Below, in pieces: positions 1 through 38,322 of a stretch of DNA of 38,322 nt. Origin of the DNA: Candidatus Avelusimicrobium vaccinum (GTDB lineage: Bacteria > Elusimicrobiota > Elusimicrobia > Elusimicrobiales > Elusimicrobiaceae). Position 1 is the first letter of the stretch. Each line of letters starts with the position of its first letter. A program made the translations under genes and the position numbers. Where the stretch lies: positions 1 to 38,322 of the forward strand of contig CADBIY010000013.1 in NCBI GenBank assembly GCA_902794895.1, written 5' to 3'. Under the pieces are notes generated by a model. It saw nothing but the letters and a program-made list of their open reading frames with translations. It was not told the origin of the DNA and did not search any database.

Positions 1-56
1 AAAAAAGAAAAGTATGTTTTTCTTTTTTAAAAAAGTTTAGTCGGTAAAAAAAGGGC

Positions 57-84
57 TTGACAGGTTTTTTTTTTTTGGTACATT
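57..84 (+). promoter_or_regulatory. Sigma-70-type promoter of the pilin gene
   Basis: A perfect -35 box TTGACA (57-62) is followed by a 16-bp spacer containing a run of twelve T and a -10-like TACATT (79-84). Transcription would start near 91, giving a leader of about 105 nt before the pilin start at 196. This is the only consensus -35 box noted in the window, in keeping with an abundant structural product. The T-run in the spacer could bend the DNA or vary in length; that is inference. Confidence 0.6.
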
Positions 85-140
85 TTCTACAGGCCCGGAG
101 AAGGTTGTTAGAAAACTCCTACAGTTCCCTTTTTCGGGCC

Positions 141-166
141 CCCCGTAAGGCAAATGAGCCTTGGGG
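141..166 (+). promoter_or_regulatory. Hairpin in the pilin mRNA leader
   Basis: The leader can fold as CCCC-(GT)-AAGGC, loop AAATGA, GCCTT-GGGG: a 9-bp stem with a 2-nt bulge. It ends 15 nt before the ribosome binding site GGAAAGGAGA (181-190). There is no U-tract, so it is not an intrinsic terminator. The loop holds an in-frame ATG (154) that is a poor start because it lacks a Shine-Dalgarno. A role in mRNA stability is plausible; no known riboswitch consensus was recognised. Confidence 0.45.
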
Positions 167-195
167 AGGGAAAAACCGTAGGAAAGGAGAAAAAA

Positions 196-822
196 ATGAT
201 TAAAAGTCATAATAGTGGGTTCACATTAATTGAACTCTTAGTAGTGGTGCTGATTATCGGCATCTTGGCCGCCATGGCGTTGCCGCAATACTTCAAAGCG
301 GTAGAACGCAGCCGCATGGGCGAAGCAGTCACCTTGATGGCAAACATTGCCCAAGCGCAACAACGCAAATACTTGCAAATCAACAAATATACCGGGGATT
401 TCCGCGGGTTGGACGTTGCTCCGAAAGGCGCAACTGGTCCTACGTTCTTCACCAAAGGGGATCCGGCTGATGCAGACAAGGCAGGTAATGGGTTCCAAAT
501 TGACTTGAGCACTGGCGATGATACTTTGAAAGATTTTAAATCCGGTAAAGTAACCGCTACCCGCTTTGCTCCTGCGGGGGGCACGTTGCAATATGCATAT
601 ACATTGCAACGCTACTACGCGGGTACCGGTACGGCTTGTTCAGGTACGGATGAAACGGGAAACGGTGCTGCGTTGTGCGCTGATTTCTGCGGTATTGATA
701 CGATGACCACAGGTCAATGGTGTTGTAGTGATGGTAGCACGGCTCCCAATGGAGTGGCGGAAGATAAATTAACAGGTGCCTGCACGCCTCCGACCAACAA
801 TGACATTCCGACTGGTGACTGA
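196..822 (+). CDS. Type IV pilin-like prepilin (pseudopilin/major pilin)
   Basis: A 208-residue prepilin. It has a short 8-residue leader ending in Gly8, cleavage before Phe9 by prepilin peptidase, the conserved Glu13 (position +5), and a hydrophobic N-terminal helix (about 9-30) with Pro30, as in type IV pilins and type II secretion pseudopilins. The globular part begins near residue 50. Its C-terminal third is cysteine rich (Cys148, 161, 165, 176, 177, 196), allowing up to three disulfides that could lock a D-region or loops. The start at 196 was chosen over the in-frame ATG at 154 because GGAAAGGAGA sits at 181-190 and because it gives a normal short leader peptide. The gene stands alone with its own promoter and strong terminators and no assembly ATPase or platform gene nearby, so the machinery must be encoded elsewhere. 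Elusimicrobiota carry many such paralogs; whether this is the main pilin cannot be told from sequence. Confidence 0.9.
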   Translation: MIKSHNSGFTLIELLVVVLIIGILAAMALPQYFKAVERSRMGEAVTLMANIAQAQQRKYLQINKYTGDFRGLDVAPKGATGPTFFTKGDPADADKAGNGFQIDLSTGDDTLKDFKSGKVTATRFAPAGGTLQYAYTLQRYYAGTGTACSGTDETGNGAALCADFCGIDTMTTGQWCCSDGSTAPNGVAEDKLTGACTPPTNNDIPTGD

Positions 823-853
823 TACTCCGTAGTTTAAGCAGATAGAATTCTAG

Positions 854-890
854 AAAAACACCGGCGGTTGAATAAACCGCCGGTGTTTTT
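854..890 (+). terminator. Strong intrinsic terminator after the pilin gene
   Basis: AAAAACACCGGCGGTT (854-869) pairs perfectly with its complement (875-890) around a short loop. The 16-bp stem ends in TTTTT. It is A/T-flanked on both sides and would also work on the other strand. Confidence 0.9.
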
Positions 891-898
891 GTGTGAGA

Positions 899-931
899 GA
901 AAACCCCGCGCCAGGCGCGGGGGGTGTTTTC
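899..931 (+). terminator. Second stacked hairpin terminator
   Basis: CCCCGCGCC (904-912) pairs with GGCGCGGGG (914-922) around a nominal one-base loop, flanked by GAAAAC/GTTTTC (899-904 and 926-931), and ends in TTTT. It lies 8 nt after the first terminator. A further inverted repeat GGTGTTTT/AAAACACC (923-930 and 940-947) follows at once. The stack would insulate the highly expressed pilin unit from the next gene. Confidence 0.7.
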
Positions 932-995
932 TAATAAAAAAAACACCTCGTGCAAAGAAATAAACCGTCCTATAATTAAATAAGGAGGGATTTGT

Positions 996-1502
996 ATGCA
1001 ACGAGTTCCGTTTTTATTTAATGCAGAAAAAAATTTATCTGTTTTGTCCCGGGCGGCTTTTTTAACCACAAAATATCGGGATAAAACAAACGTGATGACG
1101 ACGGCTTGGGGAAGTATTGGATATATGTGGAAGTTACCGGTGTTGGTTGCGCTGGTACGTAAAAGTCGGTATACCTATTCTTTGTTAACCAAATCGCAGG
1201 AATTTACCGTATCGGTTCCTTATGCGGATGCTTCCCAGGAAATTGAAATTTGCGGACAAAATTCCGGTCGGAATTTTGATAAAATTAGTGCGTGTCATTT
1301 TGAATTGCGCCCCGGTGAAAAAATTGCGACTCCGGTTATCACTATTCCCGGGATGCATTTTGAATGTAAGGTAATTTATAACCGTTTGATGAGTGCGGAG
1401 CGGCTGGATCCTGCTATTAATGAATTGTGGTACGACAGACTGCCCGGAAATTATCATGCGTTTTTTATTGCAGAGGTAGTGGACAGTTATTTGCTGCCAT
1501 AA
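996..1502 (+). CDS. Flavin reductase family protein
   Basis: A 168-residue protein resembling the small FMN-binding split-barrel flavoreductase/flavoredoxin family. Support comes from the N-terminal half, which has the usual order 'N-V-M-T-T-A-W-G' (substrate/flavin loop, about residues 32-39), then 'P-V-L-V-A-L-V-R-K-S-R-Y-T' and a 'F-T-V-S-V-P' strand. The family binds FMN and uses NAD(P)H to reduce flavin or pass electrons; the exact partner cannot be told. The start is well supported: TAAGGAGGG at 981-989 lies 6 nt before the ATG, and a -10-like TATAAT sits at 971-976. The gene stands alone between the pilin terminators and era. Cys87 could be redox active, but that is a guess. Confidence 0.75.
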   Translation: MQRVPFLFNAEKNLSVLSRAAFLTTKYRDKTNVMTTAWGSIGYMWKLPVLVALVRKSRYTYSLLTKSQEFTVSVPYADASQEIEICGQNSGRNFDKISACHFELRPGEKIATPVITIPGMHFECKVIYNRLMSAERLDPAINELWYDRLPGNYHAFFIAEVVDSYLLP

Positions 1503-1530
1503 TAAAGTAGTCGCGTGCGTTAAAAATAAG

Positions 1531-1543
1531 TACAATAAACGTA
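1531..1543 (+). promoter_or_regulatory. Candidate leaderless promoter of era
   Basis: TACAAT (1531-1536) is followed by only 6 nt before the ATG at 1543, placing the expected transcription start on or next to the start codon. No Shine-Dalgarno is present and the -35 region is poor. Confidence 0.45.
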
Positions 1544-2457
1544 TGGACGAAGAAAAATTTAAAAGCGGTTTTGCAGTATTGGCCGGATTGCCCAATGCCG
1601 GTAAATCCACCTTGCTGAACCAATTGGCGGGGGGACTGTTATCTGCGGTCACGCATAAACCGCAGACCACGCGCCAAAATATTTTGGCGATTAGTGAAGG
1701 GGAAAATTACCAAATTGTTTTTGTGGATACTCCCGGTTTTTTAAAAGCAGAATATAAACTGCAGCAAACCATGGCCGCATGCGTAGACCGTGCCGTAGGA
1801 GAAGATGCGGATGTAGTGCTTTTCCTGCTGGATGCGGCGGCAGATTATGCGGACAATGCGGCACTGGTGGAAAAATTAAAAAATATCTTTTGTCCGGTTT
1901 TTTTGGTTCTTAATAAAACGGATTTAGTCAAAGATGCTTCTCTTTTAGATTCCCTGGAAAAACGTGTAAAACAAGATTTGAAAATAGAACAAACCTTTCG
2001 CATTTGTGCCAGTAAGGGAGTGGGAATTGAAGCCCTAAAACAGGCGGTGGCGCAAGCATTGCCGCCCAGTCCGCCTTACTTCCCGCCCGGTCAGTGGACA
2101 GACCGCTGGGAACGGTTTTATGCGGCAGAATTTATCCGCGAGCAAATTTTCCTTTTATATCAAAAGGAAATTCCATACAGTACCTATGTGGAAATTGAAA
2201 AATTTACCGAAAATCTAGGTCCTAAAAATTTTATCCGTGCAAATATTCACGTAGAGCGCGAAAGTCAAAAACCCATTGTAATTGGCAAAAAAGGAACTAT
2301 GATTGCCGAGTTGCGAAAACGCTCCCAAAAACGGGTAGAATCCTTTTTAGGCAGACCGTGCCGGGTGGAACTCAATGTGGTCGTGTCCCCAAATTGGCGG
2401 AATAATTCCGAACTGTTGGAAAAATTCGGTTATATCGTGCGCGACGAGCAACCGTAA
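1543..2457 (+). CDS. era: GTPase Era
   Basis: A 304-residue GTPase of the Era family, which binds the 3' end of 16S rRNA and helps 30S ribosome maturation. Visible motifs: P-loop G15-x4-GKS22, switch region with T42-T43, G3 motif D62-T-P-G65, G4 motif N124-K-T-D127, and a C-terminal type II KH domain with I247-G-K-K-G251. Length is normal for the family. No ribosome binding site precedes the ATG; a -10-like hexamer ends 6 nt upstream, so translation may start on a leaderless transcript. The stop codon lies 3 bp from the stop of the convergent serC gene, with no clear terminator between them. Confidence 0.97.
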   Translation: MDEEKFKSGFAVLAGLPNAGKSTLLNQLAGGLLSAVTHKPQTTRQNILAISEGENYQIVFVDTPGFLKAEYKLQQTMAACVDRAVGEDADVVLFLLDAAADYADNAALVEKLKNIFCPVFLVLNKTDLVKDASLLDSLEKRVKQDLKIEQTFRICASKGVGIEALKQAVAQALPPSPPYFPPGQWTDRWERFYAAEFIREQIFLLYQKEIPYSTYVEIEKFTENLGPKNFIRANIHVERESQKPIVIGKKGTMIAELRKRSQKRVESFLGRPCRVELNVVVSPNWRNNSELLEKFGYIVRDEQP

Positions 2458-2460
2458 CAG

Positions 2461-3615
2461 TTAAGAGGCTTTCCGTAACTGCCGCACAATTTCATCTATG
2501 GCGGTAGTTAATTTTTGATATTCCTCAATTCCGTTTATATCTACAAACGGAAAGCACGCAATGCGCAAGGTATTTTCCGGGGCGGTAGCAAAACGTTTAA
2601 TCCCGTCTTGCAAATTAGGTTTCCCGGTGGCGGCCAAGGCTCCGTTAATGGCTTCTTCGGGTATGCGCGAATCTGTGAGTTGGAAAGTTGGCGTCGTGTA
2701 AGAACGGAAACGATCTTCTGGTACAAAAGGTTTTATATAATCGGTTTTTTTCGCCCATTGAAAAAGATAGTGCGCATGTTGGCGGCATAGATGGTCCATC
2801 GCGTCAATTTTACCGTTAGAAAGCATCCATTTGCAGGCTTCGTTAAATAACCAGATGGCAGTAGTATTTGGCGTGTTGGTGGTTTGAAAAAGGCGCGCTT
2901 TTTGAAGGGCGGGTTCCAAATCTAATGCATATGGAATGGACCGGAATTTTTTTATTTCTTCTATTCTTTTAATGGCCCGTGGACTTAATGCCATCAAACA
3001 AGTTCCGCCGCCGGCTGCAAAACATTTTTGCAACCCGCAAAGTAATACATCATATTGGGCGTTTGGTAATTTACGGCCCCCCGCACAGGAAGTTACGTCC
3101 CAGGCGATAAGCGTGTGTTTCGAGCGGGATTGCCAGGCATCTTTTAAATATTCGTCCGGAATTTGCACGCCGGAAGAGGTTTCATTAGGGGTTAAAATGA
3201 CTAAACTGGCCGTATAATCCGGCTTTTGCGTGGGGAAATAAGCCCCTTTCGGTGCAAAGCGGACCCGGTTTTCCAGACCGGGAAGACGGTTGGCTAAGGT
3301 GTCGGCCCACCGGTTGGAAAAGGCCCCGAATGCTAAACCGGAAAGCGATTCTTTTGCTAAATTCCAAAGGACGGCTTCCATGGCCGGGGTGGCCCCGCCC
3401 GGAAAGAAAAATACGGTGTACTCCTCCGGAATAGCGAGTAATTCTTTGCCGTGAATAATTGCTTGTTGGTATAGGCCGCGGACTAAATCCGGCGCGCGGT
3501 GGCTCCGTTCAAATAGAGTCTGTGCGAGCGGTGTTTGGCGTAAAACCGGGTGTCCTTGTGCCGGACCGCAGGCAAAGGAACTGGTAGGCAATAAATCCGG
3601 ATCTAAATAAATCAT
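2461..3615 (-). CDS. serC: Phosphoserine aminotransferase (class V aminotransferase)
   Basis: A 384-residue PLP enzyme resembling SerC of the archaeal/actinobacterial branch, which converts 3-phosphohydroxypyruvate and glutamate to phosphoserine in serine synthesis. Motifs: 'L-P-T-S-S-F-A-C-G-P-A' at the N-terminus (residues 9-19), 'E-R-S-H-R' (36-40), 'P-G-G-A-T' (72-76), 'T-P-N-E-T-S-S-G-V' (142-150), the PLP-ring aspartate D173, and the PLP lysine K197 in 'C-G-L-Q-K-C-F-A'. It is encoded opposite to its neighbours. Upstream on its strand TACAAT ends 6 nt before the ATG without a Shine-Dalgarno (possible leaderless start), and a perfect palindrome lies beyond. A related class V aminotransferase with another substrate is possible. 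cysK, which uses serine after acetylation, is in the same window but far away. Confidence 0.85.
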   Translation of the reverse strand: MIYLDPDLLPTSSFACGPAQGHPVLRQTPLAQTLFERSHRAPDLVRGLYQQAIIHGKELLAIPEEYTVFFFPGGATPAMEAVLWNLAKESLSGLAFGAFSNRWADTLANRLPGLENRVRFAPKGAYFPTQKPDYTASLVILTPNETSSGVQIPDEYLKDAWQSRSKHTLIAWDVTSCAGGRKLPNAQYDVLLCGLQKCFAAGGGTCLMALSPRAIKRIEEIKKFRSIPYALDLEPALQKARLFQTTNTPNTTAIWLFNEACKWMLSNGKIDAMDHLCRQHAHYLFQWAKKTDYIKPFVPEDRFRSYTTPTFQLTDSRIPEEAINGALAATGKPNLQDGIKRFATAPENTLRIACFPFVDINGIEEYQKLTTAIDEIVRQLRKAS

Positions 3616-3630
3616 AGAAATATTGTATCA
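3615..3630 (-). promoter_or_regulatory. Candidate leaderless, extended -10 promoter of serC
   Basis: Read on the minus strand, TGATACAAT (3630 to 3622) is an extended -10 box followed by 6 nt and then the ATG (3615-3613). No Shine-Dalgarno is present. Confidence 0.5.
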
Positions 3631-3650
3631 AAAATCATCCGGCAGATTTA

Positions 3651-3668
3651 GTTCTTGCCGGCAAGAAC
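3651..3668. promoter_or_regulatory. Perfect 18-bp palindrome, candidate operator
   Basis: GTTCTTGCCGGCAAGAAC is fully self-complementary with no spacer. It sits in the 96-bp gap between the divergent serC and the 928-residue secreted protein gene, just upstream of the serC -35 position. A gapless symmetric site is more typical of a dimeric regulator's operator than of an RNA hairpin. No regulator is identified. Confidence 0.45.
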
Positions 3669-3711
3669 AAGCAGGGCCTATTTTTACATAGGTCTAAGGA
3701 CCCTTGTGTTC

Positions 3712-6498
3712 ATGTTGAAAAAAATACAAAATTATAACATGGATAAATTAAAGAATATACGTAAAATTTCTGTTTTAATTTTTATTGGAATTTTGGCAGG
3801 GAATTCTTTGCATGCGCAATCCTGGTTGAAGATGCTCGGTAAAGCGGCCAAGCCAAAAGGGGTGGTTCCGCATGTTTCGGCCGGAGCGAAGGTTATCCGC
3901 CCGCTACCATCGGTCCCAAAAACTCCGTCAATCCCGGCTTTAGAAGACCGAGTTTCACGGGCTGTTGCCCTTAGCGCCTTGTCTTCTCCTTCTTACAGAC
4001 AATTAGCCTTGTTGATGAGGAATACTTCTTTCGCTGCCCAGCTTCCGCCGATGTCCCGGTTCAGTATACCGGAACAAGCCCGTGTATTACGCAACCAATA
4101 TATCACGAGTTTACCGTCCATGCCGGAGCCTATTTCTGCGGAACGGTTACAGGAAGCCTTAACAATTTTGCGGAAGGATCTTTCCTTACACTTGGTCGGA
4201 TTAAAAAGTTTGGCTAAGTATAAGACGGTCGAAGAATTAGCCCGTGAACTGCCCCATAATCCGCAAATCCGTTTTGCCTTGGAAGCAGTGGGTAATGTCA
4301 GTGCCATTGGGTTGTATGGCAATTCGCAAGATAATGAATTGTTGTTCCAATTTTACGACTCACTCAAAGATACCCCCTTAGAACCGTTGGCTTTAACGGC
4401 AGCGGTACGTGCTTGCGTAAATGTCCATGCCGGTGCAACATTAGATTCTATTTTGGCCTTGGCTCCCAATACAAGTACCTATGAACAACTAGTTGCGTGG
4501 CTCCAGCAGGAGCGCATACCGGTACGTTTGGTTCCCAAAGTCGGTCCGGTACAGGAGGTTAATTTAAAACCAATCGAAAATCCATTGATTCACATTAGCC
4601 GTTTATCGGGATTGCACGTAGATCCGTCCGGGACGAATTCGTCGGTCTATATATCTTTGCGCTTTCATCCTAAAGTACAATTTCCGGCGATTCATCAAGA
4701 TATTTCCTCTTCGGAACTTTTTGCGATAGATTTAACGCAACCCCCTTTTCGTCCGGTGACTTTGGGGCCGGTGTATGCACCCAACGTGCTGAAAAATACA
4801 GCGCAAACCGGGAGAGGTATAGGTATTGCTGCTTTTGCAGATATGTCTTCTCCGCAAAATATGTTTCCTTTATCCGAAAAGGGTGTTTATGAGCCGGCTA
4901 TTCCTGCCGAAAAAGAAATGCCCCGGGTAAATTTGATTACCAAACAGTATCCTTCCGGCTTGCAGGATGAAGAACGCTTGATACAGGATTGGTTGGAATA
5001 TTATACGGGTGGTTATTTTCACCCGCGCGACCAGATAGAAGCCATTCGCGGTATGTCTGCGCAAAAAGCGAATAACATCATGGAATATTTATATTATATG
5101 ACCATGGAAGAAGCGGAGCGGGTTATTTTGAATCCCCTGCGCGAACATGGCCGCTTGCCGGATTTTATGTATGATGCACGGTTAATTCCGGGAACCCAAC
5201 GCTTACCGGCCGGGTATTACAAAAATAAATTTAATGATAACATAAAACGCCTGATTGAACTGGCCGAGGAAGATGGTTCTGTTTTTACAAGAAATGTGGA
5301 ATTGAAAGACTTAATTGCATCCATGGAAGATTACTCCTTTGAACAGGGTTTCGCGTTCACTAACAATCCCCAAATGGCGACCGCATTGCGCCGGCACTGG
5401 AAAGTGATCGTAGACGAGGTACAAAAACGGGGGATACATGCAAACCGTCATTTGATGAATGCCATGTGGCGCAAACCCATTCTGTTGGAAGACGGACAAA
5501 CGGTTTCTTTAAGGCTTTATTTTTCGCAAACAAGCCGTTCCGCCTTTTTTGAGGGGGGGCGTATGCCGGAATTTTATTTAAATAGTCCCAAATGGGTATC
5601 GTGGGAAAATGAACGGCGTAATTTGGCCGCGCAAGAATATATGCGGCAGACCGCTCCGGTTCCCGCTAAGCAATCTTGGTGGGAGAAATTACAAGATATG
5701 TTTGTTTTAGGAAACCGGTCCAACTATCTTACGTTGGAACAGTTTGGTCAAATTATGACTTCCCAATATAAACAAACATATGGGGCTGCGTGGCGTGATG
5801 TGCAAACACTGGATTTGCTGGCAGACCCGACGGATGGACCTTCTTCGTGCACGGTGCGTATTAATAATTTTGATAAACCGGGTGGTGTTTGTCAGGCTTC
5901 TTTTAGTGATGGCGGGTATATGGGAAAATTGCCTGCGGGATATGACGGTACTTCTACCATGAGCCGCTTTACTCCGGTGGAATTTAAAAATGTTCCGGTG
6001 GTTGGGTTTGATTTTGCCACGCTAACTCCCCGTGTGATGACGTTAAATTCGGTTCCCTATTTAAAGGATTTAAAAACTCCGAACATCAATAAACTACGCG
6101 CCAGTATTATGGTGCGTGACGGATTAGATGTAACGAGGGATTTGCTGAGTGTGCAACAGGCAGATGAGGCCCTTTTTAAAATTCCGCATTTAAAAGCGAC
6201 TATTTACCCGCATTCCCGGCTTAAGGCTTATGAAGGAACGGTTCCGCCCTTTATGAACGGCGGTGGCCTGGCAGGGTATCTTGCTTTGTTTACTCCCGAC
6301 TTCTATCCGCTTAAAAAAGTGTTGCGTTTGCGCTTTGTGGAAGGCCATTGGCGTTGGGTGCCGGAATATTTTGTGCGTAAAGAAGTTCCCGCGTTGGCCG
6401 GTTTAGTGCATCGGGACTATTTGACGTTTACCTATATGCTCTTTGGGCGTTCCACTCCGGACAGCATGAAAGATGCTATTTCTCCGGGTACTAAATAA
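3712..6498 (+). CDS. Large secreted protein of unknown function (928 aa)
   Basis: Not recognised. From the ATG at 3712 (AAGGA at 3696-3700 upstream) the protein starts with a basic N-region and a hydrophobic helix ending in 'S-L-H-A-Q' (about residues 21-36), a signal peptide for export by Sec. An ATG at 3739 would give a more compact signal peptide. The mature protein starts with a Pro/Lys-rich linker, then a long mixed alpha/beta region without transmembrane helices. There are only three cysteines in the mature part; two are close together around 5848 and 5890 (C-x14-C) and could form a disulfide. The C-terminal 250 residues carry a compact Gly/Pro-rich region. No catalytic motif, cell-wall-binding repeat or sorting signal was seen. 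It is monocistronic, with a strong terminator after it. It could be an envelope or periplasmic protein specific to the lineage. Confidence 0.7.
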   Translation: MLKKIQNYNMDKLKNIRKISVLIFIGILAGNSLHAQSWLKMLGKAAKPKGVVPHVSAGAKVIRPLPSVPKTPSIPALEDRVSRAVALSALSSPSYRQLALLMRNTSFAAQLPPMSRFSIPEQARVLRNQYITSLPSMPEPISAERLQEALTILRKDLSLHLVGLKSLAKYKTVEELARELPHNPQIRFALEAVGNVSAIGLYGNSQDNELLFQFYDSLKDTPLEPLALTAAVRACVNVHAGATLDSILALAPNTSTYEQLVAWLQQERIPVRLVPKVGPVQEVNLKPIENPLIHISRLSGLHVDPSGTNSSVYISLRFHPKVQFPAIHQDISSSELFAIDLTQPPFRPVTLGPVYAPNVLKNTAQTGRGIGIAAFADMSSPQNMFPLSEKGVYEPAIPAEKEMPRVNLITKQYPSGLQDEERLIQDWLEYYTGGYFHPRDQIEAIRGMSAQKANNIMEYLYYMTMEEAERVILNPLREHGRLPDFMYDARLIPGTQRLPAGYYKNKFNDNIKRLIELAEEDGSVFTRNVELKDLIASMEDYSFEQGFAFTNNPQMATALRRHWKVIVDEVQKRGIHANRHLMNAMWRKPILLEDGQTVSLRLYFSQTSRSAFFEGGRMPEFYLNSPKWVSWENERRNLAAQEYMRQTAPVPAKQSWWEKLQDMFVLGNRSNYLTLEQFGQIMTSQYKQTYGAAWRDVQTLDLLADPTDGPSSCTVRINNFDKPGGVCQASFSDGGYMGKLPAGYDGTSTMSRFTPVEFKNVPVVGFDFATLTPRVMTLNSVPYLKDLKTPNINKLRASIMVRDGLDVTRDLLSVQQADEALFKIPHLKATIYPHSRLKAYEGTVPPFMNGGGLAGYLALFTPDFYPLKKVLRLRFVEGHWRWVPEYFVRKEVPALAGLVHRDYLTFTYMLFGRSTPDSMKDAISPGTK

Positions 6499-6514
6499 AT
6501 CTATCATTCTACAT

Positions 6515-6540
6515 CCCCGTGTTTGTACGCGGGGTTTTTT
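6515..6540 (+). terminator. Intrinsic terminator after the large secreted protein
   Basis: CCCCGTGT (6515-6522) pairs with ACGCGGGG (6527-6534), an 8-bp stem with one G-U pair and a 4-nt loop, followed by six T. Confidence 0.85.
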
Positions 6541-6559
6541 CCCTTTTTAAACCAGAAAA

Positions 6560-6568
6560 TGGTAAAAT
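6560..6568 (+). promoter_or_regulatory. Extended -10 promoter of the aminotransferase-pckA pair
   Basis: TGGTAAAAT has the TGn extension followed by TAAAAT (6563-6568). The ATG is 17 nt further on, with AAAGG (6575-6579) between them as a ribosome site. Confidence 0.45.
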
Positions 6569-6585
6569 AATAACAAAGGTTTTTT

Positions 6586-7773
6586 ATGTCCATTGCATTA
6601 AGTAAATTAGTTGGCACGGTGGGAGATTCTCCTACTTTAAAACTCAACGCACAAGCCCGGGCTTTAAAAGAAGCCGGGCATCCGGTTATCCATTTAGGCG
6701 GGGGAGAACCCTCTTTTCCAATTCCGGTTGCGGCGATGCAAGCAATTATAGATAAAGCCAATAAACGGTATATTAAATATACCCCGTCTGCCGGAACTCC
6801 TGCTTTAAAAAAAGCGGTAATCGCCTATACTGAAAAATATTACGGACGCACCTATCAACCCAATCAAGTGATTATTTCGGCGGGGGCTAAACAAGCACTT
6901 TTTAATTTTTTAATCGCTGCTCTTGATCCGGGAGATGAAGTTGTATTTCCCTCCCCGTATTGGGTAAGTTATCCGGAAATGATAAAACTGGCCGGCGGAG
7001 TTCCGATGCCGGTGCGGGGGAAAGATCCGTTGCAAATTAACGAACAGGAATTATTGGCTGCGCTAACCCCTAACACAAAAGCCATTTTACTGAACAGCCC
7101 TTGCAATCCGTCCGGACAGATTTATAGTGAAACATTCATTAAAACGGTAGTACGGGTCGCGGAAGAAAAACAAATTTTTCTGGTAATGGACGATATTTAT
7201 CACCAATTGGTTTTTGACGGTAAAAAACCGGCGAATCCGTGTGCGTATGTGCGCGAAGGTAAAAATTTAGTCTTAATTAATGGGGTATCTAAATTGTACG
7301 CCATGACAGGAGTGCGAATTGGGTGGGCGGTGTCTGCCCATGAAGAACTGATTGCGGCAATGGCACGCGTTCAGGCCCAAAGCACTTCTTGTAACAGTGA
7401 TTTGTCTGAAGCGGCGGCTGCTGCCGCTTTAACAGCAGATAACTCCTGTGTGTTGGAGTTACGCAAACAATTAGAAGAAAACCGGAATATTTTACTGGAG
7501 GAGTTATCTCATATTCCTCATGTAAAAGTAAAAAAACCGGAAGGAACTTTCTACACGTTTGCCGATTTTAGCCACTATAATCCGTCTTCTCAAGAATTGG
7601 CTCAATTCTTATTAGACAAGGCATTAGTGGCCGTAGTACCCGGAAAAGCGTTCGGCGCGGACGGGTATTTGCGTATCAGCTTTTGCGCGGATAAAACTTC
7701 TATTATAGAGGGTATCCGCCGCATACGCCGTGCGCTAGAAAATTATGCCCCTCATCTTGAGGGATCAAATTAG
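6586..7773 (+). CDS. Class I/II PLP aminotransferase, aspartate aminotransferase type
   Basis: A 395-residue fold-type I aminotransferase close to the bacterial AspAT-Ib group. Motifs: 'G-G-G-E-P-S-F' (38-44), Y65-T-P-S-A-G70, N174 in 'S-P-C-N-P-S-G', D202 and Y205 in 'D-D-I-Y', PLP lysine K236 in 'G-V-S-K', R244 in 'G-V-R-I-G-W', and the substrate carboxylate arginine in 'Y-L-R-I-S' near the C-terminus. The likely reaction is aspartate plus 2-oxoglutarate to oxaloacetate plus glutamate. The gene immediately precedes pckA (17 bp from its preferred start), which consumes oxaloacetate, so the pair could join aspartate use to PEP formation or run in reverse. Substrate specificity among AspAT, alanine or aromatic transaminases cannot be fixed from sequence alone. 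Confidence 0.85.
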   Translation: MSIALSKLVGTVGDSPTLKLNAQARALKEAGHPVIHLGGGEPSFPIPVAAMQAIIDKANKRYIKYTPSAGTPALKKAVIAYTEKYYGRTYQPNQVIISAGAKQALFNFLIAALDPGDEVVFPSPYWVSYPEMIKLAGGVPMPVRGKDPLQINEQELLAALTPNTKAILLNSPCNPSGQIYSETFIKTVVRVAEEKQIFLVMDDIYHQLVFDGKKPANPCAYVREGKNLVLINGVSKLYAMTGVRIGWAVSAHEELIAAMARVQAQSTSCNSDLSEAAAAAALTADNSCVLELRKQLEENRNILLEELSHIPHVKVKKPEGTFYTFADFSHYNPSSQELAQFLLDKALVAVVPGKAFGADGYLRISFCADKTSIIEGIRRIRRALENYAPHLEGSN

Positions 7774-7790
7774 TAATACGAGGAATGAAC

Positions 7791-9416
7791 ATGAAAACTG
7801 TCAATGCTACACCGGATTATTTTAAACCGGAATATGGTTTGGAAAATGCCGGAATTAAAACGGAAAAAACCGTTTACTGGAACTATTCTACACCTGCCTT
7901 ATATGAGGAATCGTTAAGCCGCAAAGAAGGGAATGTTGTTTATGGCGGACCTTTGTGCGTAAGCACCGGTAAACATACGGGCCGCAGCCCCAATGACCGC
8001 TACTTTGTGGAAACTCCTGAAATTGAAGGGAAATTATTTTATAGCAAAAGCAATAAAGGGATTAAAGTTGAATATTTTGACAAAATTTTTGCCAAAGTGC
8101 AAAAATATGTTGCGGATAAAGATTTATTTGTCCGGGATGCCTATGTCGGCTCTAGTGAAGCTTCCCGCTTAAAAGTCCGCGCGATTACGGAATGCGCTTG
8201 GACCAACCTGTTTGTTAAAAACATGTTCATTGAACCGAAACAAGAAGAATTAAAATCCTTTGTGCCGGAATTTACGTTAATCTGCTTGCCGAAAATGAAA
8301 GTAGATCCGGCCACCGACGGGACTGTCAGCGAAACGGCCATTTTAATCAATTTTGCCAAAAAAATGGTGCTCGTGATTGGCAGTGAATACGGCGGTGAAA
8401 ACAAAAAAGCGTTGTTCACCATCATGAACTTCCTCTTGCCGCAAAAAGGCATCATGACCATGCACTGCTCCGCCAATGTTGGCAGCAAAAACGACAGCGC
8501 AATTTTCTTCGGTTTATCCGGTACCGGTAAAACCACCTTGTCTGCGGATATTACCCGCGGACTCATCGGCGACGATGAACACGGTTGGGATGCCGACGGT
8601 GTATTTAACTTTGAAGGTGGCTGCTATGCTAAAGTAATCCGCCTTAACGAAGAAGCCGAACCCCAAATTTATTCCACCACCCGTCGCTTTGGTACGGTGC
8701 TTGAAAACGTGGTGTTTGATCCGCAAACCGGCAAACTCAACTTGGATGACGATACGCTTACGGAAAATACCCGTGCCTGCTATCCGCTTAATTTCATTGA
8801 TAATGCGGTAGAATCCAAACGTGCAACCCACCCGAAAAACATCATTTTCCTGACTTGTGATGCTTTCGGTGTTATGCCGCCTATTTCTAAACTTAGCCCG
8901 GATCAAGCGTTGTATCACTTCATCAGCGGCTATACGGCCAAAGTAGCCGGTACGGAAAAAGGGGTTAAAGAACCGACCAGCACATTCTCTACCTGCTTTG
9001 GCGGTCCATTCATGCCGTTGCACCCGTCCGTGTATGCGGAACTCTTGAAAAAGAAAATTCAAGAACACAACGTGGATTGCTGGCTTGTGAATACCGGCTG
9101 GATCGGGGGCCCGTATGGCGTAGGTAACCGTATCAGCATTAAATATACGCGTGCCTTGCTGAATGCGGCATTAGACGGTAAATTGGCCAAAGTGGAATTT
9201 ACGACGGACCCGGTTTTCGGTTTCCAAATCCCGACTTCCTGCGAAGGCGTACCTTCCGAAATCTTAAACCCGATGAACTTGTGGAAAGATAAAAACGAAT
9301 ATATGGCTAAATACGAATCCTTAGCGCAATCTTTCATTGAAAACTTCAAGAAATATGAATCCGGTTGCTCTAAAGAAGTATTAGCGGCTGCGCCGAAAGT
9401 AAAAGTAGCAGCGTAA
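7791..9416 (+). CDS. pckA: Phosphoenolpyruvate carboxykinase (ATP)
   Basis: A 541-residue ATP-type PEPCK that interconverts oxaloacetate and PEP with ATP/ADP and CO2 in the cytoplasm. Motifs: 'S-T-G-K-H-T-G-R-S-P-N-D-R' substrate loop near residue 58, the kinase-1a P-loop G241-L-S-G-T-G-K-T-T-L250, the Mg/Mn-binding 'G-D-D-E-H' shortly after, and 'R-F-G-T-V-L-E-N-V'. In glucose-fermenting gut anaerobes this enzyme often works in the carboxylating direction to make oxaloacetate and ATP. Two in-frame ATGs occur at 7785 and 7791; the second is preferred because GAGG (7780-7783) is 7 nt away from it and only 1 nt from the first. It is cotranscribed with the aminotransferase ahead of it. Confidence 0.97.
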   Translation: MKTVNATPDYFKPEYGLENAGIKTEKTVYWNYSTPALYEESLSRKEGNVVYGGPLCVSTGKHTGRSPNDRYFVETPEIEGKLFYSKSNKGIKVEYFDKIFAKVQKYVADKDLFVRDAYVGSSEASRLKVRAITECAWTNLFVKNMFIEPKQEELKSFVPEFTLICLPKMKVDPATDGTVSETAILINFAKKMVLVIGSEYGGENKKALFTIMNFLLPQKGIMTMHCSANVGSKNDSAIFFGLSGTGKTTLSADITRGLIGDDEHGWDADGVFNFEGGCYAKVIRLNEEAEPQIYSTTRRFGTVLENVVFDPQTGKLNLDDDTLTENTRACYPLNFIDNAVESKRATHPKNIIFLTCDAFGVMPPISKLSPDQALYHFISGYTAKVAGTEKGVKEPTSTFSTCFGGPFMPLHPSVYAELLKKKIQEHNVDCWLVNTGWIGGPYGVGNRISIKYTRALLNAALDGKLAKVEFTTDPVFGFQIPTSCEGVPSEILNPMNLWKDKNEYMAKYESLAQSFIENFKKYESGCSKEVLAAAPKVKVAA

Positions 9417-9445
9417 TATATTTACGACGAGTAATTATAAATACG

Positions 9446-9471
9446 GGGGCCTGCATTGTGCTGTAGGCCCC
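9446..9471 (+). terminator. Hairpin after pckA, possible weak terminator
   Basis: GGGGCCT (9446-9452) pairs with AGGCCCC (9465-9471), with three further inner pairs. No T-run follows, so it may be an mRNA-stabilising hairpin rather than a terminator. Confidence 0.45.
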
Positions 9472-9525
9472 AAATATACTAGAATGTAAAAAACAAATAA
9501 ATTAATTAAAACAGGAGATTTTTTT

Positions 9526-9783
9526 ATGGCAAAAGCAAATGCAAAATTTATGGCCCCTTTAACCCCCAGCGCCCAGTTGGCTACCATTGTAGGTAGCGCT
9601 GCATTACCCCGCACCGAAGTTGTTAAAAAAATGTGGGATTATATTAAAAAGAACGGTCTTCAAGATAAAACCAATAAACGCATGATCAATTCGGATGCGA
9701 AATTGGCCCCGATTTTTGAAGGCAAAAAACAAATCAGCATGTTTGATATGAGCAAATACCTCTCCAAACATCTTTCTAAATAG
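9526..9783 (+). CDS. SWIB/MDM2-domain protein
   Basis: A small basic 85-residue protein that is almost entirely one SWIB domain. Signs are the Pro-rich entry 'F-M-A-P-L-T-P-S', then 'L-P-R-T-E-V-V-K-K-M-W-D-Y-I-K-K-N-G-L-Q-D' and 'K-R-M-I-N-S-D-A-K-L', the classical W-x-Y-I-K-x-x-x-L-Q-D core of the family. In eukaryotes the fold belongs to chromatin-remodelling subunits; small bacterial versions, as in Chlamydia, are thought to bind DNA or condense chromatin, but their role is not settled. ACAGGAGA ahead of the ATG is a good ribosome site. The gene is monocistronic and followed by a strong terminator, and its small size and basic charge fit an abundant nucleoid-type protein (inference). Confidence 0.85.
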   Translation: MAKANAKFMAPLTPSAQLATIVGSAALPRTEVVKKMWDYIKKNGLQDKTNKRMINSDAKLAPIFEGKKQISMFDMSKYLSKHLSK

Positions 9784-9798
9784 TATTTTATAAAGACT

Positions 9799-9834
9799 AA
9801 AGAGACAGCCTGCCTGAGGGGAGGCTGTCTCTTT
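9799..9834 (+). terminator. Strong terminator after the SWIB gene
   Basis: AAAGAGACAGCCT (9799-9811) pairs perfectly with AGGCTGTCTCTTT (9822-9834), a 13-bp stem with a 10-nt loop and terminal TTT. Confidence 0.85.
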
Positions 9835-9891
9835 GTGTATAAACTATCAATAATTGCTACAATACCAAGGAAGATAATTTTAGGAGGATTT

Positions 9892-11289
9892 ATGCCTGCC
9901 GATTTAGATTTAATGTATAAAAAAATTTTACAAGCAGCCGGAGGAGCCGATAATATCTCCTCGTTAGGAAGTTGTATGACCCGCCTTCGTTTTACCGTTA
10001 AAGACGAAGCCTTGGTTAATGTTGAGGCGTTACGCCGCGTGCGTGATGTGGCAGGATATTTCTATTCGGGTGTACAGCATCAATTAATTGTAGGTCCCTC
10101 TACGGCCGGTAAATTAGCGGCATATTTTAATGAACGCCATAATTTTGCCAAATTAGAAACAGAAAATGCACCGGCCGGAGTGAAATTAAATTTACAAGAT
10201 TCCGTTAAAAAGAATAAAGAGGCTGTAAAACGCAAATATTTCAGTAATTTAAGTGCTGTCTGCCGCCGAATCGGTAATATCTTTTTACCCTTAATTCCTG
10301 CCTATATTGGCTGTGGGCTTATTATTGGCATTACAAACATTTTGTCCAAAACACTTTTATCGGGTTTTCCCAACGTTACTGCTTTGTTGGGCATTATGGG
10401 GCAAAGTGTATTTTTTTACTTGATGGCCATTGTAGGTTATAATGCCAATAAGGAGTTTGGCGGCTCCCCGGCATTAGGGTTAGCCTTTGCAGGAATATTG
10501 AATGCACCGGCGTTAGCACAAGTTAATTTGTTTGGTTATATGTTATCTCCCGGTAAAGGCGGTGTGTTGGCGGTATTAGTGGTATGCTGGGTAGGATGTA
10601 TACTCGAAAAAAAACTGCGTGCCTGGCTGAAAGGAAGTACGGAAATGTTTTTAACCCCGTTGCTAACCATTTTAATTATCGGACCGCTGTCTTTGGCTGT
10701 TATCCAACCGGTAGCCGGTTGGGCAGCGGACGGATTAGCGGCCTTGACCCAATTTCTGCTTGAGCATGGCGGATTAATTGTAGGCGGTTTTTTGGGGGGA
10801 ACATTTCTACCTCTTGTGATGTTGGGAATTCACCAAAGTTTAATTCCAATTCATCAGCAGTTAATGGACTCATTGGGGGTTAACCCCTTATTTCCGATTC
10901 TTTGTATGGCGGGTGCCGGTCAAGTAGGTGCCGCTTTAGCGGTATGGTGGAAAACGAAGAATCATGCTTTTAAAACCTTGATTAAAAATGCACTGCCGGT
11001 AGGAGTTTTAGGCATTGGCGAACCGTTGATTTACGGAGTTACCTTGCCGCTATTTAAGCCATTCGTTGCTGCGTGTATCGGCGGAGCCGCAGGCGGGGCC
11101 GTAGTGGCATTCTTCCAAGTGGCCTCCAGCATACCGTTTGGAGTGTCCGGCGTGGTATTGTTACTCGCTTTAGCCAATATGCATAGTATTATTTTTTATG
11201 CTTGCGGCTATTTAACGGCGGTGGCGGTAGGTTTCTTCTGCACCTGTTGGCTTGGGTTTGATGATCCGGGTGAAGGGACGGTTGCCTAA
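9892..11289 (+). CDS. PTS sugar transporter EIIBC, MurNAc/beta-glucoside-sucrose family
   Basis: A 465-residue fused EIIB-EIIC permease. The N-terminal EIIB domain (about 1-85) has 'G-G-A-D-N-I' and the phosphorylated cysteine C28 in 'S-C-M-T-R-L-R-F'. The EIIC domain has about ten membrane segments, the 'L-I-P-A-Y-I-G-C-G-L' entry segment and the substrate motif 'G-I-G-E-P-L-I-Y-G-V-T-L-P'. There is no EIIA domain, as in MurP (N-acetylmuramic acid) and some sucrose permeases, which borrow a separate EIIA. MurP is the closest fit by eye, but no murQ etherase is adjacent, so the substrate stays open. The start is fixed by TAGGAGGA (9881-9888) just before ATG 9892; an upstream GTG at 9835 would lie on the preceding terminator. 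Transport phosphorylates the sugar during uptake across the inner membrane. Confidence 0.85.
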   Translation: MPADLDLMYKKILQAAGGADNISSLGSCMTRLRFTVKDEALVNVEALRRVRDVAGYFYSGVQHQLIVGPSTAGKLAAYFNERHNFAKLETENAPAGVKLNLQDSVKKNKEAVKRKYFSNLSAVCRRIGNIFLPLIPAYIGCGLIIGITNILSKTLLSGFPNVTALLGIMGQSVFFYLMAIVGYNANKEFGGSPALGLAFAGILNAPALAQVNLFGYMLSPGKGGVLAVLVVCWVGCILEKKLRAWLKGSTEMFLTPLLTILIIGPLSLAVIQPVAGWAADGLAALTQFLLEHGGLIVGGFLGGTFLPLVMLGIHQSLIPIHQQLMDSLGVNPLFPILCMAGAGQVGAALAVWWKTKNHAFKTLIKNALPVGVLGIGEPLIYGVTLPLFKPFVAACIGGAAGGAVVAFFQVASSIPFGVSGVVLLLALANMHSIIFYACGYLTAVAVGFFCTCWLGFDDPGEGTVA

Positions 11290-11323
11290 CTGCAAATTAC
11301 CTTTAAAAAGTACCTTTTTATGA

Positions 11324-11358
11324 ATCCTCAATCAAAAAAAATGGTTGAGGATATTTTT
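11324..11358. terminator. Shared terminator between EIIBC and radical SAM genes
   Basis: ATCCTCAA (11324-11331) pairs with TTGAGGAT (11345-11352), followed by ATTTTTT on the plus strand; the A-rich loop would give T's only inside the hairpin on the minus strand. The stem overlaps the stop codon of the convergent radical SAM gene. Confidence 0.7.
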
Positions 11359-12122
11359 TGTTGTTGGCAAAATGGATTGATTTGTTGGGCGAGTTCTTGC
11401 CAATAACGCAGGTTCCCTTTCAAATAAATATCACTATAAAGCGGTACTAAATGCGGATAATTTGCCGCAATAAATGAAATTACTTTTTTTTGGAATCCAG
11501 GCTTTAAATTTAACTTGTCAAAACGGTATTCGTTGGTATATTCCTGGGTGGCCGTTATGATAGATTTCCAATCGCTAATTCCCGGAATGAGCGGAGCCGC
11601 CATGACGACGGTGAATAGGCCGGCTTGGGAAACCGTTTTAAGGGCGGCAAGCCGTTTATCCGGAGAAGCGGCGCCCGGTTCCAGTTGTTGGCAAACAGAT
11701 TTATCCACCGAGGAAAAGGAAAACCCCACTTCGCATCGTTCTAATTGCTTTAATAAATCAATATCACGAACGACTAGATCGGACTTTGTTAAAATGCTGA
11801 CATAGGCTTGGGCTTGTACGAGTTGTTCCAAAATTCGCCGGGTTAATTGATATTGTTCTTCCAATGGATTATACGGATCGGTCGTGGAACATAACATCAC
11901 ATGCGTATGAAATAACAGGGCCGGTTTCAAAGGCGTTAACGGCTGTTTAATATCTACAAAACTGCCCCACGGTTCTGTATGGCCCGTAAATTTACGCATA
12001 TAGTCTGCATAGCAATAGATACAATTATGCGGACAACCCACATAGGGATTGATCACAAAATCTACCCCGGGAATTTTAGATTTAGATAATAAATTTTTAG
12101 TAGGGACGAGTTGAATCTTCAT
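11328..12122 (-). CDS. Radical SAM protein, SPL/Rv2578c-like (COG1533-type)
   Basis: A 264-residue radical SAM protein. The cluster-binding motif is C30-x3-C34-x2-C37 ('G-C-P-H-N-C-I-Y-C-Y'), preceded by 'N-P-Y-V-G' as in the spore photoproduct lyase-related family, and followed by the 'T-D-P-Y-N-P-L-E' and 'S-I-L-T-K-S' strands typical of that group. Its biochemical role is unknown in most bacteria; annotation as DNA repair photolyase comes only from distant SplB similarity. No partner gene is adjacent, as both neighbours run on the plus strand. There is no clear Shine-Dalgarno at the ATG; a TATATT at 12148-12143 could be the -10. Assignment to the superfamily is secure, function is not. Confidence 0.85.
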   Translation of the reverse strand: MKIQLVPTKNLLSKSKIPGVDFVINPYVGCPHNCIYCYADYMRKFTGHTEPWGSFVDIKQPLTPLKPALLFHTHVMLCSTTDPYNPLEEQYQLTRRILEQLVQAQAYVSILTKSDLVVRDIDLLKQLERCEVGFSFSSVDKSVCQQLEPGAASPDKRLAALKTVSQAGLFTVVMAAPLIPGISDWKSIITATQEYTNEYRFDKLNLKPGFQKKVISFIAANYPHLVPLYSDIYLKGNLRYWQELAQQINPFCQQQKISSTIFFD

Positions 12123-12191
12123 GGGAAAAAGAAACTTGTTTTAATATATCGTATAGTGTACAATAATAATATCTTTTTGTGGAGCAGATTT

Positions 12192-12611
12192 ATGGCATTT
12201 TCTCTACAGCAACTCGCGCAGACGTGCAAGCAATGGTTTGATATAGAATCCAGACGGAAGGCCTTATATGCCACCTGGGAAGAACATGCTGAGCAAGGGG
12301 ATTCGAAAGCGGCATACCGGCTTATTGCCTTATATCCTGCCTCTCCTGCCCACTATCCGCTGGCTTTTAAATGGACGCTATATGTTGCCAATCAGGGCGA
12401 AGATTGTTTGGTTTTGTTGCAATTAGCCCAAATGTTAGAAACAGGAGCCGGGACCTCGGCGGATCTCAGGCGCGCGCTTACTTGGTATGAACGCACCTTG
12501 TCTCTGCATATTATGCAAGGAATCCAATCTCCGTTATCTGTTTCGCAGGAAAATTATATCCAGGAAAAAATTCAATCTCTCCGTAAGCAAATCGGTTGGG
12601 AAAATAATTAA
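12192..12611 (+). CDS. Sel1-like repeat protein
   Basis: A 139-residue protein with about two or three Sel1-like/TPR-type helical repeats: 'A-E-Q-G-D-S-K-A-A-Y-R-L-I-A-L-Y' followed by 'A-F-K-W-T-L-Y-V-A-N-Q-G', 'L-L-Q-L-A-Q-M-L-E-T-G-A-G-T' and 'D-L-R-R-A-L-T-W-Y-E-R-T'. Such repeats form alpha-solenoid scaffolds for protein contacts. There is no signal peptide, so it should be cytoplasmic. The start at 12192 is set by GGAG (12181-12184) at a spacing of 7 nt; an upstream in-frame ATG would run through a TACAAT-containing promoter region. The partner is unknown and the neighbours give no clue. Confidence 0.7.
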   Translation: MAFSLQQLAQTCKQWFDIESRRKALYATWEEHAEQGDSKAAYRLIALYPASPAHYPLAFKWTLYVANQGEDCLVLLQLAQMLETGAGTSADLRRALTWYERTLSLHIMQGIQSPLSVSQENYIQEKIQSLRKQIGWENN

Positions 12612-12677
12612 TTTTTAGTTGCGACAACGGGCCTTCTCCTTACTACAATAAAACATATGGATAGTAAGGAGTTTTTT

Positions 12678-13433
12678 ATGAAACAAAAAGGGTTGGTTTT
12701 TTGTGTTGTATGTTTGCTGGCGCTTCCCGGTTGGGGGCAAATTCAACGGTTGTGTGATTATGGGGTATTACCAACGGATAATGTAACCATGCTGGAAATC
12801 AATCCTTCGCTCACAACCCTAGATGATAGCAAGGGTATATCGTCTTCTCAGTTAATGATAAAAACCTATCATAGTATAAATGCAAATTATAATTGGGGCA
12901 TAGAGGCTCCGCTGGTCCGTTTTGAATCCCCGGAGAAATCAGTAAGCGGTTTGGGAGATATATTAGCCAACGCTACGTGGAGTCGGTTCCTGGAGGAACA
13001 CGGGGTAGGGTATGGTGCAAAAATGGAATTTTTCTTCCCTACGGCTACGGACAAACGGTTAGGGAGCGGTCAGTTGCAAGCCAGTCCGTCTGTGTTTGTG
13101 TGGAAAGCATTTTCCTCCGGCATTTATATGGCAGGCGGCTATAAGCATTACGTGTCCATCTTGGGGGACCATGCCCGGGAAGATATTAATATGGGGCGGT
13201 TTAGAGTGAATATCAGTTATTTGGATCCGTCCAATTGGTGGATTCAAACGAATTGGTATTATCATCAAGATTTCCACCAATCCGGGAAGATGGAATTTGT
13301 GCCGGAAGCAGAAATCGGCACGTTAGTCAGCCCGGGAACGGCACTATATTTAATCGGAAGCACCCATGCCGGCGGAAATATTCATAGCAAAGATTGGACG
13401 CTGGGCGTGGGATTTAAAATTTTGTATTTATAA
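12678..13433 (+). CDS. Outer-membrane beta-barrel-like protein with signal peptide
   Basis: A 251-residue exported protein. It begins with a Sec signal peptide (K-Q-K then a hydrophobic stretch ending 'L-P-G-W-G-Q', cleavage near residue 21). The rest has the look of a transmembrane beta-barrel: alternating hydrophobic and polar residues, many aromatic residues at strand ends, 'G-D-I-L-A-N-A-T-W' and a C-terminal 'T-L-G-V-G-F-K-I-L-Y-L' strand ending in a hydrophobic residue, as needed for insertion by the BAM complex. It recalls the MetA-pathway/phenol-degradation barrel family (PF13557), a similarity judged by eye. The start at 12678 has AAGGAG (12665-12670); a second ATG at 12657 lies 7 nt after a TACAAT box and lacks a ribosome site. 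Confidence 0.65.
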   Translation: MKQKGLVFCVVCLLALPGWGQIQRLCDYGVLPTDNVTMLEINPSLTTLDDSKGISSSQLMIKTYHSINANYNWGIEAPLVRFESPEKSVSGLGDILANATWSRFLEEHGVGYGAKMEFFFPTATDKRLGSGQLQASPSVFVWKAFSSGIYMAGGYKHYVSILGDHAREDINMGRFRVNISYLDPSNWWIQTNWYYHQDFHQSGKMEFVPEAEIGTLVSPGTALYLIGSTHAGGNIHSKDWTLGVGFKILYL

Positions 13434-13436
13434 GAG

Positions 13437-13460
13437 AATCCCGCACTCAGGCGGAATTTT
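13437..13460. terminator. Weak hairpin between the barrel gene and tRNA-Arg
   Basis: AAT-C-CCGC (13437-13444) pairs with GCGG-A-ATT (13451-13458) with one C-A mismatch and is followed by TT. It probably ends plus-strand transcription, and the same hairpin lies just downstream of the convergent tRNA. Confidence 0.4.
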
Positions 13461-13465
13461 AAATT

Positions 13466-13537
13466 TGCGCTCGGCGGGAGTCGAACCCACATTTCCAGCT
13501 TCGGAGGCTGACGCTCTATCCATTGAACTACGAGCGC
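13466..13537 (-). tRNA. tRNA-Arg (anticodon CCG)
   Basis: On the minus strand the sequence folds as a cloverleaf: acceptor GCGCTCG/CGAGCGC, D-arm GTTC-AATGGATA-GAGC, anticodon stem TCAGC/GCTGG with loop CTCCGAA (anticodon CCG, reads CGG), a 4-nt variable region, and T-arm GTGGG-TTCGACT-CCCGC. The discriminator base is A and CCA is not encoded. It sits 26 bp after the stop of the same-strand nhaC-type gene and could share its transcript. Confidence 0.93.
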
Positions 13538-13563
13538 GTAAAAAGTTTCGTGCTTTTATTTTA

Positions 13564-14889
13564 TCAAATTCTGTTGGTTTCTTCAGCGTTTTCTAGTCCG
13601 CGAGCATATTTGCGCGGTAGTGAAAACTGAATCGCCAGTAGCGCTCCAATGCCTAACAAGTAAGGATAATAGAGATAACGCATAATGTGCACGGGGGAAA
13701 CTCCGGATAAACTGGCCGCCATTAAAAGTTGTGCTCCATAAGGAATCATCCCTTGCACAAAACAAGAAAAAATATCCAATAAACTGGCCGCCCGATTCGG
13801 TGCAATTTTAAATTTTTGGGCAATTTCTTTTGCAATAGGGCCGGCCATAATAAGCGCGATAGTATTATTGGCGGTGCATAAATTGGCAAAACTGACAATA
13901 CAAGCCAAACTATATTCTGCTCCTTTGCGTGTATCAATACGGGCCGTTGCTTTTTGAATAATCCAGGCTAACCCGCCGTTGTAACGGATCATTTCCAACA
14001 TACCGCCCGCGAGAATCGTTACAATCACCAATTCGCCCATTCCGTTAATCCCGTTTCCCATAGAAGTAGTCCAACCCCATACATCCAGGGAACCGGTTAA
14101 CAACCCGATAAGCCCGCATAAAACAGTTCCCCCAAGCAATACAATCATCACATGTATGCCCATAACCGCGGCGGCTAATACAGCCATATAAGGAATCACT
14201 TTCACCCAAGCAATTTCGTGTTGGGTAAAGGTGGTTTGGGCCGCACTTCCGGAAAAAATATAGAGAATAGTAGTCAAAATGGCGAAGGGCATGACAATTT
14301 GAAAATTGGTTTTAAATTTATCTGCCATTTTGCATCCTTGTGTGCGTGTGGCTACAATAGTTGTATCAGAAATAAACGATAAATTATCTCCAAACATGGC
14401 TCCGCTGACAACAACAGCCGCCATTAGTGCTAAAGGTAACCCCGTTTGTTGGGCAAGTCCGGCCGCCACCGGGGTTAAAGCCACAATCGTTCCCACGGAG
14501 GTTCCTACCGAAACGGAAATGATACATGCTGCCAAAAATACGCCGGCTGCCAAAATATTACCCGGCAGAATGGATAAGGTGAGTTGAACGGTGGCATCCA
14601 CCGCACCCATGGCTTTGGCAGTTTGGGCAAATGCTCCGGCTAAAATAAAAATCAGCACCATCAGCATGATGTTGGAATTGGCCGCCCCTTTACAGAAAAG
14701 TTCAATTCGGTTAGATAGCGAATCGCCCTTGCTCATGGCAATGGCAACAATGGAAGATAATACAAAAGCAACGGTAATCGGCATTTTATAAAAATCGCCG
14801 GCAACGACAGAAACTGCTAAATAGGAAATTAAAAATACGGCTAATGGAATTAAAGCCCAAGCATTAGGCAAAATCGTGTCCTTTTTCAT
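13564..14889 (-). CDS. Na+/H+ antiporter, NhaC family
   Basis: A 441-residue integral membrane protein with about eleven or twelve hydrophobic segments. Family signatures are 'S-V-G-T-S-V-G-T-I-V-A-L-T-P-V' and 'G-A-M-F-G-D-N-L-S-F-I-S-D-T-T-I-V-A', matching the NhaC ion-transporter superfamily, which exchanges Na+ (or Na+-linked organic solutes such as malate/lactate) for H+ in the inner membrane. The second half repeats the pattern with 'L-A-G-G-M-L-E' and 'N-L-C-T-A-N-N-T-I-A-L-I', as expected of inverted repeats. A GAGGGT sequence precedes the ATG on the minus strand. It is monocistronic apart from the downstream tRNA-Arg. Substrate beyond Na+/H+ cannot be decided. Confidence 0.88.
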   Translation of the reverse strand: MKKDTILPNAWALIPLAVFLISYLAVSVVAGDFYKMPITVAFVLSSIVAIAMSKGDSLSNRIELFCKGAANSNIMLMVLIFILAGAFAQTAKAMGAVDATVQLTLSILPGNILAAGVFLAACIISVSVGTSVGTIVALTPVAAGLAQQTGLPLALMAAVVVSGAMFGDNLSFISDTTIVATRTQGCKMADKFKTNFQIVMPFAILTTILYIFSGSAAQTTFTQHEIAWVKVIPYMAVLAAAVMGIHVMIVLLGGTVLCGLIGLLTGSLDVWGWTTSMGNGINGMGELVIVTILAGGMLEMIRYNGGLAWIIQKATARIDTRKGAEYSLACIVSFANLCTANNTIALIMAGPIAKEIAQKFKIAPNRAASLLDIFSCFVQGMIPYGAQLLMAASLSGVSPVHIMRYLYYPYLLGIGALLAIQFSLPRKYARGLENAEETNRI

Positions 14890-15022
14890 ATAACCCTCAA
14901 TTTCCGCCTACTAAAAGATATTGCTAATACGGTTAGGCTTAGGCGCAATTACAGAATAGAAAAGTGCGGAAAAATAAATATATAATAATTATATAAATTT
15001 TGGATCAAGGATTAAACCGGAT

Positions 15023-16258
15023 ATGAAAGCAACCATTATTACCATTGGAGATGAGATTTTATTGGGGCAAATTTTAGATACCAATTCGCAATTGATCGCA
15101 CGTGAATTGGCCCGTTTAGGGGCCGAAACAGTGGAAATGCGTTCGGTGGGGGATGTGAAAACTGAAATTTTAAACGCCGTTCGGGAAAGTTTTGCCAAGT
15201 CTGATACGGTACTCATCACCGGCGGGCTGGGACCGACGAAGGATGATATTACCAAACAAGCCCTGGCTGAATTTTTTCATACACCGTTAACTAAAAATGA
15301 AACCGTGGAACAATGGCTAAAAGAATTTTTTGCCTTTAATCCGCTTCGTTTAAATTCGCTCAATCAAACACAAGCCATTTTGCCGCAGTTGTGTATTCCG
15401 TTACGTAATGCTAAAGGAACGGCTCCCGGCATGTGGTTTGAACAGGATAGCAAAATAGTAGTTTCCTTGCCGGGTGTTCCTTTTGAAACAGCATATTTAC
15501 TGCAAGCAGAAGTCTTGCCGCGTTTGCAAGCACATTTTACGGAGATGGGACTGCGGTATCAAATGGTGTCTGTATATGATATACCGGAAGCCGAGTTGGC
15601 CTTACAACTTACTGATTTTGAAAACCAATTACCGCACGGTTTATCCCTTGCCTATTTACCTTCTCCGGGATTGATACGGCTGCGCTTAACCGCTAAGGAA
15701 GATGGGGCTGCATTATCTGAACAATTTAATCGGTTGCTTCAGGCTTTGCATCCTTTGTCCTATGAGGTAGGGGAACAAACCTTATCGGCGCAAGGAGTGG
15801 CGCAAGTATTTCAAAAATCGGGTTATAAAATTGCTTGTGCGGAAAGTTGTACGGGGGGGAATCTGGCACATGCTATTACGGAGGTAGCCGGTGCTTCTGC
15901 GTATTTTGTAGGGGGTATTGTCGCCTATTCCAATGAAGTGAAAAAACACATATTGGGGGTGTCTGCAGAAGATTTAGAACAATACGGGGCTGTCAGCGAA
16001 CCGGTTGCACGTCAAATGGCAGAAGGGGTGCGTCGGGTTACCGGAGCGGATTGGGCGGTCTCTACCACCGGAATTGCCGGTCCGGATGGCGGAAGTGAAG
16101 AAAAACCGGTAGGCACCGTATGGATTTCCATTGCTGGCCCAGACGGAACAAAAGCACAAAAATTTCTATTTTCCCGCACCCGTGAGCGCAATATCGGCCG
16201 GGCGACTCAAACGGCTTTACAGTGGTTGGCAGAAGAAATTAAAAAGACGACAAGATGA
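15023..16258 (+). CDS. cinA: CinA: nicotinamide-nucleotide amidase with MoCF-like domain
   Basis: A 411-residue full-length CinA. The N-terminal MoaB/MogA-like domain carries 'I-G-D-E-I-L-L-G' and G67-G-L-G-P-T-K-D-D75 and acts in other bacteria as an ADP-ribose pyrophosphatase. The C-terminal CinA/PncC domain has A273-E-S-C-T-G-G279, 'F-V-G-G-I-V-A-Y-S-N' and 'T-T-G-I-A-G-P-D-G-G', the NMN deamidase active-site region, giving a role in NAD salvage. CAAGGA about 13 nt upstream is a modest ribosome site. The stop overlaps the ATG of the next gene (ATGA), so the two are translationally coupled. The old name, competence-induced protein A, says nothing about this organism. Confidence 0.95.
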   Translation: MKATIITIGDEILLGQILDTNSQLIARELARLGAETVEMRSVGDVKTEILNAVRESFAKSDTVLITGGLGPTKDDITKQALAEFFHTPLTKNETVEQWLKEFFAFNPLRLNSLNQTQAILPQLCIPLRNAKGTAPGMWFEQDSKIVVSLPGVPFETAYLLQAEVLPRLQAHFTEMGLRYQMVSVYDIPEAELALQLTDFENQLPHGLSLAYLPSPGLIRLRLTAKEDGAALSEQFNRLLQALHPLSYEVGEQTLSAQGVAQVFQKSGYKIACAESCTGGNLAHAITEVAGASAYFVGGIVAYSNEVKKHILGVSAEDLEQYGAVSEPVARQMAEGVRRVTGADWAVSTTGIAGPDGGSEEKPVGTVWISIAGPDGTKAQKFLFSRTRERNIGRATQTALQWLAEEIKKTTR

Positions 16259-17133
16259 ATCAAAAATCTAAAATAACGGTCGAAAACCAGTATGCATTGG
16301 GCTTGTGGGCGCATTATTTAAATACGACGTCCGACTGGATTAACAAAGAAGATATTATCACGCTTACCGGGGCCGGAGTCTCGCCGGAACAAGCAGTTGC
16401 CTTATTGGTAGCCTCTGCCGGAGGGCTTGCTGTAGATGAAGACCAGCAAGACCGCATTTTATTTCGGGATTATATTCAGCCGGCGGTGCACGCGTTAGCA
16501 CCGAATCCCTATCGGCAAGACCGTTTTTATCAATTGCTAAAAGGAAAAACCGGGCAGTTAGAAAATATCCGTTGGGGGACTGGAAGGTATGCGCCTTATG
16601 AATGCTTTGTGTTTCAAGATCTGGTGCAAACGGCGGATGGAAAAATTATTCCTCAAATCGGTTTTTTTCAGGAGGAGTTCTTCTATCCGGCCCTATGGGA
16701 AAACGAACGGGTTTGGATGAGTATTACACCCAACGAAATAGAAACCATGCGTTTACCCTTGGAGCAGGCGCAAGGAAAGGTGTTGGTTTTTGGGCTGGGA
16801 CTCGGGTATTTTGCGGTAAAGGCGGCTTGGAAAAACACCGTTGAACAGGTAACTGTCGTTGAAAAAAATTCGCAGATTATTCAATTTTTTACACGGTATA
16901 TTTTACCGCTGGTAGCACATAAAGAAAAAATTTATATCGTAGAGCAAGATGCGTTTTATTTTGCCGAAACCTCGTTTCCTTCCAGCCGGTTTAACTATGT
17001 ATTTACGGATTTATGGCATGATGTATTGGACGGTTTGCCGTTGTACCGGCGTATGAAATCATTGGAATCATTGGCGCACCCGTCGACACGCTTCGGTTAT
17101 TGGATAGAGCCCACTTTGCGGTATTATTTATAG
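16255..17133 (+). CDS. Class I SAM-dependent methyltransferase-like / spermidine synthase-like protein
   Basis: A 292-residue protein. The N-terminal half (about 1-170) is unrecognised. The C-terminal half is a Rossmann-like methyltransferase fold: 'V-L-V-F-G-L-G-L-G-Y-F' around residues 176-186 is the glycine-rich SAM/dcSAM loop, 'V-T-V-V-E-K-N' the acidic end of strand 2, and 'F-N-Y-V-F-T-D-L-W-H-D' strand 4. The wording resembles the spermidine-synthase-like group, but no polyamine-binding signature was seen, so the substrate is open. It overlaps cinA by 4 bp and depends on its transcript. Nothing in the context reveals what is modified. Confidence 0.65.
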   Translation: MNQKSKITVENQYALGLWAHYLNTTSDWINKEDIITLTGAGVSPEQAVALLVASAGGLAVDEDQQDRILFRDYIQPAVHALAPNPYRQDRFYQLLKGKTGQLENIRWGTGRYAPYECFVFQDLVQTADGKIIPQIGFFQEEFFYPALWENERVWMSITPNEIETMRLPLEQAQGKVLVFGLGLGYFAVKAAWKNTVEQVTVVEKNSQIIQFFTRYILPLVAHKEKIYIVEQDAFYFAETSFPSSRFNYVFTDLWHDVLDGLPLYRRMKSLESLAHPSTRFGYWIEPTLRYYL

Positions 17134-17227
17134 CCTTACATTCTTCATTCTAAAATGTTATACTATAAAAATAATCTTTTTTTTCGCTTGATTTTATTAA
17201 TTGTATATTTCAAGATAAAATAATTTT

Positions 17228-18025
17228 ATGACCCAAAGAATTCTTCACGAACATACAACTGCCGGTCAATCTGCGTTGTCCCCCGATTTTTTTACGAACT
17301 TGCCTGCTGTTTTTGAACAAAATGGCATCTGTATTTATCAAGGCCGTAATGAAGTTCGGGCCTTGGAAATTAAGGGTCAAAAAATTGTAATTAAAAAATA
17401 CGGAATTCCGCCTATTTTTAACCGGATCCTTTATTCTTGGGGCATTCGAACACCGAAAGCAGTGCGCAGTTTTCGTAATGCTCAAAAAATTTTAGAGCGC
17501 GGTTTTCATACTCCGCTGCCCTATATTCAGGAAGTTTATTACGAAAAAGGACTATTGGGAAAATCTTATTTTGTTAGTTCGTGGGCTTCTGGAAAAGCAG
17601 TTGGAAGTGTTCATAAAACAGGGAAACTGATTCGTGCGCTGGCCCGTTATACAGCCCGGTTACATGAACAAGGTATGATGCACCGTGATTATCTTCTTAA
17701 CAATATACATTTTACGGAAAAAGACGGTAAATACAAATTTGAACTCATTGATATTAACCGGTTTATTTTTAAAAATAAGCCGTTGGGATGGTTTGCGGTA
17801 TGTGTGAATTTAATGCAACCGTTTTACCGGGATAAACAACTGAAAATTTTCGTTACGGAATATGCGCGTGTCCGACATATTAATGAAAATATATTAGTTT
17901 GGTGTGTGCTACGGTTTCGTCATATCCGCAATGGATATAGCCAACTCAAAAAAATACTGCGTAAGTTGCCGGGTGCTTATCACTTTTCCCGCAAAGCCAA
18001 GCATCCCGCAAGAAAAGCCCGTTAA
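17228..18025 (+). CDS. Kdo/WaaP-type lipopolysaccharide kinase (KdkA-like)
   Basis: A 265-residue protein-kinase-like enzyme of the Kdo/WaaP family, which phosphorylates inner-core sugars of LPS on the cytoplasmic side of the inner membrane. Visible: an ATP lysine in 'K-I-V-I-K-K-Y-G' (K56 or K57), the catalytic loop H152-R-D154-Y-L-L-N158-N, and the metal-binding aspartate D175 in 'E-L-I-D-I-N-R'. The C-terminus is strongly basic, fitting membrane or LPS contact. With the EptA-like transferase at 32570 it points to an LPS-bearing outer membrane. There is no Shine-Dalgarno before the ATG; the upstream 90 bp are very A/T rich. The acceptor sugar (Kdo or heptose) is not predictable. Confidence 0.75.
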   Translation: MTQRILHEHTTAGQSALSPDFFTNLPAVFEQNGICIYQGRNEVRALEIKGQKIVIKKYGIPPIFNRILYSWGIRTPKAVRSFRNAQKILERGFHTPLPYIQEVYYEKGLLGKSYFVSSWASGKAVGSVHKTGKLIRALARYTARLHEQGMMHRDYLLNNIHFTEKDGKYKFELIDINRFIFKNKPLGWFAVCVNLMQPFYRDKQLKIFVTEYARVRHINENILVWCVLRFRHIRNGYSQLKKILRKLPGAYHFSRKAKHPARKAR

Positions 18026-18039
18026 ACGGTCAGTTATTC

Positions 18040-18053
18040 TATAATACATAGTA
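18040..18053 (+). promoter_or_regulatory. Candidate leaderless promoter of cysK
   Basis: TATAAT (18040-18045) is a perfect -10 box whose last base is 7 nt before the ATG at 18053. No Shine-Dalgarno occurs in the gap, so the transcript likely begins at or within 1-2 nt of the start codon. Confidence 0.5.
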
Positions 18054-18979
18054 TGAAAACAGTTCATTCGATGCTGGAATTAATCGGGCATACCCCGATT
18101 TTACAAGCCGTTAATTTTGCGGCTATGTATGCGCCGGAATCTCGTCTGTTTACAAAACTTGAATATTTTAATCCGGCAGGAAGTGTCAAAGACCGTGTGG
18201 CTAAAGCCATGATTTTGGATGCTGAGGAAAAAGGATTATTAAAGCCGGGATCGGTCATTATTGAACCGACCAGCGGCAATACCGGTATCGGTTTAGCCGC
18301 ATTGGCGGCGGCCCGCAACTATAAAATGATTGTTACCATGCCGGAAACTATGAGCGTTGAGCGACGTAATTTAATCAAGGCATACGGCGCCGAAATTGTA
18401 TTAACACCCGGTTCCGCCGGGATGAAAGGGGCTATTGCCAAAGCGGAAGAATTGGCACGCCAAATTCCGGGAAGTTTTATTCCGGGACAGTTTACCAATC
18501 CGGCCAATCCCAAAGCACATTGGACAACTACCGGCCCGGAAATTTGGGAGGCTATGGAAGGCAAAGTGGATATTTTTGTGGCCGGAGTAGGAACCGGGGG
18601 AACCATCAGCGGTGTCGGAAAATTTTTAAAGAGTAAAAATCCAAAGGTGCGGGTGGTGGCGGTGGAACCGGCTGCTTCACCGGTACTTTCTAAAGGGGTC
18701 GCCGGCTCCCACCAAATACAGGGGATTGGTGCGGGATTCGTTCCTCAAACGCTCGATACTTCTGTATATGATGAAATTATACCGGTTCCTAATGAATCCG
18801 CCCTGAGGACAGGGAGGGATTTTGCGCGGGCGGAAGGCGTATTGGTAGGCATTTCTTCCGGGGCAGCGCTTTGGGCTGCATTAGAACTAGCCAAACGTCC
18901 CGAAAATAAACATAAAAATATTGTGGTTTTATTGCCGGATACGGGAGAACGCTATTTATCGACGCCTATGTTTGATTAA
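18053..18979 (+). CDS. cysK: Cysteine synthase A (O-acetylserine sulfhydrylase)
   Basis: A 308-residue fold-type II PLP enzyme that makes cysteine from O-acetylserine and sulfide. Motifs: PLP lysine K46 in 'P-A-G-S-V-K-D-R', the substrate loop T73-S-G-N-T-G78, the phosphate loop G180-T-G-G-T-I-S-G187, and 'G-I-G-A-G-F-V-P' near the usual 220s position. Length is normal. No serine acetyltransferase (cysE) is adjacent. The start has a perfect -10 box 7 nt upstream instead of a ribosome site. A strong terminator follows, shared with the convergent flavodoxin gene. Confidence 0.95.
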
Positions 18980-19008
18980 AAAAAGCCCTGCATGAACCAG
19001 GGCTTTTT
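18980..19008. terminator. Bidirectional terminator between cysK and flavodoxin
   Basis: AAAAAGCCCTG (18980-18990) pairs perfectly with CAGGGCTTTTT (18998-19008) around a 7-nt loop. T-runs end the stem on either strand. Confidence 0.9.
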
Positions 19009-19021
19009 AATGGGTTATTTA

Positions 19022-19495
19022 TTACATTACAGATTGGGCCCAATCGGCTAATTGCTGGGTTGATTCGTTAGCGGAAAATCTTCGGCCGTCTTTTAATTTT
19101 GCTTTTGGGGCCAGCCGTTGCAGATTTTTAGCGGAATCTCCTAAACTGCTTCCACCCGAAGTTGCGAACGGAATGACGGTTTGACCGTTCCAGGGGCATT
19201 TTTCCATAAAAGTATCAATAATACTTGGTTGGCGGTACCACCAAATAGGAAACCCTACAAAAATAGTTTCATATGGGGTTATGTCCGGTAGTTTGGTAAT
19301 TTCCGGACGGCAGTTTAAATCGCGCATTTCTACAGAACTGCGGCTACTGCGATCCGTCCAATTCAAGTCAGCAGTCGTATAAGGAACTTTCGGACAAATC
19401 TCAAAAAGATCTGCCCCAATAGCCTGTGCGAACCGTTGGGCGAGTTTTTTGGTGATCCCGCTGGCACTAAAATACGCTACTAAAATTTTTTTCAT
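19022..19495 (-). CDS. Flavodoxin (cytoplasmic)
   Basis: A 157-residue flavodoxin of the Flavodoxin_4 type. The FMN phosphate-loop region is 'V-A-Y-F-S-A-S-G-I-T-K-K-L-A' (residues 6-19), and 'F-V-G-F-P-I-W-W-Y-R-Q-P' is the 50s/60s-loop analogue stacking on the isoalloxazine ring. 'F-A-T-S-G-G-S-S-L-G' forms the 90s loop. It has no signal peptide, unlike the second flavodoxin at 22396. AGGGAGGCG just upstream on the minus strand is a strong ribosome site. It is divergent from the iron-sulfur flavoprotein operon, and the shared 131-bp region holds a TTGACG/TACAAT promoter with a long 19-bp spacer. It is probably a low-potential electron carrier or quinone/electrophile reductase partner. Confidence 0.88.
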   Translation of the reverse strand: MKKILVAYFSASGITKKLAQRFAQAIGADLFEICPKVPYTTADLNWTDRSSRSSVEMRDLNCRPEITKLPDITPYETIFVGFPIWWYRQPSIIDTFMEKCPWNGQTVIPFATSGGSSLGDSAKNLQRLAPKAKLKDGRRFSANESTQQLADWAQSVM

Positions 19496-19522
19496 ACAAA
19501 CGCCTCCCTAGTCAGTATTAGT

Positions 19523-19553
19523 ATTGTATCAATTATTGGTAGTAATCCGTCAA
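19523..19553 (-). promoter_or_regulatory. Flavodoxin promoter with an unusual 19-bp spacer
   Basis: On the minus strand TTGACG (19553-19548) and TACAAT (19528-19523) are separated by 19 bp and the -10 is preceded by TGA, as in the two MerR-type promoters at 31428 and 34393. The spacer has only short 4-bp dyad arms (ATTA/TAAT), so MerR control is uncertain here. Confidence 0.4.
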
Positions 19554-19626
19554 GGTATCCATGTGCAACTATCCTAGAAAAATTTTTGCTAAAATAGTTT
19601 TCATAAATATATAAGGGGAGTTTTAA

Positions 19627-20271
19627 ATGATGAAAATTATTTTCATTAACGCCAGCCCGCGCAAAAACTGCAATACCGCACAACTGCTTCAGCAGGCCCA
19701 ACAAGGAGCGCAAGCGGCTGGTGCCCAAACCGAATATGTAAATTTATTTGATCTAAAATTTACCGGATGCCGCAGCTGTTTGGCATGCAAGCGGCAGGGA
19801 ATGCAACGCTGTAAATGCTATTGGCCGGATGATTTATCTCCATGGATTGATAAGATACTCCATGCCCAGGGGGTTATTATCGGAACCCCTGTTTATATGG
19901 GTGGTCCGACGGCTCATTTTCACGCTTTGTATGAACGGTTGGGATTTTGTGTGTTGTCCTATGATGACCGTAGCAGTTACCTGGACCGGAAAGTAAACGT
20001 GGGGCTCATTTATACCATGAATGCGCCGCAATCGTATTATGAAGCGGCTATGCGCCCGGCCTTTGTGCCTATTGAAAACGGGCTGAAACATTTACTCAAA
20101 GGGGAAGTGTTAACATATGCCTGCTGTGATACGTTTCAGGTGCCGGATTACAGTAAATATAATATGGGTATTTTTGATCCTGTCCATAAGGCTCAAGTTC
20201 ATCAAACCCAATTTCCGCAAGATTTACAAGCTGCCTATGCCATGGGCGAAAAATTGGCAAAATTAAATTAA
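19627..20271 (+). CDS. Iron-sulfur flavoprotein / NAD(P)H-dependent FMN reductase family
   Basis: A 214-residue flavodoxin-fold protein of the NADPH-dependent FMN reductase/WrbA-like superfamily. 'I-N-A-S-P-R-K-N-C-N-T' (7-17) is the FMN phosphate loop and 'G-V-I-I-G-T-P-V-Y-M-G-G-P-T' the second flavin loop. A cysteine set C48-x2-C51-x2-C54-x7-C62 matches the compact 4Fe-4S motif of archaeal iron-sulfur flavoproteins (Isf), so it may bear both FMN and a cluster. GGGGAG before the ATG is the ribosome site; the second ATG (19630) is equally possible. It heads an operon with the metallo-hydrolase and the CDF transporter. Role: probably two-electron reduction of a small oxidant or electrophile. 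Confidence 0.85.
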   Translation: MMKIIFINASPRKNCNTAQLLQQAQQGAQAAGAQTEYVNLFDLKFTGCRSCLACKRQGMQRCKCYWPDDLSPWIDKILHAQGVIIGTPVYMGGPTAHFHALYERLGFCVLSYDDRSSYLDRKVNVGLIYTMNAPQSYYEAAMRPAFVPIENGLKHLLKGEVLTYACCDTFQVPDYSKYNMGIFDPVHKAQVHQTQFPQDLQAAYAMGEKLAKLN

Positions 20272-20292
20272 TATCATTTGAAGAAGTCAGCG

Positions 20293-21042
20293 ATGAAGAT
20301 TATTCCCTTAAAATACTATGACGGCGGTTATATGACGCAAGCCTTTGCTTTTGGCGGGTCCCGCGATAAAAGCCAAATCGATTTATCGGTTAAATACAGG
20401 TCCAGTTTGCAGAATTTTTTAATAGATGACGGAAAAGATGTGATTTTGGCGGATACGGGGTTGCCGAATAATTCACCCGATATTGCTCCGAAAGAAGGGG
20501 CTCCGCTTTGGATGGGCCACAAAGTAGCCACCTTTGCCGAAGCGTTGGAAAAAGCCGGTTACCGGCCGGAACAAATTACCAAAATTGTAGTTACTCATAA
20601 ACATCCGGATCATACAGGAGAACTGCGAATGTTTCCGCAGGCCTCTATTTATATTTCCCAAACGGAAGCCGATGCTATGAAACTGACGGGTGATCATATC
20701 GTGCGTGTCCATTTTACGGACGGACCTTTTGAAAATTTTCCGCAGAGCCAACGTATTACGGATACCTTAGTGCTTGTTCGTGCCGAAGGGCACACCAACG
20801 GAAACAGTGTGGCAATCTTAAAAGAAGGGAACGTCTATTATATGTTTCATGGGGACGTAACCTATTGTGATGCGGCTCTTTATGAAAACGAGTTGTCCGT
20901 GGTATTTGAAGATAAAGAAAAAGCGCTCCAAACACTCAGCCGCGTGCGGGCCTTCTGTCAAACTCACCCAACGGTATATTGTTCGACCCACTGCCCCGAA
21001 GGATATTTAAATATTGAACAAAAAAAGATCATCCAACTATAG
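20293..21042 (+). CDS. MBL-fold metallo-hydrolase
   Basis: A 249-residue metallo-beta-lactamase-fold enzyme. The dinuclear metal site is visible: T-H102-x-H104-x-D106-H107 ('T-H-K-H-P-D-H-T-G'), a third histidine in 'A-E-G-H-T-N-G', a bridging aspartate in 'F-H-G-D-V-T-Y' and a final histidine in 'S-T-H-C-P-E-G'. The arrangement is close to the lactonase-like group, so a lactone or thioester substrate is possible, but none is assigned. The ATG at 20293 was chosen; a TTG at 20278 would add five residues, and neither has a strong ribosome site. It lies 21 bp after the iron-sulfur flavoprotein gene, and its stop overlaps the ribosome site of the CDF gene. Confidence 0.82.
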   Translation: MKIIPLKYYDGGYMTQAFAFGGSRDKSQIDLSVKYRSSLQNFLIDDGKDVILADTGLPNNSPDIAPKEGAPLWMGHKVATFAEALEKAGYRPEQITKIVVTHKHPDHTGELRMFPQASIYISQTEADAMKLTGDHIVRVHFTDGPFENFPQSQRITDTLVLVRAEGHTNGNSVAILKEGNVYYMFHGDVTYCDAALYENELSVVFEDKEKALQTLSRVRAFCQTHPTVYCSTHCPEGYLNIEQKKIIQL

Positions 21043-21055
21043 GAGTGTATGTTTT

Positions 21056-22192
21056 ATGGAAGAATCTGCCGAAATGCGCAGTTTAACGGTTCAACGGGAA
21101 CGGATTATTGTTAAAACCAGTACCGTGGGAATTGTTACGAATATTCTGTTAGCCTCGTTTAAAGTGTTTGTGGGGGTGTTGGCTAATTCAATTGCAGTGA
21201 TTTTGGACGGTGTAAATAATTTCTCGGATGCTCTTTCTTCGGTAATTACGATTATCGGGGCCAAATTAGCCGGGAAAAAACCGGATAAAAAACATCCGCT
21301 GGGCCATGGACGTTTGGAGTATTTAAGTGCCATGTTGGTATCGGCGCTTGTACTGTATGCCGGGGCTGTTTCGTTGGTCGAGTCTATCAAAAAAATCATT
21401 CATCCGGAAGTACCCGTTTATTCCGCCTTAACATTGGCAATATTGGCCGTGGCGGTTGTAATAAAGTTGTTACTGGGTCGTTATGTGAAAAAACAGGGGG
21501 AAAAAGTAAAGTCCGGCGCGTTAATTGCGTCCGGTTCGGATGCTTCTTTTGATGCTATTTTGTCAGCCTCGGTACTAGTTTGTGCACTGTTATATTTATG
21601 GGGGCATATTTCTCTGGAAGGGTATGTTGGCCTGGTCATTTCAGGAGTCATTATGAAAGCCGGTTGGGGAATGCTCCAGGAAACACTCAATGACATTTTA
21701 GGAAGACGGGCTGATCCGGAAGTGGTTCGGCAGGTAAAACAAATTATATTACAAGAACCACAGGTGCATGGCGTGTATGATTTATTTATTAATAATTACG
21801 GACCCAATAAAAATTACGCTTCTCTACATATAGAAATAGATGATACGCTAACGGCTGCACAAGTAGATGCATTAACCCGCCAAATTGAGACCCGGGTCTA
21901 TCGCCAAACGGGCATTATTTTGACGGGGGTTGGGGTATATGCCCGTAACACTTCCAATAGTGAAGCCGCACAATTGCGCAACAAAATTCAAAAAATCGTT
22001 TTGACGCATGACTGGGCTTTACAAATGCATGGCTTTTATTTAGATACCGCCCACAAAAAAATGCAATTTGACGTAGTCCTTAGTTTTGAGGTAGACCGGC
22101 AAGAAGCATTACAAATCCTGACCTGTGAAGTGCAGCAACGTTGCCCGGGGTATCAAGTACAGATTACGCCGGATTTGGATATTGCAAGTTAA
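21056..22192 (+). CDS. Cation diffusion facilitator (CDF) family metal transporter
   Basis: A 378-residue transporter with six predicted membrane helices and a long cytoplasmic C-terminus made of two ferredoxin-like halves (about 210-290 and 310-378). CDF proteins export divalent metals (Zn, Mn, Fe, Co) by H+ exchange. Family signs: 'N-I-L-L-A-S-F-K-V-F-V-G' in helix 1, 'H-P-L-G-H-G-R-L-E-Y' after helix 2. The usual transport-site residues are altered: helix 2 has D51-G-V-N54-N55-F-S-D58 and helix 5 has D162-A-S-F-D166 instead of the H-x3-D of zinc exporters, a form seen in gut Firmicutes and Bacteroidetes homologs and suggesting a metal other than zinc. AGGAG at 21041-21045 supports ATG 21056. 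Confidence 0.88.
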   Translation: MEESAEMRSLTVQRERIIVKTSTVGIVTNILLASFKVFVGVLANSIAVILDGVNNFSDALSSVITIIGAKLAGKKPDKKHPLGHGRLEYLSAMLVSALVLYAGAVSLVESIKKIIHPEVPVYSALTLAILAVAVVIKLLLGRYVKKQGEKVKSGALIASGSDASFDAILSASVLVCALLYLWGHISLEGYVGLVISGVIMKAGWGMLQETLNDILGRRADPEVVRQVKQIILQEPQVHGVYDLFINNYGPNKNYASLHIEIDDTLTAAQVDALTRQIETRVYRQTGIILTGVGVYARNTSNSEAAQLRNKIQKIVLTHDWALQMHGFYLDTAHKKMQFDVVLSFEVDRQEALQILTCEVQQRCPGYQVQITPDLDIAS

Positions 22193-22395
22193 TTGTTTTG
22201 TTGTGTTTGCGGGAAGCAGATTTTTGTATCTTGCCGGCTAAGAAAATCTTGTTTGTAAATTGTCTATCCCTTGCAATAGGAAGTCGCATGTGTATAGCGG
22301 ACAAAAAAAGACGTAAAATGCCAAGGATATGTAGCCTGTGTGAAAGACGGACACGCAAACGAATGAGTAAATAACTATTAGAAAGGAGATCTATC

Positions 22396-23013
22396 ATGAA
22401 AAAAATACTGATTATTTTACTAACGGCATTATGTGCTATTGCTTGTAATGCCGAGCCCAAGTCCCGGGAGGCTGAAAAGGCGGCCGCTGATCATGGAAAA
22501 GTATTAGTAGTATATTTTTCCCGCACCGGCGAGCAATATAGCGTCGGCAACATTCAAGAAGGCAACACCGCCATTGTGGCTAAGATGATTGCCCAAGCAA
22601 CGGGGGGAGATTTATTTGAAATTAAACTTAAAAACGATACCTATCCAACCACGTACCGTGCCTTAACCGAAGTAGCCCAACAGGAAAAACGCGCCAATGC
22701 CCGTCCGGAAGTAGCGGATAAAGTAACTAATTTTGACGAGTACGGAACTGTCTTTATCGGGTGCCCTAACTGGTGGGGGGATTTGCCTATGGTCGTTTAC
22801 TCGTTTATGGAACAGTACAACTGGGCCGGTAAACAGGTGGCTCCGTTTGTAACACACGAAGGAAGCGGTTTATCCTCTATTCCCGCCAGCATTAAAAAAA
22901 CCACCAAAGCCGACGTATTGAGCGGATTTTCGCTGTACGGGCACGAAGCACAAAACGAACGGGAGAACGCTCAACTAAAAGTAAACGCTTGGCTTAAAAA
23001 GTTAGGGTTTTAG
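22396..23013 (+). CDS. Exported (lipoprotein-type) flavodoxin
   Basis: A 205-residue protein combining an N-terminal export signal with a flavodoxin domain. K2-K3, a hydrophobic stretch and 'A-I-A-C17-N' form a fair lipobox, so Cys17 may be lipidated; cleavage by signal peptidase I after 'C-N-A' is the alternative. The flavodoxin domain starts near residue 35 ('V-L-V-V-Y-F-S-R-T-G') and has the insertion 'E-Q-Y-S-V-G-N-I-Q-E-G-N-T' typical of gut-bacterial long-loop flavodoxins, then 'F-I-G-C-P-N-W-W-G-D-L-P' and 'T-H-E-G-S-G-L' flavin loops. AAAGGAGAT precedes the ATG. The next gene, a membrane 4Fe-4S protein, starts on the base after the stop, so the two very likely act together in electron transfer on the outer face of the inner membrane. 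Confidence 0.85.
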   Translation: MKKILIILLTALCAIACNAEPKSREAEKAAADHGKVLVVYFSRTGEQYSVGNIQEGNTAIVAKMIAQATGGDLFEIKLKNDTYPTTYRALTEVAQQEKRANARPEVADKVTNFDEYGTVFIGCPNWWGDLPMVVYSFMEQYNWAGKQVAPFVTHEGSGLSSIPASIKKTTKADVLSGFSLYGHEAQNERENAQLKVNAWLKKLGF

Positions 23014-23670
23014 ATGAAAAAAATGCTGCAACCTTTGCGGTTTTTAATACAGGCCTGCTTTATGGCGGGCCTGTTTTTGCCTTTTCTGCCGTTTGCGGAT
23101 AGTATCGGCTCCAAAATATGGATTACCATTTTGTTTTGTGGGGTGTTTTTCTGCGGGTGGATTTGCCCCTTTGGGGCGGTGCAGGACTGGATGGGGTTGA
23201 TCGCTAAAAAACTCCGCCTGCCGCGTTATAAACTCCCGCAAAAGTATCAGCAGTATATGCAGCTGTTGCGTTACGTGCTTTACGGACTAAGCACACTAAA
23301 CATAGTGTTTTATTTTCTAAACAGCCGGTTTTATTTTAGCCATAGCGTAGCGGCCGGCATGTGGGATTGGGTAAACGGATCGGTGTTGGTAGTCTTTTTG
23401 CTCACCTCGTTTTTTACGGACCGTCCCTTCTGCAACTATTTCTGTGTTCACGGGGCGGCTATGGGCGTGTGGAGTGTGCTGCGCCCCTTTGGTATCACCC
23501 GCCAAGAAAGCGCGTGCGTGCATTGCGGCTTGTGCGATAAAGCATGCCCTATGAATATTGAGGTATCCGCCACTTCGTTTGTGCGCCACCCCAGTTGTAT
23601 TAACTGCATGCAATGCGTACAGGTATGCCCGAAAAATTGCGTGCGCTATTCAATAATAAAACGCCCGTAA
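23014..23670 (+). CDS. NapH-like membrane 4Fe-4S protein (polyferredoxin)
   Basis: A 218-residue inner-membrane iron-sulfur protein of the NapH/NosR-C-terminal/CcoG-like group. It has four hydrophobic segments; paired motifs 'C-G-W-I-C-P-F-G-A-V-Q-D-W' and 'C-N-Y-F-C-V-H-G-A' are the CxxxC sites placed at membrane ends in this family. Two classical 4Fe-4S motifs follow: C168-x2-C171-x2-C174-x3-C178-P and C195-x2-C198-x2-C201-x3-C205-P. Such proteins pass electrons from quinol or cytoplasmic donors towards periplasmic reductases. Here the partner is the exported flavodoxin encoded directly upstream with no gap. No nitrate, nitrous oxide or cytochrome gene is nearby, so the terminal acceptor is unknown. 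Confidence 0.85.
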   Translation: MKKMLQPLRFLIQACFMAGLFLPFLPFADSIGSKIWITILFCGVFFCGWICPFGAVQDWMGLIAKKLRLPRYKLPQKYQQYMQLLRYVLYGLSTLNIVFYFLNSRFYFSHSVAAGMWDWVNGSVLVVFLLTSFFTDRPFCNYFCVHGAAMGVWSVLRPFGITRQESACVHCGLCDKACPMNIEVSATSFVRHPSCINCMQCVQVCPKNCVRYSIIKRP

Positions 23671-23764
23671 ATTTTTATCGGCTGACTATTATAACCTGGC
23701 GCCGCCTTTACAAAAAGAACTGTATTTTGATTTAATAAATTATCTTACGTTACAGGAGTAACTT

Positions 23765-24139
23765 ATGGCAAACTACAAAACTACAGAAATCGGCAATTTA
23801 GCGCAAATCGGCACCAAATACGAACACGGCAAAGCCTTTTTGCACGACGTATTAGGGCTTAGCAGTTGTGAAATTTCGGTCAATTTTATGCCCGCCGGCG
23901 CGAAGGCCCCTTTTAACCATAAACACAAACAAAACGAAGAAGTATATATCTTCTTAAAAGGCGAAGGGAGCATGACGTTAGACGGCCAAACGATTGCGGT
24001 GCGGGAAGGATCTTGCGTGCGCGTACTGCCGCAAGCGGTGCGCAGTATGGCGGCCCAAACGGACATGCAATACATCTGCGTACAAGCCAAAGACGGCTCG
24101 TTAGTGCAGTTTGGCTTGGGAGACGGAGAAATCTGCTAG
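23765..24139 (+). CDS. Cupin-domain protein
   Basis: A 124-residue single cupin barrel. Cupin motif 1 is 'P-F-N-H-K-H-K-Q-N-E-E-V-Y-I-F-L-K-G-E-G', with the metal-binding H-x-H-x4-E, and motif 2 follows in 'V-R-E-G-S-C-V-R-V-L-P-Q-A-V-R-S', which lacks the usual motif-2 histidine (Arg/Ser instead). Metal binding may therefore be incomplete. ACAGGAGTAA precedes the ATG. Such small cupins often travel with flavodoxins and aldo/keto reductases in gut anaerobes, in line with the neighbours, but no reaction can be named. Confidence 0.85.
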   Translation: MANYKTTEIGNLAQIGTKYEHGKAFLHDVLGLSSCEISVNFMPAGAKAPFNHKHKQNEEVYIFLKGEGSMTLDGQTIAVREGSCVRVLPQAVRSMAAQTDMQYICVQAKDGSLVQFGLGDGEIC

Positions 24140-24155
24140 GTTTTTCTGGCTATTT

Positions 24156-24191
24156 AAAACGCCCCGGTGCTATGCGCCCGGGGCGTTTTTT
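24156..24191 (+). terminator. Terminator after the cupin gene
   Basis: AAAACGCCCCGG-type stem: ACGCCCCGG (24159-24167) pairs perfectly with CCGGGGCGT (24178-24186), flanked by AAA/TTT and followed by further T's. Confidence 0.9.
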
Positions 24192-24207
24192 GCCGGGTAA
24201 ACTAAAA

Positions 24208-24216
24208 TGGTAAAAT
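24208..24216 (+). promoter_or_regulatory. Extended -10 promoter of the thioesterase gene
   Basis: TGGTAAAAT, identical to the box upstream of the aminotransferase at 6560-6568. The ATG lies 20 nt further on. Confidence 0.45.
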
Positions 24217-24236
24217 ATAAAAAGATAGGTTCTCTT

Positions 24237-25025
24237 ATGCATAAATACACGAAATCTTACACTGTTATTTTAGACGATATGGACGTACGCAAACACCGTT
24301 TGCGCCCTATCTCCGCCGTGATGTACTTGCAAGACACGTTTGCCCGCTACTGCGCTACCAAGCGCATGGCCGCTTATGATTTAATGCAAAAAAACCAAAT
24401 TTGGGTTATTAGCGAAATCCATATGGATTTTGTGGATAATCTTCCTTTTTGGTCCGAAGAATTAAAAGTGGAATTGTGGTTTTCGGAAATATCCAAACTA
24501 AAAGTATATGCGGACTTCCACCTCTACTACAACGATAAGTTAGTGGGCAAGGGCCACTCGCTATGGATTATTCTAAATGCTACCACTAAACGCCCGGTGA
24601 AGGCAGACGAAATGAGTGCGAAATTTGAAGTATGTACGGATTTGGCTCTGGGAGCGCATACCAAAATGGTGCTTCCCGCATTTACGGAGCCTTATACCCA
24701 AATCACGCACGTAAACAATCTTTCGGATATAGATTTCAATAAACACGTTAACAACAAAAGCTACATTAACTTAGCGGAAATGACCGCGCCCGCCGAGTTT
24801 ATGCAAAATCACACGCTTAAATCGTTGCAGGTGCGTTTCAACCGGGAGACTTTCCTGGGGGATACGCTCCAATGCACCACCTACAAAACCGCCGAACCCA
24901 AGACGTATGCACACGTTATAGAGAAAGACGGTGCCTCGGTGTGTGATATCGTTACTTCCTGGCAAGAACAAACAGAAAACGTGCGCATTGTGGATTATGA
25001 TTTGCCGGTTAAAAGCGAGCAATAG
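24237..25025 (+). CDS. Acyl-ACP thioesterase (FatA/FatB-like)
   Basis: A 262-residue double hot-dog thioesterase of the bacterial acyl-ACP thioesterase family (PF01643), which releases free fatty acids from acyl carrier protein. The first hot-dog covers about 1-135 ('R-L-R-P-I-S-A-V-M-Y-L-Q-D', 'W-V-I-S-E-I'), the second about 150-255 with the catalytic D166-F-N168-K-H170-V-N-N motif, matching the plant D-x-N-x-H active site. The start at 24237 was preferred because the upstream in-frame GTG/ATG (24207) would overlap the -10 box. The ribosome site is weak (AGG). It stands alone and convergent to the next gene. Chain-length preference cannot be judged. Confidence 0.88.
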   Translation: MHKYTKSYTVILDDMDVRKHRLRPISAVMYLQDTFARYCATKRMAAYDLMQKNQIWVISEIHMDFVDNLPFWSEELKVELWFSEISKLKVYADFHLYYNDKLVGKGHSLWIILNATTKRPVKADEMSAKFEVCTDLALGAHTKMVLPAFTEPYTQITHVNNLSDIDFNKHVNNKSYINLAEMTAPAEFMQNHTLKSLQVRFNRETFLGDTLQCTTYKTAEPKTYAHVIEKDGASVCDIVTSWQEQTENVRIVDYDLPVKSEQ

Positions 25026-25039
25026 AAAGGTCAAATAGG

Positions 25040-26098
25040 CTATTTCTCTATTGCCTGGCAAAAAGGGGCCGGTGCTTGGCGTGGCCCTCGCAGGGCCGTG
25101 ATGCCAAAATTCTTTAGTTTTGCAAATGTCCACAAATCGGACGCAAAGGTTTTAAGCCGTTTTAGTTTCATCACGCGCATCATGGACACATGTTTATCTT
25201 TGTATTTATACGGGATATTTACTTCTAACACTTGGCATTTATAGCGCACCGCCGACACGGGAGCCGCTACATATAAGTACACCTCGTCCCCTACCTGTAC
25301 GGTACTGCTTTGTTTCCATATAAGGGTGTCCGTTTTAGAAAAAGCACCCTCAATATCAAAATATTTCGGATTGGCAGGAATTAGCCATCGGGTGGGTTTT
25401 CCGGCAATTCTCGCCCCGCTTTGCACAACAAAATTCCGGCTTGTTTCCAGCAATTTTAAAATCGTTTCATCGGGGAGTGTTTCATCCAACACAATACTAA
25501 TCCAGTTAGCACGGTTCATGTGGTAGCACGGATAAAACCCTTTGGTTTGAAGTAGCGTCTTTACTTGCCCGCTATCCACTTTTAAATTAAGAATTTCCAC
25601 CGGGGTTTCATCTTTAGGGGCTTTGTTGTTTTTAAGTAACCGATACTTGGGAATATTCATAACAAGCCCATACCATTTGCGGTTGTTTGGATAGCGGAAC
25701 ACTCCGTAATACGGAAGTTCGCGAAAGGGATAGTCGGGATATTCGCCATACCGTTGTGCTATTGCGCCTGCGATACGGTTAGATTGTGCAAAAAGGAAGG
25801 GGTTTTTGGTAAAACAGGCTTGGCGGATATGGGTTAAAATTTGCTTATATTCTTGCCGGATAGTACCTACAAACGAGCCGACGGCATCTTCTACATGCAC
25901 GGCAGTATATTCCGCTCCGGTGCGGGTGTCTATAACGCGGCCCGAAACGCTACTGTCCGCGTGTACAGTAATTTCTGCCCGAAAGGCTCCTCTGTGGAAA
26001 ATTTTTTGGTAGAAAAAATCCTTTCCCTTTTGGATAAACCCGAAAGATATTAATTGATTGGCGTGTGCTGTGTGCCGGGCCAATAATTCCTGCTCCAT
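25040..26098 (-). CDS. MmcQ/YjbR-family protein with C-terminal EVE/PUA-like domain
   Basis: A 352-residue multidomain protein. The N-terminal part (about 1-100) matches the domain often found ahead of YjbR in Firmicutes and gut bacteria, with 'S-G-R-V-I-D-T-R-T-G-A-E-Y' and 'G-S-F-V-G-T-I-R-Q-E-Y'. The middle (about 120-225) is the YjbR/CyaY-like fold: 'K-W-Y-G-L-V-M', 'L-N-L-K-V-D', 'F-Y-P-C-Y-H-M-N-R-A-N-W-I-S-I'. The C-terminal part (about 235-345), with 'R-W-L-I-P-A-N-P-K-Y-F' and 'V-G-D-E-V-Y-L-Y-V-A-A-P-V', looks like an EVE/PUA-like domain that may bind modified nucleobases; this third call is by eye. No Shine-Dalgarno; a TAAAAT box ends 6 nt before the ATG. It is 14 bp from the convergent thioesterase gene. 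Confidence 0.75.
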   Translation of the reverse strand: MEQELLARHTAHANQLISFGFIQKGKDFFYQKIFHRGAFRAEITVHADSSVSGRVIDTRTGAEYTAVHVEDAVGSFVGTIRQEYKQILTHIRQACFTKNPFLFAQSNRIAGAIAQRYGEYPDYPFRELPYYGVFRYPNNRKWYGLVMNIPKYRLLKNNKAPKDETPVEILNLKVDSGQVKTLLQTKGFYPCYHMNRANWISIVLDETLPDETILKLLETSRNFVVQSGARIAGKPTRWLIPANPKYFDIEGAFSKTDTLIWKQSSTVQVGDEVYLYVAAPVSAVRYKCQVLEVNIPYKYKDKHVSMMRVMKLKRLKTFASDLWTFAKLKNFGITALRGPRQAPAPFCQAIEK

Positions 26099-26110
26099 AG
26101 GAATATTTTA
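26098..26110 (-). promoter_or_regulatory. Candidate leaderless promoter of the YjbR-family gene
   Basis: On the minus strand TAAAAT (26110-26105) is followed by 6 nt and then the ATG (26098-26096); no Shine-Dalgarno lies between. Confidence 0.4.
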
Positions 26111-26182
26111 CAATATTCTAAGAAGAGAATTTTGCCGTGGGCCAACGATACTATCCCCGTACGTTTTATAGGTTAGCTGTTT

Positions 26183-26788
26183 TTACTTATCATCCGTTTC
26201 TGATATTTTACGTAATACTTTGCACGGATTACCCACCGCAATACAATTTTCGGGGATATCTTTAGTAACTACACTTCCGGCCCCGATAATAGCCCCGTCC
26301 GCGATAGTTACGCCGGGCAAAAGGGTGCAGTCCGACCCTATCCATACCCGGTTCCCGATTTTAACGGGGCGGGGAGTCAAATTCCCACGCGTATAGGGAT
26401 TAACATCGTGGTTTAGGGTAGCAATAGTTGTGTTATGCCCAATGAGTACGTCATCCCCAATGGTAATGCCACCTTGGTCCTGAAAACGGCAACAGGCATT
26501 GATAAATACGTTTTTCCCTATGCGGATATTTTTACCGCAATCGGTGTAAAAGGGGGGAAATAAGCCAAAAGAAGCATCTATCTCTTGCCCCGTTAGGCGG
26601 CTAAATAACGCGCGTACTTCCTGCGGGGTATGATATTTATTATTTAATTCCATGGTAATTTGGAGTGCTTCCTGGCTATAGCGGTGAAATTGGGCAAATA
26701 ACGGGTTTCCTTCCACTACATGCGTGCCGGAAGCCATCGCTTGCCGAAATTGTTCTAATGAGGTTAGTTCTTTTTCTAATGTTGGCAT
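26183..26788 (-). CDS. Maltose/galactoside-type sugar O-acetyltransferase
   Basis: A 201-residue left-handed beta-helix acetyltransferase. It has the N-terminal helical MAT domain with 'Y-H-T-P-Q-E-V-R-A-L-F-S-R-L-T-G', then hexapeptide repeats ('I-G-K-N-V-F-I-N', 'I-G-D-D-V-L-I-G', 'I-G-N-R-V-W-I-G', 'I-A-D-G-A-I-I-G-A-G'), with the catalytic histidine in 'A-T-L-N-H-D' and the C-terminal 'G-N-P-C-K-V-L-R-K-I'. It should transfer acetyl from acetyl-CoA to a sugar or related hydroxyl. It is monocistronic. A second, divergent copy of the family is at 35290. The acceptor is unknown. Confidence 0.9.
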   Translation of the reverse strand: MPTLEKELTSLEQFRQAMASGTHVVEGNPLFAQFHRYSQEALQITMELNNKYHTPQEVRALFSRLTGQEIDASFGLFPPFYTDCGKNIRIGKNVFINACCRFQDQGGITIGDDVLIGHNTTIATLNHDVNPYTRGNLTPRPVKIGNRVWIGSDCTLLPGVTIADGAIIGAGSVVTKDIPENCIAVGNPCKVLRKISETDDK

Positions 26789-26857
26789 AATTATATTATC
26801 CTAAAAATAGCAGCCCCTTAGCAATAAAAACCCGGGGGTGTCCGGCCGATTTAAAAG

Positions 26858-26866
26858 TGATAAAAT
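26858..26866 (+). promoter_or_regulatory. Extended -10 promoter of cstA
   Basis: TGATAAAAT (extended -10, TAAAAT at 26861-26866), 16 nt before the ATG, with TAGGAGA between as the ribosome site. Confidence 0.45.
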
Positions 26867-26882
26867 AATATAGGAGATTATT

Positions 26883-28340
26883 ATGATTAGTTTCTTTGGT
26901 TGCTTACTGCTTCTTATCTTATCCTACTTTACATATGCAAAATATGTGGAACGTGCTTTCGGCCCGACAAATGCACAAACGCCCGCCGTTCGCTTTGCTA
27001 ACGGCGTAGATTATGTGCCCATGCCGCTATGGCGGATGATTCTGGTGCAACTGTTAAATATTGCCGGATTAGGGCCCGTATTTGGGGCTATTTCGGGCGC
27101 GTTGTGGGGACCGAGCGTTTTTCTGTGGATTACCTTTGGAACTATTTTCGCGGGCGCGGTGCATGATTTTGCTTGTGGGTTTTTATCCCTTCGTAACAAC
27201 GGCCAGTCCGTGGCCGAAATTACAGGGATTTACTTGGGCCCGCAAATTAAAAAAATTATGCACATTTTTAGTATTGTTTTGCTGGTAATGGTGGGCACGG
27301 TGTTTGCGGTGGGGCCTGCTAATTTGCTGGTGTTTCTGTTTAAAGGGCACGTAGCAACGGGTAGTTTGTTCACTAATACCTATTTTTGGTTGGCGGTTAT
27401 TTTTCTGTATTACTTTTTGGCTACCTTTCTGCCGATTGACAAAATTATCGGTAAAGTATATCCCTTGTTTGGTATATGTTTGCTCTTAATGGCGTTGGGC
27501 GTTTCGGGCGGGCTTTTTATGCAAGGCTATCACATCCCGGAAATTGCTTTTCATAATTTGCATCCGTCTCATTTGCCTATTTGGCCGCTGATGTTTGTAA
27601 CGGTGGCGTGCGGGGCCATATCCGGCTTTCACGCTACCCAATCCCCGCTGATGGCAAGGTGTATTACCAGCGAATACCAGTCCCGCCAAGTGTTTGCCGG
27701 AGCTATGGTGATGGAAGGAATAATTGCGCTTATTTGGGCGGCCGCCGGATGTGCTGTTTACGAAAAAACGGGCGGCTTGATGAGCGGACTGCACGAGATG
27801 CTTGCACAGGTAGGGCAGGCCGGGGTGGTGTACGATATTTGCTTAAAAACTATCGGGCCGTTGAAAGTAGGCGGCATTTCGTTGGGGCTGTTATTTGTGA
27901 TGATTGGGGTAATTGTCTGCCCGGTTACATCCGGGGATACGGCCTTTCGGGCTTCGCGCCTGGTGCTGGCCGATTGGTTTAACATAGACCAAAAACCCTT
28001 TTTAAAACGCTTGCGTTTAAGTGTGCCGCTACTGTTGGCGGGAGTGATTATCAGCCAACTGCCTTACGACGTGATATGGCGGTATTTTAGCTGGTCCAAC
28101 CAAACGCTGGCTATGATTGTGCTGTGGGCTGCTACCGCTTATTTGTACGGTAAAAACAGACCCTATTTCCTGGCGCTTGTTCCGGCTATATTTATGACGG
28201 CTGTAAGCAGTACGTACTTTTTGATTGCACCGGAATGTTTGCATCTGAGTAAAGCGCTGGCGTACCCGCTGGGCCTGGTGTTGACCGCCCTAATTTCCGG
28301 CTATTTTATTGTAAAACTGGGAAACGAATCGGAAAAATAA
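26883..28340 (+). CDS. cstA: CstA-family carbon starvation protein / peptide or pyruvate transporter
   Basis: A 485-residue membrane protein with about twelve helices. CstA signatures: 'Y-A-K-Y-V-E-R-A-F-G' at the N-terminus, 'V-D-Y-V-P-M-P-L-W', 'I-A-G-L-G-P-V-F-G-A-I-S-G-A-L-W-G-P', 'A-G-A-V-H-D-F', 'S-G-F-H-A-T-Q-S-P-L-M-A-R' and 'G-D-T-A-F-R-A-S-R'. In enterics CstA and its paralog BtsT take up peptides or pyruvate; this is the shorter form (about 480 versus 700 residues) common in anaerobes. The gene has an extended -10 promoter and a good ribosome site, and is followed 2 bp later by an FMN oxidoreductase, so the two form an operon. Confidence 0.93.
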   Translation: MISFFGCLLLLILSYFTYAKYVERAFGPTNAQTPAVRFANGVDYVPMPLWRMILVQLLNIAGLGPVFGAISGALWGPSVFLWITFGTIFAGAVHDFACGFLSLRNNGQSVAEITGIYLGPQIKKIMHIFSIVLLVMVGTVFAVGPANLLVFLFKGHVATGSLFTNTYFWLAVIFLYYFLATFLPIDKIIGKVYPLFGICLLLMALGVSGGLFMQGYHIPEIAFHNLHPSHLPIWPLMFVTVACGAISGFHATQSPLMARCITSEYQSRQVFAGAMVMEGIIALIWAAAGCAVYEKTGGLMSGLHEMLAQVGQAGVVYDICLKTIGPLKVGGISLGLLFVMIGVIVCPVTSGDTAFRASRLVLADWFNIDQKPFLKRLRLSVPLLLAGVIISQLPYDVIWRYFSWSNQTLAMIVLWAATAYLYGKNRPYFLALVPAIFMTAVSSTYFLIAPECLHLSKALAYPLGLVLTALISGYFIVKLGNESEK

Positions 28341-28342
28341 AC

Positions 28343-28906
28343 ATGAATATTTTATTTGTTAATGCATGCCCGCGGAAGGATTCCCGCACTAAACTGCTGG
28401 CAGATTATCTGTTAAGCAAATTAAAAGGCACGGTGCAGGAGCGAAATCTCAGCACAACCACGCTCTTGCCGCTAAGCGAAGAAACACTCAAACGCCGCAC
28501 CGATTTAATTGCAAAAAGGGATTTTGCAGACCCGTTGTTTGCGCCGGCTAAAGAGTTTGCCGCCGCAGATTGCCTGGTAATTGCCGCCCCGTTTTGGGAT
28601 TTATCGTTCCCGGCCTTGTTAAAACTTTACATAGAGCATATCAATATAGTGGGCGTAACTTTTGTCTACCAAGCCGACGGCAGACCGTACGGCCTGTGTA
28701 AAGCAAAAAAACTCTATTATGTAACTACTGCCGGCGGCCCGATTGTAAACGAGGCCTACAGCTATGGGTACGTGCAAGCACTTGCCAAAAATTTTTACGG
28801 TGTATCTGATACGTATTGCATCAAAGCCGAAAATTTAGATGTAGATGGCGCGGATATAGAAAATGTTTTACACCATGCTAAGCAAGAGATAGATACCTTG
28901 ATTTAA
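28343..28906 (+). CDS. NAD(P)H-dependent FMN oxidoreductase (azoreductase/MdaB-like)
   Basis: A 187-residue flavodoxin-like-fold oxidoreductase. 'V-N-A-C-P-R-K-D-S-R-T' (6-16) is the FMN phosphate loop, 'I-A-A-P-F-W-D-L-S-F-P-A-L-L-K' the flavin-ring loop seen in AzoR/NQO-type enzymes, and 'T-T-A-G-G-P' the third loop. Such proteins reduce quinones, azo compounds or other electrophiles by two-electron transfer. It begins 2 bp after cstA, with its ribosome site inside the cstA 3' end, so it depends on the cstA transcript. It is the fourth flavodoxin-fold protein in 10 kb. Confidence 0.82.
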   Translation: MNILFVNACPRKDSRTKLLADYLLSKLKGTVQERNLSTTTLLPLSEETLKRRTDLIAKRDFADPLFAPAKEFAAADCLVIAAPFWDLSFPALLKLYIEHINIVGVTFVYQADGRPYGLCKAKKLYYVTTAGGPIVNEAYSYGYVQALAKNFYGVSDTYCIKAENLDVDGADIENVLHHAKQEIDTLI

Positions 28907-28920
28907 ACACCTGTTCTGTT

Positions 28921-28958
28921 AAAAGACAACCCTTTCCATTGCTATGGAAAGGGTTGTC
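28921..28958. terminator. Perfect 15-bp hairpin terminator
   Basis: GACAACCCTTTCCAT (28925-28939) pairs perfectly with its complement (28944-28958) with a 4-nt loop. The minus strand ends in TTTT, so it is a standard terminator for the lipoprotein gene; on the plus strand the T-run is missing but the stem is strong. Confidence 0.75.
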
Positions 28959-28984
28959 AACTAAAACTGTTATATTAGTTTAGG

Positions 28985-29326
28985 TTACTGTTGAAACCGA
29001 TAGTTGGTGGAAACCGGATTTTCTACGCAATACACAGTAAACGTTCTGGTATAATAAACACCCATGGTTAATGCTACTAAGGTTTCATCAATCCAATTAT
29101 TATTTGTAGTCATCTTAACAATTTTTCCGTTTGGGCAAATTTTGGAAAAATCATGCTCGTGTTTGCGGCCCATGCCCCAAAAGAAGAAATGGTCTTTTTC
29201 TGAATATTTCTGAACCTTGGAATAGGGGGCTATCCTTTTATCTATAATAAACTGGGAATTGGTACAACCGCACAAAATACCAGCACATAAAATAGCACAT
29301 AAAATAAATAATTTCTGTTTTTTCAT
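28985..29326 (-). CDS. Bor/Iss-family lipoprotein
   Basis: A 113-residue lipoprotein. The signal peptide ends in the lipobox L18-C-G-C21. The mature part follows the Bor pattern: a 'H-F-F-F-W-G-M-G-R-K' strand, 'H-D-F-S-K-I-C-P-N-G' aligned with the A-A-K-I-C-G of phage lambda Bor, then 'T-M-G-V-Y-Y-T-R-T-F-T-V-Y-C' matching Bor's T-L-G-I-Y-T-P-x-x-A-x-V-Y-C. Two cysteines are placed as in Bor and probably form a disulfide. Lambda Bor is an outer-membrane lipoprotein linked to serum resistance; chromosomal homologs are common and mostly uncharacterised. It overlaps the upstream membrane protein gene by 4 bp, so the two are translationally coupled. Confidence 0.72.
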   Translation of the reverse strand: MKKQKLFILCAILCAGILCGCTNSQFIIDKRIAPYSKVQKYSEKDHFFFWGMGRKHEHDFSKICPNGKIVKMTTNNNWIDETLVALTMGVYYTRTFTVYCVENPVSTNYRFQQ

Positions 29327-29955
29327 CGGTTTGTTCCTCTCTTACTAGAAGACTCTGTTGTTTGTTGTGTCAGATCCCTCTTGATTTCCATTATACACAA
29401 TATTAAGAAAACAACAAAGCAAATCCATATAACGTAATAAATGTACATATCCACATTTACCAACGTATTGGTTACGTTTGGAAATGCCGATAAAGCAATC
29501 GGAAGCAGTAATAAAATAAAAAAGATATCCGCAAAAGCCACTCCCTTGCGTATCAGGCGTGCTAATTTTTTTGCTTTTAACAAGGCGGATTTTTCTATTA
29601 TTTTGCTATATTCTACGATGATATAATACCCGGACATAAATGAGAAAATCCCCGAGATGTTATATAACAAGTCTTTTGTTTTTTCGCTGGTCGGAATCAT
29701 GCTCCATATTGCCAAAATCATAGCGATGACGATGAACCACCCGGCAACACGTAAAGTTTTTGACTTTTTTTCCAGGGAGGAAATGGACAACGTAACAAAA
29801 TGCATCATTAATACATAACAAGCGATATAAGAGGCCTTAAAATAATGTAGTAGACTAGGGTATAACGGTTGGATTAAATCTTCAACCAGCCAGCCAATTC
29901 CGCATAAAATATAGCCGATAAGCAGATAACGAATACTTAAGTAAAGATTTTGCAT
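29323..29955 (-). CDS. Multi-pass membrane protein of unknown function
   Basis: Not recognised. A 210-residue protein with about six hydrophobic segments (roughly 7-28, 38-60, 70-88, 98-115, 137-160, 168-192) and a charged, Ser/Thr-rich C-terminal tail facing the cytoplasm by the positive-inside rule. A basic loop around 120-137 separates the first four helices from the last two. No enzymatic or transport motif was seen. The layout recalls small histidine-kinase sensor membrane domains without the kinase, but that is only an impression. It is the first gene of a two-gene operon with the Bor-family lipoprotein, overlapping it by ATGA. There is no clear ribosome site before the ATG. Confidence 0.65.
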   Translation of the reverse strand: MQNLYLSIRYLLIGYILCGIGWLVEDLIQPLYPSLLHYFKASYIACYVLMMHFVTLSISSLEKKSKTLRVAGWFIVIAMILAIWSMIPTSEKTKDLLYNISGIFSFMSGYYIIVEYSKIIEKSALLKAKKLARLIRKGVAFADIFFILLLLPIALSAFPNVTNTLVNVDMYIYYVIWICFVVFLILCIMEIKRDLTQQTTESSSKRGTNR

Positions 29956-30007
29956 AGTTTAATTTGTGCAGTTATAAGACGGATTTTATTGTAATAAAAT
30001 ATGCAGT

Positions 30008-30118
30008 ATGAGTCAACTAAAAGCAGATTTAAATAGGCGGCTACTTGGTTGGGGGCTTATATCCCTATCTATAATTATAATAAAAAACCGTGTGTCTATC
30101 GGAGGAACTCAGGTTTAA
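30008..30118 (+). CDS. Possible 36-residue small membrane protein
   Basis: A 36-codon frame. The product would begin M-S-Q-L-K-A-D-L-N-R-R and continue into a hydrophobic stretch L-G-W-G-L-I-S-L-S-I-I-I-I, followed by a short basic tail, as in single-span small proteins. TAAAAT (29995-30000) ends 7 nt before the ATG, the same leaderless spacing seen for era, serC and cysK. No homolog is known to me and the frame may be chance. Confidence 0.2.
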   Translation: MSQLKADLNRRLLGWGLISLSIIIIKNRVSIGGTQV

Positions 30119-30322
30119 ATATATTTCTTTCGTATTTCAAAATTTAATTCTTTGTATATGAGTCGTTTGTATGGAATAGGGTCGCTATAAACCGAACATA
30201 ACAAAGGTAGAAACTAGCAATGCGGGAGATGAAAATGCGTAAAAAGCAGATGCAAAATAATAAAATTCGTATAATATACTAACGAACAGGCTGTGGTTTT
30301 ATTTCACCGCTTGTTTTCTGTT

Positions 30323-30352
30323 ATAAAAAAAGCCCCGCATTTAGCGGGACTT
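30323..30352 (-). terminator. Terminator of the DUF2807 gene
   Basis: Minus strand: AAG-T-CCCGC, loop TAAAT, GCGGG-G-CTT with one mismatch in the stem, followed by TTTTT. It lies about 30 bp after the stop codon. Confidence 0.8.
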
Positions 30353-30382
30353 GGAATAGTATATTTAAACTAACAGGACGTG

Positions 30383-31066
30383 TTAAAAATTAAACTCTAC
30401 ACTTCCATCGTCTTTAGTAACTTGCCCGGCAACGCCGTTGCCAACAGCGCCGGCTTGTTTGGTGCTCAGTTTTTCGGTATCTATTTCTGCCAACATTCCT
30501 TTTTTAGTTACTTCAAATAAATCGGTTGTCCCGGACAGTTCCACTTCCGCGCGGTCCAGAGAAGAAACACGAATTTTGTTTGCGCTGATATCGTCAATAT
30601 CAATGGAAGAACTCCCCTTTGCATCAAGATTTACTTGAGCAACGGAAACGTTTGTCATGGATACTTCGCCATTTTGGCGCGTTTTAATGGTTAACTCTTG
30701 TCCATGAAAAGGAGTTTTGGATTCAAAGTCCGCTTCCCCGGCAACACGTATCCGAACTAGTTGCGGAGCTGTTACACGAATGATTACATCATTATCATCC
30801 CCGGAAAAGAAGGGTTCGTTGTACTCAATAAAAAGGGTATTATCCTTTACTTTTATTTTGGTAGCTTTCACTAGTTTGGCAGGACCACTGATAGCAAATG
30901 CGTGGCTTTCCCCTTGTGAAAAATACACATTTACGTCTCCTCCGCTCACTTCAATAGCGGAAAAAGCGGGCGCGTTTGGCACTTCGCGCGTTTTAGGCTC
31001 TTGCGCACCAACAGAAATGCAGCTTCCCAACAGAGCGATGATCGCTATTAATTTTGTCATTTTCAT
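30383..31066 (-). CDS. Exported DUF2807 (head GIN domain) protein
   Basis: A 227-residue secreted protein. A signal peptide ends at 'S-V-G-A-Q' (about residue 22). The mature part is a beta-solenoid-like DUF2807 domain (PF10988): 'F-S-A-I-E-V-S-G-G-D-V-N-V-Y-F-S-Q-G' at the entry, then short repeated strands ('I-R-V-A-G-E-A-D-F', 'S-M-T-N-V-S-V', 'V-N-L-D-A-K-G-S-S-S-I-D-I', 'R-V-S-S-L-D-R-A-E-V-E-L-S-G'). Such proteins are common in Bacteroidetes with unknown role, once labelled putative adhesin head domains. AAGGAG lies just upstream of the ATG. Monocistronic. Confidence 0.85.
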   Translation of the reverse strand: MKMTKLIAIIALLGSCISVGAQEPKTREVPNAPAFSAIEVSGGDVNVYFSQGESHAFAISGPAKLVKATKIKVKDNTLFIEYNEPFFSGDDNDVIIRVTAPQLVRIRVAGEADFESKTPFHGQELTIKTRQNGEVSMTNVSVAQVNLDAKGSSSIDIDDISANKIRVSSLDRAEVELSGTTDLFEVTKKGMLAEIDTEKLSTKQAGAVGNGVAGQVTKDDGSVEFNF

Positions 31067-31427
31067 AATTTGGTCTCCTTATTCTATATTATAACAACTT
31101 TTTGATTTCTATATTTAAGAATGGTTTTAAGCGATGAAATTTTTGGCTAAAGCACCATTTCTGCAGTAAGGGGTATAGCGCAACAATATAGAAGACTATG
31201 CACGCTGTCCGCGCAAAAGCATTTTAAAACTACGTTTATGAACCTTATTTCAACGAAAATGGCCCATTTACCAAGGATAGTGCCGGAGTTGGTATGAGCG
31301 GCATTGGTCAAGTCCTTAAAGCATAAGCAAATAGTTTCAAACAATGGTTGCCTCCTTACGGAATGTGAGGGCTTAATATCTAAAAGAGATCGTTAGCACT
31401 ATTAATGTGAGAGTCTTTATTTTTAAC
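31067..31427. other. Intergenic region with a possible gene remnant
   Basis: No complete gene. The left end carries the DUF2807 promoter (TATAAT-like on the minus strand near 31090). A plus-strand frame from 31228 to the TAA at 31326 reads as protein-like text (Y-V-Y-E-P-Y-F-N-E-N-G-P-F-T-K-D... ending G-Q-V-L-K-A) but has a stop just before it and no start, so it may be the eroded 3' end of a lost gene. The right end is the MerR-type promoter listed separately. Confidence 0.35.
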
Positions 31428-31458
31428 TTGACTTAGAGTTTACTCTAAGTGATACAAT
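31428..31458 (+). promoter_or_regulatory. MerR-type promoter/operator of the alpha/beta hydrolase gene
   Basis: TTGACT (31428-31433) and TACAAT (31453-31458) are 19 bp apart, longer than the optimal 17. The spacer region holds a perfect dyad ACTTAGAGT-TT-ACTCTAAGT (31431-31439 and 31442-31450). A long spacer with a centred dyad is the hallmark of promoters untwisted by MerR-family activators, and the arms resemble sites of the NmlR/AdhR aldehyde-responsive group. Confidence 0.75.
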
Positions 31459-31474
31459 ATTTTTAGGAGGTGTT

Positions 31475-32488
31475 ATGCATACAAAACTATTACTAATAGG
31501 AATTATTTTACTGGGAGGGGTTACGATGACAACCGCCAAAACATGGGATAAAGTATTTGCAAAAAGTGATGATGTAACCGTTAAGAAAGTGCATTTTAAG
31601 AACCGCTACGGCATTGAACTGGCCGGCGACTTATATATGCCGAAAGACGCGGATAACCAAAAACTGGCCGCTATTGCTATTAGCGGGCCGTTTGGCGCGG
31701 TAAAAGAACAATCTTCCGGCCTGTATGCCCAAACGCTGGCCGAACGCGGGTTTATTACGTTGGCCTTTGACCCTTCCTACACGGGGGAATCTTCCGGCGA
31801 ACCCAGAAACGTTGCCTCGCCCGATATTAACACGGAGGATTTTAGTGCCGCGGTGGATTATTTGTCCACGCATCCCCGGGTAGATGAAAACAAAATCGGT
31901 ATTTTGGGTATTTGCGGTTTTGGCGGTTTTGCGCTTAACGCGGCCGCTATGGATACGCGCATTAAAGCTACGGTGGCTTCCACCATGTACGATATGACGC
32001 GTGTGGCCGCCAACGGATATAACGATTCCATGGATGAAAAAGCCCGCTATGAATTATTAAAGCAGTTAAACGCGCAACGCACCGCGGACTACAAGGCCGG
32101 CACGTATGCTAAAGCCCCGGGATTACCGGAAAAACTTACCGGGCAGGAGCCGCAATTCGTGCAAGATTATTTTAATTATTACAAAACACCGCGCGGTTTC
32201 CACGCCCGTTCCATTAATTCCAATGGAAACTGGAATACCACGTCGTCTCTTTCGCTTATCAATATGCCTATTTTGCAACGCAGTAGCGAGATCCAAAGTG
32301 CGGTACTTATTGTCCATGGCGAAAAAGCCCATAGCCGCTATTTTGGGGAAGATGCGTTTAAAAAACTAAAAGGGAAGAATAAAGAACTGCTCATCATCCC
32401 GGGGGCCAGCCACGTGGACCTGTACGACAATATGCAAAAAATTCCCTTTGATAAATTGGAAAGTTTCTTTAAAACGAACTTAAAATAA
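31475..32488 (+). CDS. Exported alpha/beta hydrolase (dienelactone hydrolase-like)
   Basis: A 337-residue alpha/beta hydrolase with a signal peptide (hydrophobic 4-16, ending 'T-M-T-T-A'). The nucleophile elbow is G145-I-C147-G-F-G-G, so the nucleophile is cysteine rather than serine, as in dienelactone hydrolases. The acid and base lie in the last third: 'V-L-I-V-H-G-E' and 'I-P-G-A-S-H-V-D-L-Y'. Residues 'F-D-P-S-Y-T-G-E-S-S-G' form the oxyanion-side loop. TAGGAGG precedes the ATG. The MerR-type promoter suggests induction by a reactive compound, shared with the aldo/keto reductase at 34440. The natural substrate is unknown; lipid anchoring is not indicated. Confidence 0.85.
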   Translation: MHTKLLLIGIILLGGVTMTTAKTWDKVFAKSDDVTVKKVHFKNRYGIELAGDLYMPKDADNQKLAAIAISGPFGAVKEQSSGLYAQTLAERGFITLAFDPSYTGESSGEPRNVASPDINTEDFSAAVDYLSTHPRVDENKIGILGICGFGGFALNAAAMDTRIKATVASTMYDMTRVAANGYNDSMDEKARYELLKQLNAQRTADYKAGTYAKAPGLPEKLTGQEPQFVQDYFNYYKTPRGFHARSINSNGNWNTTSSLSLINMPILQRSSEIQSAVLIVHGEKAHSRYFGEDAFKKLKGKNKELLIIPGASHVDLYDNMQKIPFDKLESFFKTNLK

Positions 32489-32501
32489 TAGCTCACAGTG
32501 T

Positions 32502-32536
32502 ATAAACTGCCTCATTGTATTGAGGCAGTTTATTTT
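32502..32536 (+). terminator. Terminator after the alpha/beta hydrolase gene
   Basis: ATAAACTGCCTCA (32502-32514) pairs perfectly with TGAGGCAGTTTAT (32521-32533), 13 bp with a 6-nt loop, then TTT. Confidence 0.85.
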
Positions 32537-32569
32537 ATGCGGGATGCATACGCAATCCTTTTGTGAAAT

Positions 32570-34219
32570 TTAAAATTTGCGTGGAAGAGCAACAGTGCGG
32601 CAAGAATCAAAAATATCTAGTTTTTTGTCATACCATTTGCTGTCTACTTCCATAAGTGCCAGTAAAGAGTGTGATAAATTATCGTGGGAAAAAGTTTCTT
32701 CCGTCGCTTTTTTCTTCAAACAATCGTAGTCTATATGGCTGAATTTTTTCATTACTTCACTCATCCATACCAGCATAGGTACACTGGTTTGTTCTTTGGG
32801 AGCTATCAAATAAGGCAGACCATGCAAATAAATGCCGTTTTCTCCTAAAGATTCTCCATGATCGGATACATACAGTAGCCCGCTTTCATAAGCCGGAAAT
32901 TTTTTCAATATATCAATCACAGACGAAACAATATAGTCCGTGTACAAGATCGTATTGTCATACGTATTGATAATTTGCTCGTGGGTACAGGTCTGTATTT
33001 CTTCCGTATCACAGGTAGGCGTAAATTGCTTGAATTGGTCCGGGTATCTGCGATAATACGTTGGTCCATGACTACCAATTGTGTGCAACACAATAAAAGC
33101 GTGCCCTTTTAGATTGGTTAAAAACTGCTCTAGCCCTTCCAATAAAATTTCGTCATGGCAATACTTGCCGTCGCAAAACTGCTTGTTTGTTACGTCCATT
33201 TCTATATGGGGTACGCGCTCGCATACACCTTTGCACCCATTATCATTTTCCTTCCACAAAATTTCATACCCGGTTTGTTGCAAAAGATCTAATATATTTT
33301 CGGTGTATTTGGCTTCCGTGGGGTTAAAATCTTTGCGTGATAAGAAAGAAAAGATAGCCGGTACGGAAAACGCTGTATTGGTTCCGGCCGAGTGAACATG
33401 CCGAAAATTCACAATATCTTGTTTTTTAAGTTTAGGGTTGGTTTCATGTTCATAACCATTTAATGAAAAATTCATGGAACGGGCGGTTTCTCCTACAATA
33501 ACTACAAAAACGGTTTTCTTTTTATCCGAATACGGAACAAGCGTGGCATTTTCATCTAATTTCGTAAATGTACGTTTCATTTCATACTCTTTTTGGAAAT
33601 AACGAAAAGTGGCCCGTGTATAGTTAAGGGGATTAATAAGATGACGCACTTGGCGATTATTGCGCCCAAAGGAAGCATATTCTTTATACAAGAAAGGTAG
33701 CAGTACCAAAATGCATACTAGCAAAATCCCACACCGTTTGATTCTACCCCATACCTCGTTTTTAAACGAGTTAAAAGTAATCTTAATCCGTGCCAACCAA
33801 ATGGCAGGGAGAATGCCCAATAATATAAGCCACAATACAGAACGTACGGTAATTAAATCTTTTATTTCTCCAGGGTTGGTTTCAAATGTATTACGTATCA
33901 TGTCCGAATCAATAAATACGCCAAACTGATACATAAAATAATTGGTGGCGGCGGAAATAATAAGCAGTATTACAAGCAGCGGTTTGCCCACATACGGAAG
34001 AAGCAATAGACTAAAAAATAAATACAGTACTGTAAACAGCAGTAGCGGTATAGACAAGACAAATAAACCATTGGTAAAATTGGCAAAATCAGCATGCACC
34101 CACACAAAATGCCAGAAACTAAAGTTTAGAAACACCAAAAAATAGATGGAAACAATAGTTATTAAGTGAGTGGCTGAAAGTTCGGATCTGTTGCAGAAAT
34201 AAGAAAGTAAATTTTTCAT
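32570..34219 (-). CDS. Phosphoethanolamine transferase, EptA/MCR-like
   Basis: A 549-residue inner-membrane enzyme: five transmembrane helices in the first 180 residues, then a periplasmic sulfatase-fold domain. Catalytic features of lipid A phosphoethanolamine transferases are present: E244 in 'V-G-E-T-A-R', 'F-S-L-N-G-Y' after it, the phospho-acceptor threonine T282 in 'G-T-N-T-A-F-S-V-P', and the zinc motif 'S-D-H-G-E-S-L-G-E-N-G'. Paired cysteines ('C-K-G-V-C', 'F-C-D-G-K-Y-C', 'C-D-T-E-E-I-Q-T-C') match the disulfide pattern of EptA/MCR. It adds phosphoethanolamine from phosphatidylethanolamine to lipid A or core, lowering surface charge and affinity for cationic peptides such as polymyxin. 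Monocistronic, no clear ribosome site. Confidence 0.9.
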   Translation of the reverse strand: MKNLLSYFCNRSELSATHLITIVSIYFLVFLNFSFWHFVWVHADFANFTNGLFVLSIPLLLFTVLYLFFSLLLLPYVGKPLLVILLIISAATNYFMYQFGVFIDSDMIRNTFETNPGEIKDLITVRSVLWLILLGILPAIWLARIKITFNSFKNEVWGRIKRCGILLVCILVLLPFLYKEYASFGRNNRQVRHLINPLNYTRATFRYFQKEYEMKRTFTKLDENATLVPYSDKKKTVFVVIVGETARSMNFSLNGYEHETNPKLKKQDIVNFRHVHSAGTNTAFSVPAIFSFLSRKDFNPTEAKYTENILDLLQQTGYEILWKENDNGCKGVCERVPHIEMDVTNKQFCDGKYCHDEILLEGLEQFLTNLKGHAFIVLHTIGSHGPTYYRRYPDQFKQFTPTCDTEEIQTCTHEQIINTYDNTILYTDYIVSSVIDILKKFPAYESGLLYVSDHGESLGENGIYLHGLPYLIAPKEQTSVPMLVWMSEVMKKFSHIDYDCLKKKATEETFSHDNLSHSLLALMEVDSKWYDKKLDIFDSCRTVALPRKF

Positions 34220-34392
34220 ATCTGTGTTGTCGTTGTTATATACTAATATATTTTATCATTTTATAAGGCGCTTATCAACGTTTCCCTGTTTTCCTTCCAT
34301 TATTTGTTAAAATAAACGACAGCGGGCATGCATAAATACAATAGAGATATGAAATAATTTGAGTAAGTCAAAGAGTGTGAGGATATGGGGAC

Positions 34393-34423
34393 TTGACTTG
34401 GAGTCTGCTCCAACTGATACAAT
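34393..34423 (+). promoter_or_regulatory. MerR-type promoter/operator of the aldo/keto reductase operon
   Basis: TTGACT (34393-34398) and TACAAT (34418-34423) with a 19-bp spacer. The dyad ACTTGGAGT-CT-GCTCCAACT (34396-34404 and 34407-34415) matches in 7 of 9 arm positions. Spacing, -35, -10 and preceding TGA are identical to the promoter at 31428. Confidence 0.7.
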
Positions 34424-34439
34424 TTTTATAGGAGAAACT

Positions 34440-35288
34440 ATGAAAACTATTAAGTTAAACGACGGTAATTTAATCCCGCAATTTGGCACAGGGGTATTCC
34501 AGGTGCCGGACGGAAAAGAAACCTTTGACGTAGTTACAAATGCGCTTAATTTGGGCATCCGGCATATTGATACCGCCCATGCCTACCAAAACGAACGTAG
34601 TGTGGGAAAAGCCGTTAAAGAGAGCGGCATAGACAGAAAAGAAATTTGGATTACTACCAAACTCTGGCCCAGCGAATACGGCGAAGGAATTACCTCTCAA
34701 GCCATTGATAAAATGCTCAAACGCTTAGACACAAATTATATCGATTTGCTTCTTTTGCACCAGCAATTTGGCGATTATTTGGGCGCTTGGAAGGATATGG
34801 AGCGCGCCGTAAAAGACGGACGTGTCAAATCCATTGGGCTAAGCAATTTTGAGTCCCACCGCTTGGAAGAAGTGCTGGAACACGCCACCATTTACCCCTC
34901 TGTACTGCAAGTAGAATGTCACCCCTACTATCAGCAAAACGAACTTAAAAAAAGAATCGCCAAATACGGCACCGTCATTGAAAGCTGGTACCCTATTGGC
35001 CATGGAGACAAAGGCCTCATCCAAGAGCCGCTTTTTACGCGCCTAGCCCAAAAGTACCACAAAACCAATGTACAAATCATTTTGCGCTGGCACATCCAGG
35101 AAGGAACGATTGTTTTCCCGCGCACGATGAATCCCGTGCACATGAAGGAAAATTTGGACATCTTTGACTTTGAACTAACTAACGAGGAAATGAACGAAAT
35201 CCGCGCCCTGGATAACGGCAAGCGTTTCTTTACCATGACCTTGGAAGAACAAGAACGCAACCTGGGTGCTTGGAAACCGCAAGATTAA
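34440..35288 (+). CDS. Aldo/keto reductase
   Basis: A 282-residue AKR5-like (2,5-diketo-gluconate reductase/methylglyoxal reductase group) TIM-barrel enzyme using NAD(P)H. The catalytic tetrad is D44, Y49, K74, H107 ('D-T-A-H-A-Y', 'T-K-L-W', 'L-L-L-H-Q'). 'S-I-G-L-S-N-F' and 'V-E-C-H-P-Y-Y-Q-Q' are further AKR signatures, and 'P-R-T-M-N-P' replaces the usual 'P-K-S' coenzyme-phosphate loop, so the cofactor preference may differ. The start at 34440 has AGGAG (34430-34434); longer in-frame starts would run through the promoter. The MerR-type promoter fits a role in clearing reactive aldehydes. It heads an operon with the acetyltransferase that follows 1 bp later. Confidence 0.93.
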   Translation: MKTIKLNDGNLIPQFGTGVFQVPDGKETFDVVTNALNLGIRHIDTAHAYQNERSVGKAVKESGIDRKEIWITTKLWPSEYGEGITSQAIDKMLKRLDTNYIDLLLLHQQFGDYLGAWKDMERAVKDGRVKSIGLSNFESHRLEEVLEHATIYPSVLQVECHPYYQQNELKKRIAKYGTVIESWYPIGHGDKGLIQEPLFTRLAQKYHKTNVQIILRWHIQEGTIVFPRTMNPVHMKENLDIFDFELTNEEMNEIRALDNGKRFFTMTLEEQERNLGAWKPQD

Positions 35289-35289
35289 T

Positions 35290-35874
35290 ATGAACTACCA
35301 CAAAGGATATGTGTACGAACTGATGGACAAAGGCGGCCCGACGGACATCCGTGAGCCGTACTTTAAGGAAGCGGTGGACGAAATGATGCGGGCCAGAACA
35401 CTCTGCGCCAAAGCCAATGCCAAACTGCCCGACGACCCGACTTATGTGGCCGATTTGGAAGAATTATTCGGCCGCAAACTAGATGATGTGCGTATTCTCA
35501 CACCGTTCACATGCGATTTTGGCAACCGCGTCAAATTCGGCAAAGGGGTGTTTATCAATCACTCGGCTATTTTATCGGCTTCCGGCGGTATTGAGTTTGA
35601 AGACGGTGTAATGGCCGCCCCCGGGCTTAAAATCGCCACCATTAACCACGATATGTACGACCGTCATTTGACCTACACCTATGGCAAAGTACTCATTAAG
35701 AAAAACGCCTGGCTGGGGTTAGGCGCCACCATTTGCCCCGGAGTCACCATTGGCAAATACGCCGTGGTAGCCGCCGGAGCCGTGGTAACCAAAGATGTGC
35801 CCGATTATGCCGTTGTGGGTGGCGTACCGGCCAAAGTAATTAAAATGTTAGACCCCGATAAGATGAAGGATTAA
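35290..35874 (+). CDS. Sugar O-acetyltransferase, hexapeptide-repeat (MAT) family
   Basis: A 194-residue left-handed beta-helix acetyltransferase. The N-terminal helical MAT domain is about 1-60 ('M-M-R-A-R-T-L-C-A-K-A-N'), followed by hexapeptide turns ('V-K-F-G-K-G-V-F-I-N', 'W-L-G-L-G-A-T-I-C-P-G-V-T-I-G', 'A-V-V-A-A-G-A-V-V-T-K-D-V'), with the catalytic histidine in 'A-T-I-N-H-D' and an ending 'G-V-P-A-K-V-I-K'. The start at 35290 lies one base after the aldo/keto reductase stop; an in-frame ATG inside that gene (35266) is possible. It is co-transcribed with the reductase under the MerR-type promoter, which is an odd pairing. It differs clearly from the paralog at 26183. Confidence 0.9.
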   Translation: MNYHKGYVYELMDKGGPTDIREPYFKEAVDEMMRARTLCAKANAKLPDDPTYVADLEELFGRKLDDVRILTPFTCDFGNRVKFGKGVFINHSAILSASGGIEFEDGVMAAPGLKIATINHDMYDRHLTYTYGKVLIKKNAWLGLGATICPGVTIGKYAVVAAGAVVTKDVPDYAVVGGVPAKVIKMLDPDKMKD

Positions 35875-35900
35875 CCCTCTCTTCTCTTACTAAAAGCAAC

Positions 35901-35929
35901 GCCCCTTACTTAAGTGTAGGGGGTTTTTT
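35901..35929 (+). terminator. Terminator after the acetyltransferase gene
   Basis: CCCCTTAC (35902-35909) pairs with GTAGGGGG-side bases (35916-35923, one G-U pair), then TTTTTT. Confidence 0.75.
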
Positions 35930-36348
35930 AGTGTCCAAAAGCAGGTCGGGTTGCATAATAAAAAGTGCGCCAACATGGCTGTAGCTACGACGGTTGCAGT
36001 CCGTAATCCTTCCGATAATTTTTATACAAAAACTACTGAAAATGCTTAAAATTTAATGGTTTTTTGTTATTTAGTCATTACAAAAGATATAGTTTCATGC
36101 CCCAACGTCTCGGCGATACAAAGACAAGTTAGTCCTCGTTCCATCCCCTATTTCTTATACAAAAACTACTTTTGTTCATTTTTTCCTCTCGGGAAATTTA
36201 TCTTAATATTTTTTAATGGGGATAGGGATTCGCCCTTTTTCCATTAAATTCCCAAAATCCTGCCCAATTTGACGGCAAAAATCCGAACGCTAGCAGCAGA
36301 GAGGTGTTAAAAAGGTAGTTGATTATCTAAGTGTGCCCGTTTTTAATG
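35930..36348. other. About 420-bp intergenic region with a 16-bp direct repeat
   Basis: No gene seen. TTATACAAAAACTACT occurs twice in direct orientation (36022-36037 and 36155-36170), each preceded by a TTCC and a short A/T tract. The rest is A/T rich without clear hairpins. It may be an eroded duplication. Confidence 0.5.
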
Positions 36349-36357
36349 TGATAAAAT
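36349..36357 (+). promoter_or_regulatory. Extended -10 promoter of the efflux operon
   Basis: TGATAAAAT (TAAAAT at 36352-36357), 17 nt before the ATG, with AGGGAGA as ribosome site between; the same box as at cstA. Confidence 0.45.
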
Positions 36358-36374
36358 AACAATAGGGAGAAAAT

Positions 36375-37718
36375 ATGAAAAAACTATTCGGGTTACTGGT
36401 ATTATTTACTACAACAACCGTACTTTATGGGTTGGATATTTCTTCTTTGTCCTTGGCTGATTGTGAACGGGATGCGCTTAAATCTTCCGCACAACTGCAA
36501 GGGTTAGAAGCCCAAGTCCGTTCTGCGCGGGCACAAGAAAAAAGTGTGTCATCTTCGCTCTATCCGTCTTTATCGTTGGACGGGAAGGCGTCTTGGGTGT
36601 CGGAAGTTCCGACCTTAAAATTAGGTGGACAGAAATTGAAATTTGGCGATACGTGGGGATACTCCGTAGGACCGACCGCCAGTTATGTGCTGTTTGATAA
36701 CGGCGGGCGCAGTGCGCTTAAAAAAAGTGCCTCTAAAGCCGCCAGTGCCCAAGAACAATCGTATGAATTTGCACGCAAACAAATTTTATTACAAGTGCAA
36801 CAGGCCTATTTTTCCGTGCAACAACTTTTGCAACGTCTGGTATTGTTAAACGGGCAGTTGGAAGTAGCCCAAAAACAACTTTCCGATGTGCAATCGGCCT
36901 ATAAAGCGGGCGCAAAAAGCAAGTTAGATGTTTCCATAGCCCGTAAGCAAGTATTAAAAACACAAACCGCTATGAGCGGAGCCCGCAGTAGGTTGGCCGG
37001 ACAGTTGCGTACGTTATTTAAATTAACCGGTACCGATTATGGCATTGATCCCTCTTATCCGACGGATAAACGGCTTGCCGACGCCCAAGAAGAAAGTAAA
37101 ACTTCTACCGTCTTAAATACAGATCCGTTGGAAAGCACGCTCCAAGTCTTCCGTCCGTACAGCCAAAGCGAGTTTGATGAAAACTCGCCCAAATTGGCGG
37201 CGTTAGATGAAATGGCCCAGTATTACGAGTATTTGGCGAATAGTTATCAATCTTCTCTCTATCCGCGTGCTGTTTTGCAGGGCGGCGCGTATTTTGAATA
37301 CCCCAACGGAGCCATCCGCGAACACGTGTTTTTAGGGCGTGCGGGAGCGGCTGTTTCTGTTCCGCTTTTTGAAGGAGGCAAAGACCGCCAGCAAGCCAAG
37401 GCACAAAAGGAACTTGCCCGTGCAAAAACCTATGAAAAACAAGATGCAAAGCAAACGTTAGAAGCCTTGTTTTCGACCGCTAAAGATCGTCTGTATGGCC
37501 TGCAAGTACAAGAGAATTTGCTGAAAGATACAATTAAACAAGCTGATGAAACTGCCCGACTTACCTATCAGGCCTATAAAGCCGGGGCCGTTACTTTCTT
37601 TGAAGTAGACCGCGCCAATTTGGACTTGCTGGAGAGCCAACTTTCGTTGGCAGATGTGCAGGTGGAGGAACTAAATGAGTTAGCCATTTTGAATAGTTTA
37701 GCCAAGGAGACTTTATGA
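36375..37718 (+). CDS. TolC-family outer-membrane efflux protein
   Basis: A 447-residue TolC-like channel protein. A signal peptide covers about residues 1-18 ('F-G-L-L-V-L-F'). Two homologous halves each hold long heptad-rich helices (about 25-60, 118-225 and 325-440) and beta segments ('A-S-Y-V-L-F-D-N-G-G', 'A-A-V-S-V-P-L-F-E-G-G'), the classical outer-membrane efflux protein repeats. It would form the trimeric exit duct of a tripartite exporter, passing from the outer membrane into the periplasm. Its stop overlaps the ATG of the HlyD-type gene (ATGA), so the two are coupled; the pump should follow beyond the window. Confidence 0.93.
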   Translation: MKKLFGLLVLFTTTTVLYGLDISSLSLADCERDALKSSAQLQGLEAQVRSARAQEKSVSSSLYPSLSLDGKASWVSEVPTLKLGGQKLKFGDTWGYSVGPTASYVLFDNGGRSALKKSASKAASAQEQSYEFARKQILLQVQQAYFSVQQLLQRLVLLNGQLEVAQKQLSDVQSAYKAGAKSKLDVSIARKQVLKTQTAMSGARSRLAGQLRTLFKLTGTDYGIDPSYPTDKRLADAQEESKTSTVLNTDPLESTLQVFRPYSQSEFDENSPKLAALDEMAQYYEYLANSYQSSLYPRAVLQGGAYFEYPNGAIREHVFLGRAGAAVSVPLFEGGKDRQQAKAQKELARAKTYEKQDAKQTLEALFSTAKDRLYGLQVQENLLKDTIKQADETARLTYQAYKAGAVTFFEVDRANLDLLESQLSLADVQVEELNELAILNSLAKETL

Positions 37719-38322
37719 AAAAAAGAATTATTATCGCCGTAGTAGTGCTTTTAATTTTAGTAATTGTGGCGTTGACCTTTTTCCGCAGTACGCCGTTTCA
37801 TTATAGTGGAGTAGCAGAGGCAGTATCCGTGGATATTTCTGCCCGCTTGAGCGATACGATTCAAGAAATTTTGGTAGAAGAAGGATCCCCGGTGACGCAA
37901 GGCCAAGTAGTAGCACGCCTAACCTGTGATGCGGCAAATCTCAAAAAAGAAATTACGCAAACGGAGTTTAACCGCGCCGCCCAACTTTTAAAAACAACAG
38001 CAGGCTCAAGAGAAAATTATGATCTTAAAAAACATCAGTATGATGAGGCTGCCTTGCAGCAAAGCTGGTGTACGCTGACCAGTCCGTTAACCGGGCAAGT
38101 ACTCTATAAATACTACGAGCCGAATGAATTTATCAGTGCCGGTAAAAAAATGCTTACCGTCGCTAATTTAAAAGAACTGGACGTGTGGGTTTATGTGCCC
38201 TATGAAGAGCTGGCCCATCTGTCTATCGGGCAAGAAGTCAGCGGCTATTTGCCGGAAGCCAATAAAACTTTCAAAGGCCGCATTTTGGCGATCAACGACC
38301 AATCCGAATTTACGCCCAAAAA
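37715..38322 (+). CDS. HlyD/YbhG-type membrane fusion protein (partial, runs off the window)
   Basis: The first 202 residues of a periplasmic adaptor protein; the 3' end is cut by the window edge. It starts with a single N-terminal membrane helix (about 4-22, 'I-I-I-A-V-V-V-L-L-I'), then the first lipoyl half ('I-L-V-E-E-G-S-P-V-T-Q-G-Q-V-V-A-R-L'), a short helical hairpin (about 70-118), the second lipoyl half ('C-T-L-T-S-P-L-T-G-Q-V') and the start of the beta-barrel domain ('D-V-W-V-Y-V-P-Y-E-E-L'). The hairpin is unusually short for the family. AAGGAGA in the tolC 3' end is its ribosome site. Together with TolC it would link an ABC or other inner-membrane pump to the outer membrane. Confidence 0.9.
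   Translation, partial: MKKRIIIAVVVLLILVIVALTFFRSTPFHYSGVAEAVSVDISARLSDTIQEILVEEGSPVTQGQVVARLTCDAANLKKEITQTEFNRAAQLLKTTAGSRENYDLKKHQYDEAALQQSWCTLTSPLTGQVLYKYYEPNEFISAGKKMLTVANLKELDVWVYVPYEELAHLSIGQEVSGYLPEANKTFKGRILAINDQSEFTPK

Follow-up and report, generated by a model that had tools for sequence, protein, structure and literature searches.

The window analyzed here, a 38,322-nucleotide stretch of DNA from an Elusimicrobiota gut metagenome-assembled genome (MAG) that is 98.9% complete (G000), encodes an exported flavodoxin paired with a NapH-like membrane iron-sulfur protein, and sequence comparison on balance favors the view that the pair forms a transmembrane electron-delivery unit, in which the NapH-like protein would relay cytosolic electrons to a flavodoxin that is exported and binds FMN noncovalently. 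The zero-gap pair had been proposed in the original prediction, and both the ORF coordinates, which are unchanged, and a Pfam scan bore it out: the frames at 22396-23013 (205 amino acids) and 23014-23670 (218 amino acids), both on the + strand, meet with 0 bases between them, the TAG of the first being followed directly by the ATG of the second. A Shine-Dalgarno-like AAGGAG, found by eye at 22383-22388 on the + strand, precedes the flavodoxin ATG by 7 nt, and a promoter scan 5′ of the pair gave no match on the + strand. The Pfam scan covered nine ORFs, namely the pair and seven around it, and the rest of the window was read by eye. No Nap, Nos, or cytochrome protein was found among the nine, as had been predicted, and neither NapG nor NapA is among the seven scanned neighbor proteins. 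Three more flavodoxin-fold proteins (Flavodoxin_4, FMN_red, and azoreductase-like) are encoded within about 5 kb of the pair, at 19022-20271 and 28343-28906.

The first protein of the pair belongs to the Flavodoxin_4 family (PF12682, 77 bits against a cut-off of 24), and its AlphaFold2 model has a confident core (mean pLDDT 88.3) behind 28 residues that mostly fall below a pLDDT of 50, as expected of a signal. The best folds in the PDB, 4ici, 4j8p, and 3klb, are Bacteroides Flavodoxin_4 structures, the last in complex with FMN; the window protein shares their fold and a predicted FMN site but, compared with them as solved structures, has in addition an N-terminal signal and a membrane Fe-S partner. 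The signal sequence (22396-22446, + strand) runs to Cys17 in an AIAC motif, with two lysines among the first six residues and a mean hydropathy of 3.23 over 10 residues, and the N-terminus, MKKILIILLTALCAIAC, precedes the first β strand (residue 37). The cytosolic flavodoxin of the window (19022-19495) starts right at this strand without any extension, and neither it nor the cytosolic paralog L025 has any signal features at all. Export was called with a simple hydropathy and motif script and by comparison among homologs. The Elusimicrobiota flavodoxins have a lysine-rich start, a hydrophobic core, and a conserved cysteine at residue 17, which is invariant in 5/5 aligned Elusimicrobiota copies and missing from the alphaproteobacterial ones; the latter carry cysteine-free signal peptides that end shortly before the first strand, and some other flavodoxins begin with an uncleaved-looking membrane anchor. 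Because the AIAC lipobox is weak (the −3 position is A or T), the cysteine is present only in Elusimicrobiota, and the alphaproteobacterial signals are free of it, export is better supported than lipidation. Of the lipobox-like signal with Cys17 noticed earlier, the export function was therefore strengthened by the two types of signal among homologs, and the lipid anchor is possible but uncertain; lipidation would likely be limited to the Elusimicrobiota copies.

The second protein is predicted to be a four-helix membrane protein with two [4Fe-4S] clusters. It matches PF12801 (Fer4_5), the domain by which the membrane protein of flavinylated NapH-like systems is recognized, at 46.7 bits (cut-off 22), and its Fer4/Fer4_10 matches are also over cut-off; the curated NapH models match below theirs (TIGR02163, 80.9 versus 213.05 bits; NF007013, 76.2 versus 234 bits). 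The positive-inside pattern gives four helices with both termini inside and a long helix 2-3 loop that is also cytoplasmic. Two CxxxC and two 4Fe-4S motifs had been read from the sequence, and all of them hold: the first CxxxCP (C47, C51, and P52; 23152-23169), at the cytoplasmic end of helix 2 by topology; the second CxxxC (C140 and C144; 23431-23445), which has no following proline in the window protein; and, in the Fer4 domains, the first (C168, C171, C174, and C178; 23515-23547) and second (C195, C198, C201, and C205; 23596-23628) 4Fe-4S motifs. All four lie on the + strand, and 12/12 motif cysteines are invariant in 42/42 aligned relatives. From the topology, both CxxxC and both 4Fe-4S motifs would be placed on the cytoplasmic side. 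The AlphaFold2 model (mean pLDDT 78.6) gave convincing Foldseek matches only for the C-terminal ferredoxin region and nothing at E <0.001, with no solved structure found for the membrane part, and the sequence search returned ferredoxin domains only among the matches listed. The protein resembles NapH of periplasmic nitrate reductase in its four helices, CxxxC motifs, and two C-terminal 4Fe-4S motifs, but differs from it in falling under both curated cut-offs, in having no Nap genes adjacent, and in the lack of a UbiA match over cut-off that would speak for a quinol pool. Both the NapH-like protein and the cytosolic flavodoxin of the window give weak, below-cut-off matches to EFR1 family ferredoxin (NF038196), so a flavodoxin-like part and Fer4 occur together in one protein there. 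EFR1, however, is a single protein rather than a two-gene pair and is not known to have a membrane part.

The pairing is conserved well beyond the window. Among 37 congeneric genomes, seven, all Elusimicrobiaceae or Elusimicrobiales gut MAGs, encode a NapH-like protein, and Fer4_5 matches occur in these seven and in no other of the 37. In five of the seven, among them one (G035) in which the flavodoxin is whole and the NapH-like frame broken, the end of a complete flavodoxin directly abuts the NapH-like start; in the other two, the contig begins inside the last codons of the flavodoxin (G019) or only the end of the flavodoxin remains (G012). When GTDB genome contigs were scanned with an alignment of six NapH-like proteins, 131 relatives were found and 80 loci kept, 24 of which have a complete flavodoxin touching the NapH-like gene and three more of which have remnants (L041, L042, and L046). 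In a NapH-like tree of 73 rows (72 loci and the window), one clade of 29 rows (SH-aLRT 99) takes in all flavodoxin-touching loci, the remnants, the window, and L066. Complete touching flavodoxins are present in 25 rows of the clade, upstream in 23 and downstream in two (L052 and L053); of the remainder, L041 preserves just the final flavodoxin codons, where its contig breaks off, a 3′ remnant persists in L042 and L046, and L066 is not judgeable, its contig starting at the gene. The members are MAGs of Elusimicrobiota and gut Alphaproteobacteria, many of them ruminant-derived according to database records, and across the two phyla the junction stays tight, with zero gap or an overlap of a few bases. 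The genome search for adjacent exported flavodoxin/NapH-like pairs thus found them conserved in two phyla, and the reading survived the test of nonconservation in relatives that had been named beforehand. Chance adjacency is ruled out by this conservation together with the exchange of partners described below. In the 16 Akkermansia genomes that contain a NapH-like relative, no flavodoxin match was obtained, and the NapH-like family therefore does not require one. The genus also has exported flavodoxins with no NapH-like or DUF4405 neighbor in the stretch read (L027, L028, and L029).

The flavodoxin partner appears to have been exchanged while the pairing held, because the NapH-adjacent flavodoxins form two separate branches and lie upstream of the NapH-like gene in some loci and downstream in others. 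In a flavodoxin tree that included 17 of the 25 adjacent flavodoxins, the two branches require at least two changes, and 0% of 200 bootstrap trees united the NapH-adjacent flavodoxins as one group. Each of seven alphaproteobacterial genomes that have a NapH-like relative but no intact touching pair (L060, L065, L068, L070, L071, L087, and L094) encodes a Flavodoxin_4 protein, behind a signal peptide or an N-terminal membrane anchor. At L092:1288-2313, the NapH-like gene is preceded with zero gap by the gene of an exported lipoprotein whose ferredoxin domain (Fer4_13) is of the single-cluster kind, an apparent ferredoxin counterpart in the flavodoxin's place.

The donor might likewise be exchanged. 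PMC11334425 links DUF4405, a family of membrane proteins that bind heme b, to flavinylation, and DUF4405 was detected in 14 of the 37 congeneric genomes at E <0.001 (11 over cut-off). A same-strand exported flavodoxin lies just upstream of DUF4405 in 13 of these 14, the fourteenth (G018) having no flavodoxin there. The two genes are 1 to 44 nt apart in the ten loci where the script picked the DUF4405 frame and, from coordinates, 27 nt apart in L137 (locus L036); no gap figure is given for L140 and L142, where an overlapping frame was chosen instead. A second, membrane-anchored flavodoxin follows DUF4405 in nine of the 13, and CMD is encoded within ~3 kb of DUF4405, on its contig, in nine of the 13. 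Both donors are found in two genomes, and the NapH unit is damaged in each: the flavodoxin is cut at a CRISPR-like array in G012, and the NapH-like frame is broken in G035. DUF4405 was found in 0/5 genomes with an intact pair, counting G019 at its contig edge as intact, versus 13/32 without one, an avoidance that is not significant (p = 0.14), and in none of 25 alphaproteobacterial genomes with a NapH-like protein. The arrangement fits a role of the NapH-like protein and DUF4405 as exchangeable donors. In sister species (L033, L034, L036-L039, and L130-L138), DUF4405 is surrounded by genes for two exported flavodoxins and for CMD, cupin, cyclophilin-like, and DUF362 proteins that are likewise exported, in what looks like an all-exported redox operon. 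The same four kinds of exported protein recur near some relatives and are candidates for the acceptor side, and in G000 a CMD protein whose N-terminus is hydrophobic is encoded on another contig, adjoining a cytosolic flavodoxin. Our literature search found no paper on a CMD/flavodoxin/cupin/aldo-keto reductase/cyclophilin cluster.

These neighborhoods bear on an alternative that we regard as rather unlikely, namely that the flavodoxin is an extracytoplasmic quinone or xenobiotic reductase that is reduced in some other way, its adjacency to the NapH-like gene reflecting co-regulation in a stress or detoxification island. Genes for FMN_red, azoreductase-like, aldo-keto reductase, CMD, and cupin proteins are indeed abundant in the window and its relatives, and the upstream neighbors of the pair differ among relatives. 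However, the flavodoxin/NapH-like junction remains tight while the flanks vary, two flavodoxin branches fill the same place, and CMD and cupin are not constant companions, the CMD gene of G000 being on another contig.

Under the preferred reading of a transmembrane electron-delivery unit, we infer the transfer of electrons, the direction in which they flow, ferredoxin as donor, and the acceptor as follows. The NapH-like protein would span the inner membrane, with its N- and C-termini and its two 4Fe-4S clusters on the cytoplasmic side. There a soluble donor of the cytosol, in all likelihood ferredoxin in its reduced form, would feed the clusters. Electrons would then move via the CxxxC centers toward the outer face of this membrane, where the exported flavodoxin, with FMN bound without a covalent link, would be reduced. 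Reduced flavodoxin might pass electrons to an extracytoplasmic acceptor, for which the exported CMD/cupin partners of some relatives or oxidized small molecules are candidates, and in the sister species the DUF4405 protein would replace the NapH-like donor. Because both Fe-S clusters and both CxxxC motifs are predicted on the cytoplasmic side, the path of electrons to the outer FMN is left unexplained, as it is in NosR and PceC. The extracytoplasmic electron-transfer pair of the original prediction nevertheless gains support from the conserved pairing and the two types of export signal.

The flow might instead run inward, with exported enzymes oxidizing a substrate and passing electrons to the flavodoxin, the NapH-like protein, and finally cytosolic ferredoxin or NAD, although we consider this quite unlikely. 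Flavodoxins are low-potential electron donors in known cases, which counts against such a direction, and no exported dehydrogenase was recognized by eye among the recurring neighbors. The sequence does not fix the direction, and NapH-like systems with alcohol oxidases have been proposed in the accessible part of PMC8238504.

The source of the electrons was considered from the gene content of the genus. Membrane subunits of Rnf/Nqr are absent from all 37 congeneric genomes and were found in the control genomes, which rules out these complexes as the electron source. UbiA was over cut-off in none of the 37 and in 14/14 controls; sub-threshold matches occur in 15 of the 37, and not in G000. Because Rnf/Nqr are absent and no quinone synthesis was seen, ferredoxin is the probable donor. 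On the same grounds, the absence of Rnf/Nqr and of UbiA over cut-off, quinol is an unlikely one, and we judge it very unlikely that the NapH-like protein is a quinol dehydrogenase delivering quinol electrons to the flavodoxin. That idea draws on the homology to NapH, whose membrane part is proposed to oxidize quinol (PMC5928378, in the part available), but UbiA-family prenyltransferases, with 0/37 over cut-off and none at all in G000, speak against it; quinone might still be taken up from the gut. Hardly credible is the notion that the flavodoxin is not exported, its hydrophobic N-terminus being spurious or an anchor that faces the cytoplasm, since, for all the weakness of the AIAC lipobox and of signals called by script, homologs carry two unlike signal types at this place in the gene and the paralogs without a signal have no extension.

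With electron delivery to an exported flavodoxin kept as the preferred reading, the mode of FMN binding sets the pair apart from its closest known counterparts. In the accessible parts of PMC8238504 and PMC5928378, flavinylated NapH-like systems, including NosR and PceC (RdhC), are those in which ApbE attaches FMN covalently to a fused or adjacent FMN_bind domain. The present pair is like NosR and PceC (RdhC) in having a Fer4_5 membrane core with CxxxC motifs beside an extracytoplasmic FMN carrier, and unlike them, as far as those parts describe them, in that a separate flavodoxin replaces FMN_bind in a genus without ApbE or FMN_bind. PMC11334425, in the part available, describes extracytosolic flavodoxins as showing signs of flavinylation, unlike cytosolic ones, and a flavinylated Flavodoxin_4 together with a DUF4405 cytochrome and apbE. 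To this system the present flavodoxins are similar in being extracytosolic and served by a membrane donor, with DUF4405 as a neighbor in sister species of the genus; they are dissimilar, by that account, in having no strict motif and no ApbE, and in the window the donor is an Fe-S protein. The pair can thus be described as having a NosR/PceC-like way of working without the FMN_bind/ApbE partner that defines those systems, and as not being NapH by the curated cut-offs. Our search for exported, periplasmic, secreted, or lipoprotein flavodoxins found them only in PMC11334425, as far as its accessible part goes, and no paper was found on flavodoxin electron transfer in gut Elusimicrobiota; a search for DUF4405 together with flavodoxin led to PMC11334425 and two other papers.

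A noncovalent FMN is suggested by several searches. ApbE (PF02424), a gene that the original prediction had singled out to be looked for, is absent from all 37 congeneric genomes and was detected in 7/14 controls, and the flavin is therefore probably not covalently attached. FMN_bind (PF04205) is also absent from the 37 and present in control genomes. Among 29 further genomes (25 alphaproteobacterial and four Akkermansia), ApbE was found in two, both alphaproteobacterial. The strict flavinylation motif occurs in 0/30 flavodoxins, and the loose form [ST]GA[ST] in 3/30 (L026, L034, and L038), none of which is NapH-adjacent. Covalent attachment was also considered for an insert after strand 1, which sits at the position of the flavinylated Flavodoxin_4 site, and was rejected as the motif is not there; a similar strand-1 insert is present in the cytosolic paralog L025, itself without a signal.

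The prevailing view is that the flavin of extracytosolic carriers has to be covalently attached by ApbE so as not to be lost, and PMC11334425 states this for flavodoxins in particular. The present group looks like a counter-case, with conserved exported flavodoxins in a genus without detectable ApbE, and it raises the questions of how FMN is delivered to a periplasmic flavodoxin, how NapH-like electron transfer proceeds without detected quinone synthesis, and which extracellular compounds gut bacteria of this kind reduce. A broader and more tentative possibility is that quinone-less fermenting gut bacteria run ferredoxin-driven extracytoplasmic redox with noncovalent exported flavodoxins as a plug-in hub, the donor being NapH-like or DUF4405 and the carrier being a flavodoxin from one or the other branch or, in a single relative, an exported ferredoxin. 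If so, the cytosolic exchange of ferredoxin and flavodoxin would extend to the periplasm, and either FMN-loaded folding outside the cytoplasm or export of the folded holoprotein would be required. The natural swaps of donor (NapH-like/DUF4405) and carrier offer a way to approach, by comparison, the unsolved mechanism of NosR/PceC-type transfer.

Several minor observations accompany the survey. In three MAGs labeled Proteobacteria (L047, L048, and L050), the NapH-like proteins of the pair are 67-72% identical to the Elusimicrobiota copy, which may reflect either horizontal transfer or mis-binning. In two Elusimicrobiota genomes, a CRISPR-like array with repeats of ~36 nt and spacers of ~30 (L042:4700-5922 and L046:1-405) directly adjoins what is left of the flavodoxin gene, its final codons, and the gene for the NapH-like protein is intact. 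One NapH-like gene (L071:5998-6672, genome G083) has an in-frame TGA and touches an intact exported flavodoxin. Recoding of TGA in G083 was rejected since most other long ORFs on its loci have no internal TGA, and the loci scanned contain no tRNA informative on this point; the codon reads as a simple nonsense change. Finally, the window encodes at 32570-34219 a membrane protein that, by eye only, resembles a phosphoethanolamine transferase.
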